Translations under genes and position numbers: made by a program
Assembly: GCF_014595975.1 (NCBI RefSeq)
Contig: NZ_JABWGQ010000051.1
Span: 1 to 64,000 of the forward strand
DNA from: Sphingopyxis sp. LK2115
Lineage (GTDB): Bacteria > Pseudomonadota > Alphaproteobacteria > Sphingomonadales > Sphingomonadaceae
Direction of reading: 5' to 3'
DNA: 64,000 nt
The notes under the pieces: generated by a model
The model's database searches: none
What the model was told of the DNA's origin: nothing
What the model saw: the letters and a program-made list of their open reading frames with translations, nothing else
Part shown: piece by piece, positions 1 to 64,000 of the stretch
Layout of the letters: every line of letters begins with the position of its first letter
How positions within the stretch are numbered: the first letter of the stretch is position 1

Positions 1-521
1 TTGATCACCTCGGGATTGGTGATCGCAAGATTGGAAGGCGACAGCGCCTCGGCCATATTCTTCGCGGCGAACTCCAGCTTGGCGCGCGCCTGTTCGTCGA
101 TTCCCTGGATGTTGCGGGTGGTCGCCAGCAATTGTTCGGCGAGCAGGCCATAGGTCTGGCGGATCAGCGCGAAGACCGGGTTGGCCGTCCAGTCGGGGTC
201 GGCGAATCGCTTGTCCCTGGGCGCATCGGCGTCGGGCGTCAGCGACGGCTGGAGCGTTGCGAGCGAGGCCCAGAAGGCCGCGCCCTGTTCCCACATCCTT
301 GCCGATTGTTCGGCCCACAGCTGCGTCGTCGGATTCCGCAGCCAACCGGCGGGGTCGAACAGCGCCGCCGCGCTGTTTCCCTGATCCGCCTGGCCGAGCG
401 CATAGTCGAGCATCATCTGCTGCGCCCGGCCCATCACGCTGGCCCAATGTTGGACGTCGTCGGGCGAAGGCATGAAGGGATTCGCCGCGTCGCTCGTCTT
501 ATCCTCGCCCATGTCGGTCAT
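1..521 (-). CDS. phaC: class I poly(3-hydroxyalkanoate) synthase PhaC, N-terminal part
   Basis: The 173 readable residues match the N-terminal region of PhaC, which polymerises 3-hydroxyacyl-CoA into storage polyester on cytoplasmic granules. The stretch RDKRFADPDWTANPVFALIR and, at the window edge, ALSPSNLAITNPEV are hallmarks of the PhaC N-terminal domain. The catalytic Cys-Asp-His part lies beyond position 1, so the gene is cut only by the window. The ATG at 521 is preferred over the in-frame ATG at 512 because AGGAAC lies just upstream. It is divergent from the aminotransferase gene across 116 bases that must hold both promoters. Confidence 0.88.
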   Translation of the reverse strand, partial: MTDMGEDKTSDAANPFMPSPDDVQHWASVMGRAQQMMLDYALGQADQGNSAAALFDPAGWLRNPTTQLWAEQSARMWEQGAAFWASLATLQPSLTPDADAPRDKRFADPDWTANPVFALIRQTYGLLAEQLLATTRNIQGIDEQARAKLEFAAKNMAEALSPSNLAITNPEVI

Positions 522-637
522 GCTGGTTCCTGCTGGTCAGTGCCGTGAGAATCCCTATAACAAGCCGCGTCGCGGCTGGCGAGGCGCCGTTCGCGGCCAT
601 TCAAAACGCTTATGTAAAGGAGTTGTTCTAGTTTCCC

Positions 638-1846
638 ATGTCCGACGATGAATTCTATCGCATCAAGCGCCTGCCGCCCTATGTCATCGCCGAAGTCAAT
701 GCGATGCGAGCGGCCGCGCGGGCCGCGGGAGAGGACATCATCGACCTGGGGATGGGCAACCCCGACCTGCCGCCGCCCGACCATGTGATCGACAAATTGT
801 GCGAAGTCGCGCGCAAGCCCGATGCGCACGGCTATTCGCAATCGAAAGGCATTCCGGGCCTCCGCCGCGCGCAGGCCAATTATTACGGTCGCCGCTTCAA
901 CGTCGATCTCGACCCCGAAAGCGAAGTGGTGGTCACCATGGGATCGAAGGAAGGGCTCGCGAGCCTCGCGACGGCGATCACCGGCCCCGGCGACGTCGTG
1001 CTGGCGCCGAACCCCAGCTATCCCATTCATACCTTCGGATTCATCATCGCCGGCGCGACGATCCGCAGCGTGCCGACGACGCCCGATGAAAATTACTGGC
1101 GCGCGCTCGACCGCGCGATGGCCTTCACCGTGCCGCGCCCTTCGATCCTGGTGGTCAATTATCCGTCGAACCCGACCGCCGAAGCCGTCGACCTGGCCTT
1201 CTACGAACGCCTGGTTGCGTGGGCGAGGGAGAATAAGGTCTGGGTGCTCAGCGACCTCGCCTATTCCGAGCTTTATTACGACGGCAATCCGACGCCTTCG
1301 ATCCTGCAGGTGCCGGGCGCAAAGGATGTCGCGATCGAGTTCACCTCGATGTCGAAAACCTATTCGATGGCCGGCTGGCGCATGGGCTTTGCGGTCGGCA
1401 ACAAGCGGCTGATCGCGGCGATGACGCGCGTGAAGTCTTACCTCGACTACGGGGCTTTCACGCCGATTCAGGCCGCGGCCTGTGCGGCGCTGAACGGTCC
1501 GCAGGACATCGTCGAAAGGAACCGGCTACTCTATCAAAAGCGCCGCGACGTCATGGTCGAAAGTTTTGGCCGCGCGGGATGGGACATTCCCAGCCCACCT
1601 GCGTCGATGTTCGCCTGGGCGCCGCTGCCGCCCGCGCTCAAGGACATGGGCAGCCTCGAGTTTTCCAAGCAGTTGCTGACGCACGCCGGGGTCGCGGTCG
1701 CCCCCGGCGTCGGCTATGGCGAGGATGGCGAAGGTTTTGTGCGCATCGCCATGGTCGAAAACGAGCAACGCATCCGCCAGGCGGCGCGCAACCTGCGCAA
1801 ATATTTCGCCTCGATGGGCATGAACACGCCGGCGAAGGCCAGTTGA
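638..1846 (+). CDS. alaC: AlaC-type PLP-dependent aminotransferase
   Basis: This 402-residue class I/II aminotransferase is very close to E. coli AlaC (YfdZ), the glutamate-pyruvate transaminase; related proteins are often labelled LL-diaminopimelate aminotransferase. Visible landmarks are DLGMGNPD near residue 36, NYPSNPTA near 174, and SMSKTYSMAGWRMGF, in which Lys240 should form the Schiff base with pyridoxal phosphate. The product is cytosolic and full length. Its stop overlaps the start of the next gene (ATGA), so the three genes from here to 2738 are probably translated in a coupled way. The family is secure; the exact substrate, alanine or another amino acid, is inferred. Confidence 0.85.
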   Translation: MSDDEFYRIKRLPPYVIAEVNAMRAAARAAGEDIIDLGMGNPDLPPPDHVIDKLCEVARKPDAHGYSQSKGIPGLRRAQANYYGRRFNVDLDPESEVVVTMGSKEGLASLATAITGPGDVVLAPNPSYPIHTFGFIIAGATIRSVPTTPDENYWRALDRAMAFTVPRPSILVVNYPSNPTAEAVDLAFYERLVAWARENKVWVLSDLAYSELYYDGNPTPSILQVPGAKDVAIEFTSMSKTYSMAGWRMGFAVGNKRLIAAMTRVKSYLDYGAFTPIQAAACAALNGPQDIVERNRLLYQKRRDVMVESFGRAGWDIPSPPASMFAWAPLPPALKDMGSLEFSKQLLTHAGVAVAPGVGYGEDGEGFVRIAMVENEQRIRQAARNLRKYFASMGMNTPAKAS

Positions 1847-2256
1847 TGACGCGCGCCGGGTTGGAACGCGCGGGCCGCATGCTGACCGCCCTGTTCGGGG
1901 TCGGCTTTCTGCTCCTTGGGCTGCGCTATTTTGCCGATCCCGGCGCGCTGACTGTCGAAACCGACGTGGCGATGCCCTCGATCAAGGCGGTGATGGAAAT
2001 CCGCACCGTTTATGGCGGCATGTTCGTCGGCGTCGGTCTGGCGACGGCGCTGCTCGGCTGGCGCGACACGACGATGCGGGCCGCCTTGTGGGTGCTGGCG
2101 CTGGTGGCGGGAAGCGTCGCGCTCGCGCGGCTCGCCGCGATCGCGCTTGGACAGGCCCCCGACCCGCTGTTCGCGGCGCTGCTCGCGATCGAGATCGTCG
2201 GCGTCGCGCTGGCCGCCTGGGTCTTGCGCCGACTGGCGGCGGGAACGGACCCATGA
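1846..2256 (+). CDS. DUF4345-family small membrane protein
   Basis: The gene encodes 136 residues with about four hydrophobic segments: residues 8-26, 46-66, 71-92 and 104-124. The motif YGGMFVGVGL in the second segment is typical of DUF4345 proteins. No biochemical function is known for the family. The ATG at 1846 overlaps the TGA of the aminotransferase gene, and its own stop overlaps the ATG of the next gene, giving a tightly coupled three-gene unit. The coupling suggests co-expression, but nothing in the sequence links the protein to aminotransferase chemistry. Confidence 0.75.
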   Translation: MTRAGLERAGRMLTALFGVGFLLLGLRYFADPGALTVETDVAMPSIKAVMEIRTVYGGMFVGVGLATALLGWRDTTMRAALWVLALVAGSVALARLAAIALGQAPDPLFAALLAIEIVGVALAAWVLRRLAAGTDP

Positions 2257-2738
2257 TGACGCCCGACGCCAACGCCATCGCGCAGACGATCCAGCTTTCG
2301 GTGACCCCGGTGTTCCTGCTGGTCGCAACGGGCAGCCTGCTCAACGTCTTTACCGGGCGGCTCGCGCGCGTGGTCGACCGTTCGCGCGTGCTGATCGAGC
2401 AATGGGGCACGACCGAAGGGCGCGAGCATGAGCGGCTCGTCGCCGAACTGCGCGTCGTCGACCGGCGGATGGACATCATCAACAATTCGATCGCCGCGGC
2501 CGTCGCGTGCGGAATCGTCGTTTGCCTGCTCGTCGCGCTGCTGTTTGCGCAGGCGTTCGTCGGTTTCAACCTCGGCGCCGCGGCGGCGTGGGTGTTCGCG
2601 CTGGCGATGCTGCTGCTGCTGGCCTCGTTGCTCCTCTTTCTCGTCGAGGTGCGGCTCGCGACGCGGACGATCCACGTCCCGCTCGAATTGCTCGAACTGG
2701 AAGAAATGGGCTGGCGCAAGCGGCAGGGCGGGCGCTAG
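2253..2738 (+). CDS. DUF2721-family membrane protein
   Basis: This 161-residue protein has one N-terminal hydrophobic segment (about residues 9-30), a charged middle (FTGRLARVVDRSR and an amphipathic helix around residues 40-78), and two strongly hydrophobic segments near residues 80-128. This pattern and the motif FLLVATGSLLNVFTGRL identify DUF2721. The function is unknown. The ATG at 2253 sits in ATGATG and overlaps the preceding stop; ATG 2256 would remove one residue. The end converges on the MFS transporter gene across 184 bases in which no convincing terminator hairpin was found. Confidence 0.75.
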   Translation: MMTPDANAIAQTIQLSVTPVFLLVATGSLLNVFTGRLARVVDRSRVLIEQWGTTEGREHERLVAELRVVDRRMDIINNSIAAAVACGIVVCLLVALLFAQAFVGFNLGAAAAWVFALAMLLLLASLLLFLVEVRLATRTIHVPLELLELEEMGWRKRQGGR

Positions 2739-2922
2739 AATCCCGGCGATCGTGGCGGACCTGCGTTGACCGGTATCGTTCCGGGGTTCGCAAGCGACGC
2801 GCGCCACCGGACGGCGACCCTTTGGGTTCCTGACCATGCACGACGACGAGGCGGATCGCTGCGCCATCCGGCAACGCCGCGTCGAACCGACGGCGGGCAT
2901 CGCGGGCGACGATGCACCCGGT

Positions 2923-4425
2923 TCAGCCGCCTTGTCTGGCAAGCATCGGGACGATGCGCGCCATGGCGGCGATCGCGAGCAGCAGCGTCGTCGCCGCAAA
3001 GGCCATCGTATAAATGGGCTCGCCGGGGAAAAAGGCCTGCATCGCCGATCCCATCAGCGCTGCGACGAGCAGCTGCGGGATCACGATAAAGACGTTGAAC
3101 AGGCCCATATAGATGCCAAGCTTTGCCTGCGGCAGGCTCGACGCGAGGATGGCATAAGGCATGGCGAGCACCGAGGCCCAGAAGATGCCGATGAAGATTT
3201 CGCTGACGATCAGCAGTGCGGGGTCGCGCAGCACCAAGAAGCTCGCAAAGCCGATCGCGCCGCTCGCCAGGCCGATCATGTGCGTCGGCGCCTGCCCCAG
3301 CCGCCGCGACAACCATGGCAGCAGCGTCAGCGCCGCCACTGCGGCGACGCCGTTATAGATGGCGAACAGCTGGCCGACCCAGTTCGCCGCCGCCTGATAG
3401 TCGGCGCTCGCGGCATCGACCGCGCCATAATGATATTGCGCGACGATCGGCGTTGTGTTGATCCACATGATGAACAGCGCCGACCAGCTGAAGAATTGCA
3501 CAAGCGCGAGGCGCTTCATCAGCGGCGGCATTCCGGCGAAATCGCCGATGATGCTTGCCAGCATATTGGTGCGGTGCCCGCGCCGCGCGAGCAGGATGGC
3601 GGCGATGCTGGCGATGCCATAGGCGATGAGCAGCGCGCCGAGGAGCAGCACCTCGCGCAGCAGCGCGAAATGCTGCTGGATCGCGCAAACCGCTATGCCC
3701 GCGGCAATCCAGGCAAGTGCGCTGCCGGGCCCGCGCTTCGCAAGGTCGTGCGCAGCCGTCGGCGCCAATGCCGGTTCGCTCGCGGCAAAGCCCGCCATGG
3801 TTGCCGGGTCATATTCGCGCGTCGTCACGATCGTCCACAGCACCGACAGGAACAGCGCCGCGCCGCCGAACCAGAAGGCATATTTGACCGTGTCGGGAAT
3901 CTGTCCCGGCGGCGCGACATTGGCGACCCCCATCGCCTCCATCGCCGCGGGAAACAGCGATCCGACGACCGCGCCCGCGCCGATGAAGGCGGTCTGCACC
4001 GCATAGCCCGCGCTATGCTGGTCCTTCCTCAGCATGTCGCCGACAAAGGCGCGAAACGGCTCCATCGAAATGTTGAGCGAGGCGTCGAGCAGCCAGAGCA
4101 TCGCCGCCGCGAACCAGATGGCGGGGCTTTCGGGCATCGCGAACAAGGCGATCGCGGCAAGGATGGCGCCCGCCAGGAAATAGGGGCGGCGTCGGCCGAG
4201 GCGGCCGAGCCAGGTCCTGTCGCTCAGATGCCCGACGATCGGCTGGACGAGCAGCCCGGTCAGCGGCGCGGCGATCCACAGGCCGGGCAGTCGTTCGATA
4301 TCCTCGCCAAGCGACTGGAAGATACGGCTCATGTTCGCATTTTGCAGCGCAAAGCCGATCTGGATGCCGAAAAAGCCGAAGCTGATGTTCCACAGGCCGG
4401 CAAAGCCCTGCCGCGGCTTGTCCAT
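2923..4425 (-). CDS. sugar MFS transporter (SUC/GPH-like)
   Basis: The 500-residue product has about twelve membrane segments. It carries the loop 2-3 signature RLGRRRPYF (residues 75-83) and the helix-rich start GLWNISFGFFGIQIGFALQ typical of the glycoside-pentoside-hexuronide and sucrose/maltose group of major facilitator transporters. It should import a sugar or oligosaccharide by cation symport across the inner membrane. The start has a good ribosome site (GGAGAG). The adjacent, co-oriented LacI-type regulator fits control of uptake by an internal sugar ligand. No glycosidase gene lies beside it in this window, so the substrate cannot be named. Confidence 0.8.
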   Translation of the reverse strand: MDKPRQGFAGLWNISFGFFGIQIGFALQNANMSRIFQSLGEDIERLPGLWIAAPLTGLLVQPIVGHLSDRTWLGRLGRRRPYFLAGAILAAIALFAMPESPAIWFAAAMLWLLDASLNISMEPFRAFVGDMLRKDQHSAGYAVQTAFIGAGAVVGSLFPAAMEAMGVANVAPPGQIPDTVKYAFWFGGAALFLSVLWTIVTTREYDPATMAGFAASEPALAPTAAHDLAKRGPGSALAWIAAGIAVCAIQQHFALLREVLLLGALLIAYGIASIAAILLARRGHRTNMLASIIGDFAGMPPLMKRLALVQFFSWSALFIMWINTTPIVAQYHYGAVDAASADYQAAANWVGQLFAIYNGVAAVAALTLLPWLSRRLGQAPTHMIGLASGAIGFASFLVLRDPALLIVSEIFIGIFWASVLAMPYAILASSLPQAKLGIYMGLFNVFIVIPQLLVAALMGSAMQAFFPGEPIYTMAFAATTLLLAIAAMARIVPMLARQGG

Positions 4426-4515
4426 GCGTCTCTCCCCGTAGCGAGCCGCGCGGGCGGCTTCTGTCCCGCCGGTTTTGCAGCCTGGTGCGGGCAGGGCAAG
4501 CAGCTTGGCCGATTG

Positions 4516-4523
4516 CGTATACG
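4516..4523. promoter_or_regulatory. candidate LacI-family operator upstream of the MFS gene
   Basis: The gap between the LacI gene and the transporter start contains the perfect palindrome CGTATACG, followed at once by AATACG, a partial repeat of one arm. It lies about 90 bases before the transporter ATG and is the most symmetric short site in the gap. LacI-family operators are short palindromes with a central CG or TA step, so binding by the adjacent regulator is plausible but rests on position and symmetry alone. Confidence 0.3.
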
Positions 4524-4616
4524 AATACGTTGGGGGGCTGCGGGCCTGTCTGATCCATCCCCATCGGCTTGCGATGGGGCGGGTTATGGACGGCGCTTTT
4601 CAAAAACCGCCCCGCT

Positions 4617-5651
4617 TCAGACCGCCGTGCTCTGCCGTTTCACCAGCCGCGTCGGCAGCACCCGCCGTTCGGCTTGCGCCCCGTCGATTCGGCGGAGGAG
4701 CGCGTCGACGAGCAGTTCGCCCGCGCCCTTGATGTCCTGCATCACGGTCGTCAGCGTCGGCGAGGTCAGGTTGGCGGCGGGAATGTCGTCGAAGCCGATG
4801 ATCGCAACGTCCTGCGGCATCGTCAGCCCGGCTTCGGCCAGCGCGCGCATCGCGCCGATCGCGATCAGGTCGCTTGCGGCAAAGATGGCGTCAAAGCGCG
4901 CGCCGCCCGCGAGCAGCGACGTCGCAGCGGCATAGCCCGACGCTTCGGACGAAACGGCGTCGCGTTGCAACGCGGGGTCGGGCGCGATCCCCGCGGCGCG
5001 CATCGCCCGGCAAAGCCCGCGATAGCGGTCGTGGAACTCGGGCGCATGGTCCGATGCTTCGCCGAGGAACGCGATGCGCCGCCGACCGATCTCGATCAGG
5101 TGCGCGCCCGCCTGTTCGCCCGCGCCGATATTGTCCGACCCGACGGTCAACCCGATGTCATCGTCCGACACCGATCCCCAGCGCACGAACTTGGTGTCCA
5201 TTTCGACCAGATGTTCAAGCTTTTCGCGGTAAAGCTGATAGTCGCCATAGCCGAGAAGGATGATGCCGTCGGACCGGTGACTGTCCTGATAATCGACGTG
5301 CCAGTCATTGTGCATCTGCTGGAAACTGATGAGCAGGTCATAGCCGCGCCGCGCGCACTGCCGCGTGATCGACCCCAGCATCGACAGGAAAAAGGGGTTG
5401 ATCATCGAATCGTCGGGGGTCGGATCCTCGAAAAAGAGCAAGGCGAGCGTGTGGGTGCGTTGCGACCGCAGGCTCGAGGCGTTTTTGTCGACGGTGTAAT
5501 TCAGCTCGCGCGCGATGCGTTCGATATTGGCGCGCGTCGCGGCGCTCACCGACTTGCTGCCGCGCAGCGCGCGCGACACGGTGGGCTGCGACACCCCCGC
5601 CAGATAGGCGATGTCGAAGCTGGTCGGCTTGCCCGATGGCGGACGCCCCAT
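4617..5651 (-). CDS. LacI-family transcriptional regulator
   Basis: The protein has 344 residues. The N-terminal LacI helix-turn-helix is at about residues 11-30, with YLAGVSQPTVSRALRGS giving the recognition helix. The periplasmic-binding-protein-like sensor fold follows, including IIGFDDIPAA near the end. The ATG at 5651 follows AGGAGAGGAGC; an upstream in-frame extension to 5846 has no domain content and was rejected. It is co-oriented with and upstream of the sugar transporter, and probably represses it until a sugar binds. The ligand is unknown. Confidence 0.88.
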   Translation of the reverse strand: MGRPPSGKPTSFDIAYLAGVSQPTVSRALRGSKSVSAATRANIERIARELNYTVDKNASSLRSQRTHTLALLFFEDPTPDDSMINPFFLSMLGSITRQCARRGYDLLISFQQMHNDWHVDYQDSHRSDGIILLGYGDYQLYREKLEHLVEMDTKFVRWGSVSDDDIGLTVGSDNIGAGEQAGAHLIEIGRRRIAFLGEASDHAPEFHDRYRGLCRAMRAAGIAPDPALQRDAVSSEASGYAAATSLLAGGARFDAIFAASDLIAIGAMRALAEAGLTMPQDVAIIGFDDIPAANLTSPTLTTVMQDIKGAGELLVDALLRRIDGAQAERRVLPTRLVKRQSTAV

Positions 5652-5842
5652 GCTCCTCTCCTGCCGCGGCCACCCCCGTGGCGACGCGCTGTTCGGCGTC
5701 AAACTTAGCGGCTGGAGGAGGCGGCGCAATGCCCAGAGCCGTTGCCGGCGTCGCGAGGGCGATGCTTTGACATTTCGGCAACAGCGGTTCGCGCGTGCGG
5801 ATTCGATGGCGGTCGCGCCGTCCGATCCGACGGCTCGCTCCG

Positions 5843-6586
5843 TCACCCCGGTTTGCGAAAGCGCAGCGCGAACTGGTCGGTCTTGCCGCGGATCGCCTCG
5901 TCAAAGACATTGGCGGTGCGCGGATCGTCGGCGCGCCGATAGAGGTGGCTTTCGGCCTCCAGCACGAAGCCCGCCCTGGTCAGCACCGCGATCACCGCCG
6001 CCTTGTCGATCCGGTGCAGGCTGTCCGCCGCCGCCGTGCCGCTGCCCTCGACGGCGCTATGGTCGACGACGACCAGCGTGCCGCCGGGCTTCAGCGCGGC
6101 GAACAGCGCCGCGCTGCCCTTGTCGCCGGTGCCTTCGGGGAAGGGTTTCAGATACAGGTCGTGGAAGTTCTGCACGGTGATGATCGTGTCGAGCGGTTCG
6201 GGAAAGGCGGGCGCTGCAAACGGTCCGGCGACCGCATCGACATTGTCATAGGCGGCGTCGACCGCCGCCTGATCGTCGCCATATTGTTTGCGAAACGCGA
6301 TGAACTCGGCCGGCTGAAAGCCGTAGACCTTGCCCGCGGGACCGACCGCCGCTGCCAGCAGGCGCGTGACATAGCCGCTGCCCATGACGAAATCGCCGAC
6401 CGTTTCACCAGCTTCGATCTGGGCGAAGGCAAGCAGCTCGGCGGGCTTGCGCGCGGTGTCGCGTTCGCGGTCGGCGACGGGGCGCGCCGGATCGGCGAGC
6501 GCCGCGGCATAGTCGGGGGCGGCCGCCCGTGCGGCGGCGGGCGGGCTCGCGGCGAGCAGGAGGGCAAGGGTCAGCAAACGGATCAT
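5843..6586 (-). CDS. exported class I methyltransferase-like protein
   Basis: The 247-residue product begins with a clear signal peptide (MIRLLTLALLLAASPPAAARA), so it should be periplasmic or secreted. The body looks like a Rossmann-type methyltransferase: DFVMGSGYVTRLLA resembles motif I, LDTIITVQNFHD fills the motif II/III region, and GGTLVVVDHS is motif IV/V-like. This family is known in proteobacteria, but its substrate is not. S-adenosylmethionine is not expected in the periplasm, so either the fold has been adapted to another role or the leader is a membrane anchor facing inward. The start at 6586 follows GGGAG; a 14-codon upstream extension lacks a leader. Confidence 0.72.
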   Translation of the reverse strand: MIRLLTLALLLAASPPAAARAAAPDYAAALADPARPVADRERDTARKPAELLAFAQIEAGETVGDFVMGSGYVTRLLAAAVGPAGKVYGFQPAEFIAFRKQYGDDQAAVDAAYDNVDAVAGPFAAPAFPEPLDTIITVQNFHDLYLKPFPEGTGDKGSAALFAALKPGGTLVVVDHSAVEGSGTAAADSLHRIDKAAVIAVLTRAGFVLEAESHLYRRADDPRTANVFDEAIRGKTDQFALRFRKPG

Positions 6587-6709
6587 GGCATCGACTCCCT
6601 TTGGTGTATCGCCCCGATATAACAGCATCGCATGGCTTGCGCCCGTTTATTTGCATCTCGCGATTTTGCTGATAAGTTTTTTCGTGAAACTAAAAATGGG
6701 GAGACGGAC

Positions 6710-8449
6710 ATGTATGATCTGGTGATTCGCGGCGGCACCGTCGTCGATGGATCGGGCGGCGCGCCCTTTGTCGCCGACGTTGCGATCGACGGCGACCGGA
6801 TCGTCGCGGTGGGCGCGAATCTGGGCGCCGGGCGCGACGAAATCGACGCCGGCGGCAAGATTGTTACCCCCGGCTTCGTCGACATCCACACCCATTATGA
6901 CGGACAGGCGACGTGGGACGCCGAAATGGCGCCGTCGAGCTGGCACGGCGTCACCACCGTCGTGATGGGCAATTGCGGCGTCGGCTTTGCCCCCGCACGG
7001 CCCGATCGCCACGACTGGCTGATTTCGTTGATGGAGGGGGTCGAGGACATCCCCGGCACGGCGCTCGCCGAGGGCATGACGTGGGACTGGGAAAGCTTCC
7101 CCGAATATATGGACGCGCTGGAAAAGCTGCCGCGCACGGTCGACGTCGCGTGTCACGTCCCGCACGGCGCGGTGCGCGCCTATGTGCTCGGCGACCGCGA
7201 AAAGCCCGGCGCGGTCCCCACCGAGGCCGACATTGCCGAAATGTCGCGGATCGTCGAGGAAGGCATCCGCGCGGGCGCGCTCGGTTTTTCGACAAGCCGC
7301 ACCGTGCTGCACAAGTCGGTCGACGGCGAGCTCGTCCCCGGCACAACCGCGACCGCCGAGGAGCTGATCGCGATCGGCCGTGCGATGGGGCGTGTCGGTT
7401 ATGGCGTGTTCGAAATGGCGAGCGACCTCAAGCGCGAGTGGAACGAGTTTCAGTGGATGGGCGATCTCAGCCGCGAAACCGGGCTGCCGGTGACCTTTGC
7501 GGCGCTGCAATCCATCGCCAAGGAATTGCCGCTGGAGGAGCAGATCGAGGAAATGCGACGCCAGAACGCCACCGGCGCGAACATCGTCGCGCAGATCGCG
7601 CTGCGCGGCAATGGCGTCATCATGGCGTGGCAGGGGACGGTGCATCCCTTCCGCTTCAAGCCCGCGTGGAACGAGATAGAAGGCCTGCCGTGGGAACAGC
7701 AGCTGGCGAAACTGCGCGACCCGGCGTTCAGGGCGCGGATGATCGGCGAAGAGAATGTCTGGCCCGACAGCGACATCCTCGACTTCCTGAAAATCGTCGC
7801 GCTCGGCTGGGCCGTGCAGTTCGAGATGGATCCCGATTTCAACTATGAGCCGAAGATGGACGAAAGCATCGCCGCGCGCGCTGCGGCGGCGGGGGTTTCG
7901 CCGGATGAATATGCCTATGATCTGCTGATGAAGGATGATGGCAAGGGTTTCATCTATTTCCCGATTCTCAATTATCGCGACGGCAACCTCGATTTCCTCG
8001 AGGATCTCCAGCACGCCGACGACACGGTGAACAGCCTGTCCGACGGCGGCGCGCATTGCGGCACGATCTGCGACGCGGCGTCGCCGACCTTCATGCTTCA
8101 GCATTGGGTGCGCGATCGCGCGGCGGGGCGCATCGCACTCGAACATGCGGTCAAGCGCCAGTGCCGCGACACCGCGATGCTTTATGGCCTCGAAGACCGG
8201 GGCCTGCTTGCGCCAGGCTATCTCGCCGACCTCAACGTCATCGACCTGCAAAGGCTGAAACTCGGCAAGCCCTGGCTGGCCTTCGACCTGCCCGCGGGCG
8301 GCAAGCGCCTGCTGCAAAAGGCCGATGGCTATGTTGCGACGGTGAAGTCGGGTCAGATCACCTTCCGCGACGGCGTGATGCAGGGCCCGACCCCCGGCGG
8401 CGTCATCCGCGGTCCGCAGCGGGTCGAAATGGCGATGGCGGCAGAGTAG
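6710..8449 (+). CDS. D-aminoacylase-like amidohydrolase
   Basis: The 579-residue protein is an amidohydrolase of the N-acyl-D-amino-acid deacylase group. It starts with the small beta-domain motif [15 protein letters not shown] and carries the metal-binding HTHYDG at residues 60-65, the NCGVGFAP segment, and late in the chain SDGGAHCG, which would supply the catalytic aspartate region. Such enzymes hydrolyse N-acyl amino acids or related cyclic amides in the cytosol. The ATG at 6710 has GGAG seven bases upstream and starts exactly at the conserved beta-strand. It stands alone; neighbours do not reveal the substrate. Confidence 0.83.
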
Positions 8450-8462
8450 GGAATCGCCTTTT

Positions 8463-8545
8463 TCCCGTTGGTGTCGGGCGAAGTCGAGACATGGTGAGGC
8501 CACATGCTGTCGCGGCGCATCTCGACTTCGCTCGATAGGAACGGA
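8463..8545. repeat. intergenic palindromic element, family B
   Basis: Between two convergent genes lies an element with 11-base inverted arms, CGAAGTCGAGA at 8479-8489 and its complement at 8520-8530, flanked by CCCGTT and AACGG-like ends. The same design recurs at 44451-44534 and, in degenerate form, at 56016-56079. Such mobile-looking palindromes are common between sphingomonad genes. It may also end transcription of the amidohydrolase gene, although there is no T-run. Confidence 0.6.
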
Positions 8546-8570
8546 AAGTCGAACCGGAAAGGCGCGGGCC

Positions 8571-9923
8571 TTATTGCCCCTGCAAATCCGAAGGCAGGGT
8601 CGGCTCGCTGACGATCCGTTCCATGCGCCGCCACATTTCCGCGCGCGACGGTTTGCCGCGTTCGACATGCGCACGCACCATCGCTTCGCCAAGCCCATAG
8701 TTGATCACATAGCTGCGATATTGGTCGGTGAAGCGAACCGATTGTTCGGCACGCGGCTGCGAGACCAGCAGATATTTCTGTGTCAGCGCCACCGCGGCCC
8801 GCCGGTCGATTTCGCCGTCGAGATATTGCTGAGCGATCGTCAGCCGCGCCCCCGATGCGCGCTCGATCGCGGCGAGCAGTTGCCAGTAACGGTCGTCGGC
8901 GGGCGCCGCGATCCCGGCGATCGGCATCAGCACGTCGCGTTCGGTCGCGGCCTTGGCATCGCCGGGAAAGGCAAGGTCGATGCCGTAATTGGCGCTGCCC
9001 TCGGCGATCAGGCTTTGCGGGCTGTAGAGCGGATAGACGCTGAACTCGGTCCAGCCGCGCTCCTTTACCAGCTTCTCCTCCAGCTTCATGTTGAGCAGGT
9101 GGTGCCCCGGATAGCCTTCGTGACAGCCCAGATCGAGCGCGCGCGACAGGCGGATCGGCAGGTCGGTGTTGACCTGGATCAGGCTGTGATAGCCGCCCTG
9201 ATAATAATTATAGCCGCTCCAGCTTTTGCCGGTGACGAACTCCAGGCGAAAGCTCTCGTCCGTCGGCATCGGGATATGCGCGAGGCTCCGTCCGCGGCAG
9301 CGTGCGATCGCCGCCTCGAAGGTCGGTTGCAGCCGGTCCCTGGGAATGGTGAAGGCGTCGAGATAGGCTTCGACCCGGTCGGCGAGCGGCCCTTCGCCGG
9401 GGACGAGTGCGTCGATCTTTGCCAGTTCGGTGTCATAGCTCGCGAGCGGTTTCAGCCGCGGGCGGACACCGAACAGGCGTTCGGCCTCGTCGACGAAGGC
9501 GAAGCGCGTGCCTTCCATCATCATCAGCCGCGTTTCGGCGGCGCGAAGCTGGGCGCGGAGGAATGCGGCGCGCCGCTTGGCGAGCGGGTCATCGAGCCGC
9601 CGCGCAGTGCGGTCGGTCTCGGCCATCAGTGCGCGTGTCGCGGCGAGCAGTGTCGGCTTGTCGCGTGGCGCCGCTTCGGCCGCGGCCTTGATCGCGGCCG
9701 GGCCGTAATAGGCGTCGATATAGCCCGGCTCGTGCGTGCCGATCTCCAGCGAGAGGCGAAGGTAGGAGGCGGCAATGGCGTCGAGGGCTGCGGCGTGCGC
9801 GTCCGCGCGGCGCACGTCGAGCGCCGCCACCTGTGGTTCGCCCGTCGGTGTTTTTGCGGGGCCGGCGGCGCACCCCGCGAGCAGGGCGGCAGCAGCCAAG
9901 GAAAAGAAGATCGGCTTTGGCAT
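8571..9923 (-). CDS. DUF885-family lipoprotein, putative metallopeptidase
   Basis: The product of 450 residues has a lipoprotein signal with lipobox LLAGC (Cys18), so it should be membrane-anchored in the periplasm. It belongs to DUF885, a group related to zinc-dependent carboxypeptidases; the motif CHEGYPGHH (residues 267-275) resembles the HExxH-type zinc site of this group, and EGSANYGIDL later in the chain fits the third metal ligand. Peptidase activity is inferred from the family. The ATG at 9923 begins the lipoprotein leader; the frame runs further upstream but without signal-like content. It lies 10 bases downstream of nhaA on the same strand. Confidence 0.75.
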   Translation of the reverse strand: MPKPIFFSLAAAALLAGCAAGPAKTPTGEPQVAALDVRRADAHAAALDAIAASYLRLSLEIGTHEPGYIDAYYGPAAIKAAAEAAPRDKPTLLAATRALMAETDRTARRLDDPLAKRRAAFLRAQLRAAETRLMMMEGTRFAFVDEAERLFGVRPRLKPLASYDTELAKIDALVPGEGPLADRVEAYLDAFTIPRDRLQPTFEAAIARCRGRSLAHIPMPTDESFRLEFVTGKSWSGYNYYQGGYHSLIQVNTDLPIRLSRALDLGCHEGYPGHHLLNMKLEEKLVKERGWTEFSVYPLYSPQSLIAEGSANYGIDLAFPGDAKAATERDVLMPIAGIAAPADDRYWQLLAAIERASGARLTIAQQYLDGEIDRRAAVALTQKYLLVSQPRAEQSVRFTDQYRSYVINYGLGEAMVRAHVERGKPSRAEMWRRMERIVSEPTLPSDLQGQ

Positions 9924-9933
9924 GAGGCCCAGC

Positions 9934-11208
9934 CTAGCGATCCGCCTCGGACGTGTCACGCACATCGCCGTCGGCGGCGATCTCTCCGTTCGATGCCAGT
10001 TCCACCGCACCATGTTCGGGGTGGAGCGGAGCGAAGCGCAGCACGGCAAAGCCGACGAGCGCTGCCGCGAGCGACCCCATGAGGATGCCGATCTTTGCTT
10101 CCCCGATCAGCAGTTCGTTGCCCGGAAAGGCCAGGCTGCCGATGAAAAGGCTCATCGTGAAGCCGATGCCGCAGAGCATCGCGACGCCGTAAACCTGAAG
10201 CCAGGTCGCGCCGCGCAGCCGTCCGGCGATGCCGAGCCTGACCGCCAGCCAGACGCTGCCGAAGATGCCGATCTGCTTGCCCAGGAACAGCCCTGCCGCG
10301 ATGCCGAGCGGCAGGGGCGCAAAGAGCTGGTCAAGACCCAGCGCGCGCATGTCGACGCCCGCATTGGCGAAACCGAACAGCGGGACGATGGCGAATGCCA
10401 CGGCCGGGTGCAGCGCATGTTCGAGCCGGTGGAGCGGCGAAGTCTGGCTGTCGGGCGCGCCGGGCGTGCGCTCGAAGGGGATCGTCATCGCCGCGAGTAC
10501 CCCGGCGATCGTCGCATGGACGCCCGAAAGCAGCATCGCATACCAGAGCAGCAGGAAAAGGAGCATATAGACGAGCAGATTCTTTACCCCGCCGCGGTTG
10601 CACGCGAACATGACGCCCAGAATCGCCGCCGCGGCGCCAAGTGCCATCAGGTTGATCTTGGCGGTATAAAAGAGCGCGATGATCGCGACCGCGCCCATGT
10701 CGTCGACGATCGCGACGGTGACGAGGAACAGCTTGAGCGAGGTCGGCGCGCGCTTGCCGAGCAGCGCGAGCACGCCCATCGCAAAGGCGATGTCGGTCGC
10801 CGCCGGAATCGCCCAGCCTTGCGCCAGTCCCGGCTCGCCGCCGACGAAGGCCATATAAAGCGCGGCGGGCACCGCCATGCCGGCCGCCGCGGCGATAAAG
10901 GGCAGGCGCCGACGATCCCAGCTCGCCAGTCGGCCATCGACGAACTCGCGCTTGATCTCCAGCCCGACGAGCAGGAAAAATACCGCCATCAACCCGTCGT
11001 TGATCCACAAATGGACCGTCATCGGGCCGAGCTTGTCGGTCAGCACCGGTCCCGTCACCGCATGGATCAGGTCATGATACAGGCCCGACCATGGGGAATT
11101 GGCAACAATCATTGCCAAAATGGCTGCGAAAATAAGCAGCATCCCGCCCGCGCTTTCGCTTTCAAGAAAATTGCGCAACGCTGAAGGGGGCGGAAAACGG
11201 CGGGTCAT
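9934..11208 (-). CDS. nhaA: Na+/H+ antiporter NhaA
   Basis: This 424-residue inner-membrane antiporter exchanges cytoplasmic Na+ for H+ to control pH and salt. Signature stretches are SAGGMLLIFAAILAMIVANS, ATDIAFAMGVLALLG (with the conserved Asp of helix IV) and VAIVDDMGAVAIIALFY, whose two Asp residues form the ion site, as well as a GIGFTMSLFI segment near the end. Length and topology are normal. The ATG at 11208 is chosen; a TTG at 11247 would add 13 poorly conserved residues and run into the divergent glycosyltransferase region. The C-terminus is long, hydrophilic and acidic. Confidence 0.92.
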   Translation of the reverse strand: MTRRFPPPSALRNFLESESAGGMLLIFAAILAMIVANSPWSGLYHDLIHAVTGPVLTDKLGPMTVHLWINDGLMAVFFLLVGLEIKREFVDGRLASWDRRRLPFIAAAAGMAVPAALYMAFVGGEPGLAQGWAIPAATDIAFAMGVLALLGKRAPTSLKLFLVTVAIVDDMGAVAIIALFYTAKINLMALGAAAAILGVMFACNRGGVKNLLVYMLLFLLLWYAMLLSGVHATIAGVLAAMTIPFERTPGAPDSQTSPLHRLEHALHPAVAFAIVPLFGFANAGVDMRALGLDQLFAPLPLGIAAGLFLGKQIGIFGSVWLAVRLGIAGRLRGATWLQVYGVAMLCGIGFTMSLFIGSLAFPGNELLIGEAKIGILMGSLAAALVGFAVLRFAPLHPEHGAVELASNGEIAADGDVRDTSEADR

Positions 11209-11316
11209 GGGCGGATTATGTCCTTGTTTCGTCAACTGTTGCGACAATGCTTAGCCGTGGGGGCACCGCTTTACAAATGGGTGGGCTTGATTAGCAATCT
11301 TGCCACGGATGGCGCC

Positions 11317-12771
11317 ATGTCATCGGTGGGGCGGGGCTGGCAAGTGGGGCTATCGACCGCGTGGCTGGAATGGCTGGTGCTGGGGGCCGGCCGCGAACTG
11401 ATGCTGTTCGCGTCGGTGGGTATCCTGTTGATCGGGATCGACGATCTGTTGCTCGACGCGCTGTGGCTGGCCACGCGCGGGCGGGGCCGATGCGAAGCTG
11501 CAAGCGCACCGCCGGTCACGGGCGCCATCGCCGTGTTCGTGCCGGCGTGGGACGAAGCCGTTGCCCTGCCCGCGATGCTTCGCCGCACCCTTGCCGCGTG
11601 GGAGGGAGAGAACTTCCGGCTCTATATCGGATGCTATCCCAACGACATGGCCACGATAGCCGCCGTCTCGCCGCTGGTCGCCGACGATCGGCGCCTGCGC
11701 CTGGTGATCGGCGATTGCGAAGGACCAACGACCAAGGGCGACAATCTGAACCGGCTCTGGGCGGCGCTGTGCGCCGACGAACGGAAGGAAGGCATGCGTT
11801 TTGCCGCGATCGTGCTTCACGATGCCGAAGATCATGTCCACCGTCACGAAATCGCGCTCTATCGACAGCATCTGGCCCGGAATGCGATGGTGCAGATTCC
11901 GGTCGTGCCGATCATCGAGCGGCGCGCGCGCTGGATCGGCGGCCATTATGCGGACGAGTTTGCCGAAGCGCATGGCAAGGATCTGTTGGTGCGCTCGCGT
12001 CTCGGCCTGCCTCTCCCTTCGGCGGGCGTCGGTTGCGCATTGTCGCGCAGTGCGCTCGCCTTGCTCGCGATCGAGCGAAGGGGCCGGCCCTTCCGAGGCG
12101 ACAGCCTGACCGAGGATTATGAGGTCGGCATGGTCATCGGCGCTTATGGTCTGGGTGCCTGCTTCGTCGACGCGGTGGACCCCGCGGGCGACCCTGTTGT
12201 GTCGCGCGGGGCGTTCCCCGGACGCATCGACACCGCTGTCCGGCAGAAGTCGCGCTGGATCGCCGGGATCGCGCTGGCGGGCTGGGATCATATCGGCTGG
12301 CCGGACTCCCGCCTCGATCACAAGCAGGGCGGGACCGGACGCGCTCTGCTCGCCCGGTGGATGCTCTGGCGCGACCGGCGAGCGCCGCTCGCCGCGCTCA
12401 TCCTGCTTGCCGCCTATGCGGGGCTGGTGCTCGTGGCGGTCGGGGTGGCGGGGCAATTGATGCTGGGCTGGCAAGCGATCGAACCCGCTCCGGCGCTGCG
12501 ATGGCTGCTCGTCGTCAATTCGCTGTTCCTCGGCTGGCGCTTGGCGCTCCGCATTTACTTCACCGCGCGCCGTCATGGAGGGCGCGAAGCCGCGTTTGCG
12601 ATCCCGCGTGCCTTTGTAGCGAACATCATTGCCATGCTTGCGGCGCGGCGTTCCATCCTGCTGTACTGGCGGATGCTGCGCTCTGGCGAGGTGGTGTGGG
12701 ACAAGACCGATCACAGCGAAAGCAGCGTTGCGGTCGCAGACATATCGGCGCGAGCGGCGCGGCGGCGATGA
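11317..12771 (+). CDS. NfrB-like membrane glycosyltransferase (GT2)
   Basis: The protein has about 484 residues from the ATG at 11317; an earlier ATG at 11218 would add 33 residues and nearly abut the nhaA start. An N-terminal membrane helix (RELMLFASVGILLIGIDDLL) precedes a family 2 glycosyltransferase domain with HDAEDHVH (DxD-like), EDYEVG and QKSRWIAG (the QxxRW motif of processive synthases), then two or three C-terminal membrane helices. It resembles NfrB, the inner-membrane synthase of the E. coli N4-receptor glycan, but stops where NfrB carries its c-di-GMP-binding MshEN domain. The next gene starts inside its stop codon. Confidence 0.75.
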   Translation: MSSVGRGWQVGLSTAWLEWLVLGAGRELMLFASVGILLIGIDDLLLDALWLATRGRGRCEAASAPPVTGAIAVFVPAWDEAVALPAMLRRTLAAWEGENFRLYIGCYPNDMATIAAVSPLVADDRRLRLVIGDCEGPTTKGDNLNRLWAALCADERKEGMRFAAIVLHDAEDHVHRHEIALYRQHLARNAMVQIPVVPIIERRARWIGGHYADEFAEAHGKDLLVRSRLGLPLPSAGVGCALSRSALALLAIERRGRPFRGDSLTEDYEVGMVIGAYGLGACFVDAVDPAGDPVVSRGAFPGRIDTAVRQKSRWIAGIALAGWDHIGWPDSRLDHKQGGTGRALLARWMLWRDRRAPLAALILLAAYAGLVLVAVGVAGQLMLGWQAIEPAPALRWLLVVNSLFLGWRLALRIYFTARRHGGREAAFAIPRAFVANIIAMLAARRSILLYWRMLRSGEVVWDKTDHSESSVAVADISARAARRR

Positions 12772-13895
12772 TACGCCATGCCGATGCGAGGCGCGACGCC
12801 CCCGCGCTGCGCTTTTTGCTGGGATGCGTCGGGGGATGGATATTGCTGCGCATCATGACGCTCGGCAACCCGCTGCCCCCGCCGCCGCCCACAGCCGCGT
12901 CCACGCCGGAGGCGGCGACATCGCCGCTGGCCCGTGACGCCCGGCTTTCGACGGCGCTGCGAAATGACATGACCCCTTCCGCTTCGGTCGATCAGCGACG
13001 CGGCGCGGCGTCCGCGAATGTCGGAACCGTTCCGCCGCGCCGCCGGTTCGCCGCGATATTGCTGGCCGTTCGCGGGGCCGCGGCGCCCCATCGTTCCGAC
13101 GGCGGGCCATTGGCGGCGCAACGCTTTTCGCTGCCCGCCGCGTCGGCGAGAAACATCGTGCCGCCGACGGACCATGACGAAACGCCCGGGCCATTTTCGG
13201 TCCGCCGCCCCGCCGCCGCACCGGACCGATCCGTCTGGACGGGGCGGCAAATGGGCGGATGGTCCGCGTCGGCCTGGCTCTATTTTCGCGACGGGTCGGG
13301 CGAAGCGCCGCGCGGCATCGGTGCGTCGAGCCAACTCGGCGGCAGCCAGGGCGGCGTGCGGATAGCCTATGGCTTTGGCGCGACGGGGCGACTGCGCGCC
13401 TATGCGCGGACGACGATCGCTTTCCAGCAGCCGCGCCAGCGCGACGCGGCTTTCGGTCTGGCCTTCGCGCCGATCGCCGATATGCCGGTCGATGTGGCGA
13501 TCGAACAGCGCGTCGCCGCGGGGCGCGACGGCCGAACGGCGCTTGCGGCGATGGCCAGCGGCGGGGTCGCTGACGTTCGGCTTCCGGCTGGTTTCCGGCT
13601 GGATGCCTATGCGCAGGCGGGTATTGTCGGCGCGCACCGCCGCGACGCTTTTGCCGACGGGGCGGTCGTGATCGACCGCGGGCTGGCGGGCGAGGGCGCG
13701 TCGCTGCGCTTTGGCCTGCTGGCAGCGGGCGCGGCGCAGCCCGGCGCGGCGCGCGTCGATGTCGGGCCGCGGCTGACGCTGCGCCTGCCGGACGTGGGGC
13801 AGGGCAGCCGGATCGCGCTCGACTGGCGGCAGCGCGTTGCGGGTGATGCGCTGCCGACAAGCGGGCTGGCGCTGACGCTCGCGGCCGACTTCTGA
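12768..13895 (+). CDS. predicted envelope partner of the NfrB-like synthase
   Basis: This 375-residue protein starts in an ATGA overlap with the glycosyltransferase gene. Residues 14-32 are hydrophobic and may be a signal-anchor. A long low-complexity, proline- and arginine-rich linker follows to about residue 150. The last 210 residues alternate short polar and hydrophobic stretches (GGWSASAWLYFRDG, GGVRIAYGFG, RLRAYARTTIAF), ending in Phe after LALTLAADF, as outer-membrane beta-barrels do. I read it as a barrel that exports or anchors the glycan, comparable to the C-terminal part of NfrA. That role is inferred from context and strand pattern; no known family was recognised. Confidence 0.6.
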   Translation: MIRHADARRDAPALRFLLGCVGGWILLRIMTLGNPLPPPPPTAASTPEAATSPLARDARLSTALRNDMTPSASVDQRRGAASANVGTVPPRRRFAAILLAVRGAAAPHRSDGGPLAAQRFSLPAASARNIVPPTDHDETPGPFSVRRPAAAPDRSVWTGRQMGGWSASAWLYFRDGSGEAPRGIGASSQLGGSQGGVRIAYGFGATGRLRAYARTTIAFQQPRQRDAAFGLAFAPIADMPVDVAIEQRVAAGRDGRTALAAMASGGVADVRLPAGFRLDAYAQAGIVGAHRRDAFADGAVVIDRGLAGEGASLRFGLLAAGAAQPGAARVDVGPRLTLRLPDVGQGSRIALDWRQRVAGDALPTSGLALTLAADF

Positions 13896-14003
13896 CCACA
13901 GCGAAAAATAGCCGCCGCAGCCGATTCCCCGCCGCGAAAAAATGCTCTAGTGTTGACGGACTCGGCGCAGTTTTGTGCCGCGGACGTATGTTTCGGGGCC
14001 TTC

Positions 14004-14912
14004 GTGGATCTTTACCTTCCAGTCGCCAATCTGTCGGTCAACGCGTTGGTCATCATTTTGCTCGGCGGCGGCGTAGGGTTTCTGTCGGGCATGTTCGGCG
14101 TCGGCGGCGGCTTTCTGACGACGCCGCTGCTGATCTTCTATGGCATCCCGCCGACGGTCGCGGCGGCATCGGCGGCAACGCAGGTGACGGGCGCCAGCGT
14201 GTCGGGCGCGCTGGCGCATCTGGAGCGCGGCGGGGTCGATCTGCGCATGGGGGGGGTGCTCGTCGTCGGCGGGCTTCTGGGGTCGCTGATCGGCGCGGGG
14301 CTGTTTGAACTGCTCACCGCCTGGGGCCAGATCGATACGGTGATCAACATGCTCTATGTGGCGTTGCTCGGCTCGGTCGGCAGCATCATGGCGCGCGAGG
14401 CATGGGGCGCCTTGCAGAACATGCGCGTCGGCCTGCCCGCGCCGGCGCGCAAGCGGCGCCATCATCCGATGGTCGCCAACCTGCCGCTGCGCTGGCGCTT
14501 CTATCGCTCGGGCCTCTATATCTCGCCGCTCGCGCCGCTGATCCTCGGCATGTTGGTGGGCATTTTGACGATGCTGCTGGGCGTCGGCGGCGGCTTCATC
14601 ATGGTCCCCGCAATGCTCTTTCTGCTGGGCATGGGCACGCAGGTCGTCGTCGGAACCTCGCTGTTCCAGATATTGTTCGTGACGATCGCGACGACGATGG
14701 TTCACGCGCTGACGACCGGCGCGGTCGACATCGTGCTTGCGGGGCTGCTGCTGCTCGGCAGCGTGACGGGCGCACAGATCGGCGCGCGCTTTGCGCAGAG
14801 CGTCAAGCCCGAATATCTGCGTATGGCGCTGGCGGTGATCGTCCTGCTCGTCGCGGCGCGCATGGCGGTCGACCTCTTCATCCGCCCCGACGAAATCTAC
14901 ACCGTGCAATGA
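14004..14912 (+). CDS. TauE/SafE (TSUP) family membrane permease
   Basis: The product, about 302 residues from GTG 14004, has two halves that each carry the TSUP signature: GGGVGFLSGMFGVGGGFLTT near the N-terminus and GILTMLLGVGGGFIMVPAM in the middle. Family members are eight- or nine-helix transporters of sulfite, sulfoacetate, taurine-derived or other organosulfur anions. GTG 14004 follows GGGG and gives the usual N-terminus (DLYLPVANLSVN); a GTG at 13950 would add 18 odd residues. The stop overlaps the ATG of the TIGR02186 gene, a pairing seen repeatedly in alphaproteobacteria. Confidence 0.83.
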   Translation: MDLYLPVANLSVNALVIILLGGGVGFLSGMFGVGGGFLTTPLLIFYGIPPTVAAASAATQVTGASVSGALAHLERGGVDLRMGGVLVVGGLLGSLIGAGLFELLTAWGQIDTVINMLYVALLGSVGSIMAREAWGALQNMRVGLPAPARKRRHHPMVANLPLRWRFYRSGLYISPLAPLILGMLVGILTMLLGVGGGFIMVPAMLFLLGMGTQVVVGTSLFQILFVTIATTMVHALTTGAVDIVLAGLLLLGSVTGAQIGARFAQSVKPEYLRMALAVIVLLVAARMAVDLFIRPDEIYTVQ

Positions 14913-15682
14913 CCGTGGTGCGCGCCCTGATCGCATTGTTGGCGCTGGCGCTGCTTCCGCTCACGGCAACGCGCGCGGCCGATCCACGGCTCGTTCCCGA
15001 CGTGTCGAGCCGCGCAATCGACATCCAGTACAGCTTCACCGGCGAGGAATTGCTGTTGTTCGGGGCGATTCTTTATCCCGGCCAGCGCCTGCCCGATGAC
15101 CGCGCCGACATCGTCGTCGTGCTGAAAGGGCCGGTGCGGCCGATCGTGCTTCGCGAAAAGCGGCGCGTCGCGGGCATATGGGTCAACGCCAGCAGCATTC
15201 GCTTGCGCACCGCGCCCAGCTTTTACGCCATCGGTTCGTCGCGCCCGATCAACAAGCTGGTCGACGAACGCACGGCGGCGATCTTCGAGCTCGGGCTTGC
15301 CAATCTGTCGATGTCGCCGACCGGATTTTCTGAAGCGAAAACGCTCGAGCGCTTCGAGGCGGGGCTCATCGACCTATATAAGCGCGCCGGGCTGTTCTTC
15401 GAAAATCCCTCGGCGGTCGAGATTACCGAAGGCGTGCTCTATCGTGCGCGCATCCCTGTGCCCGCGCGCGTTCCGGTGGGCACCTATCGCGCCGAAACCT
15501 ATCTGATCAGCCGCGGCCGCGTGCTCGCGGTCGCATCGCGCGATGTCCAGATCCGCAAGACCGGCTTCGAGCGCTTCGTCGCGCTGGCCGCCGAGGAGCA
15601 CGGTTTTCTCTACGGCCTGTCGGCGGTGCTGATGTCGCTCGGTCTCGGCTATGCCGCATCGGCCGTCTTTCGTCGTCGCTGA
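14909..15682 (+). CDS. TIGR02186-family transmembrane protein
   Basis: The gene encodes 257 residues: a signal peptide ending near ATRA (residue 22), a periplasmic domain of about 200 residues containing LLLFGAILYPGQ and VVVLKGPVRPIVLREKRR, and one C-terminal membrane helix at about 232-252 (EHGFLYGLSAVLMSLGLGYA) followed by basic residues. This matches the uncharacterised TIGR02186 family. It is translationally coupled (ATGA) to the TauE-type permease, so it probably acts with it at the inner membrane, perhaps as a periplasmic accessory. The function is not known. Confidence 0.78.
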   Translation: MTVVRALIALLALALLPLTATRAADPRLVPDVSSRAIDIQYSFTGEELLLFGAILYPGQRLPDDRADIVVVLKGPVRPIVLREKRRVAGIWVNASSIRLRTAPSFYAIGSSRPINKLVDERTAAIFELGLANLSMSPTGFSEAKTLERFEAGLIDLYKRAGLFFENPSAVEITEGVLYRARIPVPARVPVGTYRAETYLISRGRVLAVASRDVQIRKTGFERFVALAAEEHGFLYGLSAVLMSLGLGYAASAVFRRR

Positions 15683-15754
15683 GCCATCTAAGCGCTTTAT
15701 TTACCCTCCTCTGCGATAGCCGACGGCGCGATCACAAAGGCGGGGGCTTGGTTT

Positions 15755-17464
15755 ATGGACATGCAGGGCGGTTTCGGCGCCGGAGACTCGACAGCGGTGC
15801 AGCATCTGCGCCTCGCCGGGGGCGGCGTGGCGGCTGCGGTGACACCGGGCACCACGCATCACCGCGATGACCTGCTGATCGGCGAAGTCGTCGACATTTC
15901 GGGTTCGGCATCGCGCGTGCTGCTCGACGCGGCGACGATCGGCACCCTGTCGTCGTCGGGCGACGCTGCGGTGGCGATGGCCGGACAGGTTGGCGCGCAG
16001 GTAAAGGTGCGCGTCGGCAATATCTGGCTCGTCGCCAGCATCCGCGACCAGCAATTGCACGAACGCGGCGAAGGGTTGATCGTCGCAACGATCGACTTCC
16101 TCGGCGAAGGCGAAGAGGAAAAGATCACCGGGCGCATCCACAATTTCCGTCGCGGGGTGACACGCTACCCCGTGCCGGGCAGCCCGGTTTTCGCCGCGAC
16201 CAGCGCCGACCTCAAACAGATTTACGCCGCCGATGAACGCGCGCATGTCGAGATAGGCACGGTGCATCCGACAAAGGATGTCCGCGGTTCGCTCTATGTC
16301 GACGCGATGCTGGGCAAGCATTTCGCGCTGCTCGGTTCGACGGGTACGGGTAAATCGACCAGCGCCGCGCTCATCCTCCACAAGATTTGCGAGCTCGCGC
16401 CGCAGGGTCATATCGTGATGATCGACCCGCACGGCGAATATTCGGCGGCCTTCAAGGGCACGGGGGCGCTGTTCGACGTCGACAATCTGGCAATGCCCTA
16501 TTGGTTGATGAACTTTGAGGAACATTGCGAGGTGTTCGTCACCGCCGAGGGGCGCGACCGCCAGGCGGACTGCGACGTGCTCGCGCGCTGCCTGCTTCAG
16601 GCGCGGACCAAGAACCGGCTTGCCGAGGGCATGACCAAGATCACGGTCGATTCGCCGATTCCCTATCTGCTTTCCGACCTGCTCAACATCCTCACGAACG
16701 AAATGGGCAAGCTCGACAAGGCGACATCCACCGCGCCCTTCATGCGCATCAAGGGCAAGATCGAGGAAATGCGCGCCGACCCGCGCTATAATTTCATGTT
16801 TTCGGGCATGCTTGTCGCCGACACGATGGCGAATTTCCTCGGCAAGATTTTCCGCCTGCCGTCGGACGGCCGACCGATTTCGATCATCGACGTGTCGGGG
16901 GTGCCCAGCGACATCACCGGGGTCGTCGTCGCCGTGCTGTCGCGCCTGACCTTCGACTATGCGATCTGGTCGCGCGGCGAACCGCAGCGCCCGATCCTGC
17001 TCGTCTGCGAGGAAGCGCATCGCTACATCCCCTCGAAGGATATTGGCCAGGGGCAGGCCGTGCGCAAAATCCTTGAACGGATCGCCAAGGAAGGCCGCAA
17101 ATATGGCGTGTCGCTGGGCCTTATCACCCAGCGTCCGTCGGACCTTGCCGAAGGCGTGCTGTCGCAGTGCGGCACCATCATCTCGATGCGCCTCAACAAC
17201 GAACGCGACCAGCATTTCGTGAAAGCGGCGATGCCCGAAGGCGCGCGCGGCTTCATCGATTCGATCCCCGCCCTGCGCAACCGCGAATGTATCGTCTGCG
17301 GCGAGGGCGTGTCGATCCCGATCCGCGTCTATCTCGACACGCTTGAGGAAGAAAAGCGGCCGGCGTCGAGCGATCCGCTCTTCTCGAAACTGTGGCGCGA
17401 AACCGGCGGCGAGGCAGAGATCATCGAGCGCGTGGTGAAACGCTGGCGCAGCCAGGGGCGGTAG
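15755..17464 (+). CDS. HerA-type ATPase / helicase
   Basis: The 569-residue protein begins with the HAS-barrel domain (LLIGEVVDISGSASRVLLD, residues 40-58) and continues with an FtsK/HerA-type RecA-fold ATPase. The Walker A motif GSTGTGKST is at residues 194-202, and LLVCEEAHRYI is the Walker B region, with an arginine- and Gln-rich sensor (GLITQRPSDL) after it. HerA forms a hexameric DNA translocase that usually works with a NurA nuclease, which is not present next to it. The product is probably cytosolic and acts on DNA. The ATG at 15755 precedes a second in-frame ATG at 15761. Confidence 0.87.
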   Translation: MDMQGGFGAGDSTAVQHLRLAGGGVAAAVTPGTTHHRDDLLIGEVVDISGSASRVLLDAATIGTLSSSGDAAVAMAGQVGAQVKVRVGNIWLVASIRDQQLHERGEGLIVATIDFLGEGEEEKITGRIHNFRRGVTRYPVPGSPVFAATSADLKQIYAADERAHVEIGTVHPTKDVRGSLYVDAMLGKHFALLGSTGTGKSTSAALILHKICELAPQGHIVMIDPHGEYSAAFKGTGALFDVDNLAMPYWLMNFEEHCEVFVTAEGRDRQADCDVLARCLLQARTKNRLAEGMTKITVDSPIPYLLSDLLNILTNEMGKLDKATSTAPFMRIKGKIEEMRADPRYNFMFSGMLVADTMANFLGKIFRLPSDGRPISIIDVSGVPSDITGVVVAVLSRLTFDYAIWSRGEPQRPILLVCEEAHRYIPSKDIGQGQAVRKILERIAKEGRKYGVSLGLITQRPSDLAEGVLSQCGTIISMRLNNERDQHFVKAAMPEGARGFIDSIPALRNRECIVCGEGVSIPIRVYLDTLEEEKRPASSDPLFSKLWRETGGEAEIIERVVKRWRSQGR

Positions 17465-17534
17465 GCGCCCCTTTCGCAGCTTCGCGTCCGCTGAATGGCG
17501 GCTTTGGGGTGGCAAGCGGATTTGGCGCGAATAA

Positions 17535-17568
17535 GCCCCTCTCCTTCAAGGGGGGGGAGGGCATTTTG
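17535..17568 (+). terminator. possible terminator after herA
   Basis: A GC-rich stem of ten pairs with one mismatch (17535-17544 against 17553-17562) is followed by ATTTTGG. It lies 70 bases after the herA stop and just before the convergent glyoxalase gene. The T-run is short, so efficiency is doubtful. Confidence 0.4.
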
Positions 17569-17612
17569 GCAGCAACCGGTCGCCCCCAGACATTCCAAAC
17601 CTGCCCACGCTG

Positions 17613-17999
17613 TCAACTCTTGGGTGGCTCCCACAATTCGATCGGATTGCCCTCGGGATCGTGGACCCGCGCAAAGCGGCCGATCGCCGGATCGTCCCAC
17701 TCTTCCCTGGTGACGATCTCCTCGCCCGCCTCGCGAAACGGGGCGAGCACGGCGTCGAGGTCGTCGACGCGCAGGTTGATCATGAACTGGCGGTCGGCGG
17801 CGAAATAGCCGGTGTCGGCCTTGAACGCCGAAAAGACGAGCGGCCCCGCCGCCGTCATCCACGACCATTGGTCGACCGGCCCGTTGTCGTCGGCGTTGCA
17901 TCCGGCGCCGACGCCCAGCCGCTCGCGATACCAGGCGTTGAGCGGATCCGGGTCGTGCGCGCGGAAGAACAGCCCGCCGATGCCTTTGACATGTCCCAT
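17613..17999 (-). CDS. VOC (glyoxalase/bleomycin-resistance) family protein
   Basis: A 128-residue single vicinal-oxygen-chelate protein. It opens with GGLFFRAHDPDPLNAWYRERLG and closes with FARVHDPEGNPIELWEP, the two beta-alpha-beta modules; His and Glu in the second one are typical metal ligands. Such proteins include glyoxalases, dioxygenases and antibiotic-binding proteins, and the substrate cannot be told. The ATG at 17999 is ten bases after AGGAG; a GTG at 18005, four bases after the same AGGAG, would add two residues. It stands between herA and the wall hydrolase gene. Confidence 0.75.
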   Translation of the reverse strand: MGHVKGIGGLFFRAHDPDPLNAWYRERLGVGAGCNADDNGPVDQWSWMTAAGPLVFSAFKADTGYFAADRQFMINLRVDDLDAVLAPFREAGEEIVTREEWDDPAIGRFARVHDPEGNPIELWEPPKS

Positions 18000-18044
18000 G
18001 GCCACCTGGCTCCTTTGATCAGGGGACAGCCTAGACCGCCTGGC

Positions 18045-19172
18045 TCAGCGTTTCCACTCTCCGCTTTTCGCAAACTCCTCGCGGATTTGTCCCGACTGAT
18101 TGAGCCGCGGGTCGGCGTAGCTTGGCGGGGCGGGCACCGCGGCGGGCGGGGCGCCGGGGGTTGCGGGTGGCAGCGCACCGGGCAGCGGCGCGGGCGCGGC
18201 GTCGGGGAGCGGTGCGGCGGCGCCGGTAAGGGCGGGGACGGGCCCGACGCCGGGCGCGATACCCTGTCCCTTCAGTATCGCCAGCTGCTGCGCGACGGGC
18301 AGATAGGGGCCGGGCACCGGCTCGCGGCCCAGATAGGGGGCGCGAAAGGCGTCGGGCATCCCCCAGCGGCCGCGCCAGCGGTGAAAGATATGCGCGCCCA
18401 CGATGTTGGTCATCACCAGGCTTTTGCCCCAGCGCGGCCAGATCGCCTGCGTATGATAATGGGTCGCCAGCCCGACCTTGGCAAAGACCTGTCCGCCGAG
18501 CGCGGCCGAAGCGATGCGGCTGGCGCGCAGCCAGTTGGCGCGGCCGGGGGGGCGAGCCATCGCGCCGTCGCAGGCAAAGGTGAACTGGCACACGCCCGCG
18601 CGCTGCGACCCCTGAAAGACGACGCCGCATATGGTGTTGGGGAAGCTCGGGTGGCGCACACGGTTGATCACCGTCTGCGCGACGCCGCGCATCCCGTCGT
18701 CGCTTTCGGATGCGGCTTCGTAATAGATGGCGGCCGTCAGGCAATAATGGGCGCGTTCGCGGTCGAGCGCGGTAACCCCGCGAAAGACATAGGGCTTGGC
18801 CGCGGGTCCGACGAACGCCTCCTCGCGCAGCGCGGCCGGGTCGGCGGGCGGCAGCGCGGCCGCGTCGGCAAAATCGATGCTGCGCGGGTCGGGCAGCGTC
18901 GGGTCGATCTTCAGTGCTGCCTCATAATCCCCGGCGGTCATGATCGCCCAGCGTTCGGGGTCATAGGGCCTGAAATCGAGCGGCACCGATACGCTGTAAG
19001 GCCCGAACATCGTCGGCGCGCGAAACTGCCCGCCCGACAGCACGAAGGCGAGGCAGGCGACCACCGACACTGCGCCGATCGCCGCCCAAAAGGCGCGCCC
19101 CGGCCCCGCCGGCCTTTCAGGCGGCGGGTCGCGCCACGTCGAACGGGCGGTCAGCGACAGTTCGGGCTTCAT
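18045..19172 (-). CDS. SleB-type cell wall hydrolase
   Basis: The 375-residue protein has one N-terminal membrane anchor (about residues 25-45, AFWAAIGAVSVVACLAFVL) and a periplasmic hydrolase_2 (SleB) domain: AIYYEAASESDDGMRGVAQT with the catalytic Glu, then VINRVRHPSFPNTICGVVFQ and CQFTFACDG. SleB relatives are lytic transglycosylases or amidases acting on peptidoglycan. The C-terminal 90 residues are proline- and alanine-rich and look unstructured. The ATG at 19172 starts the cytoplasmic leader; a 25-codon upstream extension to 19247 has no similarity. It lies 45 bases upstream of the glyoxalase-fold gene on the same strand. Confidence 0.82.
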   Translation of the reverse strand: MKPELSLTARSTWRDPPPERPAGPGRAFWAAIGAVSVVACLAFVLSGGQFRAPTMFGPYSVSVPLDFRPYDPERWAIMTAGDYEAALKIDPTLPDPRSIDFADAAALPPADPAALREEAFVGPAAKPYVFRGVTALDRERAHYCLTAAIYYEAASESDDGMRGVAQTVINRVRHPSFPNTICGVVFQGSQRAGVCQFTFACDGAMARPPGRANWLRASRIASAALGGQVFAKVGLATHYHTQAIWPRWGKSLVMTNIVGAHIFHRWRGRWGMPDAFRAPYLGREPVPGPYLPVAQQLAILKGQGIAPGVGPVPALTGAAAPLPDAAPAPLPGALPPATPGAPPAAVPAPPSYADPRLNQSGQIREEFAKSGEWKR

Positions 19173-19260
19173 CGGGGCGGCATCATTCCTTGCGCTGCGC
19201 CCGCGGGATGCCGACGCAGCGGGACACCCTATACATGAAAACGCCAATAAAGCGTTGCCG

Positions 19261-19746
19261 CTAACGCATGTCGAGCGCGACGACGAACAGGATCAGCGCC
19301 GCGGTCGACGCCAGCGTGCGGACGTGATTCCACGCGGTCCATTCCTTGCGATAGCGCGCCCATAGCGCCTGCCCCGCCGCGCTTTGCGGCTCGCTCGCGT
19401 CGAGCGCATTGTTGCGCGGGACGTTGAAGAACATCGTCACCATGAACATGCCGATGAAATAGATTACGCCTCCCGCAAATGCCGCGCACGCCCCTGCCTG
19501 ACCCCTGTGCACCGCGCCGGCGATCGCAAGCGCGAGGCTCGACAGGCTGGAGCCGAAGAACAGGGGCATGAACAGCGAGCGCTGGATGACGCGGTTGATG
19601 CTGGTCATCGCGGCGACCCCGGCGGGTGCGCCGGTGCGCGCAAAGGCCGTCATCGCGAAGGCCGAAAAGGTGAAATAGACGCCCGCAAGAAGGCCGCAGG
19701 CGACGATCGAGAACCACAGCAGGGCGGTGACGAGCGGCGCGGTCAT
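19261..19746 (-). CDS. DUF1772 (anthrone-oxygenase-like) membrane protein
   Basis: This 161-residue protein has four hydrophobic helices and the DUF1772 hallmarks MTSINRVIQR (near residue 47), FFNVPRNNAL (near 107) and WNHVRTLAS near the C-terminus. DUF1772 is distantly related to fungal anthrone oxygenases, but bacterial members have no established role. The ATG at 19746 is preceded by GGAG. It lies alone on the minus strand between the wall hydrolase and the beta-helix lipoprotein. Confidence 0.78.
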   Translation of the reverse strand: MTAPLVTALLWFSIVACGLLAGVYFTFSAFAMTAFARTGAPAGVAAMTSINRVIQRSLFMPLFFGSSLSSLALAIAGAVHRGQAGACAAFAGGVIYFIGMFMVTMFFNVPRNNALDASEPQSAAGQALWARYRKEWTAWNHVRTLASTAALILFVVALDMR

Positions 19747-19822
19747 GGGCGACTCCGGTTCCTTGTCTGCCGTTTCCTGGCCCATTTATATCGCGGTGGG
19801 AATATCGGTTCGCGCTTGCGGG

Positions 19823-20758
19823 TCAGGGCGGCGGAATGGCGACCGCCTCTCCACTGTCGTCGCGAACATTGCCGCTGGCCGCGACAATGTCGCCGGGCGC
19901 CGAATTGTTGAGGATCAGCCCATAGCGCTCGTCGCGGCCGAAGCGATTGTCGACGATGCGCTGGTCGCGGCCGGGTGCGAGGCGCAGCACATGGCCCGCG
20001 CCGTTCAGATAATTGCCGATGATGCGGATCTGGCTGTTGCCGCCGTTCGCATTTTCGAAAAAGATTGCGGCATTCAGCACGTCGTCGCCGCACATCTGGC
20101 GCCATGGTCCCATGTCGATCGCATTGTTTTCCAGCGTCAGATTCTCGACCCCGCGCACCTGGATGCCGTCGGCGTGCGCGCCGCATGCGGGTTCGGGGCT
20201 ATGCAGAAAATTATTGCGGATCATCAGGTTGCGGATGCGTCCGGTGTCGGATGTGACGTGGATGAGATCGCTTGTCGAACCATGGACATTATTGCCTTCG
20301 AGCACGACATCCGCGGCGCCCGATATCGAGATGCCGCCGTGGATGTCGCACCGTTCGATCCGCGACCGCGGCCCCGACAACAGAATGCTCACCTGCGCGC
20401 GGCAGTGGCGCAGGATGACGTCGGCGCCCGCGAAATGATAAAAGCTGCCCCCCGGCGGTTTCGGAAGATCATAGCCGTCGATCACGAGGTTTGATCGTCC
20501 GTCATAGGCGGGCCCCGACCAGCTGCGCAGCGTTACGCCCGCGGGCACGCCCGTGTTGGTGGCATCGGGGCGCGGACTGGCGACGGGCGGCGGGGTTGGG
20601 GCCGGGGCCGGCGCCGGTGCGGGCGCCGGAGTCGGCGATGGGGCGGGCGCGGGCAATTGCACCGGTGGCGGCCCTTCGTCGCCGGTCCCGCCGCCACATC
20701 CGGCGAGCGTCAGCACGGCGAGCAACGCGGTGCGGTGCTGGAACCGGCTTTTGAGCAT
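19823..20758 (-). CDS. beta-helix repeat lipoprotein
   Basis: The 311-residue product has a lipoprotein signal (LAVLTLAGC, Cys21), then a Pro-Ala repeat linker (residues 30-60), then a right-handed parallel beta-helix built of repeated short strands with Asn ladders: NLVIDGYDLP, DVILRHCRA, DVVLEGNNVHG, NLMIRNNFLHS, NLTLENNAID, IRIIGNYLNG. This fold is typical of pectate-lyase-like and other polysaccharide-binding or -cleaving proteins. No catalytic signature is evident. It is probably exported and anchored in the envelope. Confidence 0.75.
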   Translation of the reverse strand: MLKSRFQHRTALLAVLTLAGCGGGTGDEGPPPVQLPAPAPSPTPAPAPAPAPAPTPPPVASPRPDATNTGVPAGVTLRSWSGPAYDGRSNLVIDGYDLPKPPGGSFYHFAGADVILRHCRAQVSILLSGPRSRIERCDIHGGISISGAADVVLEGNNVHGSTSDLIHVTSDTGRIRNLMIRNNFLHSPEPACGAHADGIQVRGVENLTLENNAIDMGPWRQMCGDDVLNAAIFFENANGGNSQIRIIGNYLNGAGHVLRLAPGRDQRIVDNRFGRDERYGLILNNSAPGDIVAASGNVRDDSGEAVAIPPP

Positions 20759-21116
20759 GATCTGTCTCTCCGGCGGCGCGAACGGCTGACCGCGGCCGTC
20801 GGTATCCGACCAGATGACAGGGGTTCAACTATCTCACAGGTTATAATTGACTGTAATATAAAGAAAAGATGGATAATTCGGCTTAACCATCCGGCGGTGT
20901 CTGCTGCGTTTCCTCTCCTTGTCCTGCCCTGGCTTTGGCTGACCTTTGCCCCGCGGCAAGGCCGGATGCCGAACCGCTTTCCCTCTTGCCGACGCCGACG
21001 CATCGGCCTATATGCGCATCACTTCTTGACATGGTTAGCCAGTTGGGACGTCGGGGCCGCGGGCCGCGGCGGCTATAGCTGCATGGCTTTCCGGTCATCC
21101 GAACTGGAATGATGAC
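20759..21116. other. 358-base non-coding gap between divergent genes
   Basis: The gap separates the beta-helix lipoprotein gene from rimP. Bases 20828-20886 are strikingly AT-rich for this genome (TTATAATTGACTGTAATATA is inside) and probably hold the lipoprotein promoter or a regulatory site. A TTGACA at 21026-21031 lies about 86 bases before rimP, but no matching -10 box at the right distance was found. No tRNA or stable RNA was recognised. Confidence 0.5.
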
Positions 21117-21662
21117 TTGGTCGATTTCGACGCCCTCCATGCGATCATCGCGCCCGAAGTCGAGGCGATGGGCCTCGCGCTCGTGCGCGTCGCCTTCTTT
21201 GGCGGCGACAGCGATCCGACCCTGCAGGTGATGGCCGAGCGACCCGACACGCGCCAGCTGACGATCGACGATTGCGCCGACCTGTCGCGCCGCATTTCGG
21301 ATCGGCTCGACGCGCTCGAGGAAGCGGGCAAAGACCCGATCGACGTCGCCTATCGGCTCGAGGTTTCGTCGCCCGGCATCGACCGGCCGCTGACGCGCCC
21401 TGCCGATTTCGCCGACTGGGCGGGGCATGAGGCGAAGGTGGCGCTTAAGCAAAAGCTGGACGGGCGCCAGCGTTTCAACGGCATCCTCGTCGGTATCGAC
21501 GGCGATGTCGTGACGATTTCGGATAAGGAAGGGGTGCAGCATCATCTGCCGTTCGAGGCAATCGACACGGCAAAGCTGGTCCTTACCGACAAATTGATTG
21601 CCGCAACCGTCCCGCTCTCGGCCGAGGGCGCGGACGAAATGGAAGAAGAAGGACAGGACTGA
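21117..21662 (+). CDS. rimP: ribosome maturation factor RimP
   Basis: The 181-residue protein assists 30S subunit maturation in the cytosol. It carries the RimP core: GLALVRVAFFGGDSDPTLQV, then QLTIDDCADLSRRISDRLD, and the signature YRLEVSSPGIDRPL near residue 80. The start is a TTG at 21117; no in-frame ATG lies at the family's normal N-terminus, and the upstream ATGs are in other frames. It heads the rimP-nusA-ylxR-infB-rbfA operon, and its stop overlaps the nusA start. The weak TTG start may hold expression low. Confidence 0.9.
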   Translation: MVDFDALHAIIAPEVEAMGLALVRVAFFGGDSDPTLQVMAERPDTRQLTIDDCADLSRRISDRLDALEEAGKDPIDVAYRLEVSSPGIDRPLTRPADFADWAGHEAKVALKQKLDGRQRFNGILVGIDGDVVTISDKEGVQHHLPFEAIDTAKLVLTDKLIAATVPLSAEGADEMEEEGQD

Positions 21663-23296
21663 TGGCCACTGCCATTTCCGCCAACAAGGCCGAGCTGCTT
21701 GCGATCGCCAACGCCGTCGCCAGCGAGAAGATGATCGACAAGGGCATCGTCATCGAGGCGATCGAGGAAGCGATCCAGCGCGCCGCGCGCGCGCGCTATG
21801 GCGCCGAAAATGACATTCGCGCGAAGCTCGACCCGCAGACCGGCGACCTGCGCCTGTGGCGCGTCGTCGAGGTCGTCGAGACGGTCGAGGATTATTTCAA
21901 GCAGGTCGATCTCGCCGCCGCGCAGAAGCTCCAGAAGGATGCCAGGATCGGCGACTTCATCGTCGACCCGCTGCCCGCGGTCGATCTTGGCCGCATCGAC
22001 GCGCAGTCGGCGAAGCAGGTGATCTTTCAGAAGGTCCGCGAAGCCGATCGCCAGCGCCAATATGAAGAGTTCAAGGACCGCGTCGGCGAGATCATCACCG
22101 GTGTCGTGAAATCGGTCGAGTTCGGCCACATCGTCGTCAACCTCGGCCGCGCCGAGGGCGTGATCCGCCGCGATCAGCAGATCCCGCGCGAACTGATGCG
22201 CGTCGGCGATCGCGTCCGCGCGCTGATCCTGTCGGTGCGCAGCGAAACGCGCGGACCGCAGATTTTCCTGAGCCGCGCGCACCCCGATTTCATGAAAAAG
22301 CTGTTCGCGCAGGAAGTGCCCGAAATCTACGACGGCATCATCGAAATCAAGGCCGCCGCGCGCGATCCGGGCAGCCGCGCGAAGATCGGCGTCATCAGCT
22401 ATGACGGCAGCATCGACCCGGTCGGTGCGTGCGTCGGCATGAAGGGCAGCCGGGTGCAGGCGGTCGTCCAGGAAATGCAGGGCGAAAAGATCGACATCAT
22501 TCCCTGGTCCGAAGATACGGCGACCTTCGTTGTCAACGCGCTTCAGCCTGCCACGGTCCAGCGCGTCGTCATCGATGAGGATGATGGCCGCATCGAAGTC
22601 GTCGTCCCCGACGATCAGCTCAGCCTCGCGATCGGCCGGCGCGGCCAGAATGTCCGTCTGGCCAGCCAGCTTACCGGCAAACAGATCGACATCATGACCG
22701 AAGCTGATGCGAGCGAGAAGCGCCAGCGCGAATTCGTCGAACGATCGACGATGTTCCAGGAAGAACTCGACGTCGACGAAACGCTCGCGCAGCTCCTCGT
22801 CGCCGAAGGTTTCGGCGAACTCGAGGAAGTCGCTTATGTCCCGCTCGAAGAGCTTGCGAGCATCGAGGGCTTCGATGAAGAACTCGCGCAGGAGCTGCAG
22901 AGCCGTGCCGCCGAAGGACTCGATCGCCGCGAGGAAGCCGCGAGACAGGAGCGTCGGGCCCTTGGTGTCGAGGATGCGCTCGCCGAGATTCCGCACCTGA
23001 CCGAAGCGATGCTCGTCACGCTCGGCAAGGCGGGGATCAAGACGCTCGACGATCTCGCCGACCTTGCGACCGACGAGTTGATTGCGAAGAAGCGCACCGA
23101 CAACCGCCGCGGCCCGGCGCGCGGTGAGCGCGCCGAGGACAAGGGCGGCGTGCTGGGGGATTACGGCCTCAGCGAAGAACAGGGCAACGAGATCATCATG
23201 GCGGCACGCGCGCACTGGTTCGACGACGAACCGGAAGCGAAGTCCGAGGCGGCGACGCAAACCGGGGAGGCCGCCGATGCGGACCCCGCGCAATGA
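21662..23296 (+). CDS. nusA: transcription elongation/termination factor NusA
   Basis: The 544-residue protein binds RNA polymerase and acts in pausing, termination and antitermination. In order: the NusA N-terminal domain (to about 125), an S1 domain with GVVKSVEFGHIVVNLGRAEG (about 137-200), two KH domains marked by GACVGMKGSRV and LAIGRRGQNVRLAS, and two C-terminal acidic repeats with helix-hairpin-helix character (LASIEGFDEELAQEL and MLVTLGKAGIKTLDDLA). Length is normal for alphaproteobacteria. The start overlaps the rimP stop (TGATG). Confidence 0.95.
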   Translation: MATAISANKAELLAIANAVASEKMIDKGIVIEAIEEAIQRAARARYGAENDIRAKLDPQTGDLRLWRVVEVVETVEDYFKQVDLAAAQKLQKDARIGDFIVDPLPAVDLGRIDAQSAKQVIFQKVREADRQRQYEEFKDRVGEIITGVVKSVEFGHIVVNLGRAEGVIRRDQQIPRELMRVGDRVRALILSVRSETRGPQIFLSRAHPDFMKKLFAQEVPEIYDGIIEIKAAARDPGSRAKIGVISYDGSIDPVGACVGMKGSRVQAVVQEMQGEKIDIIPWSEDTATFVVNALQPATVQRVVIDEDDGRIEVVVPDDQLSLAIGRRGQNVRLASQLTGKQIDIMTEADASEKRQREFVERSTMFQEELDVDETLAQLLVAEGFGELEEVAYVPLEELASIEGFDEELAQELQSRAAEGLDRREEAARQERRALGVEDALAEIPHLTEAMLVTLGKAGIKTLDDLADLATDELIAKKRTDNRRGPARGERAEDKGGVLGDYGLSEEQGNEIIMAARAHWFDDEPEAKSEAATQTGEAADADPAQ

Positions 23297-24035
23297 TCAG
23301 CTGAGCCAAACCGACCGCGCAAAGGCGCGCGGCAACCACGTGCCCGAGCGGCGCTGCGTCGTCACCGGAGAGGTGTTTCCGGCGGAGCGACTCGTGCGCC
23401 TCGCGCTTGGTCCCGATGGCGCCATCGCGCCCGACGTCCACGGCAAGGCGCCGGGGCGGGGCGCATGGATCGGTGTCGACCGGGCGACGCTCGAGGCGGC
23501 GCAGGCCAGGGGCAAGCTCAGGAGCGGCCTTGCGCGTGCGCTGCACGAGAGCGGCTTCGCGATCCCCGACGATCTCGGCGAGCGGATCGAGGCCCAGCTC
23601 GCCCGCGCGACGCTTGACCGGCTCGGTCTCGAATCGCGCGCGGGCATGCTTATCAGCGGCAATGACAAGGTCGAACAGGCGGCGCGCCGCGGGCAGGTTC
23701 GCCTGCTCCTCCACGCCAGCGATGCGGGCGAGGATGGTCGCAAGAAGCTGGCGCAGGCGTGGCGTGTCGGCGAGGATGCGGAAGGGTCGGGCCGCGAGGG
23801 ACTGGTCTTGCCGGTAGACCGCGGCACCCTATCTGTGGCATTGGGACGCGAGAACGCGGTGCATCTGGCGATTGTCGACGCCCGCGCCGCTGACCGGGTG
23901 CTGGCGCATTTGAGCCGCTGGCAGTTTTTCACCGGATGGAGTAGGGACGCGGCCAATCGCGTTTCGGATACGGATTCCCGCGCGCCGGGAACAGGGGATA
24001 CGTCCGCGGCTTCCGCCGTTTCGGGCGCGTTTTGA
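23277..24035 (+). CDS. YlxR (DUF448) and L7Ae-like RNA-binding protein
   Basis: A 252-residue fusion typical of alphaproteobacteria. The N-terminal DUF448/YlxR domain has [20 protein letters not shown] and the strongly conserved GRGAWIGVD. The second half is an L7Ae/L30e-like RNA-binding domain with [20 protein letters not shown]. YlxR relatives bind RNA and nucleoid-linked targets; the precise role is unsettled. The start lies inside nusA (20 bases of overlap) and follows GGGGAGG, so translation is coupled. The tail after about residue 220 is poorly conserved and runs up to infB. Confidence 0.85.
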
Positions 24036-24052
24036 AGGAATGATGGTTTTCG

Positions 24053-26584
24053 ATGAGTGACGAACAGGACAAGCCGACCCTTAGCCGCAAGCCCCTGGGC
24101 CTGAAGCGGACGGTCGAGGCCGGACAGGTGCAGCAGCAGTTCAGCCATGGCCGCCGCAATACGGTGGTGGTCGAGGTGAAGCGTCGCCGCGTGCTGGGTC
24201 GGCCGGGCGAGGCCGCACCGGCACCTGAGGCCGAAGAGGCAAAGGCCGCGCCCGCCCCTGCGCCTGCACCCGTCGCACCCAAGCCCGCGGCGCCGAAGCC
24301 TGCCGCGACGGACAGCCTGTTGACGCGGCAGGAGCGGCAGGCGCAGTTGCTGCGCGAGGCCGAGGAAGCGCGCATGGCGGCGCTCGAAGAGAATCGTCGC
24401 CGCGAGGAAGCGGCGCGCGCGCGGGCGGCCGAGGAAGAACGGGCGCGCGCCGAAAAACGCGAAGAGCAGGCCGCGGCAAAGGCCACCGAGCCAGCGCCGT
24501 CGCCTCCGGCACCGTCGCCGGATGCCCCTGCCGACGTCCCGGTCGCCGAGCGTCCGGCCGAAACCGCCGCGCGTCCTGCGACGGCGAGCGCGGCCCCGGC
24601 GCCACGCCGCTTTACGCCCGTCGAGCCGCCAAAACGCCCCGAGCCCAAGCGCCCCGAACCCAAGGCCAGCCGCGGCGGCGAAAATCGCCGCCAATCGGGC
24701 AAGCTGACCGTCACGCGCGCGCTCAACGAGGATGAAGGTGCGCGTGCGCGCAGCCTCGCCGCGCTGAAGCGCGCCCGCGAAAAAGAAAAGCGTTCGCACA
24801 TGACCGCGTCGGGCCCGCGCGAAAAGCAGGTCCGCGAAGTCGTCGTGCCCGACACGATCACGGTGCAGGAACTTGCCAACCGCATGGCCGAAAAGGGTGC
24901 CGACCTGGTCAAGGCGCTGTTCAAGATGGGGATGCCCGTCACCGTCAACCAGACGATCGACCAGGACACTGCCGAACTGCTCGTCACCGAATTCGGGCAT
25001 GAGATCAAACGCGTCAGCGAAGCCGACATCGACATCCGCCACGACGAGGATGTCGACGACGCCGCAGCGCTCAAGCCGCGCGCGCCGGTCGTGACGATCA
25101 TGGGCCATGTCGACCATGGCAAGACTAGCCTGCTCGACGCGCTGCGCGGCGCCAATGTGCAGGCGGGCGAGGCCGGCGGCATCACCCAGCATATCGGGGC
25201 CTATCAGGTGAAGGCGAAGGACGGCAGCGTCATCACCTTCCTCGATACGCCGGGCCACGAAGCCTTTACCGACATGCGCGCCCGCGGAGCGAATGTCACC
25301 GACATCGCGATCCTGGTGGTTGCGGCTGACGACGGCATAAAGCCGCAGACGGTCGAATCGATCAATCACGCCAAGGCGGCCGGCGTCCCGATCATCGTCG
25401 CGATCAACAAGATCGACAAGGATGGCGCCAACCCGCAGCGCGTCCGCGAGCGCCTGCTCGAGCATGAGATCATCGTCGAGGCCATGGGCGGCGAGGTGCA
25501 GGACGTTGAAGTTTCGGCGCTCAAGAAACAGAATCTTGACAAGCTGCTCGACGCGATCGCGCTGCAGGCCGAAATCATGGAACTGAAAGCCAACCCCGAC
25601 CGCGCCGCCGAAGGCACGGTCATCGAGGCAAAGCTCGACAAGGGACGCGGGCCCGTTGCGACCATCCTGGTTCGCCGCGGGACGCTGAAGGTCGGCGACA
25701 TCTTTGTCTGCGGCGCCGAAAGCGGCCGCGTCCGCGCGCTCATCGACGATCATGGCAAGCAGGTCAAACAGGCGACGCCGTCGATGCCGGTCGAGGTGCT
25801 TGGGCTCGGCGGGGTGCCGATGGCGGGCGATACGCTGACCGTCGTGGAAAATGAGGCGCGCGCCCGCGAGGTCGCGGCCTATCGCCAGGAACAGGCGCTC
25901 AAGAAGCGGACGGCGCAGGCGCCCGTCAGCCTTGAAGGCATGTTCTCGGCGCTTGCCGACAAGGCGAATGTCATCGAATATCCGGTGGTCGTGAAGGGCG
26001 ACGTGCAAGGCAGCGTCGAGGCGATCGTCAACGCATTGAACAAGTTGTCGACCGACGAGATCCGCGTCCGCGTGCTCCATGCGGGCGCCGGGGCGATCAC
26101 CGAAAGCGATGTGACGCTGGCCGCGTCGACCAAGGCGCCGATCATCGGCTTCAACGTCCGCCCCAACGCCAAGGCGCGCGAGATTGCGAACCGCGAAAAA
26201 GTGCGCTTCATGTATTATGATGTCATCTATCACCTGACCGCCGACGTCGCGAAGGAGATGGCGGGCGAGCTTGGCCCCGAACGCATCGAAAATGTCGTCG
26301 GCCGCGCCGAGGTCAAGGAAGTGTTCCCGGCGGGCAAGCGCGACAAGGCCGCGGGTCTGCTCGTGCTCGAAGGCTCGATCCGCAAGGGGCTTCACGCGCG
26401 TCTTACCCGCGCGGACGTCATTGTCTCTGCAACGACGATCGCGTCGCTGCGCCGCTTCAAGGACGATGTCGCCGAGGTGCGCGCGGGGCTCGAATGCGGT
26501 GTCGTGCTCGCCGATACCAACGACATCAAGCCGGGCGATCACCTCGAAGTGTTCGAGGTCGAGCTGCGCGAACGCACGCTGTAA
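24053..26584 (+). CDS. infB: translation initiation factor IF-2
   Basis: The 843-residue GTPase delivers initiator tRNA to the 30S subunit. The N-terminal third is a highly charged Ala-Glu-Arg-rich coil (residues 60-240). The IF2_N module ([20 protein letters not shown]) follows, then the G domain with GHVDHGKTS (residues 351-359), DTPGHEAF and NKIDKD, and the C-terminal domains IF2-C1 and C2 ending in [15 protein letters not shown]. Length and order are normal. It is fifth-operon-position typical, 17 bases after the ylxR gene. Confidence 0.96.
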
Positions 26585-26593
26585 CGAACCAGC

Positions 26594-26626
26594 CCTGCAC
26601 CCTCGTTGGCGCGAGGGTGCAGGAGG
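26594..26626 (+). promoter_or_regulatory. perfect hairpin overlapping the rbfA ribosome site
   Basis: A 12-base perfect inverted repeat (26594-26605, CCTGCACCCTCG, with 26612-26623) closes a six-base loop. The last three bases of the right arm are the first half of the AGGAGG Shine-Dalgarno of rbfA (26621-26626). There is no T-run, so it is unlikely to be an intrinsic terminator. It could restrict rbfA translation, act as an RNA-processing or stability element, or both. Confidence 0.6.
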
Positions 26627-26635
26627 AAAAAAGCC

Positions 26636-27037
26636 ATGCGTCACAAGGACCAATCCGAAGGCCCCTCCGTCCGCGTGCTGCGCGTGGGCGAACAGATACG
26701 CCATGTGCTGAGCGAAATCCTTGCGCGCGGCGACGTGCATGACGATATCCTCGCGACGCATCCGGTCAGCGTGACCGAGGTGCGCATGTCGCCGGACCTG
26801 CGCCATGCTACCGTCTTTGTGAAGCCCCTGCTGGGCAGGGATGAGGAAGCGGTGCTGAAGTCGCTGAGGACGAACACGGCCTATCTCCAGCGCGAGGTCG
26901 CGCATCGCATCCGGATGAAATATGCGGCGAAGCTGAAGTTTCTGGCCGACGAAAGCTTTGACGAGGCAAGTCATATCGATCGGCTGCTGCGCGATCCGAA
27001 AGTGGCGCGCGACCTGCACGGCGACAAGCTCGATTGA
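26636..27037 (+). CDS. rbfA: 30S ribosome-binding factor RbfA
   Basis: This 133-residue KH-like protein helps 16S rRNA 5'-end maturation and cold adaptation. Recognisable parts are [20 protein letters not shown] near the N-terminus, [19 protein letters not shown] in the middle, and [19 protein letters not shown] at the end. The ATG at 26636 follows AGGAGG. It closes the operon; truB, which often comes next, is absent and a gene of unrelated function follows 53 bases later. Confidence 0.94.
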
Positions 27038-27090
27038 CTTTCGTCCCATGTTCCGGCTTGCATCGTTTCGAGCAAGCAGGCACGACGCCG

Positions 27091-27468
27091 ATGACCGACC
27101 CACAAGCCCCCTATCACGCCCACATTTATTACGATCCCGCCGAGCGGCCCGCAGCCGCGGCGCTGCGCGAAGCGTTCGGCCGCGATCCCGCGATCCTGTT
27201 CGTCGGGGCCATGTGCGATGGCCCCGCGGGTCCGCATCCGATCGCGCAATATGAGGTGCATTTCCTCGCGCGCTCGCGCGATGCGGTCGTGGCGGCGATC
27301 GAGGCGACAGGGCTGCGCGCGCTCGTCCATCCGCTGACCGATGACGATCTGGCCGATCACACGAGCCTTGCACATTGGGTCGGCGCGCCGGTCGATCTCG
27401 ACGTGACCGTGCTGGATCCACCGGGCGTGAATCAGGGGATTCCGCGCTTCGGCGTGTCGGATTTCTAG
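27091..27468 (+). CDS. DOPA 4,5-dioxygenase family protein
   Basis: The 125-residue product matches the small DOPA-dioxygenase family: YHAHIYYDP at the start, HPIAQYEVHF in the middle and HTSLAHWVG near the end, where the conserved His residues would bind iron. Fungal and plant members open the ring of DOPA; bacterial ones are unassigned. The ATG at 27091 begins at the conserved segment; a TTG start at 27034 overlapping the rbfA stop is less likely. The 3' end overlaps the convergent hisZ by four bases. Confidence 0.75.
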   Translation: MTDPQAPYHAHIYYDPAERPAAAALREAFGRDPAILFVGAMCDGPAGPHPIAQYEVHFLARSRDAVVAAIEATGLRALVHPLTDDDLADHTSLAHWVGAPVDLDVTVLDPPGVNQGIPRFGVSDF

Positions 27469-28577
27469 GCTTCGACCGGCCCGTCGACGCCCAGTCGCCA
27501 TCCGCATCCGAGCCGAGCGGGATCGTCGGCGTCGGTGAGCGCCGCGACGGTGCGCCAGCCGTCGGCGCGCAGGCTTGCCGCAACCGCTGCGTCGTGACCG
27601 AGCGGCAGGAAGATGCGCCGCTCGCCCATGTCTTCGGCTCCCAGCCCGGCGTCGATCAGCGGATCGGGATAGAGCGAAAAACCGACCGCGGCCTCCTCCG
27701 CCTCGCCGACGGGAATCGCATAGGCCCCTCCGCGACCGACCGCATCGCCCTGTCCGGGGACGAAGACCTGGAAACCGAACCAGCTTTGATAGGCGAAACC
27801 GTGGCGCTCGGTCGGATCGAGCGTCAGCGTCACGCGGTCGCGGATCGGTGCGGCGATGGCTTCCAATGCGTCGATGCGCGCGCCCAGCACGCCGCTGGTA
27901 TCGAAGGCTCGCAGGTCGGCGATCGCCCGGTCGAATGGCCCGGTGGCGCGGAGCAGCGGCAGATAGGCCTCGGCGCCGAGTTGCGCGAGCGCGCCGGCGT
28001 CCTTGGCGTCGAGCTCGTCGCGAAGCTGCTGAAGGTCGGCGGCCACGGGCAGCGGACCGCTCGAAAGCAGGTCGACGACGTCGGGAAGGGTGAAGTCGAT
28101 GGTGACGGGGCCGATGCCCGCGGCTTCGAGTGCGTCGATCGCGACCATCACGATCTCGCGCGCCGCGGCGACGCTGTCGCTGCCGATCAACTCGGCGCCG
28201 ACCTGCAACATCTCGCGCGCGGGGCGGAGCTGGCTGGCACGCAGTTTCACCACCTGTCCGGCGTAGCAGAGGCGCAGCGGGCGCGGCGATGCAGCGAGGA
28301 GCGAGGTCGCGATCCGCCCGACCTGGCGTGTGATGTCGGGGCGCAGCGCCAGCGTGCGCTGTGACACCGGATCGGTGAAGCGGAGAAGATCGCGGCCCGA
28401 CCGGTCGTCGTCGCTGCCCAGCGTCTCGCGAAACTCGGCGAGCGGCGGCGACACCCGGCCATAGCCGTGCGCGCGCATCGCGTCGACCAGCGCGCGCGTG
28501 ACGCGCGATGCCGCCTCGGCCTGTTGGGGGAGGCGATCGCGGAGGCCTTCGGGCAGCAGGGCAGGGATGCGAGGCAT
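27465..28577 (-). CDS. hisZ: ATP phosphoribosyltransferase regulatory subunit HisZ
   Basis: The 370-residue protein is a histidyl-tRNA-synthetase-like paralogue. It has LLPEGLRDRLP at the start, the class II core segment TLALRPDITRQVGRIA, and GRGGAY late in the chain, but no anticodon-binding domain, which fits HisZ. HisZ activates the short form of HisG in the first step of histidine synthesis. No hisG lies here; in sphingomonads hisZ sits in the serine operon, as it does here after serA. Confidence 0.85.
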   Translation of the reverse strand: MPRIPALLPEGLRDRLPQQAEAASRVTRALVDAMRAHGYGRVSPPLAEFRETLGSDDDRSGRDLLRFTDPVSQRTLALRPDITRQVGRIATSLLAASPRPLRLCYAGQVVKLRASQLRPAREMLQVGAELIGSDSVAAAREIVMVAIDALEAAGIGPVTIDFTLPDVVDLLSSGPLPVAADLQQLRDELDAKDAGALAQLGAEAYLPLLRATGPFDRAIADLRAFDTSGVLGARIDALEAIAAPIRDRVTLTLDPTERHGFAYQSWFGFQVFVPGQGDAVGRGGAYAIPVGEAEEAAVGFSLYPDPLIDAGLGAEDMGERRIFLPLGHDAAVAASLRADGWRTVAALTDADDPARLGCGWRLGVDGPVEA

Positions 28578-28617
28578 GGTCGGGCTCTCCTACGCGGTGC
28601 GTGCCGCAAGTGAAAGC

Positions 28618-28637
28618 CCCTCCCCTTGAGGGGAGGG
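28618..28637 (-). terminator. stem-loop between serA and hisZ
   Basis: Eight-base perfect arms (28618-28625 and 28630-28637) with a TTGA loop lie between the serA stop and the hisZ start. In the transcribed direction the stem is followed by GCTTTC only, so it may be a weak terminator, an attenuating pause or a member of a C/G-rich intergenic element family also visible near 50882-51010. Confidence 0.4.
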
Positions 28638-28648
28638 TGTTTGGTCAG

Positions 28649-30235
28649 TCAGAACTTCAACCCCTTCACCGTCTTTACGCCGGGAAGCTGGCAGATCTGC
28701 CACAGCAGCGGTTCGGGCATCGGCGAGTCGATCGAGAGTAGCAGGATCGCCTCTCCCCCCGCTTCGCGGCGGCCGAGGTGGAAGGTGCCGATGTTCAGTC
28801 CCGCGTCGCCCAGCGTGGTGCCGATGCGGCCGATAAAGCCCGGCGCATCTTCGTTGACGATATAGAGCATGTCGCCGTCGAGGTCGGCCTCGACCTTGAT
28901 GCCGAACATTTCGACCAGGCGTGGTTCATTGTTGCCGAACAGCGTGCCCGCGACCGAACGGTCGCCCGTTTCGGTCGCGACGGTGACGCGGACGAGCGTA
29001 TGATAATCGCCCTCGCGGTCGTGGCGCACCTCGCGCACGTCGAGCCCGCGTTCGCGTGCGAGGTGCGGCGCGTTGACCATGTTCACGCTGTCCGAATAGC
29101 GGCGCATCAGCCCGGTAAGCACCGCCGCAACGATCGGCTTCAGGTTGAGTTCGGCCGCCGCACCCTCGACCTCGACCGAAATATGGGTGAGATTATCGTG
29201 CGCAAGCTGACCGACAAGACTGCCAAGCTTTTCGGCAAGGCTCATATAGGGACGCAGCTTCGGCGCTTCCTCGGCCGACAGGCTGGGCACGTTGAGCGCG
29301 TTGGTGATGCCGCCGGTCAGCAGGTAATCGCTGATCTGCTCGGCCACCTGGATCGCGACATTGACCTGCGCCTCATCGGTCGACGCGCCGAGGTGAGGGG
29401 TGCAGATGAAGTTGGGAGCGTTGAACAGCGGGTGGTCGGCGGGCGGCGGCTCCTGCGCGAACACGTCGAGCGCGGCACCCGCGACATGGCCGCTTTCGAG
29501 CGCATCCTTCAATGCTTCTTCGTCGATCAGCCCGCCGCGCGCGCAGTTGATGATGCGCACGCCTTTCTTGGTCCGCGCAAGATTTTCCCGCGACAGGATA
29601 TTGCGTGTCTGGTCGGTCAGCGGTGTGTGCAGCGTGATGAAATCGGCGCGCGCGAGCAAGGTTGCAAGATCGGCCTTTTCGACGCCGAGTTCGATCGCGC
29701 GCTCGGGGGTCAGGAAGGGGTCGAAGGCGACGACCTTCATCTTGAGGCCCAGCGCGCGTTCGGCCACGATGCTGCCGATGTTGCCGCAGCCGATCAGGCC
29801 CAGCGTCTTCGACGTCAGCTCCACCCCCATGAAGTCGTTCTTCGGCCATTTGCCCGCCTGCGTTCCGGCATTCGCCTCCGGGATCTGGCGCGCGAGCGCG
29901 AACATCATCGCGATCGCGTGTTCGGCGGTGGTGATCGAATTGCCGAACGGGGTATTCATCACGACGACGCCCTTTTTCGATGCCGCCGCTATGTCGATAT
30001 TGTCGACGCCGATCCCGGCGCGGCCGACCACCTTCAGCCTGGTCGCGGCGGCGAGAACGTCGGCGGTGACTTTGGTGGCCGAACGGATCGCAAGGCCGTC
30101 ATAGTCGCCGATCATCGCGATCAGTTCGTCCCTGGTCTTGCCGGTGATGACGTCAACGTCGATGCCGCGCTCCTTGAAGATCGCGGCGGCCTTGGGGTCC
30201 ATCTTGTCGCTGATGAGGACTTTGGGTTGGGTCAT
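28649..30235 (-). CDS. serA: D-3-phosphoglycerate dehydrogenase
   Basis: The 528-residue enzyme oxidises 3-phosphoglycerate to 3-phosphohydroxypyruvate, the first step of serine synthesis. It has the NAD-binding GLIGCGNIGSIVAERA, the catalytic segment INCARGGLIDEEAL, a C-terminal ASB domain and a terminal ACT domain (VNEDAPGFIGRIGTTLGDAG) that usually binds serine. This is the long bacterial form. The ATG at 30235 gives the usual N-terminus (MTQPKVLISDKMD). It lies 108 bases downstream of serC on the same strand. Confidence 0.95.
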   Translation of the reverse strand: MTQPKVLISDKMDPKAAAIFKERGIDVDVITGKTRDELIAMIGDYDGLAIRSATKVTADVLAAATRLKVVGRAGIGVDNIDIAAASKKGVVVMNTPFGNSITTAEHAIAMMFALARQIPEANAGTQAGKWPKNDFMGVELTSKTLGLIGCGNIGSIVAERALGLKMKVVAFDPFLTPERAIELGVEKADLATLLARADFITLHTPLTDQTRNILSRENLARTKKGVRIINCARGGLIDEEALKDALESGHVAGAALDVFAQEPPPADHPLFNAPNFICTPHLGASTDEAQVNVAIQVAEQISDYLLTGGITNALNVPSLSAEEAPKLRPYMSLAEKLGSLVGQLAHDNLTHISVEVEGAAAELNLKPIVAAVLTGLMRRYSDSVNMVNAPHLARERGLDVREVRHDREGDYHTLVRVTVATETGDRSVAGTLFGNNEPRLVEMFGIKVEADLDGDMLYIVNEDAPGFIGRIGTTLGDAGLNIGTFHLGRREAGGEAILLLSIDSPMPEPLLWQICQLPGVKTVKGLKF

Positions 30236-30313
30236 GGAACTAACCTTCCGTGTGCTTGCGCGAAGGCGGGAGCCGAGCTCCCGATGCTTGCGCAATGAAA
30301 TGGCAGGAGATGG

Positions 30314-30333
30314 GTCCCCGCCTTCGCGGGGAC
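30314..30333. repeat. palindromic element between serC and serA
   Basis: An eight-base perfect inverted repeat (GTCCCCGC at 30314-30321, CTTC loop, complement at 30326-30333) occupies the serC-serA gap together with a second, looser hairpin around 30255-30296. Similar CCCGCCTTCGCGGG palindromes occur near 53700 and 58000, so this belongs to a dispersed family rather than to a unique regulatory site. Confidence 0.55.
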
Positions 30334-30342
30334 GCACAGAAA

Positions 30343-31467
30343 CTAACGGAGCGAGGCGTAAGCCCAGTCGAGCCACGGGCCGAGCGCTTCGATATCGGCG
30401 GTATCGACGGTCGCGCCGCACCAGATGCGCAGCCCCGGCGGCGCATCGCGATAGCCGGCGATGTCGTAAGCCGCGCCCTGCTTTTCGAGCAGCCCGGCGA
30501 ACCTCTTGATGAAGTCCGCATCGGCGCCTGCAACCGACAGGCAGACCGAGGTTTTCGAGCGGCTGGCGGGATCGGCGGCAAGGTGGCTGAGCCAGTCGCG
30601 TTCCGCGACAATTTTGTCGAGCGCCGCGGCATTGGCGTCGCTGCGGGCTTTCAGGCCGTCGAGACCGCCGAGCGACTTGGCCCATTCGAGCGCGAAGATC
30701 GCATCCTCCACCGCGAGCATCGAAGGGGTGTTGATCGTCTCGCCCTTGAATACGCCCTCGGCGAGCGCGCCCTTGCTGACAAGGCGGAACAGCTTGGGCA
30801 GCGGCCAGGCGGGAGTATAGGTTTCAAGCCGTTCGACCGCGCGCGGACCCAGGATCAGCACGCCGTGCCCGCCTTCGCCGCCAAGCACTTTCTGCCAGCT
30901 GAAGGTCGCGACGTCGATCTTGTCCCACGGCAGGTCGTAAGCGAATACCGCGCTGGTCGCATCGGCAAAGCTCAGCCCCTCGCGGTCGGCGGCGATCCAG
31001 TCGCCGTTCGGAACGCGCACGCCGCTGGTCGTGCCGTTCCAGGTGAAGAGCACGTCGTTCGACCAGTCCACTTGGCCAAGGTCGGGAAGCTGGCCGTAAT
31101 CGGCGCGGATGATTGTGGGATCGAGCTTCAGCTGCTTTGCCGCATCGGTAACCCAGCCCTCGCCAAAGCTTTCCCACGCAAGGGCGGTGACCGGACGCGC
31201 ACCCAGCATCGTCCACATCGCCATTTCAAAGGCGCCGGTGTCGCTGCCCGGCACGATGCCGATGCGGTGCGTGTCGGGAAGCTGCAGCATCTCGCGCATC
31301 AGGTCGATGCAATAAGCGAGGCGCGCCTTGCCGATCTTTGCGCGATGCGAACGGCCAAGCGATTCGGTAGCGAGTTTGTCGGGGGACCAGACCGGCGGCT
31401 TGGCGCAGGGTCCGGACGAAAAATAGGGGCGCTGAGGGCGCACCTCAGGCGTCGTCACTTCACTCAT
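30343..31467 (-). CDS. serC: phosphoserine aminotransferase
   Basis: The 374-residue PLP enzyme converts 3-phosphohydroxypyruvate and glutamate to phosphoserine and 2-oxoglutarate. It matches the alphaproteobacterial SerC type: YFSSGPCAKPP at the start, GIVPGSDTGAFEMAMW, and FSWQKVLGGEGGHGV, in which the Lys is the cofactor-binding residue. The start follows GGAGAG. It is the first gene of the serC-serA-hisZ unit and is divergent from the extensin-like gene. Confidence 0.95.
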   Translation of the reverse strand: MSEVTTPEVRPQRPYFSSGPCAKPPVWSPDKLATESLGRSHRAKIGKARLAYCIDLMREMLQLPDTHRIGIVPGSDTGAFEMAMWTMLGARPVTALAWESFGEGWVTDAAKQLKLDPTIIRADYGQLPDLGQVDWSNDVLFTWNGTTSGVRVPNGDWIAADREGLSFADATSAVFAYDLPWDKIDVATFSWQKVLGGEGGHGVLILGPRAVERLETYTPAWPLPKLFRLVSKGALAEGVFKGETINTPSMLAVEDAIFALEWAKSLGGLDGLKARSDANAAALDKIVAERDWLSHLAADPASRSKTSVCLSVAGADADFIKRFAGLLEKQGAAYDIAGYRDAPPGLRIWCGATVDTADIEALGPWLDWAYASLR

Positions 31468-31638
31468 TCAGTCTCTCCTTGCAGAGAGCGCGCGCGGCGT
31501 TGGGACCGCGTGGCCCGGAGCCGCGTTTAGGCTGCGCGCGCCGCCTGTCAAATAAATTGCACCCCTCGCGCGAATTTTTCCGACGATTGGCGCGAGGGTA
31601 TACCGCTTGTTCACCATTTCGTCGGTATTTTGACACCC

Positions 31639-32340
31639 ATGTTCTTCGCGCCGCTTCTGAAGCCCCGGACGCTCATCGCCGCCGCCGCCGCGCTGACCCT
31701 GTCGGCCTGTTTCGGTGCGCCCGACGTGATGAAAAAGGGGGGTGGAAACCGGACCATGGCCGCCAAACCGACGCGGCCGCAACCCGTTGCCGCCCCTTCC
31801 TTCACCAGCGTCGAGGCGCAGCAATGCGCGTTCGATCTCAAACAGGCCGGCGTGCGTTTCACGCCGCTTCCCGATCAGGACCATGGCGGCGGCTGTTCGT
31901 CGATCGATTCGGTGAAGCTTCTCGATGTCGGCGTTCCCGTATCGGGCCTGGGGCCGATGACCTGTCCGCTTGCGCGCAATTTTGCGGCCTGGGCGCAATA
32001 TGCCGTGAAGCCCGCCGCGCGCCGCTACTTCGGCACCGAGGTCGTGAAGATCGAAACCTTTGGAACATACAGCTGCCGTAACATCTATGGCGGCCGGTCG
32101 GGCCGCTTGTCGCAGCACGCCTATTCCAACGCGATCGATGTGTCGGGCTTTGTGCTTGCCGACGGGCGCCGCATCCTGCTCAGCGGCGGATGGAGGGGCG
32201 ATGTGGCATCGCAGGATTTCCTTCGCGCGCTCCACAAATCGGCGTGTCGCCGCTTCGGCACTGTGCTTGGCCCCGATTATAACGCCGCCCATCACGATCA
32301 TTTCCACTTCGACATGAGCGGCAACGGATATTGCCGCTGA
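31639..32340 (+). CDS. extensin-like C-terminal domain lipoprotein
   Basis: The protein has 233 residues from ATG 31639. A lipoprotein signal ends in LTLSAC (Cys about 24). The rest is the extensin-like C-terminal domain found in proteobacteria, with CSSIDSVKLLDVG, SRNIYGG-like CRNIYGGRSGRLSQHAYSNA and HHDHFHFDMS; the spaced His and Asp residues resemble peptidase M15-type metal ligands. A periplasmic peptidoglycan-peptidase role is plausible but not proven. A TTG three codons earlier is possible; no strong ribosome site is visible for either. Confidence 0.78.
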   Translation: MFFAPLLKPRTLIAAAAALTLSACFGAPDVMKKGGGNRTMAAKPTRPQPVAAPSFTSVEAQQCAFDLKQAGVRFTPLPDQDHGGGCSSIDSVKLLDVGVPVSGLGPMTCPLARNFAAWAQYAVKPAARRYFGTEVVKIETFGTYSCRNIYGGRSGRLSQHAYSNAIDVSGFVLADGRRILLSGGWRGDVASQDFLRALHKSACRRFGTVLGPDYNAAHHDHFHFDMSGNGYCR

Positions 32341-32347
32341 CCATGAT

Positions 32348-32375
32348 CGTCATTCCGGCCTTGGGCGGAATGACG
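32348..32375. repeat. palindromic element, family A
   Basis: Ten-base arms CGTCATTCCG (32348-32357) and complement (32366-32375) directly follow the extensin-like gene. The same GTCATTCCGGC...GCCGGGATGAC design recurs at about 38418, 42034, 46904, 48458 and 51964. It may serve as a processing or termination element. Confidence 0.6.
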
Positions 32376-32461
32376 AGGTTGTGGAGGCTGATCGTTTGCG
32401 TGATGCACCCCACGCGTAAAGAGCGGTGGCCAGCCGCCGGGTGATGTGCTTGAATGCGCCC

Positions 32462-34732
32462 ATGGCTGGCGATCGCCCCCGCTATAAACGCTATGATCGC
32501 CCCGCCGGCGGCTGGGGCGCGGCGGCGGCGACGGCCAAGGTGCTGCTCGAACAGAGCGTCGTGACCAAGGGATCGCGGGCGCTGTTGTCGATGAACCAGC
32601 CCGGCGGGTTCAAATGCCCCAGTTGCGCCTTTCCCGACGCCAGCTGCACCAAGAAGCTCGACTTCTGCGAAAATGGCGCCAAGGCGCTCGCGCACGAAGC
32701 GACCAAGTTTCGCGTCACGAGCGACTTTTTCGCGCAGCACAGCGTCGCCGAGCTGATGGCGCAGTCCGATTACTGGCTTGAGATGCAGGGCCGGCTGACC
32801 GAGCCGATGCGTTACGACGCCGCGACCGATCATTATGTTCCGGTCGGCTGGGACGAAGCCTTTGCGCTGATCGGCCGCCATTTGCGCGCGCTGGACAGTC
32901 CGCACCGCGCCGAATTCTATACGTCGGGCCGCACGTCGAACGAGGCCGCCTTTCTCTATGCGATTTTCGCGCGCGAGTTTGGCACGAACAATTTTCCCGA
33001 TTGCTCGAACATGTGCCATGAACCGACGAGCCGCGGCCTGCCGCCGTCGATCGGCATCGGCAAGGGCACGGTGATCCTCGACGATTTCGATCAGGCGCAG
33101 GCGATTTTCCTGATCGGCCACAATGCGGGGACGAACGCGCCGCGGATGATGACCCCGCTCGTCGAGGCGCGCCGACGCGGGGTGCCGATCGTCGCGGTCA
33201 ATCCGATGCCCGAACGCGCGCTCATCCGCTTCACCGAGCCGCAGGATGTGGTCCAGATGGCGACCTTCGGCTCGACCGAAATCAGCAGCGAGTTCGTGCA
33301 CATCAGGATCGGCGGCGACCTGGCGCTGCTCAAGGGCATGATGAAAATCCTGTTCGAGCGCGACGCCGCGGGCGAGGCGGTGCTCGACCATGATTTCATC
33401 GCCGAACATACCGACGGCCTTGCGGCGCTGCGCGCCGATGTCGAGGCGCTATCCTGGGACGCGATCACCGCCGCGGCGGGGATCGACGCGGCGCAGATCC
33501 GCCGCTGCGCCGACATCTATATCCGCTCGAACGCGACGATCATCTGCTACGGCATGGGCGTCACCCAGCACCAGCGCGGGTGCGAACTGGTGCAGCAAAT
33601 CGCCAACCTGCTTCTCCTGCGCGGCAATTTCGGCAAGCCCGGCGCGGGCATCTCGCCGATCCGCGGCCATTCGAACGTGCAGGGCGACCGCACCGTCGGC
33701 ATCGACGAACGGCCGTCCCCGGCCTATCTCGACCGCGTCCGCGATGTTTTCGGTTTCGATCCGCCGCGCGAGCACGGCCATCACAGCGTCGCGGCGGTCG
33801 AAGCAATGCTGTCGGGCAAGGCCAGGGTCTTCATCGGCCTCGGCGGCAATTTCGTCCGCGCGGTCCCCGATACCGAGCGTGCCTATGCCGCGATGCGGCA
33901 GCTCGACCTTAGTGTCGGCATCGCGACCAAGCTCAATCGCGGCCACCTCGGCCACGGCCGCGACGCGCTGATCCTGCCGGTGATCGCGCGCTCCGAGCGG
34001 ATCGAAACCGCGGCGGGCGAACAGTTCGTGACGATCGAGGATTCGATGTCGAACGTCACCGCGTCGCGCGGCGTGCTCGACCCCGCGAGCGAGCATCTTT
34101 TGTCCGAGGTCGAGATCGTCTGTCGCATCGCGATGGCGACGCTGCCGGACAGCAAGGTGGATTGGGCCAGCTATATCGACGATTACGGCCTGATCCGCGA
34201 CAAGATCGCCGACGTCTATCCTGCCATCTACGAAGGCTTTTCGGATCGTATCAGGGCGCCGGCGGGCTTTCACCTCGACATCCCTCCGCGTCGCCGCGTG
34301 TGGGCGACGCCGAACGGAAAGGCCAATTTCCTTGTCCTGCCGGGCCTGGCCGTGGATGCGGCGGTCGACGATCCCGCGATGCTGCGGCTCGCGACGGTGC
34401 GCTCGCACGACCAGTTCAACACGACGATCTACAGCTATAACGACCGCTATCGCGGCGTTTACGGCGACCGGATGGTGCTGTTCATGAACGCCGACGACAG
34501 GGCCGAGCGCGGCCTGCCCGAAGGCGCGCGCGTCGCGCTCGAAACGATCACGGCCGACGGCGTCGTGCGGCGTGTCGAGGGGCTGGCGCTGATCGACTAT
34601 CCGATGTCGCGGGGGTCGGTCGCGGGCTATTATCCCGAACTCAACCCGCTGCTCCCGCTCGCCTTCCACGACCGCGTGAGCGGCTGCCCCGCCGCCAAGG
34701 CGATTCCCGTGCGGGTGGTTGCGTCGGGTTAG
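32462..34732 (+). CDS. FdhF/YdeP-family molybdopterin oxidoreductase
   Basis: This 756-residue protein belongs to the YdeP branch of formate-dehydrogenase-like enzymes with a bis-molybdopterin guanine dinucleotide cofactor. Cys52, 55, 62 and 69 (spacing C-x2-C-x6-C-x6-C) would hold a 4Fe-4S cluster. CHEPTSRGL at 185-193 aligns with the Sec/Cys-His active site of FdhF, so Cys185 is the likely molybdenum ligand. GHSNVQGDRTVGI lies in the cofactor-binding core. No twin-arginine signal is present, so it is cytosolic. The substrate is unknown. FdhD and MobA, both needed for such cofactors, follow on the opposite strand. Confidence 0.85.
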   Translation: MAGDRPRYKRYDRPAGGWGAAAATAKVLLEQSVVTKGSRALLSMNQPGGFKCPSCAFPDASCTKKLDFCENGAKALAHEATKFRVTSDFFAQHSVAELMAQSDYWLEMQGRLTEPMRYDAATDHYVPVGWDEAFALIGRHLRALDSPHRAEFYTSGRTSNEAAFLYAIFAREFGTNNFPDCSNMCHEPTSRGLPPSIGIGKGTVILDDFDQAQAIFLIGHNAGTNAPRMMTPLVEARRRGVPIVAVNPMPERALIRFTEPQDVVQMATFGSTEISSEFVHIRIGGDLALLKGMMKILFERDAAGEAVLDHDFIAEHTDGLAALRADVEALSWDAITAAAGIDAAQIRRCADIYIRSNATIICYGMGVTQHQRGCELVQQIANLLLLRGNFGKPGAGISPIRGHSNVQGDRTVGIDERPSPAYLDRVRDVFGFDPPREHGHHSVAAVEAMLSGKARVFIGLGGNFVRAVPDTERAYAAMRQLDLSVGIATKLNRGHLGHGRDALILPVIARSERIETAAGEQFVTIEDSMSNVTASRGVLDPASEHLLSEVEIVCRIAMATLPDSKVDWASYIDDYGLIRDKIADVYPAIYEGFSDRIRAPAGFHLDIPPRRRVWATPNGKANFLVLPGLAVDAAVDDPAMLRLATVRSHDQFNTTIYSYNDRYRGVYGDRMVLFMNADDRAERGLPEGARVALETITADGVVRRVEGLALIDYPMSRGSVAGYYPELNPLLPLAFHDRVSGCPAAKAIPVRVVASG

Positions 34733-34810
34733 GGCGACCCCGGTTCAAAACGCCACCTCTCCAATGCCCTTCGCTCGACACGAACGGCAAAATGGGCCGG
34801 AATCTCCAGG

Positions 34811-35323
34811 TCAGCCCTTCGCCAGCCGTTCGAGATCCGCCACGCTGTTGATATTGGGCGGGTCGAAATCGCACCGCACCGCACGCGCGCCGATGCGGCG
34901 GGCAAAGGCGCGCACCGCCAGGTCGCCGGCTTCCCCCAGCATCGCTTTCACCTCGCCCAGCGCCGTGACGGGCCACAGCCCGATTACCGGCTGGCTGTCG
35001 AGGAAAGCGGGGGCGGGGGACAGTATCGCGGCAAGGTCGGCGGGCAGGCGGACGCAATCGACCGGCGCGCTCAGCAGCTGGTCGAACCCCTGGCCCGCCG
35101 CATGACCCAGCGCGCCCGCAATCGCGCCGAGCGGCCCCATGCCGGGGCGTGGCCAGTCGGCGATGCCGTCCGCGCGCCCGACGACGACGACCGCGTCGCA
35201 ATGGGGGGCGAGCGCGGCGCGCGCATGATCGAGCAGCGTGCGCCCGCCCAGCATCGCCAACGCCTTGTCCGACCCGAAGCGGCGCGAAGCCCCGCCGGCG
35301 AGGATCGCGCCCAATGTCCTCAT
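34811..35323 (-). CDS. mobA: molybdenum cofactor guanylyltransferase MobA
   Basis: The 170-residue product joins GMP to molybdopterin. The signature is at the N-terminus: GAILAGGASRRFGSDKAL, the nucleotide-binding loop with the conserved Lys. PRPGMGPLGAIAGAL and SAPVDCVRLP follow, with the Asp in the metal-binding position. It is slightly short for the family (about 190 residues). The ATG at 35323 overlaps the fdhD stop (ATGA), so the two are translated together. Its convergence with the oxidoreductase gene completes a molybdoenzyme module. Confidence 0.87.
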   Translation of the reverse strand: MRTLGAILAGGASRRFGSDKALAMLGGRTLLDHARAALAPHCDAVVVVGRADGIADWPRPGMGPLGAIAGALGHAAGQGFDQLLSAPVDCVRLPADLAAILSPAPAFLDSQPVIGLWPVTALGEVKAMLGEAGDLAVRAFARRIGARAVRCDFDPPNINSVADLERLAKG

Positions 35324-36123
35324 GCGATCATGCCTTGCCGATCGGCGATCACCAGCGCCGCGTCGGGCCTCGCCAGCGCCACCAGCGTCAGCCCCGCCGC
35401 CGCCGCGCGCGCCGCGGCGAGGCTTGTCGGCGCCGAGATGGTGACGAGCATCGGGCAACCCGCGCGCACCGTCTTTTCGACCAGTTCATAGCTGCACCGC
35501 GCCGACAGCAGGATGAAACCGTCGCCCGCGTCGATCCCCGCCCGCGCCAGCGCACCGATCAGCTTGTCGAGCGCATTGTGCCGCCCGACATCCTCACGCG
35601 CCAGCCGGATCGCGCCCGCGGGCGAGCAGAAGGCGGCGGCGTGGGCGGCACCCGTTGCGCGGCCGAGCGGCTGGTGTTCCTCGATCGCTGCAAGGGCGGC
35701 GGCAATGGCCGTGCGGTCGGTCATAATGCGCGCGGTCACCGGCGGCAGCGGGCGCAGCACCTCCTCGACATTCGCAATTCCGCACAGGCCGCAGCTGCTT
35801 TCGCTCACCCGCGTCCGCGCGCGTTCGAGCGCCGCGGCGTTGCGCTCGGCCGTCAGCCACAGCCGCAGCGCCCAGCCGTTCTCGATCGGCTGCACGTCGA
35901 TCCGCCGGATGTCGGCGGGCGCCGCGATCAGCCCTTCGCCCAGCGCAAAGCCGACGGCATAATCCTCCAGGTTCGCGGGCGTCGCCATCATCACCGCATA
36001 GGCGATGCCGCCGACCTCGACCGACACCGGCGCCTCGACGGCGATGCAGCGCTCGATCGCGGCATCGCCGGGCGCGCCGAGTCCCAGCCGGTCGACGAGG
36101 AGTTGGGTCGTCGCATCGTTCAT
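35320..36123 (-). CDS. fdhD: formate dehydrogenase accessory sulfurtransferase FdhD
   Basis: The 267-residue FdhD moves sulfur from a cysteine desulfurase to the molybdenum cofactor of formate-dehydrogenase-type enzymes. The reactive CGLCG pair is at Cys111 and Cys114. EDVGRHNALDKLIG, the most conserved FdhD block, and SARCSYELVEKTVRAGCP follow. It lies upstream of mobA with a four-base overlap. The only obvious client in the window is the YdeP-type enzyme encoded convergently. Confidence 0.9.
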   Translation of the reverse strand: MNDATTQLLVDRLGLGAPGDAAIERCIAVEAPVSVEVGGIAYAVMMATPANLEDYAVGFALGEGLIAAPADIRRIDVQPIENGWALRLWLTAERNAAALERARTRVSESSCGLCGIANVEEVLRPLPPVTARIMTDRTAIAAALAAIEEHQPLGRATGAAHAAAFCSPAGAIRLAREDVGRHNALDKLIGALARAGIDAGDGFILLSARCSYELVEKTVRAGCPMLVTISAPTSLAAARAAAAGLTLVALARPDAALVIADRQGMIA

Positions 36124-36206
36124 CGCCGCTTCCTAACCGATCCGCGGTGCGCTGTCGCGGGCGTCGGTGATTGCCATTTGCGCGGCATGTCCTATGCCGA
36201 CGCATC

Positions 36207-36866
36207 ATGGACGTTCCGATTCAGGCAGTGCTCGTCGGCAAGGCGCGCCCCTTTCGCGGCGACGAGGCTTCGGCCATTGCAAAAACACCCGCCGCGGGTG
36301 CGGTCGTGGTCGGCCCGCTCGGCCTGGCGGGCGACGAGCAGGCCGATCGCAGCGTCCATGGCGGCATCGACAAGGCGATCCACCATTATCCCGCCGATCA
36401 TTATCCGCACTGGCGTTCTCGCCTCGGCGACGCGCCGCTGCTCGATACGGCGGGCGCGTTCGGCGAGAATATCGCGACCACAGGGCTTGACGAGCACAAT
36501 ATTTGCCTCGGCGACCGCTTCCGCCTCGGCACCGCGCTTGTCGAGGTGAGCCAGGCGCGCCAGCCATGCTGGAAACTCGACCATCGTTTCGGGGTGAAAG
36601 GCGTGATGGCAGAGGTCGTCGCGAGCCGTCGGACGGGCTGGTATTATCGCGTGCTCGAACCGGGGACGGTGCAGACGGGGGACAGGCTGAACCTTGTCGA
36701 CCGGCGGTGGCCAAACTGGCCGCTGGCATCGCTCTTCGGCCTCCTGATCGGCGGCGAAGCGAAGGCGCGCCTCGCCGACCTCAGCGCGCTCCGCACCGTC
36801 CCCGCGCTGGCCGAAACCTGGAAACTGCGCCGCGCCAAGCTCGCCGCGCAGTTCGGCGTCGATTAG
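36207..36866 (+). CDS. MOSC-domain protein (YiiM-like)
   Basis: The 219-residue protein has the YiiM-type MOSC fold: GLAGDEQADRSVHGGIDKAI with HHYPADHYPHW, GENIATTGLDE, and SQARQPCWKLDHRFG, in which Cys121 is the invariant MOSC cysteine that would bind the molybdenum cofactor. YiiM reduces N-hydroxylated compounds. The ATG at 36207 starts the domain; a TTG at 36171 is possible. It is divergent from fdhD, which suggests a shared molybdenum context. Its stop overlaps the convergent glpD stop by four bases. Confidence 0.82.
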   Translation: MDVPIQAVLVGKARPFRGDEASAIAKTPAAGAVVVGPLGLAGDEQADRSVHGGIDKAIHHYPADHYPHWRSRLGDAPLLDTAGAFGENIATTGLDEHNICLGDRFRLGTALVEVSQARQPCWKLDHRFGVKGVMAEVVASRRTGWYYRVLEPGTVQTGDRLNLVDRRWPNWPLASLFGLLIGGEAKARLADLSALRTVPALAETWKLRRAKLAAQFGVD

Positions 36867-38362
36867 CGCAGCTCGCGCAGCACCGCCATCAGCCGCGCCT
36901 TTTCCTCGTCGCTGAAGAGCAACCCCAGCTTGCTTCGCCGCCACAAAATATCCTCGGCGGTGCGCGCCCATTCCTGTTCGGTCATCCAGCGAACCTCGGC
37001 GACGCTGAGCCCGTGCGCGATCTCGCCGCCGAGCGCGTTCCAGTCGCCGGCATCGCCAAGCCAGCGCCGCGCCTCGGTGCCATAGGCGCGCGCGATGCGC
37101 TGGGCGGTGGCCGCGGAAAGGAAAGGGTGGGCGAGCCGATATTCGGCCGCGAGCGCCGTGGCGCCCGTTATCGGAAAATCGCCGCCGGGCAGCGCCGCCT
37201 TCGCCGTCCAGTGCTTGCCCGTCAGCGCGGGCACGTGGCGCGCCAGCGCGTCGACCGCCTCTTCGGCAACATGGCGATAGCTGGTGATCTTGCCGCCATA
37301 GATGGTGAGCAGCGGCGCGCCTTCGGCGAGATCGAGGTCAATTCGGTATCCGCGGGTCGCCGCCTCGGGCCGCTCCGACCCCTCCTCGACAAGCGGGCGG
37401 ACACCCGAATAGGTCCACACGACGTCGGCAGGCGTGACGGGCGCGCGGAAATAGAGGCTTGCGCCCTCGCACAGATAGGCGATCTCCGCGTCGCTGGCCT
37501 GCGCCTCGTTCGCCGGCCCGTCGTGATCCACGTCGGTCGTGCCGATCAGCGTGAAGTCCTGTTCATAAGGAATGGCGAAAAAGATGCGCCCGTCGGGAAG
37601 CTGGAAAAAATAGGCATAATCATGGTCGAACAGGCGGCGCACGACGATATGCGACCCGCGCACAAGGCGCATTTGATGGTCGGGCTCGGCATCGGCGCGT
37701 TTCAAGAGGTCGAGCACCGCCGGCCCTGCGGCGTTCACTACGCTGCGCCCCGTAAAGCGATAGTGATGCCCCTGGTCGTCCGCCGCCTCGACCACCCACT
37801 GTCCCTCCTCGCAGCGCAGCATTTCGGCGCGCGTGCGCGTGCGGACCCGCGCCCCGCGGTCGGCGGCGTCGCGTGCGTTGAGCAGCACCAGCCGCGCGTC
37901 GTCGACCCAGCCGTCCGAATATTCAAAGCCATGGACATAATGCGGCTGCAACGGCGCGCCCGCGGCATGGCGCCGAAGGTCGACCGAACGTGTTGCGGGC
38001 AGTTTCCTGCGCCCGCCGATATGGTCATAGAGGAACAGCCCCAATCGCAGCAGCCAGCGCGGGCGCAGCCCGTCGCGATAGGGCAGGACAAAGCGCATCG
38101 GGCGGATGATGTGCGGCGCGATGCGCCACAGCGTCTCGCGTTCCTTCAGCGCCTCGCGCACCAGGCCGAACTCATAATGTTCAAGGTAGCGCAGCCCGCC
38201 GTGGATCAGCTTGGTCGATTTCGACGAGGTGCCTTCGGCCAGATCATTCGCTTCCAGCAGCAGCACGCGCGCCCCGCGCCCCGCGGCATCGCGTGCGACG
38301 CCCGCGCCATTCACCCCGCCGCCGACGACGATGACATCATAGGGTTGGGGCGGTTCGGTCAT
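36863..38362 (-). CDS. glpD: aerobic glycerol-3-phosphate dehydrogenase
   Basis: The 499-residue flavoprotein oxidises glycerol 3-phosphate to dihydroxyacetone phosphate and passes electrons to quinone at the inner membrane. The FAD-binding start YDVIVVGGGVNGAGVARDAAG, the block TSSKSTKLIHGGLRYLEHYE and GTTDVDHDG are diagnostic. A C-terminal DAO_C domain completes the protein. No glpK or glpF lies beside it. It could recycle glycerol released by the lipases encoded at 48.5-52 kb. The gene converges with the MOSC gene. Confidence 0.92.
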   Translation of the reverse strand: MTEPPQPYDVIVVGGGVNGAGVARDAAGRGARVLLLEANDLAEGTSSKSTKLIHGGLRYLEHYEFGLVREALKERETLWRIAPHIIRPMRFVLPYRDGLRPRWLLRLGLFLYDHIGGRRKLPATRSVDLRRHAAGAPLQPHYVHGFEYSDGWVDDARLVLLNARDAADRGARVRTRTRAEMLRCEEGQWVVEAADDQGHHYRFTGRSVVNAAGPAVLDLLKRADAEPDHQMRLVRGSHIVVRRLFDHDYAYFFQLPDGRIFFAIPYEQDFTLIGTTDVDHDGPANEAQASDAEIAYLCEGASLYFRAPVTPADVVWTYSGVRPLVEEGSERPEAATRGYRIDLDLAEGAPLLTIYGGKITSYRHVAEEAVDALARHVPALTGKHWTAKAALPGGDFPITGATALAAEYRLAHPFLSAATAQRIARAYGTEARRWLGDAGDWNALGGEIAHGLSVAEVRWMTEQEWARTAEDILWRRSKLGLLFSDEEKARLMAVLRELR

Positions 38363-38417
38363 GGGACCGGGTCTTAGAATCCTTTGCGACGAAAAGGAAT
38401 CCGTGCCGCGTCAATGA

Positions 38418-38441
38418 TCATCCCCGCAAAGGCCGGGATGA
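38418..38441. repeat. palindromic element, family A, upstream of zwf
   Basis: TCATCCCC (38418-38425) and GGGATGA (38435-38441) form a short imperfect hairpin about 90 bases before zwf, in the glpD-zwf divergent gap. Its sequence matches the GTCATCCCGGC family seen elsewhere in the window. Confidence 0.45.
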
Positions 38442-38523
38442 CGACGATATGCGGCTTACGTATGCGCGTTGCATTCGCGGGGCGCATCCTCCACTTCTCT
38501 CATTGCTATCCAAGGGGACGAAT

Positions 38524-39987
38524 GTGAGCGTCAAAGTCGAAACATTGGTGTTGTTCGGGGCGACGGGCGACCTTGCGCAGCGCATGCTTTTCCCCTCGCT
38601 CTACAATCTTCACATGGACGGCCTGCTTGCCGATACGCTGACGATCGTCGGGTCGGGGCGTTCGGCGATGGACCGCGACGCCTTTCGCGCGCAGGTCCGC
38701 GCCGCCTTGACCGAGCATCTGTCCGCCGACCGCGTCGACGCCGCGACCGTCGACGGCTTCCTCGCGCGCATCGATTATTGCGCGATCGATGCCGGCGCGG
38801 GCGCTGGCTATGGCGACCTCGCGGCCTTGCTCGGCGATCGCATGAATCGACCCATTGGCGTCTATCTTTCAACCCCGCCGTCGATGTTCGGCCCGATCGC
38901 GCAGGGGTTGAAGGCCGCGAATATCGCGTGCGCCGAATGCCGCATCGCGATGGAAAAGCCGATCGGTCACGACCTCGCCTCGTCGCGTGAGGTGAATGCC
39001 CAGGTCGGCGACGCCTTTGCCGAGGACCGGGTGTTCCGCATCGACCATTATCTCGGCAAGGAAACGGTGCAGAACCTGCTCGCGCTGCGCTTTGCCAACA
39101 TGTTGTTCGAACCGCTGTGGAACGCGCAGGCGATCGACCATGTCCAGATCACCGTTGCCGAAACCGTCGGCCTCGAAGGCCGCGTTTCCTATTATGACGG
39201 CGTCGGCGCGCTGAAGGACATGGTCCAGAACCATATGCTGCAACTGCTCGCGATCATCGCGATGGAGCCGCCCGCGAGCGTCAGCGCGACGGCGGTGCGC
39301 GACGAAAAGGTCAAGCTGCTGCTCAGCTTGCGCAAGATGCGCGCCGAGGATGTGAAGGCGCACAGCGTCAAGGGGCAATACAGCAGCGGCGCGGTGAACG
39401 GCGCCGCGGTCGCGGGCTATGCCGACGAGCTGGGCCAGCCGTCGAACACCGAAACCTTCGTCGCCTTGAAGGCCTTTATCGACAATTGGCGGTGGAAGGG
39501 CGTGCCCTTTTACCTGCGCACCGGCAAACGGATGCCGCAGCGCAAGTCCGAAGTGCTGATCCAGTTCAAACCCGTTCCGCACAACATTTTTGCCCGCGTC
39601 GGCGCGGGCAAGCTCGACGCCAATATGATGATCATCAACTTGCAGCCCGAGGAGAATATTCGCGTCAAGGTGATGGCAAAGCAGCCGGGGCTCGACCGCG
39701 ACGGGGTGAAGCTCAAGGAAGTGACGATGGACGTCTCGCTCTCGCACAGCTTTGCCGGCGAACGCCGCCGCATCGCCTACGAGCGGCTGCTGCTCGATTT
39801 CATCGAGGGCGACCAGACGCTGTTCGTGCGCCGCGACGAGGTCGAGGCGCAATGGGAGTGGATCGACGCGATCCGCGATGCCTGGGATCAGGTCGACATG
39901 GCGCCGCAGAGTTACACCGCGGGCAGTTGGGGGCCATCGAGCGCGATCGCGCTGATCGAGCGAGATGGGGCGAGCTGGCATGATTGA
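38524..39987 (+). CDS. zwf: glucose-6-phosphate dehydrogenase
   Basis: The 487-residue enzyme makes 6-phosphogluconolactone and NADPH, the entry to the Entner-Doudoroff route. GATGDLAQRMLFPSLYNL near residue 12 is the cofactor-binding loop, and RIDHYLGKE at 172-180 is the active-site signature with the conserved Lys. The GTG at 38524 follows AAGGGGA; an upstream ATG frame has no conserved content. edd and eda follow, but the usual lactonase gene (pgl) is not between them. Confidence 0.95.
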   Translation: MSVKVETLVLFGATGDLAQRMLFPSLYNLHMDGLLADTLTIVGSGRSAMDRDAFRAQVRAALTEHLSADRVDAATVDGFLARIDYCAIDAGAGAGYGDLAALLGDRMNRPIGVYLSTPPSMFGPIAQGLKAANIACAECRIAMEKPIGHDLASSREVNAQVGDAFAEDRVFRIDHYLGKETVQNLLALRFANMLFEPLWNAQAIDHVQITVAETVGLEGRVSYYDGVGALKDMVQNHMLQLLAIIAMEPPASVSATAVRDEKVKLLLSLRKMRAEDVKAHSVKGQYSSGAVNGAAVAGYADELGQPSNTETFVALKAFIDNWRWKGVPFYLRTGKRMPQRKSEVLIQFKPVPHNIFARVGAGKLDANMMIINLQPEENIRVKVMAKQPGLDRDGVKLKEVTMDVSLSHSFAGERRRIAYERLLLDFIEGDQTLFVRRDEVEAQWEWIDAIRDAWDQVDMAPQSYTAGSWGPSSAIALIERDGASWHD

Positions 39988-40185
39988 TTTTGCCGAACTC
40001 CTTCACCCGTTGAGGGAGAGGGATATGAAGCCTTGTCGCATGGCGACCGGGGCGCAGTTGGTTGAGGGGTTTCACCGCCGCTTTCGCACGCCACGTCCGA
40101 ACCTCTCACCCGGCTTCGACCAGTCGGCAAGCTGGCAACTCTGCGCAACCCTGTCTCCCAAGGGGAGAGGGGACTGGATTTTCTT
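39988..40185. other. 198-base zwf-edd spacer with repeat-like sequence
   Basis: No gene was found here. The spacer starts and ends with CACCCGTTGAGGGAGAGG- and CCCAAGGGGAGAGGGG-like blocks, the same C-run/G-run style as at 50882-51010 and 28618-28637. This suggests an inserted intergenic element where a pgl gene stands in other genomes. Confidence 0.45.
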
Positions 40186-42027
40186 ATGACCGACATCCAC
40201 CCCATTATCGCCGCCGTCACCGACCGCATCATCGCGCGCAGCGCTCCCCGCCGCGCCGCCTATCTCGACCTCATGGAGCGCCAACGCGACGCAGGGACCA
40301 ACCGTGGCAACCTGTCCTGCGGCAACCTCGCGCACGGCTTCGCCGCGGCGGGGGACGACAAGGCGGTCATCCGCGCCGGCGCGGCAATGAACATCGGCAT
40401 CGTTACCGCCTATAACGACATGCTTTCGGCGCATCAGCCCTATGGCCGCTACCCCGAACAGATCAAACTCTTCGCGCGTGAAGTCGGCGTCACCGCGCAG
40501 GTCGCGGGCGGCGTTCCGGCAATGTGCGACGGCGTGACTCAGGGGCAGGCGGGGATGGACCTGTCGCTGTTCAGCCGCGACAATATCGCGCAGGGAACCG
40601 CCATCGCGCTCAGCCATGCGATGTTCGAGGGCGCGCTTTTGCTGGGCATCTGCGACAAGATCGTGCCGGGCCTGCTCATCGGTGCGCTGCGCTTTGGCCA
40701 TCTGCCGCAGATTCTGGTCCCCGCCGGGCCAATGCCGTCGGGCCTCGCGAACAAGGAAAAGCAGCGTGTCCGCCAGCTTTATGCCGAGGGCAAGGCGACG
40801 CGCGATGAGCTGCTCGAAGCCGAGGCGGCGAGCTATCACGGCGCGGGCACGTGCACCTTCTACGGCACCGCGAACTCGAACCAGATGATGATGGAGTTGA
40901 TGGGCCTGCACATCCCCGGCGCCGCCTTTACCAACCCCGGCACCAGGTTGCGGCAGGAACTCACGCGCGCCGCGACGCACCGCATTGCGCAGATCGGGTG
41001 GGACGGCGACGATTACCGCCCGCTGGCCCGCTGTATCGACGAAAAGGCGATCGTCAACGCCGCGATCGGGCTGCTCGCGACGGGAGGGTCGACCAATCAC
41101 GCGATCCATCTGCCAGCGATTGCGCGCGCGGCGGGGATCGTCATCGACTGGCAGGATTTCGACGAGCTGAGCCATGCGGTGCCACTGCTTGCGCGCGTCT
41201 ATCCGAACGGCGCGGGCGACGTGAACCATTTCCACGCGGCGGGCGGGATCGGTTTCGTCGTGCGCGAACTGCTGGGGGCCGGATTGCTGCACGGCGATGT
41301 CCTGACGGTCGGCGGGACGATGGCCGATTATGCCAACGAACCGTTGCTGGTCGATGAAATGCTGAAATGGCAGGCCGCACCTGCGGCAAGCCGGGACGAT
41401 ACGATGCTGCGCCCCGTTTCGGCGCCTTTCTCGCCCGACGGCGGGATGCGGCTGCTGACAGGCAATCTCGGCCGCGCGATCATCAAGACGAGCGCCGTTG
41501 CCGAGGATCGCTGGACGATCGAGGCGCCTGTGCGGATCTTCGACGACCAGAATCAGGTGCTGACCGCGTTCAAGGCGGGCGAACTCGATCGCGACGTCGT
41601 CGTCGTCGTCCGCTTTCAGGGACCGCGCGCCAACGGTATGCCCGAACTGCACAAGCTGACGCCTGCCTTGGGCGTGTTGCAGGACAAGGGGTATCGCGTC
41701 GCCTTGCTGACCGACGGCCGCATGTCGGGCGCCAGCGGCAAGGTGCCCGCGGTGATCCACCTGTCGCCCGAAGCGCTGCCCGGACCCGACGGGGTCAGCG
41801 GTCCGCTCGCCTATCTTCGGGACGGCGATGTCGTGCGGGTCTGCGCGGTGAAGGGCGAAATCGCGGCGCTGGTGGACGAGGCCGAATGGGCCGCGCGCGC
41901 TCCCGCCGCCGCCCCGCCGCCCGCGCTTGGCGTCGGCCGCGAATTGTTCGCGCTTTTTCGCCACCATGCCGACGAGGCGGAGAAGGGCGGATCGGCGGTC
42001 CTGGCGGCGATGGAGCAAGTCGTTTAG
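40186..42027 (+). CDS. edd: 6-phosphogluconate dehydratase
   Basis: The 613-residue Fe-S enzyme dehydrates 6-phosphogluconate to KDPG. It belongs to the IlvD/Edd family: [39 protein letters not shown] (the three cluster cysteines) and [16 protein letters not shown]. Length is normal. The ATG at 40186 gives the expected N-terminus. With zwf before and eda after it, the Entner-Doudoroff route is complete except for the lactonase. Confidence 0.95.
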
Positions 42028-42033
42028 CGTGCC

Positions 42034-42116
42034 CGTCATCCGGGCGAGGGCCGGAATTTCGACAGCGCGCCATGACGATAGGGTCAGATCCCGGCTGTCG
42101 CCGGGACGAGCATGAA
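42034..42116. repeat. family A palindromic element between edd and eda
   Basis: The edd-eda gap is almost filled by an element starting GTCATCCGGGCGAGGGCCGGAA and ending ATCCCGGCTGTCGCCGGGACGA, two hairpin-forming halves that resemble the family A palindromes. eda still has its own ribosome site after it. Confidence 0.45.
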
Positions 42117-42127
42117 AGTGAGATGGA

Positions 42128-42748
42128 ATGTCCGACAGCGGTATCGAGCAGATCATGGCCCTCGCGCCGGTAATCCCGGTGATTGTCATCGACCGCGTCG
42201 AGGACGCCGTGCCGATGGCCGAAGCGCTCGTCGCGGGCGGGCTCAAGGTGCTCGAAGTGACGATGCGCACCCCCGCCGCGCTCGACGCGATCCGCGCGAT
42301 GAAGGCGGTGCCCGGCGCCGTCGTCGGCGCGGGGACGGTGCTTGATCCCCGGATGCTCAGGGATGCGCTGGACGCCGGTGCCCAATTCATCGTTTCGCCC
42401 GGCCTCACCGACAGCCTCGGCGACGCCGCGGTGGCGAGCGGCATCCCCTTCCTGCCCGGCGTTGCCAATGCGTCGAACATCATGATGGGGCTCGACATGG
42501 GGCTGGACAGCTTCAAATTCTTCCCTGCGGCGACAAGCGGCGGCATCCCGGCACTCAAAGCGCTCGCGGGCCCATTCGGCGGCGTCAATTTCTGCCCTAC
42601 CGGCGGGATCAGCGCCGCGACCGCGCCCGAATGGCTTGCACTCGAACCCGTGCGCTGCGTCGGCGGCAGCTGGGTCGTGCCCGCCGGGCCGCTCGATCCG
42701 GTGCGGATCGAGGCGCTGGCGCGCGAGGCCGCGGCGCTTCGCCGTTAG
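42128..42748 (+). CDS. eda: 2-keto-3-deoxy-6-phosphogluconate aldolase
   Basis: The 206-residue class I aldolase cleaves KDPG to pyruvate and glyceraldehyde 3-phosphate. Landmarks are APVIPVIVIDRVEDA, LKVLEVTMRT with the general base Glu43, GAGTVLDP and DSFKFFPA, where Lys130 forms the Schiff base. It is the short type and full length. It ends the zwf-edd-eda block. Confidence 0.94.
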   Translation: MSDSGIEQIMALAPVIPVIVIDRVEDAVPMAEALVAGGLKVLEVTMRTPAALDAIRAMKAVPGAVVGAGTVLDPRMLRDALDAGAQFIVSPGLTDSLGDAAVASGIPFLPGVANASNIMMGLDMGLDSFKFFPAATSGGIPALKALAGPFGGVNFCPTGGISAATAPEWLALEPVRCVGGSWVVPAGPLDPVRIEALAREAAALRR

Positions 42749-42882
42749 GGCCGAATGTTCGCCCATTTGCCCCTCACCCATAATGCGGCAAGGTCCGCTC
42801 TTTCGCGCCATTGATTAACCCCATCTTACCTGCCATCGTGCAGCGTTGAAGCGGTAACAAAACCGCCTGTGGGGAGATGTGC

Positions 42883-44436
42883 GTGCCAAGACCGCAGCCG
42901 CATCTGGACGAAGTGCTCGCATCCGAGCCTGGATCGCATATCGCTGCGCTTTTCGATTTCGACGGCACGATCATCGCCGGCTATTCGGCGACGGCGATGC
43001 TGCGCGAAAAGTTCCAGCGCCGCGAAATGTCGGTCGAGGAGATTGCCGAAACCGCGCAGGTGATCGCGCAGCACAGCCTGGGGCAGATCGGCTTTTCGGG
43101 GCTGATGACCGCCGCCGCCAAGTTCATGAAGGGCGTCGACGAGCAAAGCTTTATCGACTTTGGCGAAGAGCTTTACCGCAAACATATCGCGCGCAAGATT
43201 TACCCCGAAACGCGCGCGATCATCGAAGCGCATCAAGCCAAGGGCCATCGCGTCGCGATCATCTCGTCGGCGACGATTTACCAGATCGAATCGACCGCGC
43301 GCGACCTTGGCATCACCGACATCAAATGTTCGGCCTATGAGATCGAGGATGGCGTCTTCACCGGCGAGATCGTACGGCCGCTGTGCTTCGGCGAAGGCAA
43401 GGTGCTCGCGGCCGAGGAGCTTGCCGCCGAATATGGCCTCGACCTCGACCAGAGCTTTTTCTATTCGGACAGCGACGACGACATCGCGCTTCTGGAGCGT
43501 GTCGGCAAGCCGCGCCCGCTCAACCCGAACATGAAACTGAAAGCCATCGCCGACGAACGGAACTGGCCGGTGCAGCGCTTCGCCAGCCGCGGCACGCCGT
43601 CGTGGATCGACTATACGCGCACCATCTATGCCACCGGTTCGCTGGTTGGCGCCTTCGCCGCGGGACTGCCGATCTGGGCGCTGACCCGTTCGCAGCGCGA
43701 GGCGGTCAATTTTTCGATGGGGCTGTTCGGCGATTTCGCGACCGCGATCACCGGCGTCGAGCTGGACGTCGAGGGCGAGCGCCACCTCTGGTCGTCGCGC
43801 CCTTGCGTCTTCATCTTCAACCATCAGAGCAAGGCCGATGTGATGATCCTCGCCAAGCTCATCCGCCGCGACATGGGCGGCGTGGGGAAGAAGGAGATCA
43901 GGGACATCCCCATCCTCGGCAAGCTGATGGAATGGGGCGGCACCGTTTTCGTCGACCGCGCCGACGGCAAGAGCGCGATCAAGGCGATGGAGCCGCTGAT
44001 CGACGCGATCCGCGAAGATGGCAAGTCGATCTGCATCGCCCCCGAAGGCACGCGCAGCCTGACGCCGAAACTCGAACCCTTCAAAAAGGGTGCGTTCCAC
44101 CTGGCGATGCAGGCGGGTGTTCCGATCGTCCCCATCGTGATCCACAACGCCGCCGACGTCGCGCCGAAGAACGAGTTTGTGATGCGCCCCGCGACGGTGC
44201 GCGTCACCGTGCTGCCGCCGGTCGACACGTCGGGGTGGAGCGCGAAAACGGTCAACGCGCACGTCCGCGATGTGCGGAACATGTTTCTGCGCACGCTGGG
44301 GCAGGCGGAGGAAAGCGTCGCGGAATCGGTGGCGGGGCCGGCGGCCGGGGCAAAGGGGGAAAAGGTCGCAAGGAAGACCGCCACCAAAAGGACCGCGCCG
44401 AAAAAGAAGGCAACCGGCAAGGGCGCCAGGGCATGA
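42883..44436 (+). CDS. HAD phosphatase-PlsC acyltransferase fusion
   Basis: This 517-residue protein joins a HAD-IB phosphatase (ALFDFDGTI with Asp25 and 27, SSATIYQI, then YSDSDDDI) to a 1-acylglycerol-3-phosphate acyltransferase (NHQSKAD at 313-319, the HxxxxD site, and PEGTRS at 387-392). The fusion could make phosphatidate and also dephosphorylate a lipid or serine phosphate; the HAD substrate is unproven. The C-terminus is a Lys/Ala tail. GTG 42883 is preferred because GGGGAG lies six bases before it; ATG 42877 is too close. It starts the lipid gene cluster and resembles mycobacterial Rv2483c. Confidence 0.85.
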   Translation: MPRPQPHLDEVLASEPGSHIAALFDFDGTIIAGYSATAMLREKFQRREMSVEEIAETAQVIAQHSLGQIGFSGLMTAAAKFMKGVDEQSFIDFGEELYRKHIARKIYPETRAIIEAHQAKGHRVAIISSATIYQIESTARDLGITDIKCSAYEIEDGVFTGEIVRPLCFGEGKVLAAEELAAEYGLDLDQSFFYSDSDDDIALLERVGKPRPLNPNMKLKAIADERNWPVQRFASRGTPSWIDYTRTIYATGSLVGAFAAGLPIWALTRSQREAVNFSMGLFGDFATAITGVELDVEGERHLWSSRPCVFIFNHQSKADVMILAKLIRRDMGGVGKKEIRDIPILGKLMEWGGTVFVDRADGKSAIKAMEPLIDAIREDGKSICIAPEGTRSLTPKLEPFKKGAFHLAMQAGVPIVPIVIHNAADVAPKNEFVMRPATVRVTVLPPVDTSGWSAKTVNAHVRDVRNMFLRTLGQAEESVAESVAGPAAGAKGEKVARKTATKRTAPKKKATGKGARA

Positions 44437-44450
44437 CCGCACATCGCTTT

Positions 44451-44534
44451 CCCGTTCGCGTCGAGCAAAGTCGGGATGCCCATCGGCCGGGCGCGTGCCG
44501 TCGGGGTGTCTCGACTTTGCTCGACGCGAGCGGG
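44451..44534. repeat. long perfect palindrome between two acyltransferase genes (family B)
   Basis: The 122-base gap contains arms of 23 bases (44451-44473 and 44512-44534) with a single G:T mismatch; 17 bases (44457-44473 against 44512-44528) are perfect. The loop is 38 bases. It shares the GTCGAGC(G/A)AAGTCG core with the element at 8463-8545. In RNA it would form a very stable hairpin between the HAD-PlsC and PlsB-like genes. Confidence 0.7.
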
Positions 44535-44558
44535 GATGAGGTGGGGGCTCGCTAGAAG

Positions 44559-46895
44559 GTGCCCGACGGTTCGCACCGCACCCCGATCGTGACGGACGCG
44601 GCGGCCGACCGGCTCTACATCATCGACGCGCGCAATGGGGTCGAACGCCGTATCCTGCTCGACTGGATCCATTCGACGAGCGGTGACGACGAGCCCGCCT
44701 GGGCCAGCCTCGACATCGAGGACGGCGACCATGCCTTGCCTGTCGAGGCGTTGCAGGCGCGGCTCGGCGCCACGCCGTCGCGGCTTGTCGTGCCGCTGCG
44801 CGTCGCCTGGCGTATCCCCGGCTTTGAGAAGGACCGCGCGCTCAAGTTTCGCCACCTGATATTCGGCGACCCGCGCCATCCGGGATCTTTGCGCGCGCGG
44901 TTGATCCTGCTGCGCGACCGGCGGCGCGCGCAGATTCTGGTCGGGCAGGCGGCGACGCTCGATGCGTTGCGCATCCGTTTCTGCGCCCAGACCGGCGGCG
45001 GCGACGGCGAGCGCGCCGACAGCCCCGAGTTCGCGCGCTTCGTCGCGCGACAGGCGGCGCTGGCGCTCGACGTCGCCGAGCGCGGCGTTCGCGGAACGCG
45101 CTACAAGGTGCCGCGCTTCGTCGCTGACAGTCTGCGCACCAACCCCAAGTTCCGCGCCGCGCTCGCCGGGCTCGCCGAAACCACCGGCCGTCCGGTTGCC
45201 GATCTCTACCGCGAGGCGCGCCCGCTGATGAAGGAGTTGATCGCACGGCCCAGCGCGCTTTTCCTCGACCTGCGCGCCCGGCTCGACCGCATGATGTTCG
45301 GTGGCTACGCGCCCGAAATGGAGATTGACGCGGCGGAACTCGCGCGACTCCGCAACATGCTGCGCGAACATCCGACCTGCATCCTTTTCACCCACAAGAC
45401 CTATATCGACGGCGCGACGCCCAGCCGCCTCGCCTATGAAAACGACCTGCCGATGCTGCACAGCTTTGGCGGCGCCAATCTCGACTTCGCGATCATGGGC
45501 GAATTTTTTCGCCGTTCGGGGATGATCTTCATCCGCCGCAGTTTCCAGGACCAGCCGGTCTACAAGCTCGTGCTGCGCCACTATATCGCCTGGTTGCTCG
45601 CCAAGCGTTTCCCGCTGAGCTGGGCGTTCGAGGGGACGCGCTCGCGCCTCGGCAAGCTGATGCCGCCCAAATATGGCCTGATGAAATATGTCCTCGACGC
45701 GGCGCACGCGACGGGGACGCGCGGCGTCCATTTCGTCCCCTTCGTCACCAGTTTCGACCTGATCCGCGATGTCGAGGAATATGCCGCCGAACAGACGGGC
45801 CGAAACAAGAAGCCCGAAAGCCTGTCGTGGTTCATCGGTTACATGAAAAGCCTGAAGGAACCGTCGGGGCGCATCCGGCTCGACATCGGCGATCCCGTCG
45901 TGATCGACGCCGCGCCCGGCCCCGATGACAAGCGCGCGCTTGAAAAAATCGCCTTTGCGGTCGCGGTCGAGGCGAACCGCGTCACGCCGCTCACCGTCAC
46001 GTCGGTGATGTGCCTGATCCTGCTCGGCATGGCGCCGCGCGGCGCGACCTCTGCCGAACTGCTCGGCGCGATCGGCGCGGTGACCGCCTGGGCGCGGGCG
46101 CGGGGAATCCGGCTGAGCAAGGAGCTGGAAAGCGGCGACGCCGGGCTGTCGGCGACCGTCGACACGCTCGTCGCCAGCGGGCTGCTCGCGCGCTATGAAG
46201 CGGGAAGCGAGACCATCTATTCGATCGACCCCGTCAAGCATCCGATGGCGAGCTATTACCGCAACATCATTGCGCATCATTTCCTCGATCGCGCGATGAT
46301 CGAGCTTGCGCTGTTCGCGCTGCGCGACACCGACAGCGGCGATGCGACCGCCGCCTTCTGGGGCAGGATCGACCGTTTACGCGACCTGTTCAAGTTCGAG
46401 TTTTTCTATCCGCCGCGCGAGCAGCATCGCGCGGCGATCGAAGCCGAGCTTGCCCGCATCGACCCCGTGTGGGACCGCCGCCTCGCCAGCGGTGACCGCG
46501 GCATTGCGCAGCTCATCCGTCGCTGCCAGCCTGTCGTCGGCCACGCGATCCTGCTGCCCTTTGCAGAGGCCTATTCGGTGGTCGCCGACCTGCTCGCCCG
46601 CGCAAGACCTGGCGAACCGGTCGATGAAAAGGCGTTGCTCGACGCCGCGCTGACCGAGGGCAAGCAGGCCTATCTGCTGCGCCGGATCAGCAGCGAGGCG
46701 GCGATCGGAAAATTGCTGTTCGCCAACGGCTTGTCGCTGACGCGCCATATGGGACTCGCCGAAACGGCAACGCCCGATATTCTGGCCCGGCGCCGCGCGC
46801 TGCTGGCGGAACTGCGCGGGCTGGCGAATGTGATGGAAACGATGCGGCTGTCGACGGTGGCGCTCGCGGACCGGCTGGCGGGGGTTGGAGAGTGA
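44559..46895 (+). CDS. PlsB-like glycerol-3-phosphate acyltransferase
   Basis: The 778-residue protein is a long-form glycerol-3-phosphate acyltransferase of the PlsB2 type. The acyltransferase core has THKTYIDG at 278-285 (His279 and Asp284, the HxxxxD pair) and FEGTRSRLGK at 357-366. N- and C-terminal alpha-helical flanks of about 270 and 400 residues complete it. It would acylate sn-1 of glycerol 3-phosphate at the inner membrane. The start is a GTG at 44559 preceded by AGAAG. The order HAD-PlsC, PlsB-like, WS/DGAT recalls mycobacterial Rv2483c, Rv2482c, Rv2484c. Confidence 0.83.
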   Translation: MPDGSHRTPIVTDAAADRLYIIDARNGVERRILLDWIHSTSGDDEPAWASLDIEDGDHALPVEALQARLGATPSRLVVPLRVAWRIPGFEKDRALKFRHLIFGDPRHPGSLRARLILLRDRRRAQILVGQAATLDALRIRFCAQTGGGDGERADSPEFARFVARQAALALDVAERGVRGTRYKVPRFVADSLRTNPKFRAALAGLAETTGRPVADLYREARPLMKELIARPSALFLDLRARLDRMMFGGYAPEMEIDAAELARLRNMLREHPTCILFTHKTYIDGATPSRLAYENDLPMLHSFGGANLDFAIMGEFFRRSGMIFIRRSFQDQPVYKLVLRHYIAWLLAKRFPLSWAFEGTRSRLGKLMPPKYGLMKYVLDAAHATGTRGVHFVPFVTSFDLIRDVEEYAAEQTGRNKKPESLSWFIGYMKSLKEPSGRIRLDIGDPVVIDAAPGPDDKRALEKIAFAVAVEANRVTPLTVTSVMCLILLGMAPRGATSAELLGAIGAVTAWARARGIRLSKELESGDAGLSATVDTLVASGLLARYEAGSETIYSIDPVKHPMASYYRNIIAHHFLDRAMIELALFALRDTDSGDATAAFWGRIDRLRDLFKFEFFYPPREQHRAAIEAELARIDPVWDRRLASGDRGIAQLIRRCQPVVGHAILLPFAEAYSVVADLLARARPGEPVDEKALLDAALTEGKQAYLLRRISSEAAIGKLLFANGLSLTRHMGLAETATPDILARRRALLAELRGLANVMETMRLSTVALADRLAGVGE

Positions 46896-46903
46896 GGCCG
46901 CTC

Positions 46904-46929
46904 GTCATTCCGGCCTTCGCCGGGATAAC
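46904..46929. repeat. palindromic element, family A, before the WS/DGAT gene
   Basis: GTCATTCCGGC (46904-46914), CTTC loop and GCCGGGATAAC (46919-46929) form an imperfect hairpin (two mismatches) in the gap between the PlsB-like and WS/DGAT genes. The downstream ribosome site TGGAGGAATA is intact. Confidence 0.5.
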
Positions 46930-46956
46930 CACAGGTTGGATGTTGGTGGAGGAATA

Positions 46957-48483
46957 ATGCTCAAACAGCTCAGCGCGCAGGACGCCCAGTTCCTCTACAC
47001 CCAGACCGCGAACAATCTGACGCACATCATGGGGGTCTATATCTACGACCCCTCGACCGCGCCGGGCGGCTTCGTGCGCTTCAAGGACATCATCGCCCAC
47101 GTCGAAAGCCGCGTTCACACATCACCGCTGTTCAAGCGCCGTCTCCACCGTCTGCCGTTCGACATCGACCATCCTTATTGGGTCGAGGACGAGCATTTCG
47201 ACATCGAGGCGCATATGAGCCACGCGCGCCTGCCCGAACCCGGCGACTGGCGGCAATTCTGCATCGCGGTCGCGCGCTGGTTTTCGAAGCCGATGGATAT
47301 GAACCGCCCGCTATGGGACATTTATATCATCGAGGGGCTGGACCGTATCCCCGGCATTCCGAAGGGCAGTTTCGCGATGCTCCACCGCGTCCATCATGCG
47401 GCGGTCGACGGTGCATCGGGCGCGCATGCCTTCATCGCGATGAGCGACATCGACGCAAAAGGCACCCCGGCGATTTCCGAACCGCCGCCCGTCGAGGCGC
47501 TGGGCGATCCGCCGTCGAGCGCCGAAATCATCTCGCGTGCCTGGGCGGCCTCGCTGCAATCGCCGGTCAAGTTCATGAACGCGCTGATGAAAATGTCGCC
47601 AGCGATCATTTCGTCCGCACGCAGGGCGATCGAGGGCGGGATGACCGCGGGTGTCCCCGAAACACGCTTCAATGTTCCCGTCGGCCCGCACAAGATGTTC
47701 GACGGCACATCGGTCGCGCTCGCCGACGTCGCGCTGATCCGCAAGAAAGTGCCCGGTGCGACGGTCAACGACGTCGTGCTTACCACCGTAGGCGGGGCGC
47801 TGCGCAAATATCTTTTGAAACACAAGGAATTGCCCAAGGAGAGCCTGGTTGCGGTCGCGCCCGTCAATCTGCGCGGAAAGGGCGGCAAAGCATCGACGCC
47901 GGGCAACCAGGTATCGGCGATGAGCGTGCCGATCCGCACCGACATTGCCGATCCGCTCGCGCGGCTCGCGGCGGTCCGCGACTATACGGTCGAGGCCAAG
48001 GAGGCCAAGGCAGGCGTCAGCGCGCGGATCATGACCGACCTGTCGCAGCATATCCCCGGCGCGACGATGGCAGCCGTTGCGCGGCTCGTCACCAGCGAGC
48101 GCTTTGCGGTGCGCGGCACCAACCTCTTCATCTCCAACGTTCCCGGCGCGCAGGTGCCGCTCTATCTCGCGGGGGCCAAGCTCGTGATGCAGCATGGCAT
48201 GGCGCCGCTTGCGAACAATATGGGGCTGTTCGTCGCGACCCCCAGCTATAATGGCCGCATCGCCTTTTCGATCATATCGGAACGCGCGATCATGCCCGAC
48301 ATCGCTTTTTTCCGGACATGTATCGACGAAAGCTTTGCCGATCTGATGAAGGCGGCGCCGAAGCCGGAGAAGCCCAAAGCCGATACGGCCAAACCGAAAG
48401 GGATTCCGAAATCCAGGACGAAAGCGGCGGCCAAAGCGGAAAGGAAAAACGCCTCTTCGTCATCCCGGCGCAGGCCGGGATGA
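46957..48483 (+). CDS. wax ester synthase / diacylglycerol acyltransferase
   Basis: The 508-residue bifunctional WS/DGAT condenses acyl-CoA with diacylglycerol or a fatty alcohol. The active-site motif HHAAVDG is at 146-152, and the second conserved block PLYLAGAKLVMQHG and NNMGLFVATPSYNG lie in the C-terminal domain. The start ATG 46957 follows TGGAGG. The last 25 residues are a Lys/Arg/Ser tail, and the stop codon and last few codons come from a family A palindrome, so the natural C-terminus may have been rewritten by insertion. It should give this strain neutral-lipid capacity alongside PHA. Confidence 0.88.
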   Translation: MLKQLSAQDAQFLYTQTANNLTHIMGVYIYDPSTAPGGFVRFKDIIAHVESRVHTSPLFKRRLHRLPFDIDHPYWVEDEHFDIEAHMSHARLPEPGDWRQFCIAVARWFSKPMDMNRPLWDIYIIEGLDRIPGIPKGSFAMLHRVHHAAVDGASGAHAFIAMSDIDAKGTPAISEPPPVEALGDPPSSAEIISRAWAASLQSPVKFMNALMKMSPAIISSARRAIEGGMTAGVPETRFNVPVGPHKMFDGTSVALADVALIRKKVPGATVNDVVLTTVGGALRKYLLKHKELPKESLVAVAPVNLRGKGGKASTPGNQVSAMSVPIRTDIADPLARLAAVRDYTVEAKEAKAGVSARIMTDLSQHIPGATMAAVARLVTSERFAVRGTNLFISNVPGAQVPLYLAGAKLVMQHGMAPLANNMGLFVATPSYNGRIAFSIISERAIMPDIAFFRTCIDESFADLMKAAPKPEKPKADTAKPKGIPKSRTKAAAKAERKNASSSSRRRPG

Positions 48484-48485
48484 CG
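48458..48485. repeat. palindromic element containing the WS/DGAT stop codon
   Basis: A 12-base perfect palindrome, CGTCATCCCGGC (48458-48469) with complement at 48474-48485 and a GCAG loop, supplies the final codons and the TGA (48481-48483) of the acyltransferase gene. It is the best-formed family A copy. Confidence 0.7.
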
Positions 48486-48554
48486 GGCAGGCGCCAACGC
48501 CGTCAAAACAGTTGCTAAAGCGAACGCAACCGGCAAGACTTGGAAAAACAGACC

Positions 48555-50024
48555 ATGCTCTCGCAGGATTACCCAATGCTCTTCACCCCGACGCTCAGCG
48601 CCGACCGCGATCTTGTGACCGCGCCCGATTATGCCGCCTGGGCCAAAGCGGCGCGCGACCACGACCGGAAATCGGGGATGCAGGCGTGGCGCGACGCCGA
48701 CGAGAGCAAGCATTTCGACTATAGGGCGATCCGCGCCCGCCTCGAAAAATTGCGCGGGCTGTCGGCGGCGGGCGACGTCAAAGGGCTGCTCTTTGTCCTC
48801 AACGAGGGCATTCACGGCAACATCGACGGCATGGGGCACGAACGGCTTTACACAAAGGCACGTTTCGGCACCAAGAAGCTGGTCGAGGATTATGTGGCGG
48901 AGGTTGTCGCCTCGCTGCACAAGATCGCCGCCGCGCGCAGCATCGGCCGCGAGGAAAAGCGCGACTTCTTTCGCCGCGCCCAGCATTGTTATGGCCGCTC
49001 GGCGCTGCTGCTCTCGGGTTCGGGCAGCTTCCTCTTCTTCCACATCGGCGTCGTCAAGGCGCTCTGGTCCGAAGGCGTGTTGCCCGCGATCATGTCGGGT
49101 GCCAGCGGCGGGTCGATCGTCGCTGCGATCGTGTGCACGCGCAAGGACGCCGATGTCGGCGCCTTCCTTGAAAGCGGCCGCCTCGCCAACCCCGACCGCG
49201 CCCCCGACGGCCGCCGCCTTGCCTCCGACGAAGTGCGCGAACGGCTTGCGGGCCTGATCCCCGACCTTACCTTCCAGCAAGCCTATGAAGTCAGCGGCCG
49301 CCACCTCAATGTTTCGGTTGCGCCTGCCGAAAAGCACCAGAACGGGCGCCTGCTCAACGCGATCACCGCGCCCAATGTGCTGATCCGCGAGGCGGTGCTG
49401 GCGTCGTGCGCAGTGCCCGGCGTCTTTCCGCCGGTGATGCTGATGGCGCGGGGCGACGATGGCGCGCGCATTCCCTATCAGCCCGACCGGCGCTGGGTCG
49501 ACGGGTCGGTGACGCACGACATCCCGACCAAGCGGCTCGAACGGCTTTACGGCGTCAACCATCATATCGTCAGCCAGGCGAACCCGATCGCGCTGCCCTT
49601 TGCGACCGACACGCGCAAGCAGATGGCGCCGATCGAAGCGATCCAGCACGCGTCGATGACGACCTTCAAGGCGTGGCTCAACGCGAACATGGTGATCTTC
49701 CAGAAACCGCTTGAGCTGATCCCGCCCTTGAACAGCATCGCGAACATGGCGCGTTCGGTGATCAACCAGGAATATACCGGCGACATCAACATCATCCGCC
49801 CGCCGAAGTTCTGGTCGCCCGCGAAGATATTGTCGGATCTGGGGCAGGAGGACATCGACGAGCTGATCGACACGGGGATGCGCACCGCCTGGCCCAAGAT
49901 CGAGATGGTCCGCACCCAGACCGCGATCAGCCGCGCGCTGGAAGGCATTCTGGCGCGGATCGACAAGGCGGGCGACGACGGCCCCGGCCACCGCAGCGCC
50001 GCGCTCAGGAAAGCGGTGCGCTGA
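48555..50024 (+). CDS. DUF3336 / patatin-like phospholipase
   Basis: The 489-residue protein has an N-terminal DUF3336 region (to about 150, as in yeast Tgl triacylglycerol lipases) and a patatin domain. GASGG at 182-186 carries nucleophile Ser184 in the GxSxG context, LLLSGSGSFLFFHIGVVKAL forms the oxyanion loop, and RWVDGSV gives Asp316, the second member of the dyad. It probably hydrolyses triacylglycerol or other acyl esters made by its neighbours. ATG 48555 is used; a TTG at 48540 is an alternative. The next gene begins two bases after its stop. Confidence 0.86.
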   Translation: MLSQDYPMLFTPTLSADRDLVTAPDYAAWAKAARDHDRKSGMQAWRDADESKHFDYRAIRARLEKLRGLSAAGDVKGLLFVLNEGIHGNIDGMGHERLYTKARFGTKKLVEDYVAEVVASLHKIAAARSIGREEKRDFFRRAQHCYGRSALLLSGSGSFLFFHIGVVKALWSEGVLPAIMSGASGGSIVAAIVCTRKDADVGAFLESGRLANPDRAPDGRRLASDEVRERLAGLIPDLTFQQAYEVSGRHLNVSVAPAEKHQNGRLLNAITAPNVLIREAVLASCAVPGVFPPVMLMARGDDGARIPYQPDRRWVDGSVTHDIPTKRLERLYGVNHHIVSQANPIALPFATDTRKQMAPIEAIQHASMTTFKAWLNANMVIFQKPLELIPPLNSIANMARSVINQEYTGDINIIRPPKFWSPAKILSDLGQEDIDELIDTGMRTAWPKIEMVRTQTAISRALEGILARIDKAGDDGPGHRSAALRKAVR

Positions 50025-50026
50025 AC

Positions 50027-50881
50027 ATGGCGACCGGTGCGGTAATCCTGCCCGCCGGGTCGGCGGGCGCGGGGGCAAGGCTCCACGTCACCCGCTGGCT
50101 TACTGATGGCTTGCCCAAAGCGATCGTGCTGCTGGCTCATGGCTATGCCGAACATGCGGGGCGCTATACCCATGTCGCACGGCGGCTGACCGACGCGGGC
50201 TATGCGGTCTACGCCGTCGATCATTGGGGACACGGCCGCTCGGACGGCGAGGGCGGTTATGTTCCGCGCTTCTCCGCCTATCTCGACGGTATGGCCGAAC
50301 TGCTGACGCTGGTCGAGATCAACCATGGTGACACCCCGCGCCTGCTCCTGGGGCACAGCATGGGCGGGCTGATCGCGGCACTGTTCCTGATCGAGCGCCA
50401 GCAGGCTTTCGTTGCCGCCGCGCTCTCCGGCCCCGCAATCCTGCCTGCCGAGCCGCCGTCGCGGCTCACCGTCTGGATCAGCCGTTTCCTCGCGCGCTTT
50501 TTTCCGCGCCTTGGCGTCCTCTCGCTCGATGCGAACGGCGTCAGCCGCGACCCCGCGGTCGTCGAGGCCTACAAGGCCGATCCGCTCGTATACGACGGCA
50601 AGATCGGCGCGCGACTGGGCAGGGAGTTCATGGACGCGATGGCCGCGGCGCAGACGGGGGCGCCGAAGATCCGCCTGCCGCTGCTGATCCAGCATGGCGC
50701 GGCCGACCGCCTGACCGCTCCCGCAGGTTCGCGATACCTGTTCGACCATATCGCATCGGCCGACAAGCGCCTCGAAATCTATCCCGGCCTGTTCCACGAG
50801 ATTTACAATGAGCCCGAACGCGACACGGTGCTGGACGACCTGATCGACTGGTTCGATGCGCATGTGGCGCGGGTGCAATAG
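50027..50881 (+). CDS. monoacylglycerol-lipase-like alpha/beta hydrolase
   Basis: The 284-residue protein is a monoglyceride-lipase-type hydrolase: LLAHGYAEHAGRYTHVARRL, DHWGHGRSDGEGG, nucleophile Ser111 in GHSMGG, LLIQHGAADRLTAPAGS with the catalytic Asp, and GLFHEIYNEPER with the His. It follows the patatin gene with only two bases between, so the two may act in sequence on diacyl- and monoacylglycerol. The substrate is inferred from these motifs and context. Confidence 0.85.
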   Translation: MATGAVILPAGSAGAGARLHVTRWLTDGLPKAIVLLAHGYAEHAGRYTHVARRLTDAGYAVYAVDHWGHGRSDGEGGYVPRFSAYLDGMAELLTLVEINHGDTPRLLLGHSMGGLIAALFLIERQQAFVAAALSGPAILPAEPPSRLTVWISRFLARFFPRLGVLSLDANGVSRDPAVVEAYKADPLVYDGKIGARLGREFMDAMAAAQTGAPKIRLPLLIQHGAADRLTAPAGSRYLFDHIASADKRLEIYPGLFHEIYNEPERDTVLDDLIDWFDAHVARVQ

Positions 50882-51010
50882 ACCCCTCTCCATCCGGCGA
50901 GGGGCAGTGCGACTTGCGAACTTGTTCGCTCGTCGCAGCGGGGTGGGAGCCATCGGCCGCACGCCGCCTCGATAGTCGTCACCCCAACCCCTCCGCTGAG
51001 GGGAGAGGCA
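50882..51010. repeat. C-run/G-run intergenic element before the second hydrolase
   Basis: The 142-base gap holds CCCCTCTCCATCCGGCGAGGGG near its start and CAACCCCTCCGCTGAGGGGAG near its end, flanking a CTTGCGAACTTGTTCGCTCGTC hairpin. The same type of sequence occurs at 39995-40175 and in part at 17535-17562 and 28618-28637. It looks like a third dispersed element family (C). Confidence 0.45.
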
Positions 51011-51023
51011 TTAGGGAGCCCGC

Positions 51024-51959
51024 ATGAAAATCCTCCTTACCCTGATCTTCGCGCCGCTGATCGCCCTCGCGCTGCTCTATTTTCTTTTCCCCGCGCAGCT
51101 GGTGCAGCTGATGCGCGCGCTGATGCGCCGCCGCGCGCGGCTGGTGCGCAAGAGCATCGCCGTCGACGGCCGGATCTGGCCCTATCTTGAGGGCGGCGAC
51201 CCGTCGAAACCCGCCCTCGTGATGGTCCACGGTTTCGGCGCCGACAAGGATCACTGGACCTTCTACGCGCCGTGGATGACGCGCGATTATCGCCTGATCG
51301 CGCCCGACCTGCCCGGCTTCGGCGAGAATGATCGCGACGGCGACCTGCCCTTCGACGTCGCGAGCCAGGCGGCGCGGCTCAAAGGCTTTCTCGATGCGCT
51401 CGGCATCGACCGCCCGCACCTCGGCGGCAACAGCATGGGCGGCTGGATCGCGCTGCGTTTCGCCATTGACTATCCCGATCGCTTGCGAACGCTGACCTTG
51501 ATGAACAATGCGGGCGTCGTCGGCGCGAACGAAAGCGAGTTGCAGAAACTCGCTGCGACACGCGACTACAACCCCCTTGTCCTTGCCAATCTGGAGGATG
51601 CCGACCGCCTGATCGCCTTTGTCGTGCGCAAGCCGCCCTTTGTGCCGGCGCGGTTGAAGCCCGCCATATATGCCGACGCGCTGCGCCACCGCGACCTGCT
51701 TGACCGGATTTTCTGGATCATCGCCGACGAGATGGAGCAGGCACCGCTCAACGACGATCTGGGCAAGGTGCAGGTGCCGACGCTGATCCTCTGGGGCCGC
51801 CATGACAAGCTGATCGATGTCAGCTGCGTCGCGGTGCTCGAAAAGGGCATTGCGAACAGCCGCGCTCACATCTTCGAGCATGTCGCACATGTCCCGATGA
51901 TCGAGGACCCCAAGGCGACGGCCGAAATCCAGCGCGCCTTCCTCGCCGACCATCGCTGA
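51024..51959 (+). CDS. membrane-anchored alpha/beta hydrolase
   Basis: The 311-residue product starts with a hydrophobic anchor (MKILLTLIFAPLIALALLYF) and then a basic stretch, so the catalytic domain is tethered at the membrane. Fold marks are VMVHGFGADKDHW, PDLPGFGENDRD, nucleophile Ser137 in GNSMGG, LILWGRHDKLIDVS with Asp, and HVAHVPMIEDP with His. It resembles small lipases and esterases of the LipG or AB-hydrolase group. The physical link with the preceding lipid genes suggests an ester substrate, which remains unproved. Confidence 0.83.
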   Translation: MKILLTLIFAPLIALALLYFLFPAQLVQLMRALMRRRARLVRKSIAVDGRIWPYLEGGDPSKPALVMVHGFGADKDHWTFYAPWMTRDYRLIAPDLPGFGENDRDGDLPFDVASQAARLKGFLDALGIDRPHLGGNSMGGWIALRFAIDYPDRLRTLTLMNNAGVVGANESELQKLAATRDYNPLVLANLEDADRLIAFVVRKPPFVPARLKPAIYADALRHRDLLDRIFWIIADEMEQAPLNDDLGKVQVPTLILWGRHDKLIDVSCVAVLEKGIANSRAHIFEHVAHVPMIEDPKATAEIQRAFLADHR

Positions 51960-51963
51960 ACCT

Positions 51964-51991
51964 CGTCATCGCGGCGAAGGCCGGGTTGACG
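51964..51991. repeat. palindromic element, family A, between hydrolase and gpsA
   Basis: CGTCATCGCGGC (51964-51975), GAAG loop and GCCGGGTTGACG (51980-51991) form an imperfect 12-base hairpin just after the hydrolase stop. It is a degenerate copy of the element at 48458-48485. Confidence 0.5.
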
Positions 51992-52059
51992 GGCGAGTGC
52001 CATCTTGCCAACCCCCCGATCGCGCGCCACTCTTCCCGTAAAACAGGGGGGAGAGACAT

Positions 52060-53061
52060 ATGCGCCTCAAAGTGGGTCTGCTCGGCGGGGGCAGCTGGGG
52101 GACGACGGTGGCGTCGCTGGTGTCGCGTAACGCGCCGATCACGCTCTGGGCGCGCGACGCCGAAACGGTCGCGGGAATCAACCGCGATCACGCGAACCAT
52201 AAATATCTGCCCGGCATCCGGCTTCCTGCGGCGCTTCGCGCGACCGGCGACATGGCAGAGGCCGTCGCGGGCGCCGACGTGCTCGTCATGGCCGTCCCCT
52301 CGCACAGCTTTCGCGGCGTATTGGAAGAGGCCCGCGATCACCTCCGCCCGTGGGTGCCCGTCATCAGCCTGACCAAAGGGCTCGAACTATCGTCGGGCAA
52401 GCGCATGACCGAACTGATCGAGGAAGTGCTGCCCGGCCACCCGGTCGGCGTGCTCACCGGCCCCAATCTCGCGCGCGAGATCATGGCGGGCCAGGCGGCG
52501 GCGAGCGTATTGTCGATGGAGGATGAGATCGTCGTTCGCGCGCTCCAGCCGCTGTTTCATTCGGGCCTCTTCCGCGTCTATACCAATACCGACCTTCTGG
52601 GCTGCGAGCTTGGCGGCGTGCTCAAGAATATCATCGCGATCGCCGTCGGCATGGGCGACGGGCTGGGGGCAGGCGACAATACGCGCGCGGGGCTGATGAC
52701 GCGCGGCCTGGCGGAGATCACGCGGCTGGGCGTTGCGATGGGCGGGCGACCGGAAACCTTTGCCGGATTGACCGGCATGGGCGACCTCATCGCCACCTGC
52801 ACCAGTCCCTTGTCGCGCAACCGCCATGTCGGGGTCGAACTTGGCAAGGGGCGCCCGATCGACGCGATCATCGCGGGCATGAACATGGTCGCGGAGGGCG
52901 TCAAAAGCGCGCCCACCGTGATGGCGCTCGCTGACCGTCACGGCATCGCCATGCCGATTGCGCGCGACGTGTTCGACGTGACGCAGGGCCGGCGCACCGC
53001 GCTCGACGTCTTTCGCGGGCTCCTCAAATCGAGCGTCGGAGATGAGGCGCATCCGGGTTGA
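52060..53061 (+). CDS. gpsA: NAD(P)H glycerol-3-phosphate dehydrogenase GpsA
   Basis: The 333-residue cytosolic enzyme reduces dihydroxyacetone phosphate to sn-glycerol 3-phosphate, the backbone for phospholipids and neutral lipids. The cofactor loop LLGGGSWGTTVASLV at residue 6, the block GPNLAREIMAGQ and NIIAIAVGMGDGLGAGDNTRA are the GpsA signatures. The ATG at 52060 follows GGGGGGAGAG. Its position just after the acyltransferases and lipases supplies their acceptor. Confidence 0.93.
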   Translation: MRLKVGLLGGGSWGTTVASLVSRNAPITLWARDAETVAGINRDHANHKYLPGIRLPAALRATGDMAEAVAGADVLVMAVPSHSFRGVLEEARDHLRPWVPVISLTKGLELSSGKRMTELIEEVLPGHPVGVLTGPNLAREIMAGQAAASVLSMEDEIVVRALQPLFHSGLFRVYTNTDLLGCELGGVLKNIIAIAVGMGDGLGAGDNTRAGLMTRGLAEITRLGVAMGGRPETFAGLTGMGDLIATCTSPLSRNRHVGVELGKGRPIDAIIAGMNMVAEGVKSAPTVMALADRHGIAMPIARDVFDVTQGRRTALDVFRGLLKSSVGDEAHPG

Positions 53062-53197
53062 TTGTTTTTCTTCATTGCGAGCGGGCAGCGACGAAGCCAT
53101 CCGCTGCGATCCGTTCCTTTTTGCCGACCAGCCGGGAAGAAAAGCCGCCGCTGCTGCGTTGTCCTGCTGTCCGACCGGACCACGAAGGAGACGGATA

Positions 53198-53533
53198 ATG
53201 AAAAAATGGGCGATTCTCGCCGCGCTCGCGGCGCTTCCCGCCACTGCCGCCGTGGCAGCGGTCCCCTATGACCGGATGCCGCCGGGCTTCAGGGCGCCGC
53301 CGATCCGCACCGCGCCGATCGCGGGGGTCGAGAACCAATATTGGTTCAACTATCAGGCCGATATTCTCGAAGCGGAAAAGGAATTGCTCAGCGACCTGCG
53401 CCGCGCGACCGATCGCGAAGATCGCCTCGATGCGTGGGATGAATGGGAAACCGAGGTGATCGACGCCGACAAGGATTATGTGAAGGCAATGCGGGGGAAA
53501 GGCTATCGCGTCGGCCGCGTGACGGTGGGCTGA
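53198..53533 (+). CDS. small exported hypothetical protein
   Basis: The 111-residue product has a signal peptide (MKKWAILAALAALPATAAVA) and a mature, acidic-basic helical region, with LEAEKELLSDLRRATDREDR suggesting a coiled coil. I recognise no family. The start ATG 53198 has AAGGAG at good spacing. It lies 136 bases after gpsA and is followed by two terminator-like hairpins, so it is probably transcribed alone. Confidence 0.65.
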   Translation: MKKWAILAALAALPATAAVAAVPYDRMPPGFRAPPIRTAPIAGVENQYWFNYQADILEAEKELLSDLRRATDREDRLDAWDEWETEVIDADKDYVKAMRGKGYRVGRVTVG

Positions 53534-53569
53534 GCAGGCAAGGTTTCCGGGCGCTGCCAGGGTTGCAGG

Positions 53570-53601
53570 AAAGGGCGGGGGTCATTCGGCGCCCGCCCTT
53601 T
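53570..53601 (+). terminator. hairpin after the small exported protein gene
   Basis: Ten-base perfect arms (AAAGGGCGGG at 53570-53579 with CCCGCCCTTT at 53592-53601) lie 36 bases after the stop. The sequence after the stem (CTTGTCC) has a short pyrimidine run, so this is a probable but weak terminator. Confidence 0.5.
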
Positions 53602-53610
53602 CTTGTCCTG

Positions 53611-53637
53611 GCTGCCTTTTCGGCGGCGTTTTTTTTT
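53611..53637 (+). terminator. intrinsic terminator with nine-T run
   Basis: GCTGCC (53611-53616) pairs with GGCGGC (53622-53627) around a five-base loop, then G and nine T residues follow (53629-53637). The shape fits a Rho-independent terminator for transcription coming from the plus-strand genes and lies ahead of the convergent tlpA. Confidence 0.6.
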
Positions 53638-53732
53638 CCTGTTTTCCCGCCAGGGCGGGGATCCGTCTCCGGGCGGTCCATCACCGCGCGGAACGGTGAT
53701 CGGCTCCCGCCTTCGCGGGATCGCAATGCTGG

Positions 53733-54356
53733 CTAAACCCCGCCTTCGGCCAGCAACGCCTTCGCCTCCTCTCCCTGCCAGTCGATCGCGCCGATCACGC
53801 GCCAGATTTCGCGCCCGTCAGCGTCATAATAGATGCTCGTCGGCAACGCGCTGTTCACCGCGTCGAGCAAGCCGTTTTCGGGGTCGATATAGGGCTGGAG
53901 CGCCTTCAGCCCCGCCTTCTGAAACCAGGGATCGACGACCTCGGCGCCCTGCAAGTCCTGCGCGACCGCGATGACATTCATCGTTTCCCCCCGCGCGGCC
54001 GCCAGGGCATCGAGCGTGGGCATTTCGGCAACGCAAGGCGCGCACCAGGTCGCCCACAGATTGACGAGCAACGGGCGCCCGCGAAAGTCCGCCAGCGTCA
54101 CCGGCGCATCGTCGGGGCCGGCGAAGCGCGCCGTCGGCGCCGCTTCGCCCTTGTGGCTGCGGTCGATCATATATTCGAACGCGCCGACGCCCTGCGCTTG
54201 GCCTGCCGAAACATTTGCTTGGCCTTGCGCGGCTTGCCCGCCGAGCGCCTTTTCCCTATCGCAGCCCGCGACCGATCCGGCCAGCAACAGGCCGAGAATC
54301 AACAGCGACGGATTTGGAACGCGGCGGATGGCGAATACTCCGGACAAGAGCAGCAT
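53733..54356 (-). CDS. TlpA-type thioredoxin-fold lipoprotein
   Basis: The 207-residue protein has a lipoprotein-like leader ([16 protein letters not shown], Cys32), a flexible Gln/Ala segment, and a thioredoxin fold with [10 protein letters not shown], CxxC at Cys105 and 108, and [12 protein letters not shown] with the cis-Pro loop. Such proteins keep periplasmic cysteines reduced, often for cytochrome c or redox repair. The ATG at 54356 makes the 5' end overlap the divergent argH by 29 bases; a shorter start inside the leader cannot be excluded. It should act in the periplasm, anchored to a membrane. Confidence 0.78.
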
Positions 54357-55731
54357 GTGGGGCGGCCGCTTCGGTGGCGGGCCTGCGGCAATCATGCAAG
54401 AGATTAACGCCTCGATCCCGATCGACAAGCGGCTTTGGGAAGAGGATATCGCCGCCAGCCGCGCGCACGCCGCGATGCTGGGCGCCCGCCAGATTATCGC
54501 GGCGGATGACGCCCAGGCCATCGATCGCGGCCTTGCCCAGATCGCCGAAGAGTTCGCCGCGAACGGCGTTCCCGTCGACCTCGGCCTCGAGGACATCCAC
54601 ATGACCGTCGAGGCGCGGCTGAAGGAGCTGATCGGCGAAGCCGCCGGGCGGCTCCACACCGCCCGCTCGCGCAACGACCAGGTTGCGACCGATTTCCGCC
54701 TGTGGACACGCGCTGCCTGCGATCGCATCGGCGCGGGGCTTGCCGCGCTCCAGTCGGCCTTGCTCGTGCGCGCCGACGAGCACGCCGACAGTATCATGCC
54801 CGGCTTCACGCATCTTCAGGTCGCGCAGCCGGTGACGCTCGGCCACCATCTGCTCGCTTATGTCGAGATGTTCGGCCGCGACCGCTCGCGCTTCGCCGAC
54901 GCGCGCCGCCGTCTCAACGAATCGCCGCTCGGCGCCGCGGCGCTCGCGGGGACCAGCTTCCCCGTCGATCGCCATGCCACCGCCGCGGCGCTCGGCTTCG
55001 ACCGCCCGATGGCGAACAGCATCGACGCCGTGTCCGACCGCGACTTCGCGCTTGAGTTCTGCGCCGCCGCGTCGATCGCCGCACTGCACCTGTCGCGTCT
55101 CGCCGAAGAGATCGTCATCTGGGCCAGTCAGCCTTTCGGCTTCGTCGCGCTGCCCGATGCCTGGTCGACGGGCAGTTCGATCATGCCGCAAAAGCGCAAT
55201 CCCGATGCCGCCGAACTGGTGCGCGGGCGCGCCGGCCTGCTGCTCGGCGCCTTCCAGCGGCTGTCGGTCATCGTAAAGGGCCTGCCGCTTACCTATTCCA
55301 AGGATTTGCAGGACGACAAGGAAACGCTCTTCGGCGCGTTCGATGCGCTCGCGCTGTCGCTCGCGGCGATGACCGGCATGGTCGAATCCTTGACCTTTCG
55401 TACCGACCGGATGCGCGCGCTCGCCGCGTCGGGCTATTCGACCGCGACCGACCTCGCCGACTGGCTGGTGCGCGAGGCGGGGCTTCCCTTCCGCGAGGCG
55501 CATCATGTCGTCGGCGCCTGCGTCAAGCGCGCCGAGGAACTCGGCGTCGACCTGCCCGCGCTGCCCGCCGCCGATGCCGCCGCCATCCACGCTGCGGTGA
55601 CGCCCGACGTGCTCGCCGCGCTGACGGTCGAGGCGTCGGTCGCCAGCCGCACCAGCTATGGCGGAACCGCACCCGAACGGGTAAGGCAGGCCATCGCCGC
55701 GGCGCGCGCCGCACTCGAAGGACAGGGTTGA
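54328..55731 (+). CDS. argH: argininosuccinate lyase
   Basis: The 467-residue cytosolic enzyme splits argininosuccinate to arginine and fumarate. It has [20 protein letters not shown] near the start, [14 protein letters not shown], and the fumarase-family signature [19 protein letters not shown] with the catalytic Ser. Length is normal. ATG 54328 gives the usual short lead before MWGGRF; ATG 54355 would remove nine residues and abolish overlap with tlpA. The stop overlaps the start of the small lipoprotein gene. Confidence 0.94.
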
Positions 55732-55982
55732 TGCCGCACCACCCCCGCATCGCCGCCACGCTCGCTGCCGCCGCGCTGCTCGGCGCGTGCGGGGCAAAGG
55801 AAGATCTGAAGCCGCCGGCGAACCAGCCGGCGCCCGTCGTTCCCATCGGCGCCAACCGCGCCCCGACCACCGAGGAGCTTACGACGCCCGACGCGCAGGC
55901 CCGGCCCGCGCGCAGCGACGAACTTCTCAAACGGTCCGAACAGCGCGAACCCGACGATTTCGACCTGCCGCCTCCGGGCTGA
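55731..55982 (+). CDS. LptM-like small lipoprotein
   Basis: The 83-residue product has a lipoprotein signal (AALLGAC, Cys about 20) followed by GAKEDLKPPANQPAPVVP, which fits the LptM/YifL lipoprotein pattern, and an acidic tail ending DDFDLPPPG. In E. coli LptM stabilises the LptDE translocon; a small lipoprotein gene between argH and lysA is common in proteobacteria. Start and argH stop overlap (TGATG). Assignment to LptM is by size, lipobox and gene order. Confidence 0.65.
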   Translation: MPHHPRIAATLAAAALLGACGAKEDLKPPANQPAPVVPIGANRAPTTEELTTPDAQARPARSDELLKRSEQREPDDFDLPPPG

Positions 55983-56015
55983 GTCCGAAAACTGCCTCCT
56001 GTTTCCGTTCGTGCC

Positions 56016-56079
56016 GAGCATGTCGAAGCACCGTTCCCTTTTTGAACGCGGAAAAGAAGGACGACCCTTCGACAAGCTC
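56016..56079. repeat. palindromic element, family B, between lipoprotein and lysA
   Basis: GAGCATGTCGAAG (56016-56028) and CTTCGACAAGCTC (56067-56079) are 13-base arms with one mismatch. They lie in the lipoprotein-lysA gap and match the GTCGAG core of the copies at 8463 and 44451. Confidence 0.5.
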
Positions 56080-56114
56080 AGGGCGGGCGGTCTTTAACGA
56101 CTAGGATCTGACCC

Positions 56115-57374
56115 ATGGACCATTTTGAACTGCGTAACGGCGTCCTCCACGCCGAAGACATCCCGCTGCCGCAAATTGCCGAGGAGATCGGCACCCCCGT
56201 CTATGTCTATTCACGCGCGACGCTCGAACGCCATGCACAGGTGTTCGCCGACGCGCTCAAGGATATTCCGAAAAAGCACATCGCCTTTGCGATCAAGTGC
56301 AATCCCAATCTCGGCGTGCTGCGCGTGCTCGCGCGGCAGGGTTATGGCGCTGACGTCGTTTCGGGCGGCGAGCTTGAACGCGCGCTCGCCGCGGGCATGG
56401 CGGCCGAGGACATCGTCTTTTCGGGCGTCGGCAAGACGCGCGCCGAGCTCGCGCTCGGCCTCGACCGCGGCATCGGCCAGTTCAATATCGAGCATGAACC
56501 CGAAGGCGTCGCCCTGTCCGAAATCGCGGTGGGGAAGGAAACGACCGCGCGCGCGGTTCTGCGCGTCAATCCCGACGTTGACGCCGGGACGCACGCCAAG
56601 ATTTCGACCGGCAAGGCCGAAAACAAGTTCGGCGTCGGCATCGACGCCGCGCCCGCGATCTTTGACCGGCTGTCGGCGCTGCCGGGGCTCACGATGCGTG
56701 GGGTGGCGCTCCATATCGGCAGTCAGCTCACCAGCCTCGATCCGCTCGAGGCCGCGTTCGAGCGCGTCGGCCGCCTCGTCGCGGACCTGCGCGCCGCGGG
56801 GCACAGCATCACCCATGTCGACCTTGGCGGCGGGCTCGGCGTGCCCTATCGGCCCGACGATAATCCCCCGACCCCGGCCGAATATGGCGCGATGGTCGCG
56901 CGGGTGACAAAGGATTGGGACGTCACCCTGATGTTCGAGCCCGGCCGCGTCATCGCGGGCAACACCGGGGTGCTCTTGACCGAAGTGCTGTGGGTCAAGC
57001 CGGGCGCGGCAAACCCCTTTGTCATCGTCGACGCCGCGATGAACGATCTCGCGCGCCCCGCGCTCTACGATGCATATCACGACTTCGTCGCGGTCCGGCC
57101 CACGGGCGAAAAAATGACCGCGTCGATCGTCGGCCCGGTGTGCGAGACGGGCGATACCTTCGCGCGCGACCGGGTGATCGACAAGGTGGAGGCGGGCGAT
57201 CTGGCCGTCTTCCGCACCGCGGGCGCCTATGGCGCCACGATGGCGTCGACCTACAACAGCCGCAGCCTCGTTCCCGAAGTGCTCGTCGACGGCGGCCGAT
57301 ACATCACGGTCGCCGACCGCATCGCCGCAGGCACGATCATGGCGGCGGAGCGGGTGCCGGATTGGATTGAATGA
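56115..57374 (+). CDS. lysA: diaminopimelate decarboxylase
   Basis: The 419-residue PLP enzyme removes CO2 from meso-diaminopimelate to give lysine, the last step of the pathway. HIAFAIKCNPNLGVLRVLA carries the cofactor Lys near residue 58, GVALHIGSQL the His-Ile-Gly loop, DLGGGLGVPY the phosphate loop, and GPVCETGDTFARDR the catalytic Cys block. It is normal in length. It follows argH and the small lipoprotein, a common proteobacterial order. Confidence 0.94.
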   Translation: MDHFELRNGVLHAEDIPLPQIAEEIGTPVYVYSRATLERHAQVFADALKDIPKKHIAFAIKCNPNLGVLRVLARQGYGADVVSGGELERALAAGMAAEDIVFSGVGKTRAELALGLDRGIGQFNIEHEPEGVALSEIAVGKETTARAVLRVNPDVDAGTHAKISTGKAENKFGVGIDAAPAIFDRLSALPGLTMRGVALHIGSQLTSLDPLEAAFERVGRLVADLRAAGHSITHVDLGGGLGVPYRPDDNPPTPAEYGAMVARVTKDWDVTLMFEPGRVIAGNTGVLLTEVLWVKPGAANPFVIVDAAMNDLARPALYDAYHDFVAVRPTGEKMTASIVGPVCETGDTFARDRVIDKVEAGDLAVFRTAGAYGATMASTYNSRSLVPEVLVDGGRYITVADRIAAGTIMAAERVPDWIE

Positions 57375-57445
57375 GTCATCAAAGGCCCGGGTGTCCAAAC
57401 CCGCCGAATGTTGAAAATGTCGGATCGGTCAGCGAGAGAGGGACT

Positions 57446-57979
57446 ATGGCGACGACCGATCCGATAGAGATAAGCCAAGTGGAGGATTTTCCGACCGCCG
57501 AACTCGCGGCGTGCGACTTTTCGTTCGACATTTCGCAGGTCATCGCCTTTCCATATGACGATCCGTACCGGCTCCATCCGGTCCCGCCTCGGCGCAAGGA
57601 TTATGGCTGGGACCCTGCCGATTGGGATGGCGCAGAAACGGAAAAAAAGGCCGTCTTCATCGCTCGGTCGGGCGATCATATATTGGGTTACGCTTGGGTT
57701 TCCGAATATTGGAACGGGATGGCGAACCTTGCAGAGCTCGCGGTCGACCGGCGGGCGCGGGGACGCGGGGTGGCGGTTGCGCTTTTGGCAAGGATCGACG
57801 TCTGGGCACATGATAATGGTTTTGGGCTGATCCGGCTGGAAACCCAGTCGAACAATGTCGCAGCCTGTCGCCTGTATGCGCGCGTCGGCTATGCGCTGGG
57901 CGGTTTCGACGAAATGCTCTACGCTGGCGGACCCCATGAGGGCGAAGTCGCGCTCTTCTGGTACAGGGATTTGCGGTGA
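57446..57979 (+). CDS. streptothricin-acetyltransferase-like GNAT
   Basis: The 177-residue acetyltransferase is closely similar to streptothricin acetyltransferases (Sat): RKDYGWDPAD near residue 50, VDRRARGRGVAVALL (the acetyl-CoA loop, residues 100-114), LIRLETQSNNVAACRLYARV (128-147) and GYALGGFDEMLY. Sat enzymes acetylate the beta-lysine amine of streptothricin; whether this one does is unknown, and chromosomal relatives may act on other amines. ATG 57446 follows GAGAGGG; an ATG at 57371 overlapping the lysA stop would add 25 residues. Confidence 0.8.
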   Translation: MATTDPIEISQVEDFPTAELAACDFSFDISQVIAFPYDDPYRLHPVPPRRKDYGWDPADWDGAETEKKAVFIARSGDHILGYAWVSEYWNGMANLAELAVDRRARGRGVAVALLARIDVWAHDNGFGLIRLETQSNNVAACRLYARVGYALGGFDEMLYAGGPHEGEVALFWYRDLR

Positions 57980-58048
57980 ACACCGCACGCGTTTCTCCCG
58001 CCTTCGTGGGTTCGCACCCACGTCGGCGAACAACGGCAGGACCGTCGG

Positions 58049-58822
58049 ATGCACCAGTTCCCCATTTTTGTTAATTTGCGCGGCCGCGCCGTCGTGCTGA
58101 TCGGCGAGGGGGAGGCGGCCGAGGCAAAAGCCCGCCTGATCGCGCGGGCGGGCGGGCGGATCGTCCCCGCGTGGGAGCAAGGCGCGACGATTGCCTTCGT
58201 CGCGCTCGCCGATGACTCCGAAGCGTGCGCCGTTGCCGCCGATCTTCGCGCGCGCGGCCTGCTCGTCAATGTCGTCGATCGCCCCGATCTTTGCGATTTC
58301 ACCACCCCCGCGATCGTCGACCGCGCCCCGGTGACCATCGCCATCGGCACCGGTGGCGCGTCGGCGGGGCTGGCAAAAGCGGTGCGCCAACGCATCGAAG
58401 CGCTGTTGCCCGCGCGGCTCGGCGACCTTGCCCGCGCGCTCCACGCGGCGCGCGCCGCGATGAAGGCGCGCTGGCCCGCCGCCGCCGACCGTCGCCGCGC
58501 GATCGACGCCGCGCTGGCCAGCGGCGGCGCGCTCGACCCGCTCGACGGCGATGCGGCGGACCGGGTGGCAAGCTGGCTGGAAGGCGAAAACGATGCGCCG
58601 CAATCGCGCCTCGAAACCGTCCGTCTGACGAGCGCCGACCCCGACCAGCTAACCCTGCGTGCGGCCCGCCTGCTGGGGGAGGCCGACCATATCTTTCATC
58701 CGCCGGGCATCCCCGCCGCGATTCTTGCCCGCGCCCGCGCCGACGCCGCGCGTCACATTGCCGCCGCACCGCCACAGGAACCACCGGGCGGCCTGTCCTT
58801 GTGGCTGGACATGCGCGCCTAG
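58049..58822 (+). CDS. precorrin-2 dehydrogenase/ferrochelatase with a remnant C-terminal domain
   Basis: Residues 1 to about 180 match the siroheme-synthase N-terminal module: FPIFVNLRGRAVVLIGEGEAA (NAD loop), the AVAADLRARGLLVNVVDRPD segment and ATPAIVDRAPVTIAIGTGGASAG-type block, here FTTPAIVDRAPVTIAIGTGG. The rest (about 192-240) resembles only the first part of a uroporphyrinogen-III methyltransferase (ADPDQLTLRAARLLGEADHI) and then stops. So the oxidation and iron-insertion half of CysG looks intact and the methyltransferase half lost. The 257-residue length and start at ATG 58049 support this. Confidence 0.75.
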   Translation: MHQFPIFVNLRGRAVVLIGEGEAAEAKARLIARAGGRIVPAWEQGATIAFVALADDSEACAVAADLRARGLLVNVVDRPDLCDFTTPAIVDRAPVTIAIGTGGASAGLAKAVRQRIEALLPARLGDLARALHAARAAMKARWPAAADRRRAIDAALASGGALDPLDGDAADRVASWLEGENDAPQSRLETVRLTSADPDQLTLRAARLLGEADHIFHPPGIPAAILARARADAARHIAAAPPQEPPGGLSLWLDMRA

Positions 58823-58861
58823 GGCGCTTCGACCGCCAGGCTGGTCAAATCATCACGGGGT

Positions 58862-59881
58862 TCATTGATTCAGCCCATGCTTTTTCAGCGCATGGCGAAT
58901 CTGGTCATAGCTGAGGCCGAGCGCCTCGGCCGCGACCTTCTGGTTATAGCGGCATCGCGCCATCGTGTCGGCCAGGATCGTCTTTTCATAGCTGTCGACC
59001 GCGGCGCGCAGGTCGCTGACCTGGCCCGGCGGCGGCGCGGCGGCGGACGCGGCGGCGGGAGCGGCGGCGCTGGCCGGTTCGGCCTTCGTCGACCGTGACG
59101 CGGGTTGCCAGGGGCTCGCAAAAGGATCAAAGCTCAGCGCGTCGATCGGTTTCGTCGGGTCGCCCCAGCGATAGACGGCGCGCTCGATGACATTCCTGAG
59201 TTCGCGGACATTGCCCGGCCAGTCATATCCTTCCATCGCCGCGAGCGCGCGCGGGCCGAATCCCGGCCATTCGTCCCAGCCGACGACCGCCGCCATGCGC
59301 TGCCCGAAATAGGTCGCGAGCACTTCGATATCGCCCTCGCGCGCGCGCAGCGGGGGCAGGGTGATGACCTCGAACGATAACCGGTCGAGCAGGTCGGCGC
59401 GGAACCGGTTGTCTTCGACCAGCGCGGGAAGATGTTCGTTGGTCGCCGCGACGATGCGCACGTCGACGCGGATGGGGCGCGACGATCCGACGCGCGTGAC
59501 CTCGCCATATTCGACTGCGCGCAGCAGGCGCTCCTGTGCCCCCATCGACATCGTTGCCAGCTCGTCCAGAAAGAGCGTGCCGCCGTCGGCTTCCTCGAAC
59601 CGCCCAGCGCGGCTGCGCGTCGCGCCGGTGAAGGCGCCCGCTTCATGTCCGAACAGCTCGCTCTCGATCAGCGTTTCGGGCATCGCGGCGCAGTTCATGA
59701 TGACATAGGGGCGATCCCAGCGCGTCGACAGGCGGTGCAGCCGCTCGGCGATCAGTTCCTTGCCCGTCCCGCGCTCGCCGATCACCAGCACCGGGCGGTC
59801 GAGCAGCGCCGCCTGGCTCGCGCGATCGACCGCGTCCTGAAAGGCTGCCGACTGGCCGATGAACTGCGTTTCGCGCTCCAT
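58862..59881 (-). CDS. pspF: sigma-54-dependent activator PspF
   Basis: The 339-residue protein is a bare AAA+ activator without a receiver domain, as in PspF. Walker A GERGTGKE is at 35-42, the sigma-54-contact loop GAFTGA at 82-87, Walker B GTLFLDEL at 101-108, and a Fis-type helix-turn-helix closes the C-terminus (AAEALGLSYDQIRHALKKHG). An Ala/Pro linker before the HTH is long. ATG 59881 is used; a TTG at 59887 is possible. It is divergent from the psp genes, and PspA would hold it inactive until envelope stress. Confidence 0.9.
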   Translation of the reverse strand: MERETQFIGQSAAFQDAVDRASQAALLDRPVLVIGERGTGKELIAERLHRLSTRWDRPYVIMNCAAMPETLIESELFGHEAGAFTGATRSRAGRFEEADGGTLFLDELATMSMGAQERLLRAVEYGEVTRVGSSRPIRVDVRIVAATNEHLPALVEDNRFRADLLDRLSFEVITLPPLRAREGDIEVLATYFGQRMAAVVGWDEWPGFGPRALAAMEGYDWPGNVRELRNVIERAVYRWGDPTKPIDALSFDPFASPWQPASRSTKAEPASAAAPAAASAAAPPPGQVSDLRAAVDSYEKTILADTMARCRYNQKVAAEALGLSYDQIRHALKKHGLNQ

Positions 59882-59882
59882 T

Positions 59883-59917
59883 CCCAATCATTGGCAAATT
59901 TTCCCGCTGATTGGCAA
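59883..59917 (+). promoter_or_regulatory. candidate PspF upstream activating sites
   Basis: Two copies of ATTGGCAA start at 59890 and 59910, exactly 20 bases apart, and the first is the right half of the palindrome CCAATCATTGG (59884-59894). They lie about 65-100 bases before the sigma-54 promoter, where PspF binds in other bacteria, and also at the start of pspF, allowing autoregulation. Confidence 0.55.
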
Positions 59918-59980
59918 GCTTAATCGAATGCGAACGTGAATCGCGAATGAAATTGCGCAGTTTTCCGGGGTTATCGGCAA

Positions 59981-59997
59981 TTGGCACGCCTCCTGCA
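59981..59997 (+). promoter_or_regulatory. sigma-54 promoter of the psp operon
   Basis: TTGGCACG is followed, with exact -24/-12 spacing (GG at 59983-59984, GC at 59995-59996), by CTGCATTA. The match to the TGGCAC-N5-TTGCA consensus is good. It points toward the small leader gene and pspA, and the activator PspF is encoded divergently just upstream. Confidence 0.82.
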
Positions 59998-60056
59998 TTA
60001 ATTTCGGTGAACCGGCGCACAAGGCTCCGGTGCAGCAAAACAGGAAGGTTGATACG

Positions 60057-60221
60057 ATGAAAACGAAGATTGCCCAGGCCGCTACTTTCGCGTTCAGCGC
60101 GGTGGGTGCACTGGCCATCCTCGTCGGTGCGGTCGACTATCCTGCCACCGCCGCCGCCAGCGTCCCCGTCGTCGGCCTGGTGGGTGCTGCTTCGACCCCG
60201 GCGGTCGGCCCCATGGCCTGA
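60057..60221 (+). CDS. small psp leader protein
   Basis: This 54-residue protein starts with MKTKIAQAATFAFSAVGALA, a signal-like hydrophobic stretch, then ILVGAVDYPATAAA and a short Val/Pro/Ala tail. A possible cleavage site lies after the Ala run. The ATG at 60057 follows AGGAAGG. No family was recognised. It is the first gene after the sigma-54 promoter and is separated from pspA by a strong terminator, so it would be the main product of short transcripts and could report or tune envelope stress. Confidence 0.6.
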   Translation: MKTKIAQAATFAFSAVGALAILVGAVDYPATAAASVPVVGLVGAASTPAVGPMA

Positions 60222-60237
60222 CCGGCACTGGTGCCGG
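60222..60237 (+). promoter_or_regulatory. alternative hairpin competing with the psp terminator
   Basis: CCGGCAC (60222-60228) and GTGCCGG (60231-60237) form a seven-base hairpin with a two-base loop, starting right after the leader stop codon. Its right arm overlaps the left arm of the terminator at 60228-60240, so the two structures exclude each other. Confidence 0.5.
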
Positions 60238-60280
60238 GGCACTCTCCCCCCTTGCCCCGCCCCGGCACCAGCATTTTTTT
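60228..60280 (+). terminator. intrinsic terminator between the leader gene and pspA
   Basis: Thirteen-base perfect arms (60228-60240 CTGGTGCCGGGGC, 60259-60271 GCCCCGGCACCAG) enclose an 18-base pyrimidine-rich loop and are followed by CA and seven T residues (60274-60280). This is the strongest terminator in the window. It lies 43 bases before pspA, so pspA transcription needs readthrough or its own promoter. Confidence 0.85.
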
Positions 60281-60322
60281 GAACCAGACAATCAGGTCTC
60301 AAGTTTTCGACAGGAGTTTCCA

Positions 60323-60985
60323 ATGGGTATTTTTTCACGAACCCGCGACATCATCGCCGCCAACGTCACCGACCTGCTCGACCGGGCCGAAGACCCCGAA
60401 AAGATGATCCGCCAGATCATCTTCGAAATGAACGAAACGCTTGTCGAAGTCCGCGCCTCCGCCGCCCGCACCATCGCGGACCAGAAGGAGATGCGCCGCC
60501 ACATCGCCAAGCTCGAAAGCCTGCAGGACAGCTGGAAGGAAAAGGCTGAACTTGCGCTGTCGAAGGACCGCGAAGACCTCGCCACCGCCGCGCTTGTCGA
60601 AAAGCAGAAGGCCGCAGACATGGCCGAACGCCTGAAAGCCGAGATCGCCGTCCTTGACGACGCGCTGACCGGCTATGAGGCCGACATCGCCAAGCTGCAG
60701 AAAAAGCTCTCCGAAGCGCGCGCGCGCCAGTCGAGCATCGTCAACCGCCTCGAAAGCGCCGAAAACCGCTATCGCCTTCGCGAAATGACCAACGGCGACC
60801 GGGTCGAGGATGCTTTCTCGCGCTTTGAAATCCTCGAACGCCGCGTCGACGAAGCCGAAGGGCGGGCCGACGCGCTGGGTCTCGGCTACAAAAAGTCGCT
60901 CGACGAAGAGATTGCCGAACTTCAGGCCGCCGACAAGGTCGCCGCCGAACTCGCCGCGCTGAAGGCTGCGCAGGGCAAGAAATAA
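60323..60985 (+). CDS. pspA: phage shock protein A
   Basis: The 220-residue PspA/IM30-family coiled-coil protein binds stressed membranes and inhibits PspF. MGIFSRTRDIIAANVTDLLD at the start is the amphipathic helix, followed by EDPEKMIRQIIFEM and long heptad regions with GDRVEDAFSRFE. Length is normal (E. coli 222). The ATG at 60323 has AGGAG. The gene lies 12 bases before pspB. Confidence 0.95.
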   Translation: MGIFSRTRDIIAANVTDLLDRAEDPEKMIRQIIFEMNETLVEVRASAARTIADQKEMRRHIAKLESLQDSWKEKAELALSKDREDLATAALVEKQKAADMAERLKAEIAVLDDALTGYEADIAKLQKKLSEARARQSSIVNRLESAENRYRLREMTNGDRVEDAFSRFEILERRVDEAEGRADALGLGYKKSLDEEIAELQAADKVAAELAALKAAQGKK

Positions 60986-60997
60986 GGAGCCGGACCG

Positions 60998-61273
60998 ATG
61001 GAAGAAGTCATCATCGTCCCGATCGTCATCGGAACGCTCTTCCTCGGTCTGCCCTGGCTGATCCTCCACTATATCACCAAGTGGAAACAGGCCAAGACGC
61101 TTACCGGAGAAGACGAACAGCTGCTCGACGAACTTTACGATACGGCCAGACGGCTCGAGAATCGTCTACATACCGTCGAACGCATCATCAGCGCCGACCA
61201 TCCCGACTTCCGCCCCGCGGTTCGCAGCGATGAAGAGCTGGCGCAGCTCGAAAACATAAACCGGAGGAACTGA
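60998..61273 (+). CDS. pspB: phage shock protein B
   Basis: The 91-residue protein has one N-terminal membrane helix (IVPIVIGTLFLGLPWLILHY) and a charged cytoplasmic coil with LYDTARRLENRLHTVERIIS, the conserved PspB block, ending DHPDFRP. It senses stress together with PspC and releases PspF from PspA. It has a clear ribosome site, and pspC starts two bases after its stop. The motif RLENRLHTVERI is the model for the repeated downstream genes. Confidence 0.93.
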   Translation: MEEVIIVPIVIGTLFLGLPWLILHYITKWKQAKTLTGEDEQLLDELYDTARRLENRLHTVERIISADHPDFRPAVRSDEELAQLENINRRN

Positions 61274-61274
61274 G

Positions 61275-61655
61275 ATGTCTGCCAGCCGCACCAAATTCTA
61301 TCTCGACAAGCAGAACGCCAAATGGAGCGGCGTATGCGCGGGGATCGCGGACTATAGCGGGATCGACGTGCTCTGGGTCCGCGTCGGAGCGGTGCTGCTC
61401 ACCTTGATGGGCGGTTTTCCCTGGACGCTGATCGCTTACTGGATGGTCGCCTGGATGGGCACGCCCAAACCCTTCGCGCTCTATGGCTCGCAGGAAGAAG
61501 CCAAGTTCTGGCAGGGGGTGCGCAGCAATCCCGCGGCGTCCACTCGCGACATCAAGTCGCGCTTTCGCGACATCGACCGTCGGCTCGCCGACATCGAACT
61601 TTACTACACCAGCCATAATCGCCGCCTCGCCGACGAGATTGACGCCCTTCGTTAA
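61275..61655 (+). CDS. pspC: phage shock protein C
   Basis: The 126-residue protein has the PspC domain (KFYLDKQNAKWSGVCAGIAD and DVLWVRVGAVLLTLMGG, residues 7-50), a second hydrophobic stretch that anchors it, and a cytoplasmic coil with RFRDIDRRLADIELYY. Its C-terminus LADEIDALR is shared, in variant form, with most of the small proteins encoded downstream. It lies directly after pspB and should form the membrane sensor with it. Confidence 0.92.
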   Translation: MSASRTKFYLDKQNAKWSGVCAGIADYSGIDVLWVRVGAVLLTLMGGFPWTLIAYWMVAWMGTPKPFALYGSQEEAKFWQGVRSNPAASTRDIKSRFRDIDRRLADIELYYTSHNRRLADEIDALR

Positions 61656-61702
61656 TTTGCGGCGCAGAGCGGACGGGCTGGCATGCAACAGGGAGAATAC
61701 AG

Positions 61703-62002
61703 ATGAACATCGGTGGTACCGGTTTCGTCCTCGCCATTATCGCATTATCGATCGGCGGCTGGATGTTCACCACCTGGATCCGCGCCAAGCACGGCTATCC
61801 GGTCGAAAATGAATGGGGCGGCACGGTTCATCGAACCGACGCCGACGCTGATCGAAAAATCAGGCTCTTGACCGACGACAATGCCAAGCTTGCCAGTCAG
61901 GTCAGCCGACTGGAGGAACGGATCGCGGTGCTCGAACGGATCGCGACCGAAGATGGCGGCAAAGCGGCGCAGCTTGCCGACCAGATCGACAGCCTGCGCT
62001 GA
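61703..62002 (+). CDS. PspB-like membrane coiled-coil protein 1
   Basis: This 99-residue protein has one N-terminal membrane helix (FVLAIIALSIGGWMFTTWI), the juxtamembrane motif KHGYPVENEWG, and a coiled coil with SRLEERIAVLERIATED ending QLADQIDSLR. The layout and the ERIAVLERI block match PspB, and the last residues resemble the PspC end. It follows pspC by 47 bases. The functional role is unknown; a partner or regulator of PspA/PspB/PspC at the inner membrane is inferred. Confidence 0.8.
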   Translation: MNIGGTGFVLAIIALSIGGWMFTTWIRAKHGYPVENEWGGTVHRTDADADRKIRLLTDDNAKLASQVSRLEERIAVLERIATEDGGKAAQLADQIDSLR

Positions 62003-62013
62003 GGGGATAACAG

Positions 62014-62331
62014 ATGAATCTGGACATTGTGAACGCCTTTGCTCCCGTCGCCGCGATCGTCGGCCTGGCCGGGGTGGCGGGCTGGGTCTACACCACCTGG
62101 CTGCGCGTCAAGAATGGCTATCCGCTTGAAAACAGCTGGGGCAAGGCCGTCTATCCGCGCACCAGCGACGAAGCGATGGAGCGCATCAAGCTCATCAGCC
62201 AGGAAAATGCCCAGCTGCGCGCCGAACTCGGTTCGGTGAAGGATCGCCTCGCGGTCGTCGAGCGCATCGTCACCGACGAAAGTCACCGCGTCGCGGCCGA
62301 GATCGAGGCGCTGCGGCGCCCGGCGAACTGA
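62014..62331 (+). CDS. PspB-like membrane coiled-coil protein 2
   Basis: The 105-residue protein repeats the design: N-terminal membrane helix (FAPVAAIVGLAGVAGWVYTT), KNGYPLENSWGKA (close to the motif of protein 1), then a coil with GSVKDRLAVVERIVTDE and an end AAEIEALRRPAN. The gap to protein 1 is 11 bases with its own ribosome site. Similarity to protein 1 is higher than to PspB, suggesting a local duplication. Confidence 0.8.
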   Translation: MNLDIVNAFAPVAAIVGLAGVAGWVYTTWLRVKNGYPLENSWGKAVYPRTSDEAMERIKLISQENAQLRAELGSVKDRLAVVERIVTDESHRVAAEIEALRRPAN

Positions 62332-62343
62332 GGAGACAGGCAG

Positions 62344-62607
62344 ATGGAAACGATCCTCATCCTGTTCATTGTCGTCGGGCTGCCGGTCACGCTCGGCATC
62401 GGCTACGCCGCCTATGAACGCCACCTCAAGTTCAAGGAACGCGCGTTTGAGGCGATGAGCAGCGAAACCGCGGAAAAGGCGGCGCAATATGCCGCGCACA
62501 CGGAACGGCTCGAAGCGCGCGTGCGCGTGCTCGAACGGATCGTGACCGACAAGGGCGTCGACGTCGCCGACGAGATCGAAAAGCTGCGCGACGCCCCGCT
62601 CAACTGA
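62344..62607 (+). CDS. PspB-like membrane coiled-coil protein 3
   Basis: The 87-residue protein has the membrane helix ILILFIVVGLPVTLGIGYAA, whose VVGLPVTLGIG recalls the PspB helix, and a coil with RLEARVRVLERIVTDKG and the terminal VADEIEKLRDAPLN. It lacks the KxGYP juxtamembrane motif. It starts 12 bases after protein 2. As with its neighbours, a role beside PspB is inferred from repetition and position. Confidence 0.8.
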   Translation: METILILFIVVGLPVTLGIGYAAYERHLKFKERAFEAMSSETAEKAAQYAAHTERLEARVRVLERIVTDKGVDVADEIEKLRDAPLN

Positions 62608-62640
62608 TAACAATAAGCGAGACTGGAAAGGAACCTCCCC

Positions 62641-62898
62641 ATGGGCCCGTTTGAAATGGTCGTCGGCATCGTCCTCATCGTGACGATCGGCAGCATCATC
62701 CGCGCCAAGCACGGCATCCGCCGCGACCGCCACGGCAACGACTATGTCGCCAATGACGCCGAAACCAAGGCGTTGCAGGCCGAGATACGCGCCCTCAAGG
62801 AGCGCATCCAGGTGCTCGAACGCATCGCCACCGACAATAATCGCGCCGTCGCGCTCGACGAGGAAATCGAAAAGCTGCGCGACAGCAGCAAGATCTGA
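62641..62898 (+). CDS. PspB-like membrane coiled-coil protein 4
   Basis: The 85-residue protein has the helix FEMVVGIVLIVTIGSIIRAK, a charged KHGIRRDRHGNDY segment that recalls the KHGYP motif, and a coil RALKERIQVLERIATDN ending LDEEIEKLRDSSKI. It lies 33 bases after protein 3 with an AAGGAAC ribosome site. The C-terminal DEEIEKLRDS is nearly the same as in protein 3. Confidence 0.8.
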   Translation: MGPFEMVVGIVLIVTIGSIIRAKHGIRRDRHGNDYVANDAETKALQAEIRALKERIQVLERIATDNNRAVALDEEIEKLRDSSKI

Positions 62899-62921
62899 AC
62901 GCCGGTAAAGGAGCAACGCTC

Positions 62922-63167
62922 ATGGCTTTCATCACTCCCGACCTCACCACCGCGGCCATCGCCCTCGCCGGGCTTACCATCGTCAGCCTGGTCGCGCTGC
63001 GCGGCTGGCGCGACTGGATCCAGCTGAAGCGCGAGGAACTCGCCGCGGGCCACGCCCCGCTGGCGCACGATCCCACCGTGCCGCACGCCGGATCGCGGAT
63101 CGAAATCGCCGACCTCAAGGAACGGCTGCGCAAGCTGGAAGCGATCGCGGCGGGGGTGGATCTGTAA
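62922..63167 (+). CDS. PspB-like membrane coiled-coil protein 5
   Basis: This 81-residue member is the most divergent: membrane helix TAAIALAGLTIVSLVALRGW, a longer Pro/His-rich linker, then the coil IADLKERLRKLEAIAAGVDL. It keeps the RL.KLE.I core but has lost the T(D/E) and EIxxLR parts. It ends the series, 203 bases before sufE. It has AAAGGAG before its ATG. Confidence 0.72.
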   Translation: MAFITPDLTTAAIALAGLTIVSLVALRGWRDWIQLKREELAAGHAPLAHDPTVPHAGSRIEIADLKERLRKLEAIAAGVDL

Positions 63168-63218
63168 CGCGCCGCCGGGCCATTTCTTTGTCACCCCGGC
63201 TGCGGCGATGGCCTCGCT

Positions 63219-63302
63219 GTTTCAGCGTCCACGGCCTGACGTTGCCTTGAGCGCCGCGCAAGACAAGAGGGACGGCCATGGATGCTGAAACAAGTTCAGC
63301 AT
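63219..63302. repeat. long inverted repeat and hairpin before sufE
   Basis: Arms at 63219-63236 and 63274-63291 (18 bases, two mismatches, GTTTCAGCG and complement) are overlapped by a small hairpin, ATGCTGAA/TTCAGCAT, at 63282-63302, followed by GACG. The end TTCAGCATGACG is typical of sphingomonad intergenic elements. It may end transcription of the psp operon. Confidence 0.55.
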
Positions 63303-63370
63303 GACGATGGGGCGAGGCGAAAGGGTAAATCCCTTCACACCGTCCCCCAAATCTGCCACTGCCCGCGCCC

Positions 63371-63781
63371 ATGCGCAGCCTCTCTGACATTTTCGACGAA
63401 TATGATTTCCTTGATGGCGACGATCGCTATCGCCTGCTGATCGAGCTTGGCCGCGAGCTGGAACCGATGCCCGACGCGCTCAAGACCGACGCGACGCTGG
63501 TGCGCGGATGCAGCGCGAGCGTCTGGGTTTATCCGGTGCCGCAGGACGATGGCCGTCTGCATTTCCTTGCCGACAGCAATGCCGCGATCACCAAGGGCAT
63601 CGTCGCGCTTGTCCTCGCCGCGGTGCAGGACCGGCCCGCCAGCGAGGTCGCCGGAATGGACATCGCCGCCGCGCTCGCGCCCTTCGACCTCCAGCGCCAG
63701 CTTTCGTCGAACCGCACGCAGGGCGTGCCCAACATGATCGCGCTCGTCCAGGACACCGCCCGCCGCCTTGCCGCGGGCTGA
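63371..63781 (+). CDS. sufE: SufE-family sulfur acceptor protein
   Basis: The 136-residue protein matches SufE: EYDFLDGDDRYRLLIELGRE at the start and LVRGCSASVWVYP, where Cys47 accepts persulfide from a cysteine desulfurase such as SufS for Fe-S cluster assembly. The length fits. No other suf gene lies nearby. The ATG at 63371 opens at the conserved first helix. It converges on the partial peptidase gene. Confidence 0.9.
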   Translation: MRSLSDIFDEYDFLDGDDRYRLLIELGRELEPMPDALKTDATLVRGCSASVWVYPVPQDDGRLHFLADSNAAITKGIVALVLAAVQDRPASEVAGMDIAAALAPFDLQRQLSSNRTQGVPNMIALVQDTARRLAAG

Positions 63782-63785
63782 TCCC

Positions 63786-64000
63786 TCACTTCGACAGGTC
63801 GCGCAGCAGGCTGTCCCAATGCGCGAGCGCCGGAGCGATGGCGGCGACGGGCACACGTTCGTTGAGGCCGTGCGCAAAGCTGTCGCTCGCCTTGGAGAAC
63901 AGCCCCGCGACGCCATAGCTCGGCACGCCGTTCATGCGGAAATGATAGCTGTCGGTGGCGCCCGCGCTCATCGACGGGATGATCGGCAGGCCCGGCGCGC
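63786..64000 (-). CDS. M20-type metallopeptidase, C-terminal fragment
   Basis: The last 71 residues of a protein that begins beyond position 64000 are visible. PGLPIIPSMSAGATDSYHFR and the late HGLNERVPVAAI fit the C-terminal end of M20/M25/M40 peptidases (Glu and His ligands of the second metal). The stop is at 63786, four bases after the sufE stop, so the two genes are convergent. The substrate cannot be judged from this fragment. Confidence 0.7.
   Translation of the reverse strand, partial: APGLPIIPSMSAGATDSYHFRMNGVPSYGVAGLFSKASDSFAHGLNERVPVAAIAPALAHWDSLLRDLSK

Follow-up and report, generated by a model that had tools for sequence, protein, structure and literature searches.

In E. coli, residues 69-119 of PspC, a segment with a leucine zipper, are needed for contact with PspA and, together with PspB, for induction (PMC3068692). 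That 2010 paper draws the PspC tail as putatively periplasmic and invokes two topologies (PMC3068692). It is still a matter of debate how PspB and PspC transfer PspA, as inhibitor, to the membrane, and two papers disagree about the location of the PspC tail. Ravi et al. 2024 report duplicates of PspB in the operon, PspC fused to a divergent PspB, and PspB-like domains also at the end of PspC (PMC11237479). Their observation probably concerns the same phenomenon as the array described here, or at any rate its most PspB-like copies; in the accessible part of the article it occupies one clause with one example accession, AOL22920.1, and array size, groups, kinship with the PspC tail and a stand-alone family are not treated there (PMC11237479). 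PspB arrays likewise go unmentioned in the accessible part of a 2022 phyletic survey (PMC9239133). The literature that we searched, which included few subscription journals, yielded nothing on the extent of the array, its kinship with the PspC tail, the stand-alone family or the case of replacement, and no study of the array genes was among the matches listed for phage-shock work in Sphingomonas, Novosphingobium, Sphingobium, Erythrobacter or Sphingopyxis. The example accession AOL22920.1 is, we assume, an Erythrobacter protein.

The window is a stretch of 64,000 nucleotides from Sphingopyxis sp. LK2115, in which pspABC is followed on the + strand by five consecutive small genes, g1 to g5, at 61703..63167 (Table 1). 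The array proteins resemble PspB (PF06667, TIGR02976) in size, in their N-terminal membrane helix and basic flank, in the core RLExRVxVLERI and in operon position, but they score below both curated cut-offs, and their core leads into [IVA]TD...L..EI..LR, a place at which PspB has a sequence like LDADxPDWR. With the PspC tail (TIGR02978, about 73-121) they share a coil and, beyond it, the pattern T[SD]....L..EI..L, which stays in register up to the end of the chain, whereas they lack the PspC domain and have a single membrane helix. E. coli too has small additional Psp proteins, PspD and PspG, which belong to the PspF regulon there; PspD reaches at most 2.9% in HHalign comparison with any array group. 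The initial annotation of this DNA gave the impression that such a series was undescribed, which is partly right, PspB duplicates in the operon having been reported already (Ravi et al. 2024; PMC11237479).

Table 1. Features of the psp locus, numbered from the first position of the window.
Feature	Position	Strand	Remarks
pspF (presumed), sigma54 enhancer-binding activator	58862..59887	-	divergent; ORF; best match among 78 ORFs of relatives' loci; presumably pspF by gene order
sigma54-type -24/-12 element TGGCACGCCTCCTGCA	59982..59997	+	pattern TGGCAC-N6-TGCW
leader small ORF	60057..60221	+	54 aa with a single hydrophobic stretch; 3' of the sigma54 element and 5' of pspA; longer version 60030-60221
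terminator-like hairpin	60228..60280	+	perfect stem of 13 bp followed by CA and T7; 3' of the leader ORF and 5' of pspA
pspA	60323..60985	+	TIGR02977 271.5 bits, cut-off 242.95
pspB	60998..61273	+	TIGR02976 91.3 bits, cut-off 51.7
pspC with C-terminal coil tail RLADIELYYTSHNRRLADEIDALR	61275..61655	+	TIGR02978 117.7 bits, cut-off 104
g1, membrane helix and coil	61703..62002	+	99 aa; juxtamembrane AKHGYPVENEWG; tail ADQIDSLR
g2, membrane helix and coil	62014..62331	+	105 aa; juxtamembrane VKNGYPLENSWG; tail AAEIEALR
g3, membrane helix and coil	62344..62607	+	87 aa; tail ADEIEKLR
g4, membrane helix and coil	62641..62898	+	85 aa; tail DEEIEKLR
g5, membrane helix and short coil SRIEIADLKERLRKLEAIAAGVDL	62922..63167	+	81 aa; without PspC-like tail
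sufE-like gene (presumed)	63371..63781	+	3' of the array; ORF; same neighbour in most Sphingomonadaceae loci

The pspB gene at 60998..61273 is the sole PF06667 hit of the genome; its product has 91 residues as against 74 in E. coli PspB, the 17 extra residues being C-terminal. From pspC to g1 there are 47 bases, and the gaps from g1 through g5 measure 11, 12, 33 and 23 bases. Across the family loci, 191 gaps between -59 and 119 bases were counted (12 of 203 were dropped as outside this range or mis-ordered, and one locus, L127, was left out because it has no PspC on the strand), of which 57 are overlaps of -1 or -4, 130 measure 0-60 bases, 2 exceed 60 bases and 2 are other overlaps; gene order is miscalled in L063, L069 and L096, and the gene calls include spurious ORFs. 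The pattern TGGCAC-N6-TGCW has a single exact match in the whole window, ahead of pspA, and a strict sigma54-type element lies 5' of pspA in 42 of 79 loci. A simple scan detected no terminator-like site on the + strand from pspA to g5, although it covered loops of 3-8 bases only and likewise missed the 60228-60280 hairpin. Gaps, overlaps and the sigma54-type element together agree with the view, already proposed from the gaps of 11-33 bases and now extended by short gaps and overlaps throughout the family, that pspABC and g1-g5 form one predicted operon, but the strong terminator-like hairpin ahead of pspA has to be set against this.

The leader between promoter element and pspA has features of its own. 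The hairpin folds at -29.7 kcal/mol (z -4.75), a value equalled by none of 200 shuffles, and looks like an intrinsic terminator placed ahead of a stress operon, so that read-through into the operon might be regulated. Scans with Pfam and NCBIfam gave no match for the leader ORF. A small ORF with a hydrophobic stretch occurs in the leader of a good part of the Sphingomonadaceae loci with a recognised sigma54 element, ending for example in ELA, EIA, ALA or GPMA, and the small leader ORFs of other families are different ones.

Anatomy of the five proteins and kinship with PspB and the PspC tail

Each of g1-g5 has one N-terminal hydrophobic stretch, followed by a basic flank and a helix-prone end, so the initial annotation's picture of five consecutive small genes encoding one membrane helix and a coil each agrees with the + strand ORFs and their hydropathy. 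A mean hydropathy of 1.6 is reached by 197 of 203 homologues from 41 loci, with a Lys/Arg-rich flank C-terminal of the helix; judged by this flanking charge, the coil would lie on the cytoplasmic side of the membrane. AlphaFold2, applied among the five to g2 alone (31 sequences), gave helices at 3-33 and 51-101 with a mean pLDDT of 77 and a pTM of 0.33. The PspB-type plan of an N-terminal membrane helix and then a long helix is thus found by hydropathy and charge, and for g2 also by AlphaFold2. The heptad order of g1, g2 and g4 is better than that of shuffled sequences (reached by 2, 5 and 19 of 1000 shuffles), and that of g3 and g5 is not clearly so (51 and 100 of 1000). The quoted core and tail motifs are present in the translations, as is K.GYP.EN.WG in the two proteins to which it had been ascribed, which are g1 and g2. 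G-Y-P-L and W-G are invariant in the 12 aligned members of the g2 group and two Trp in the 11 aligned members of the g5 group; in general the membrane and juxtamembrane parts vary between groups and are conserved within them, and the coil is common to the groups.

Taken singly, the five sequences match the known models weakly. The best PspB match is that of g4 (TIGR02976, 23.4 bits, E 5e-5, cut-off 51.7), the best of the five with PF06667 is g3 (16.9 bits, cut-off 25.6), and the best PspC match, again g3 (21.4 bits, E 2e-4), is far under the TIGR02978 cut-off of 104; this model is matched by g2 at 73-121 and by g3 at 64-121. None of g1-g5 passes a PspB, PspC, Pfam or NCBIfam cut-off, the Pfam scan found no PspC domain PF04024 in them, and the PspM model NF047839 (cut-off 80 bits) reached 16.1 bits with g5 (E 0.008). 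Other coiled-coil models match single proteins at E-values similar to those of PspB. One array copy of a family relative (G106) does pass PF06667, with 32.8 bits, and g3 as a query in its own genome finds g4 (3e-5), g2 (6e-4) and g1 (3e-3). A scan of viral contigs with g3 found no relative, and no solved structure was found by sequence for the PspB or PspC of the window.

Because single sequences score weakly, we built group profiles from the window and 40 Sphingomonadaceae loci, each member being assigned to the window gene that it matches best. In HHalign comparison the g1, g2, g3 and g4 profiles reach 94, 84, 94 and 90% against PspB and 93, 95, 81 and 91% against PspC, and 98.6-99.9% among themselves. 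The g5 profile has no direct likeness to the PspB (0.8%) or PspC (1.3%) of the family, although E. coli PspB reaches 47% against it; it is linked to the others through g2, g3 and g4 (75, 90 and 91%; g1, 11%). Reversed-profile controls for these comparisons stay at or below 23%, and FtsB from 23 family genomes, likewise a small coil protein of the membrane, scores 7, 5, 35, 7 and 8% against g1-g5 (full range 4.9-35.2%). For g1-g4 the FtsB values are lower than those for PspB and PspC, and for g5 the FtsB value (8.3%) exceeds its own of about 1%.

A merged g1-g4 profile reaches 95.7% with PspB and 88.9% with PspC of lineages outside the family, and 81.1% and 94.4% with the family's own PspB and PspC, compared with 23.9% for FtsB and at most 3.8% for reversed controls. 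It matches E. coli PspB with 24.1 bits and E. coli PspC weakly (7.4 bits, 38.6%), and does not match E. coli PspD (-1.3 bits) or PspA (-6.7 bits). Conversely, when a tail profile made from 30 out-of-family PspC proteins was run on 6410 ORFs, the hits at E<=1, PspC itself set aside, were 132 ORFs, comprising 95 labelled g1-g4, 17 PspB, 14 PspA and 6 unlabelled; the best unlabelled hit, in a locus from another order (L118), has one helix and a PspC tail. With the array profiles on the same 6410 ORFs, the top 40 matches beyond the counted array comprise 37 PspB or PspC proteins and 3 frames containing uncounted array genes.

Since both reversed profiles and FtsB score lower, we rejected a generic coil as the explanation of the likeness for g1-g4, and kinship with PspB and among the genes beyond coil composition, the comparison that the initial annotation had asked for, is upheld for these four. 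The best reading of the profiles is that the g1-g4 coil would be of the same kind as the PspB coil and the PspC tail, g5 belonging with them by descent. The earlier proposal therefore needs adjusting in two respects: kinship with PspB was claimed for all five proteins and holds for g1-g4 (84-94%) but not directly for g5, and PspB is not the only kin, since g1-g4 are equally close to the PspC tail, as the PspC-like tails noticed in four of the proteins had indicated (81-95%).

In a separate comparison, the PspC tail (61536-61652) aligned with PspA at about residues 159-204 (60797-60934), with 53-54% at best; 7 of 9 forward comparisons gave 13% or less, and in 8 of 9 the value was higher than in either reversed control (at most 2.2%). 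The merged array profile does not match PspA (1.6 and 1.9%).

Spread and age in the Sphingomonadaceae

In a first sample, consisting of the window and 40 chosen family genomes that all have a PspB hit, the array counts 3 genes in 3 loci, 4 in 10, 5 in 15, 6 in 10 and 7 in 3; these counts are lower bounds in at least three loci, genes having been missed in L058, L079 and L095. The g2 profile has matches in 187 of 199 family genomes, of which about 134 fall below 1e-35 and are taken as true g2, and the 53 weaker ones may be other array genes or chance. A second sample of 26 genomes (12 without a g2-profile match and 14 with a weak one) contains PspA in 18 and PspB in 17; PspA is present in all 14 weak-match genomes, and 8 of the 12 no-match genomes have neither PspA nor PspB. 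Eleven psp loci of this sample were read, including those of the four no-match genomes with PspA, three of which hold one array gene that the g2 profile missed and the fourth, G299, none. With array genes in the 41 loci and in 10 of these 11, at least one array gene lies 3' of pspC in 51 of the 52 family psp loci read (range 1-7).

The initial annotation had spoken of local duplication. Duplication stands, but we rejected a local or recent one, because a tree of array genes from 41 loci places PspB and each of the groups in clades that are mostly distinct. Its largest clades of at least 90% purity hold 36 of 40 PspB, 33 of 33 g1, 37 of 40 g2, 56 of 56 g3, 38 of 40 g4 and 34 of 34 g5, in a tree of short sequences with a support of 0.61 for g3 and with clades that are partly circular, the groups being defined by the window's own genes. 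Together with the presence in 51 of 52 loci, the tree indicates that the array derives from an old, family-wide duplication. In 34 Sphingopyxis loci g1-g5 are kept in 34, 34, 30, 33 and 34. Median dN/dS is 0.17-0.27 for g1-g5 and 0.06-0.07 for pspABC (34 loci, partly redundant because some genomes occur twice; pairs with dS 0.2-1.5 only), values that indicate purifying selection on the array groups.

Two genomes mark the limits of this pattern. G070 has pspA, a PspC of 88 aa without coil tail, a g3-type gene and a g4-type gene in this order, with 3 and 8 bases between pspA, pspC and the g3-type gene, which leave no space for pspB or a PspC tail; no PspB was found by PF06667 in this genome (40 contigs, 100% complete by estimate). 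G299, by contrast, has PspB, a PspC with its tail and no array gene. The array genes are thus dispensable, as G299 has pspABC without them and the E. coli operon has no such genes. The tail is missing from 6 of 86 PspC-labelled ORFs; array-type genes are present in four of these loci and absent from two, which shows that a lost tail and an array do not strictly go together.

Possible roles of the additional coils

We favour the reading that the array coils are extra membrane sites for docking or partner exchange of PspA, made with the operon, and would give it an even chance of being correct. Under it, g1-g4, and g5 by descent, would be single-pass inner-membrane proteins, produced from the PspF/sigma54 operon along with PspABC, with a PspB/PspC-type coil on the cytoplasmic side, which in the PspC of enterobacteria is the segment in contact with PspA; their coils, most likely acting as mixed coils, would hold PspA at the membrane under stress, rival PspC and PspB as its partners, or do both. 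The persistence of two array genes in G070, where PspB and the PspC tail are missing, speaks for such docking, and the weak match of E. coli PspC to the merged profile (38.6%), the missing tail of g5 and the stand-alone relatives without a convincing sigma54 site speak against it. As g1-g5 evolve faster than pspABC, a looser role also fits.

The group-specific membrane and juxtamembrane parts, conserved within groups next to a shared coil, would also be expected if each such segment read a different stress and set the release of PspA from PspF, and a gene number varying from 0 to 7 agrees with this; the same pattern would, however, arise from different lipid or protein partners without any sensing, and we consider such a diversification of sensors unlikely. 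We think it rather more doubtful that the coils are an induced brake or buffer, titrating PspC or PspB (or PspA) after induction and ending the response with no docking or repair role of their own. Their promoter-distal place in the operon suits a brake, and PspB-like cores could pair with PspC, but G070 retains two of the genes with no PspB or PspC tail to titrate, which leaves PspA as a possible target. A last possibility, that small membrane coils of a generic kind happen to lie in the operon and serve something other than Psp, would accord with the weak single-sequence scores, the similar E-values of other coiled-coil models and the 35% that g3 reaches against FtsB. We hold this to be most improbable given that PspB and PspC make up 37 of the 40 best array-profile matches outside the counted array, that the place 3' of pspC is held through the family and that the g2 profile, which can miss single array genes, has no match in 8 genomes without PspA.

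A broader variant of the docking reading, which we regard as very unlikely, is that a single superfamily of membrane-anchored tails unites the coil of PspB, the tail of PspC, the array proteins and their stand-alone relatives, and that its members imitate a PspA helix (about 159-204) and nucleate, cap or hold PspA polymers at the membrane; if so, the length of the array would tune the number of PspA docking points of the cell. With up to seven separable membrane-anchored coils, and in one case neither PspB nor a PspC tail, these bacteria supply ready-made material for finding out which segment docks PspA and which one sets the signal.

Relatives outside the family

No array gene was counted in 20 loci from five other families of the order, one of which (L109) has a second PspB. 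In a further family of the order, represented by 5 loci, one array-type gene occurs in 3 and a second tail-less PspC in 4. The latter loci (L133, L135, L136 and L137) have this second PspC, of 73-84 aa, after pspC, followed in 3 of the 4 by one membrane-coil gene, an arrangement that looks as if PspC had been split in two. From other orders 15 loci were taken and 14 scored, and one of them, L118, stands out: at L118:3926-4414, on the pspB strand, pspABC is followed by a single-helix protein whose tail is of the PspC type and by a second PspB. The distribution of PspB in the class is patchy; 18 of 143 genomes have it, and three of these are Sphingomonadaceae.

At E<=0.001 a mixed profile, A5, finds matches in 14 of 241 genomes of the class (4 of Sphingomonadaceae) and in 47 of 299 genomes of the phylum (16 of Sphingomonadaceae), some of these matches being PspB itself or weak. 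In 16 regions around strong A5 hits away from psp we found 18 stand-alone proteins, of 64-135 aa as longest frames, 16 of which have [ILVA]TD after the coil and the chain end shortly beyond. For the seven that were scanned the best NCBIfam model was always PspB or PspC, under its cut-off, and no Pfam family passed its own cut-off. By these matches, stand-alone relatives occur in other Proteobacteria, distant from pspA. PspA is present in all 25 genomes tested, a count of little weight without a base rate for the phylum. In a sigma54 scan, 5 of 19 upstream stretches reach 12 of 14 (the background rate is 0.051, from mostly coding DNA), and among these 19 stretches we saw no common position of the matches and no convincing site. 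One stand-alone protein is from Thalassotalea, with 117 homologues listed, which where named belong to Thalassotalea, Thalassomonas, Colwellia and Pseudoalteromonas. Such small proteins are now annotated as hypothetical protein, Phage shock protein B, phage shock protein C, FtsL, PilA or Nitrite reductase, and one shared name might be possible for them.
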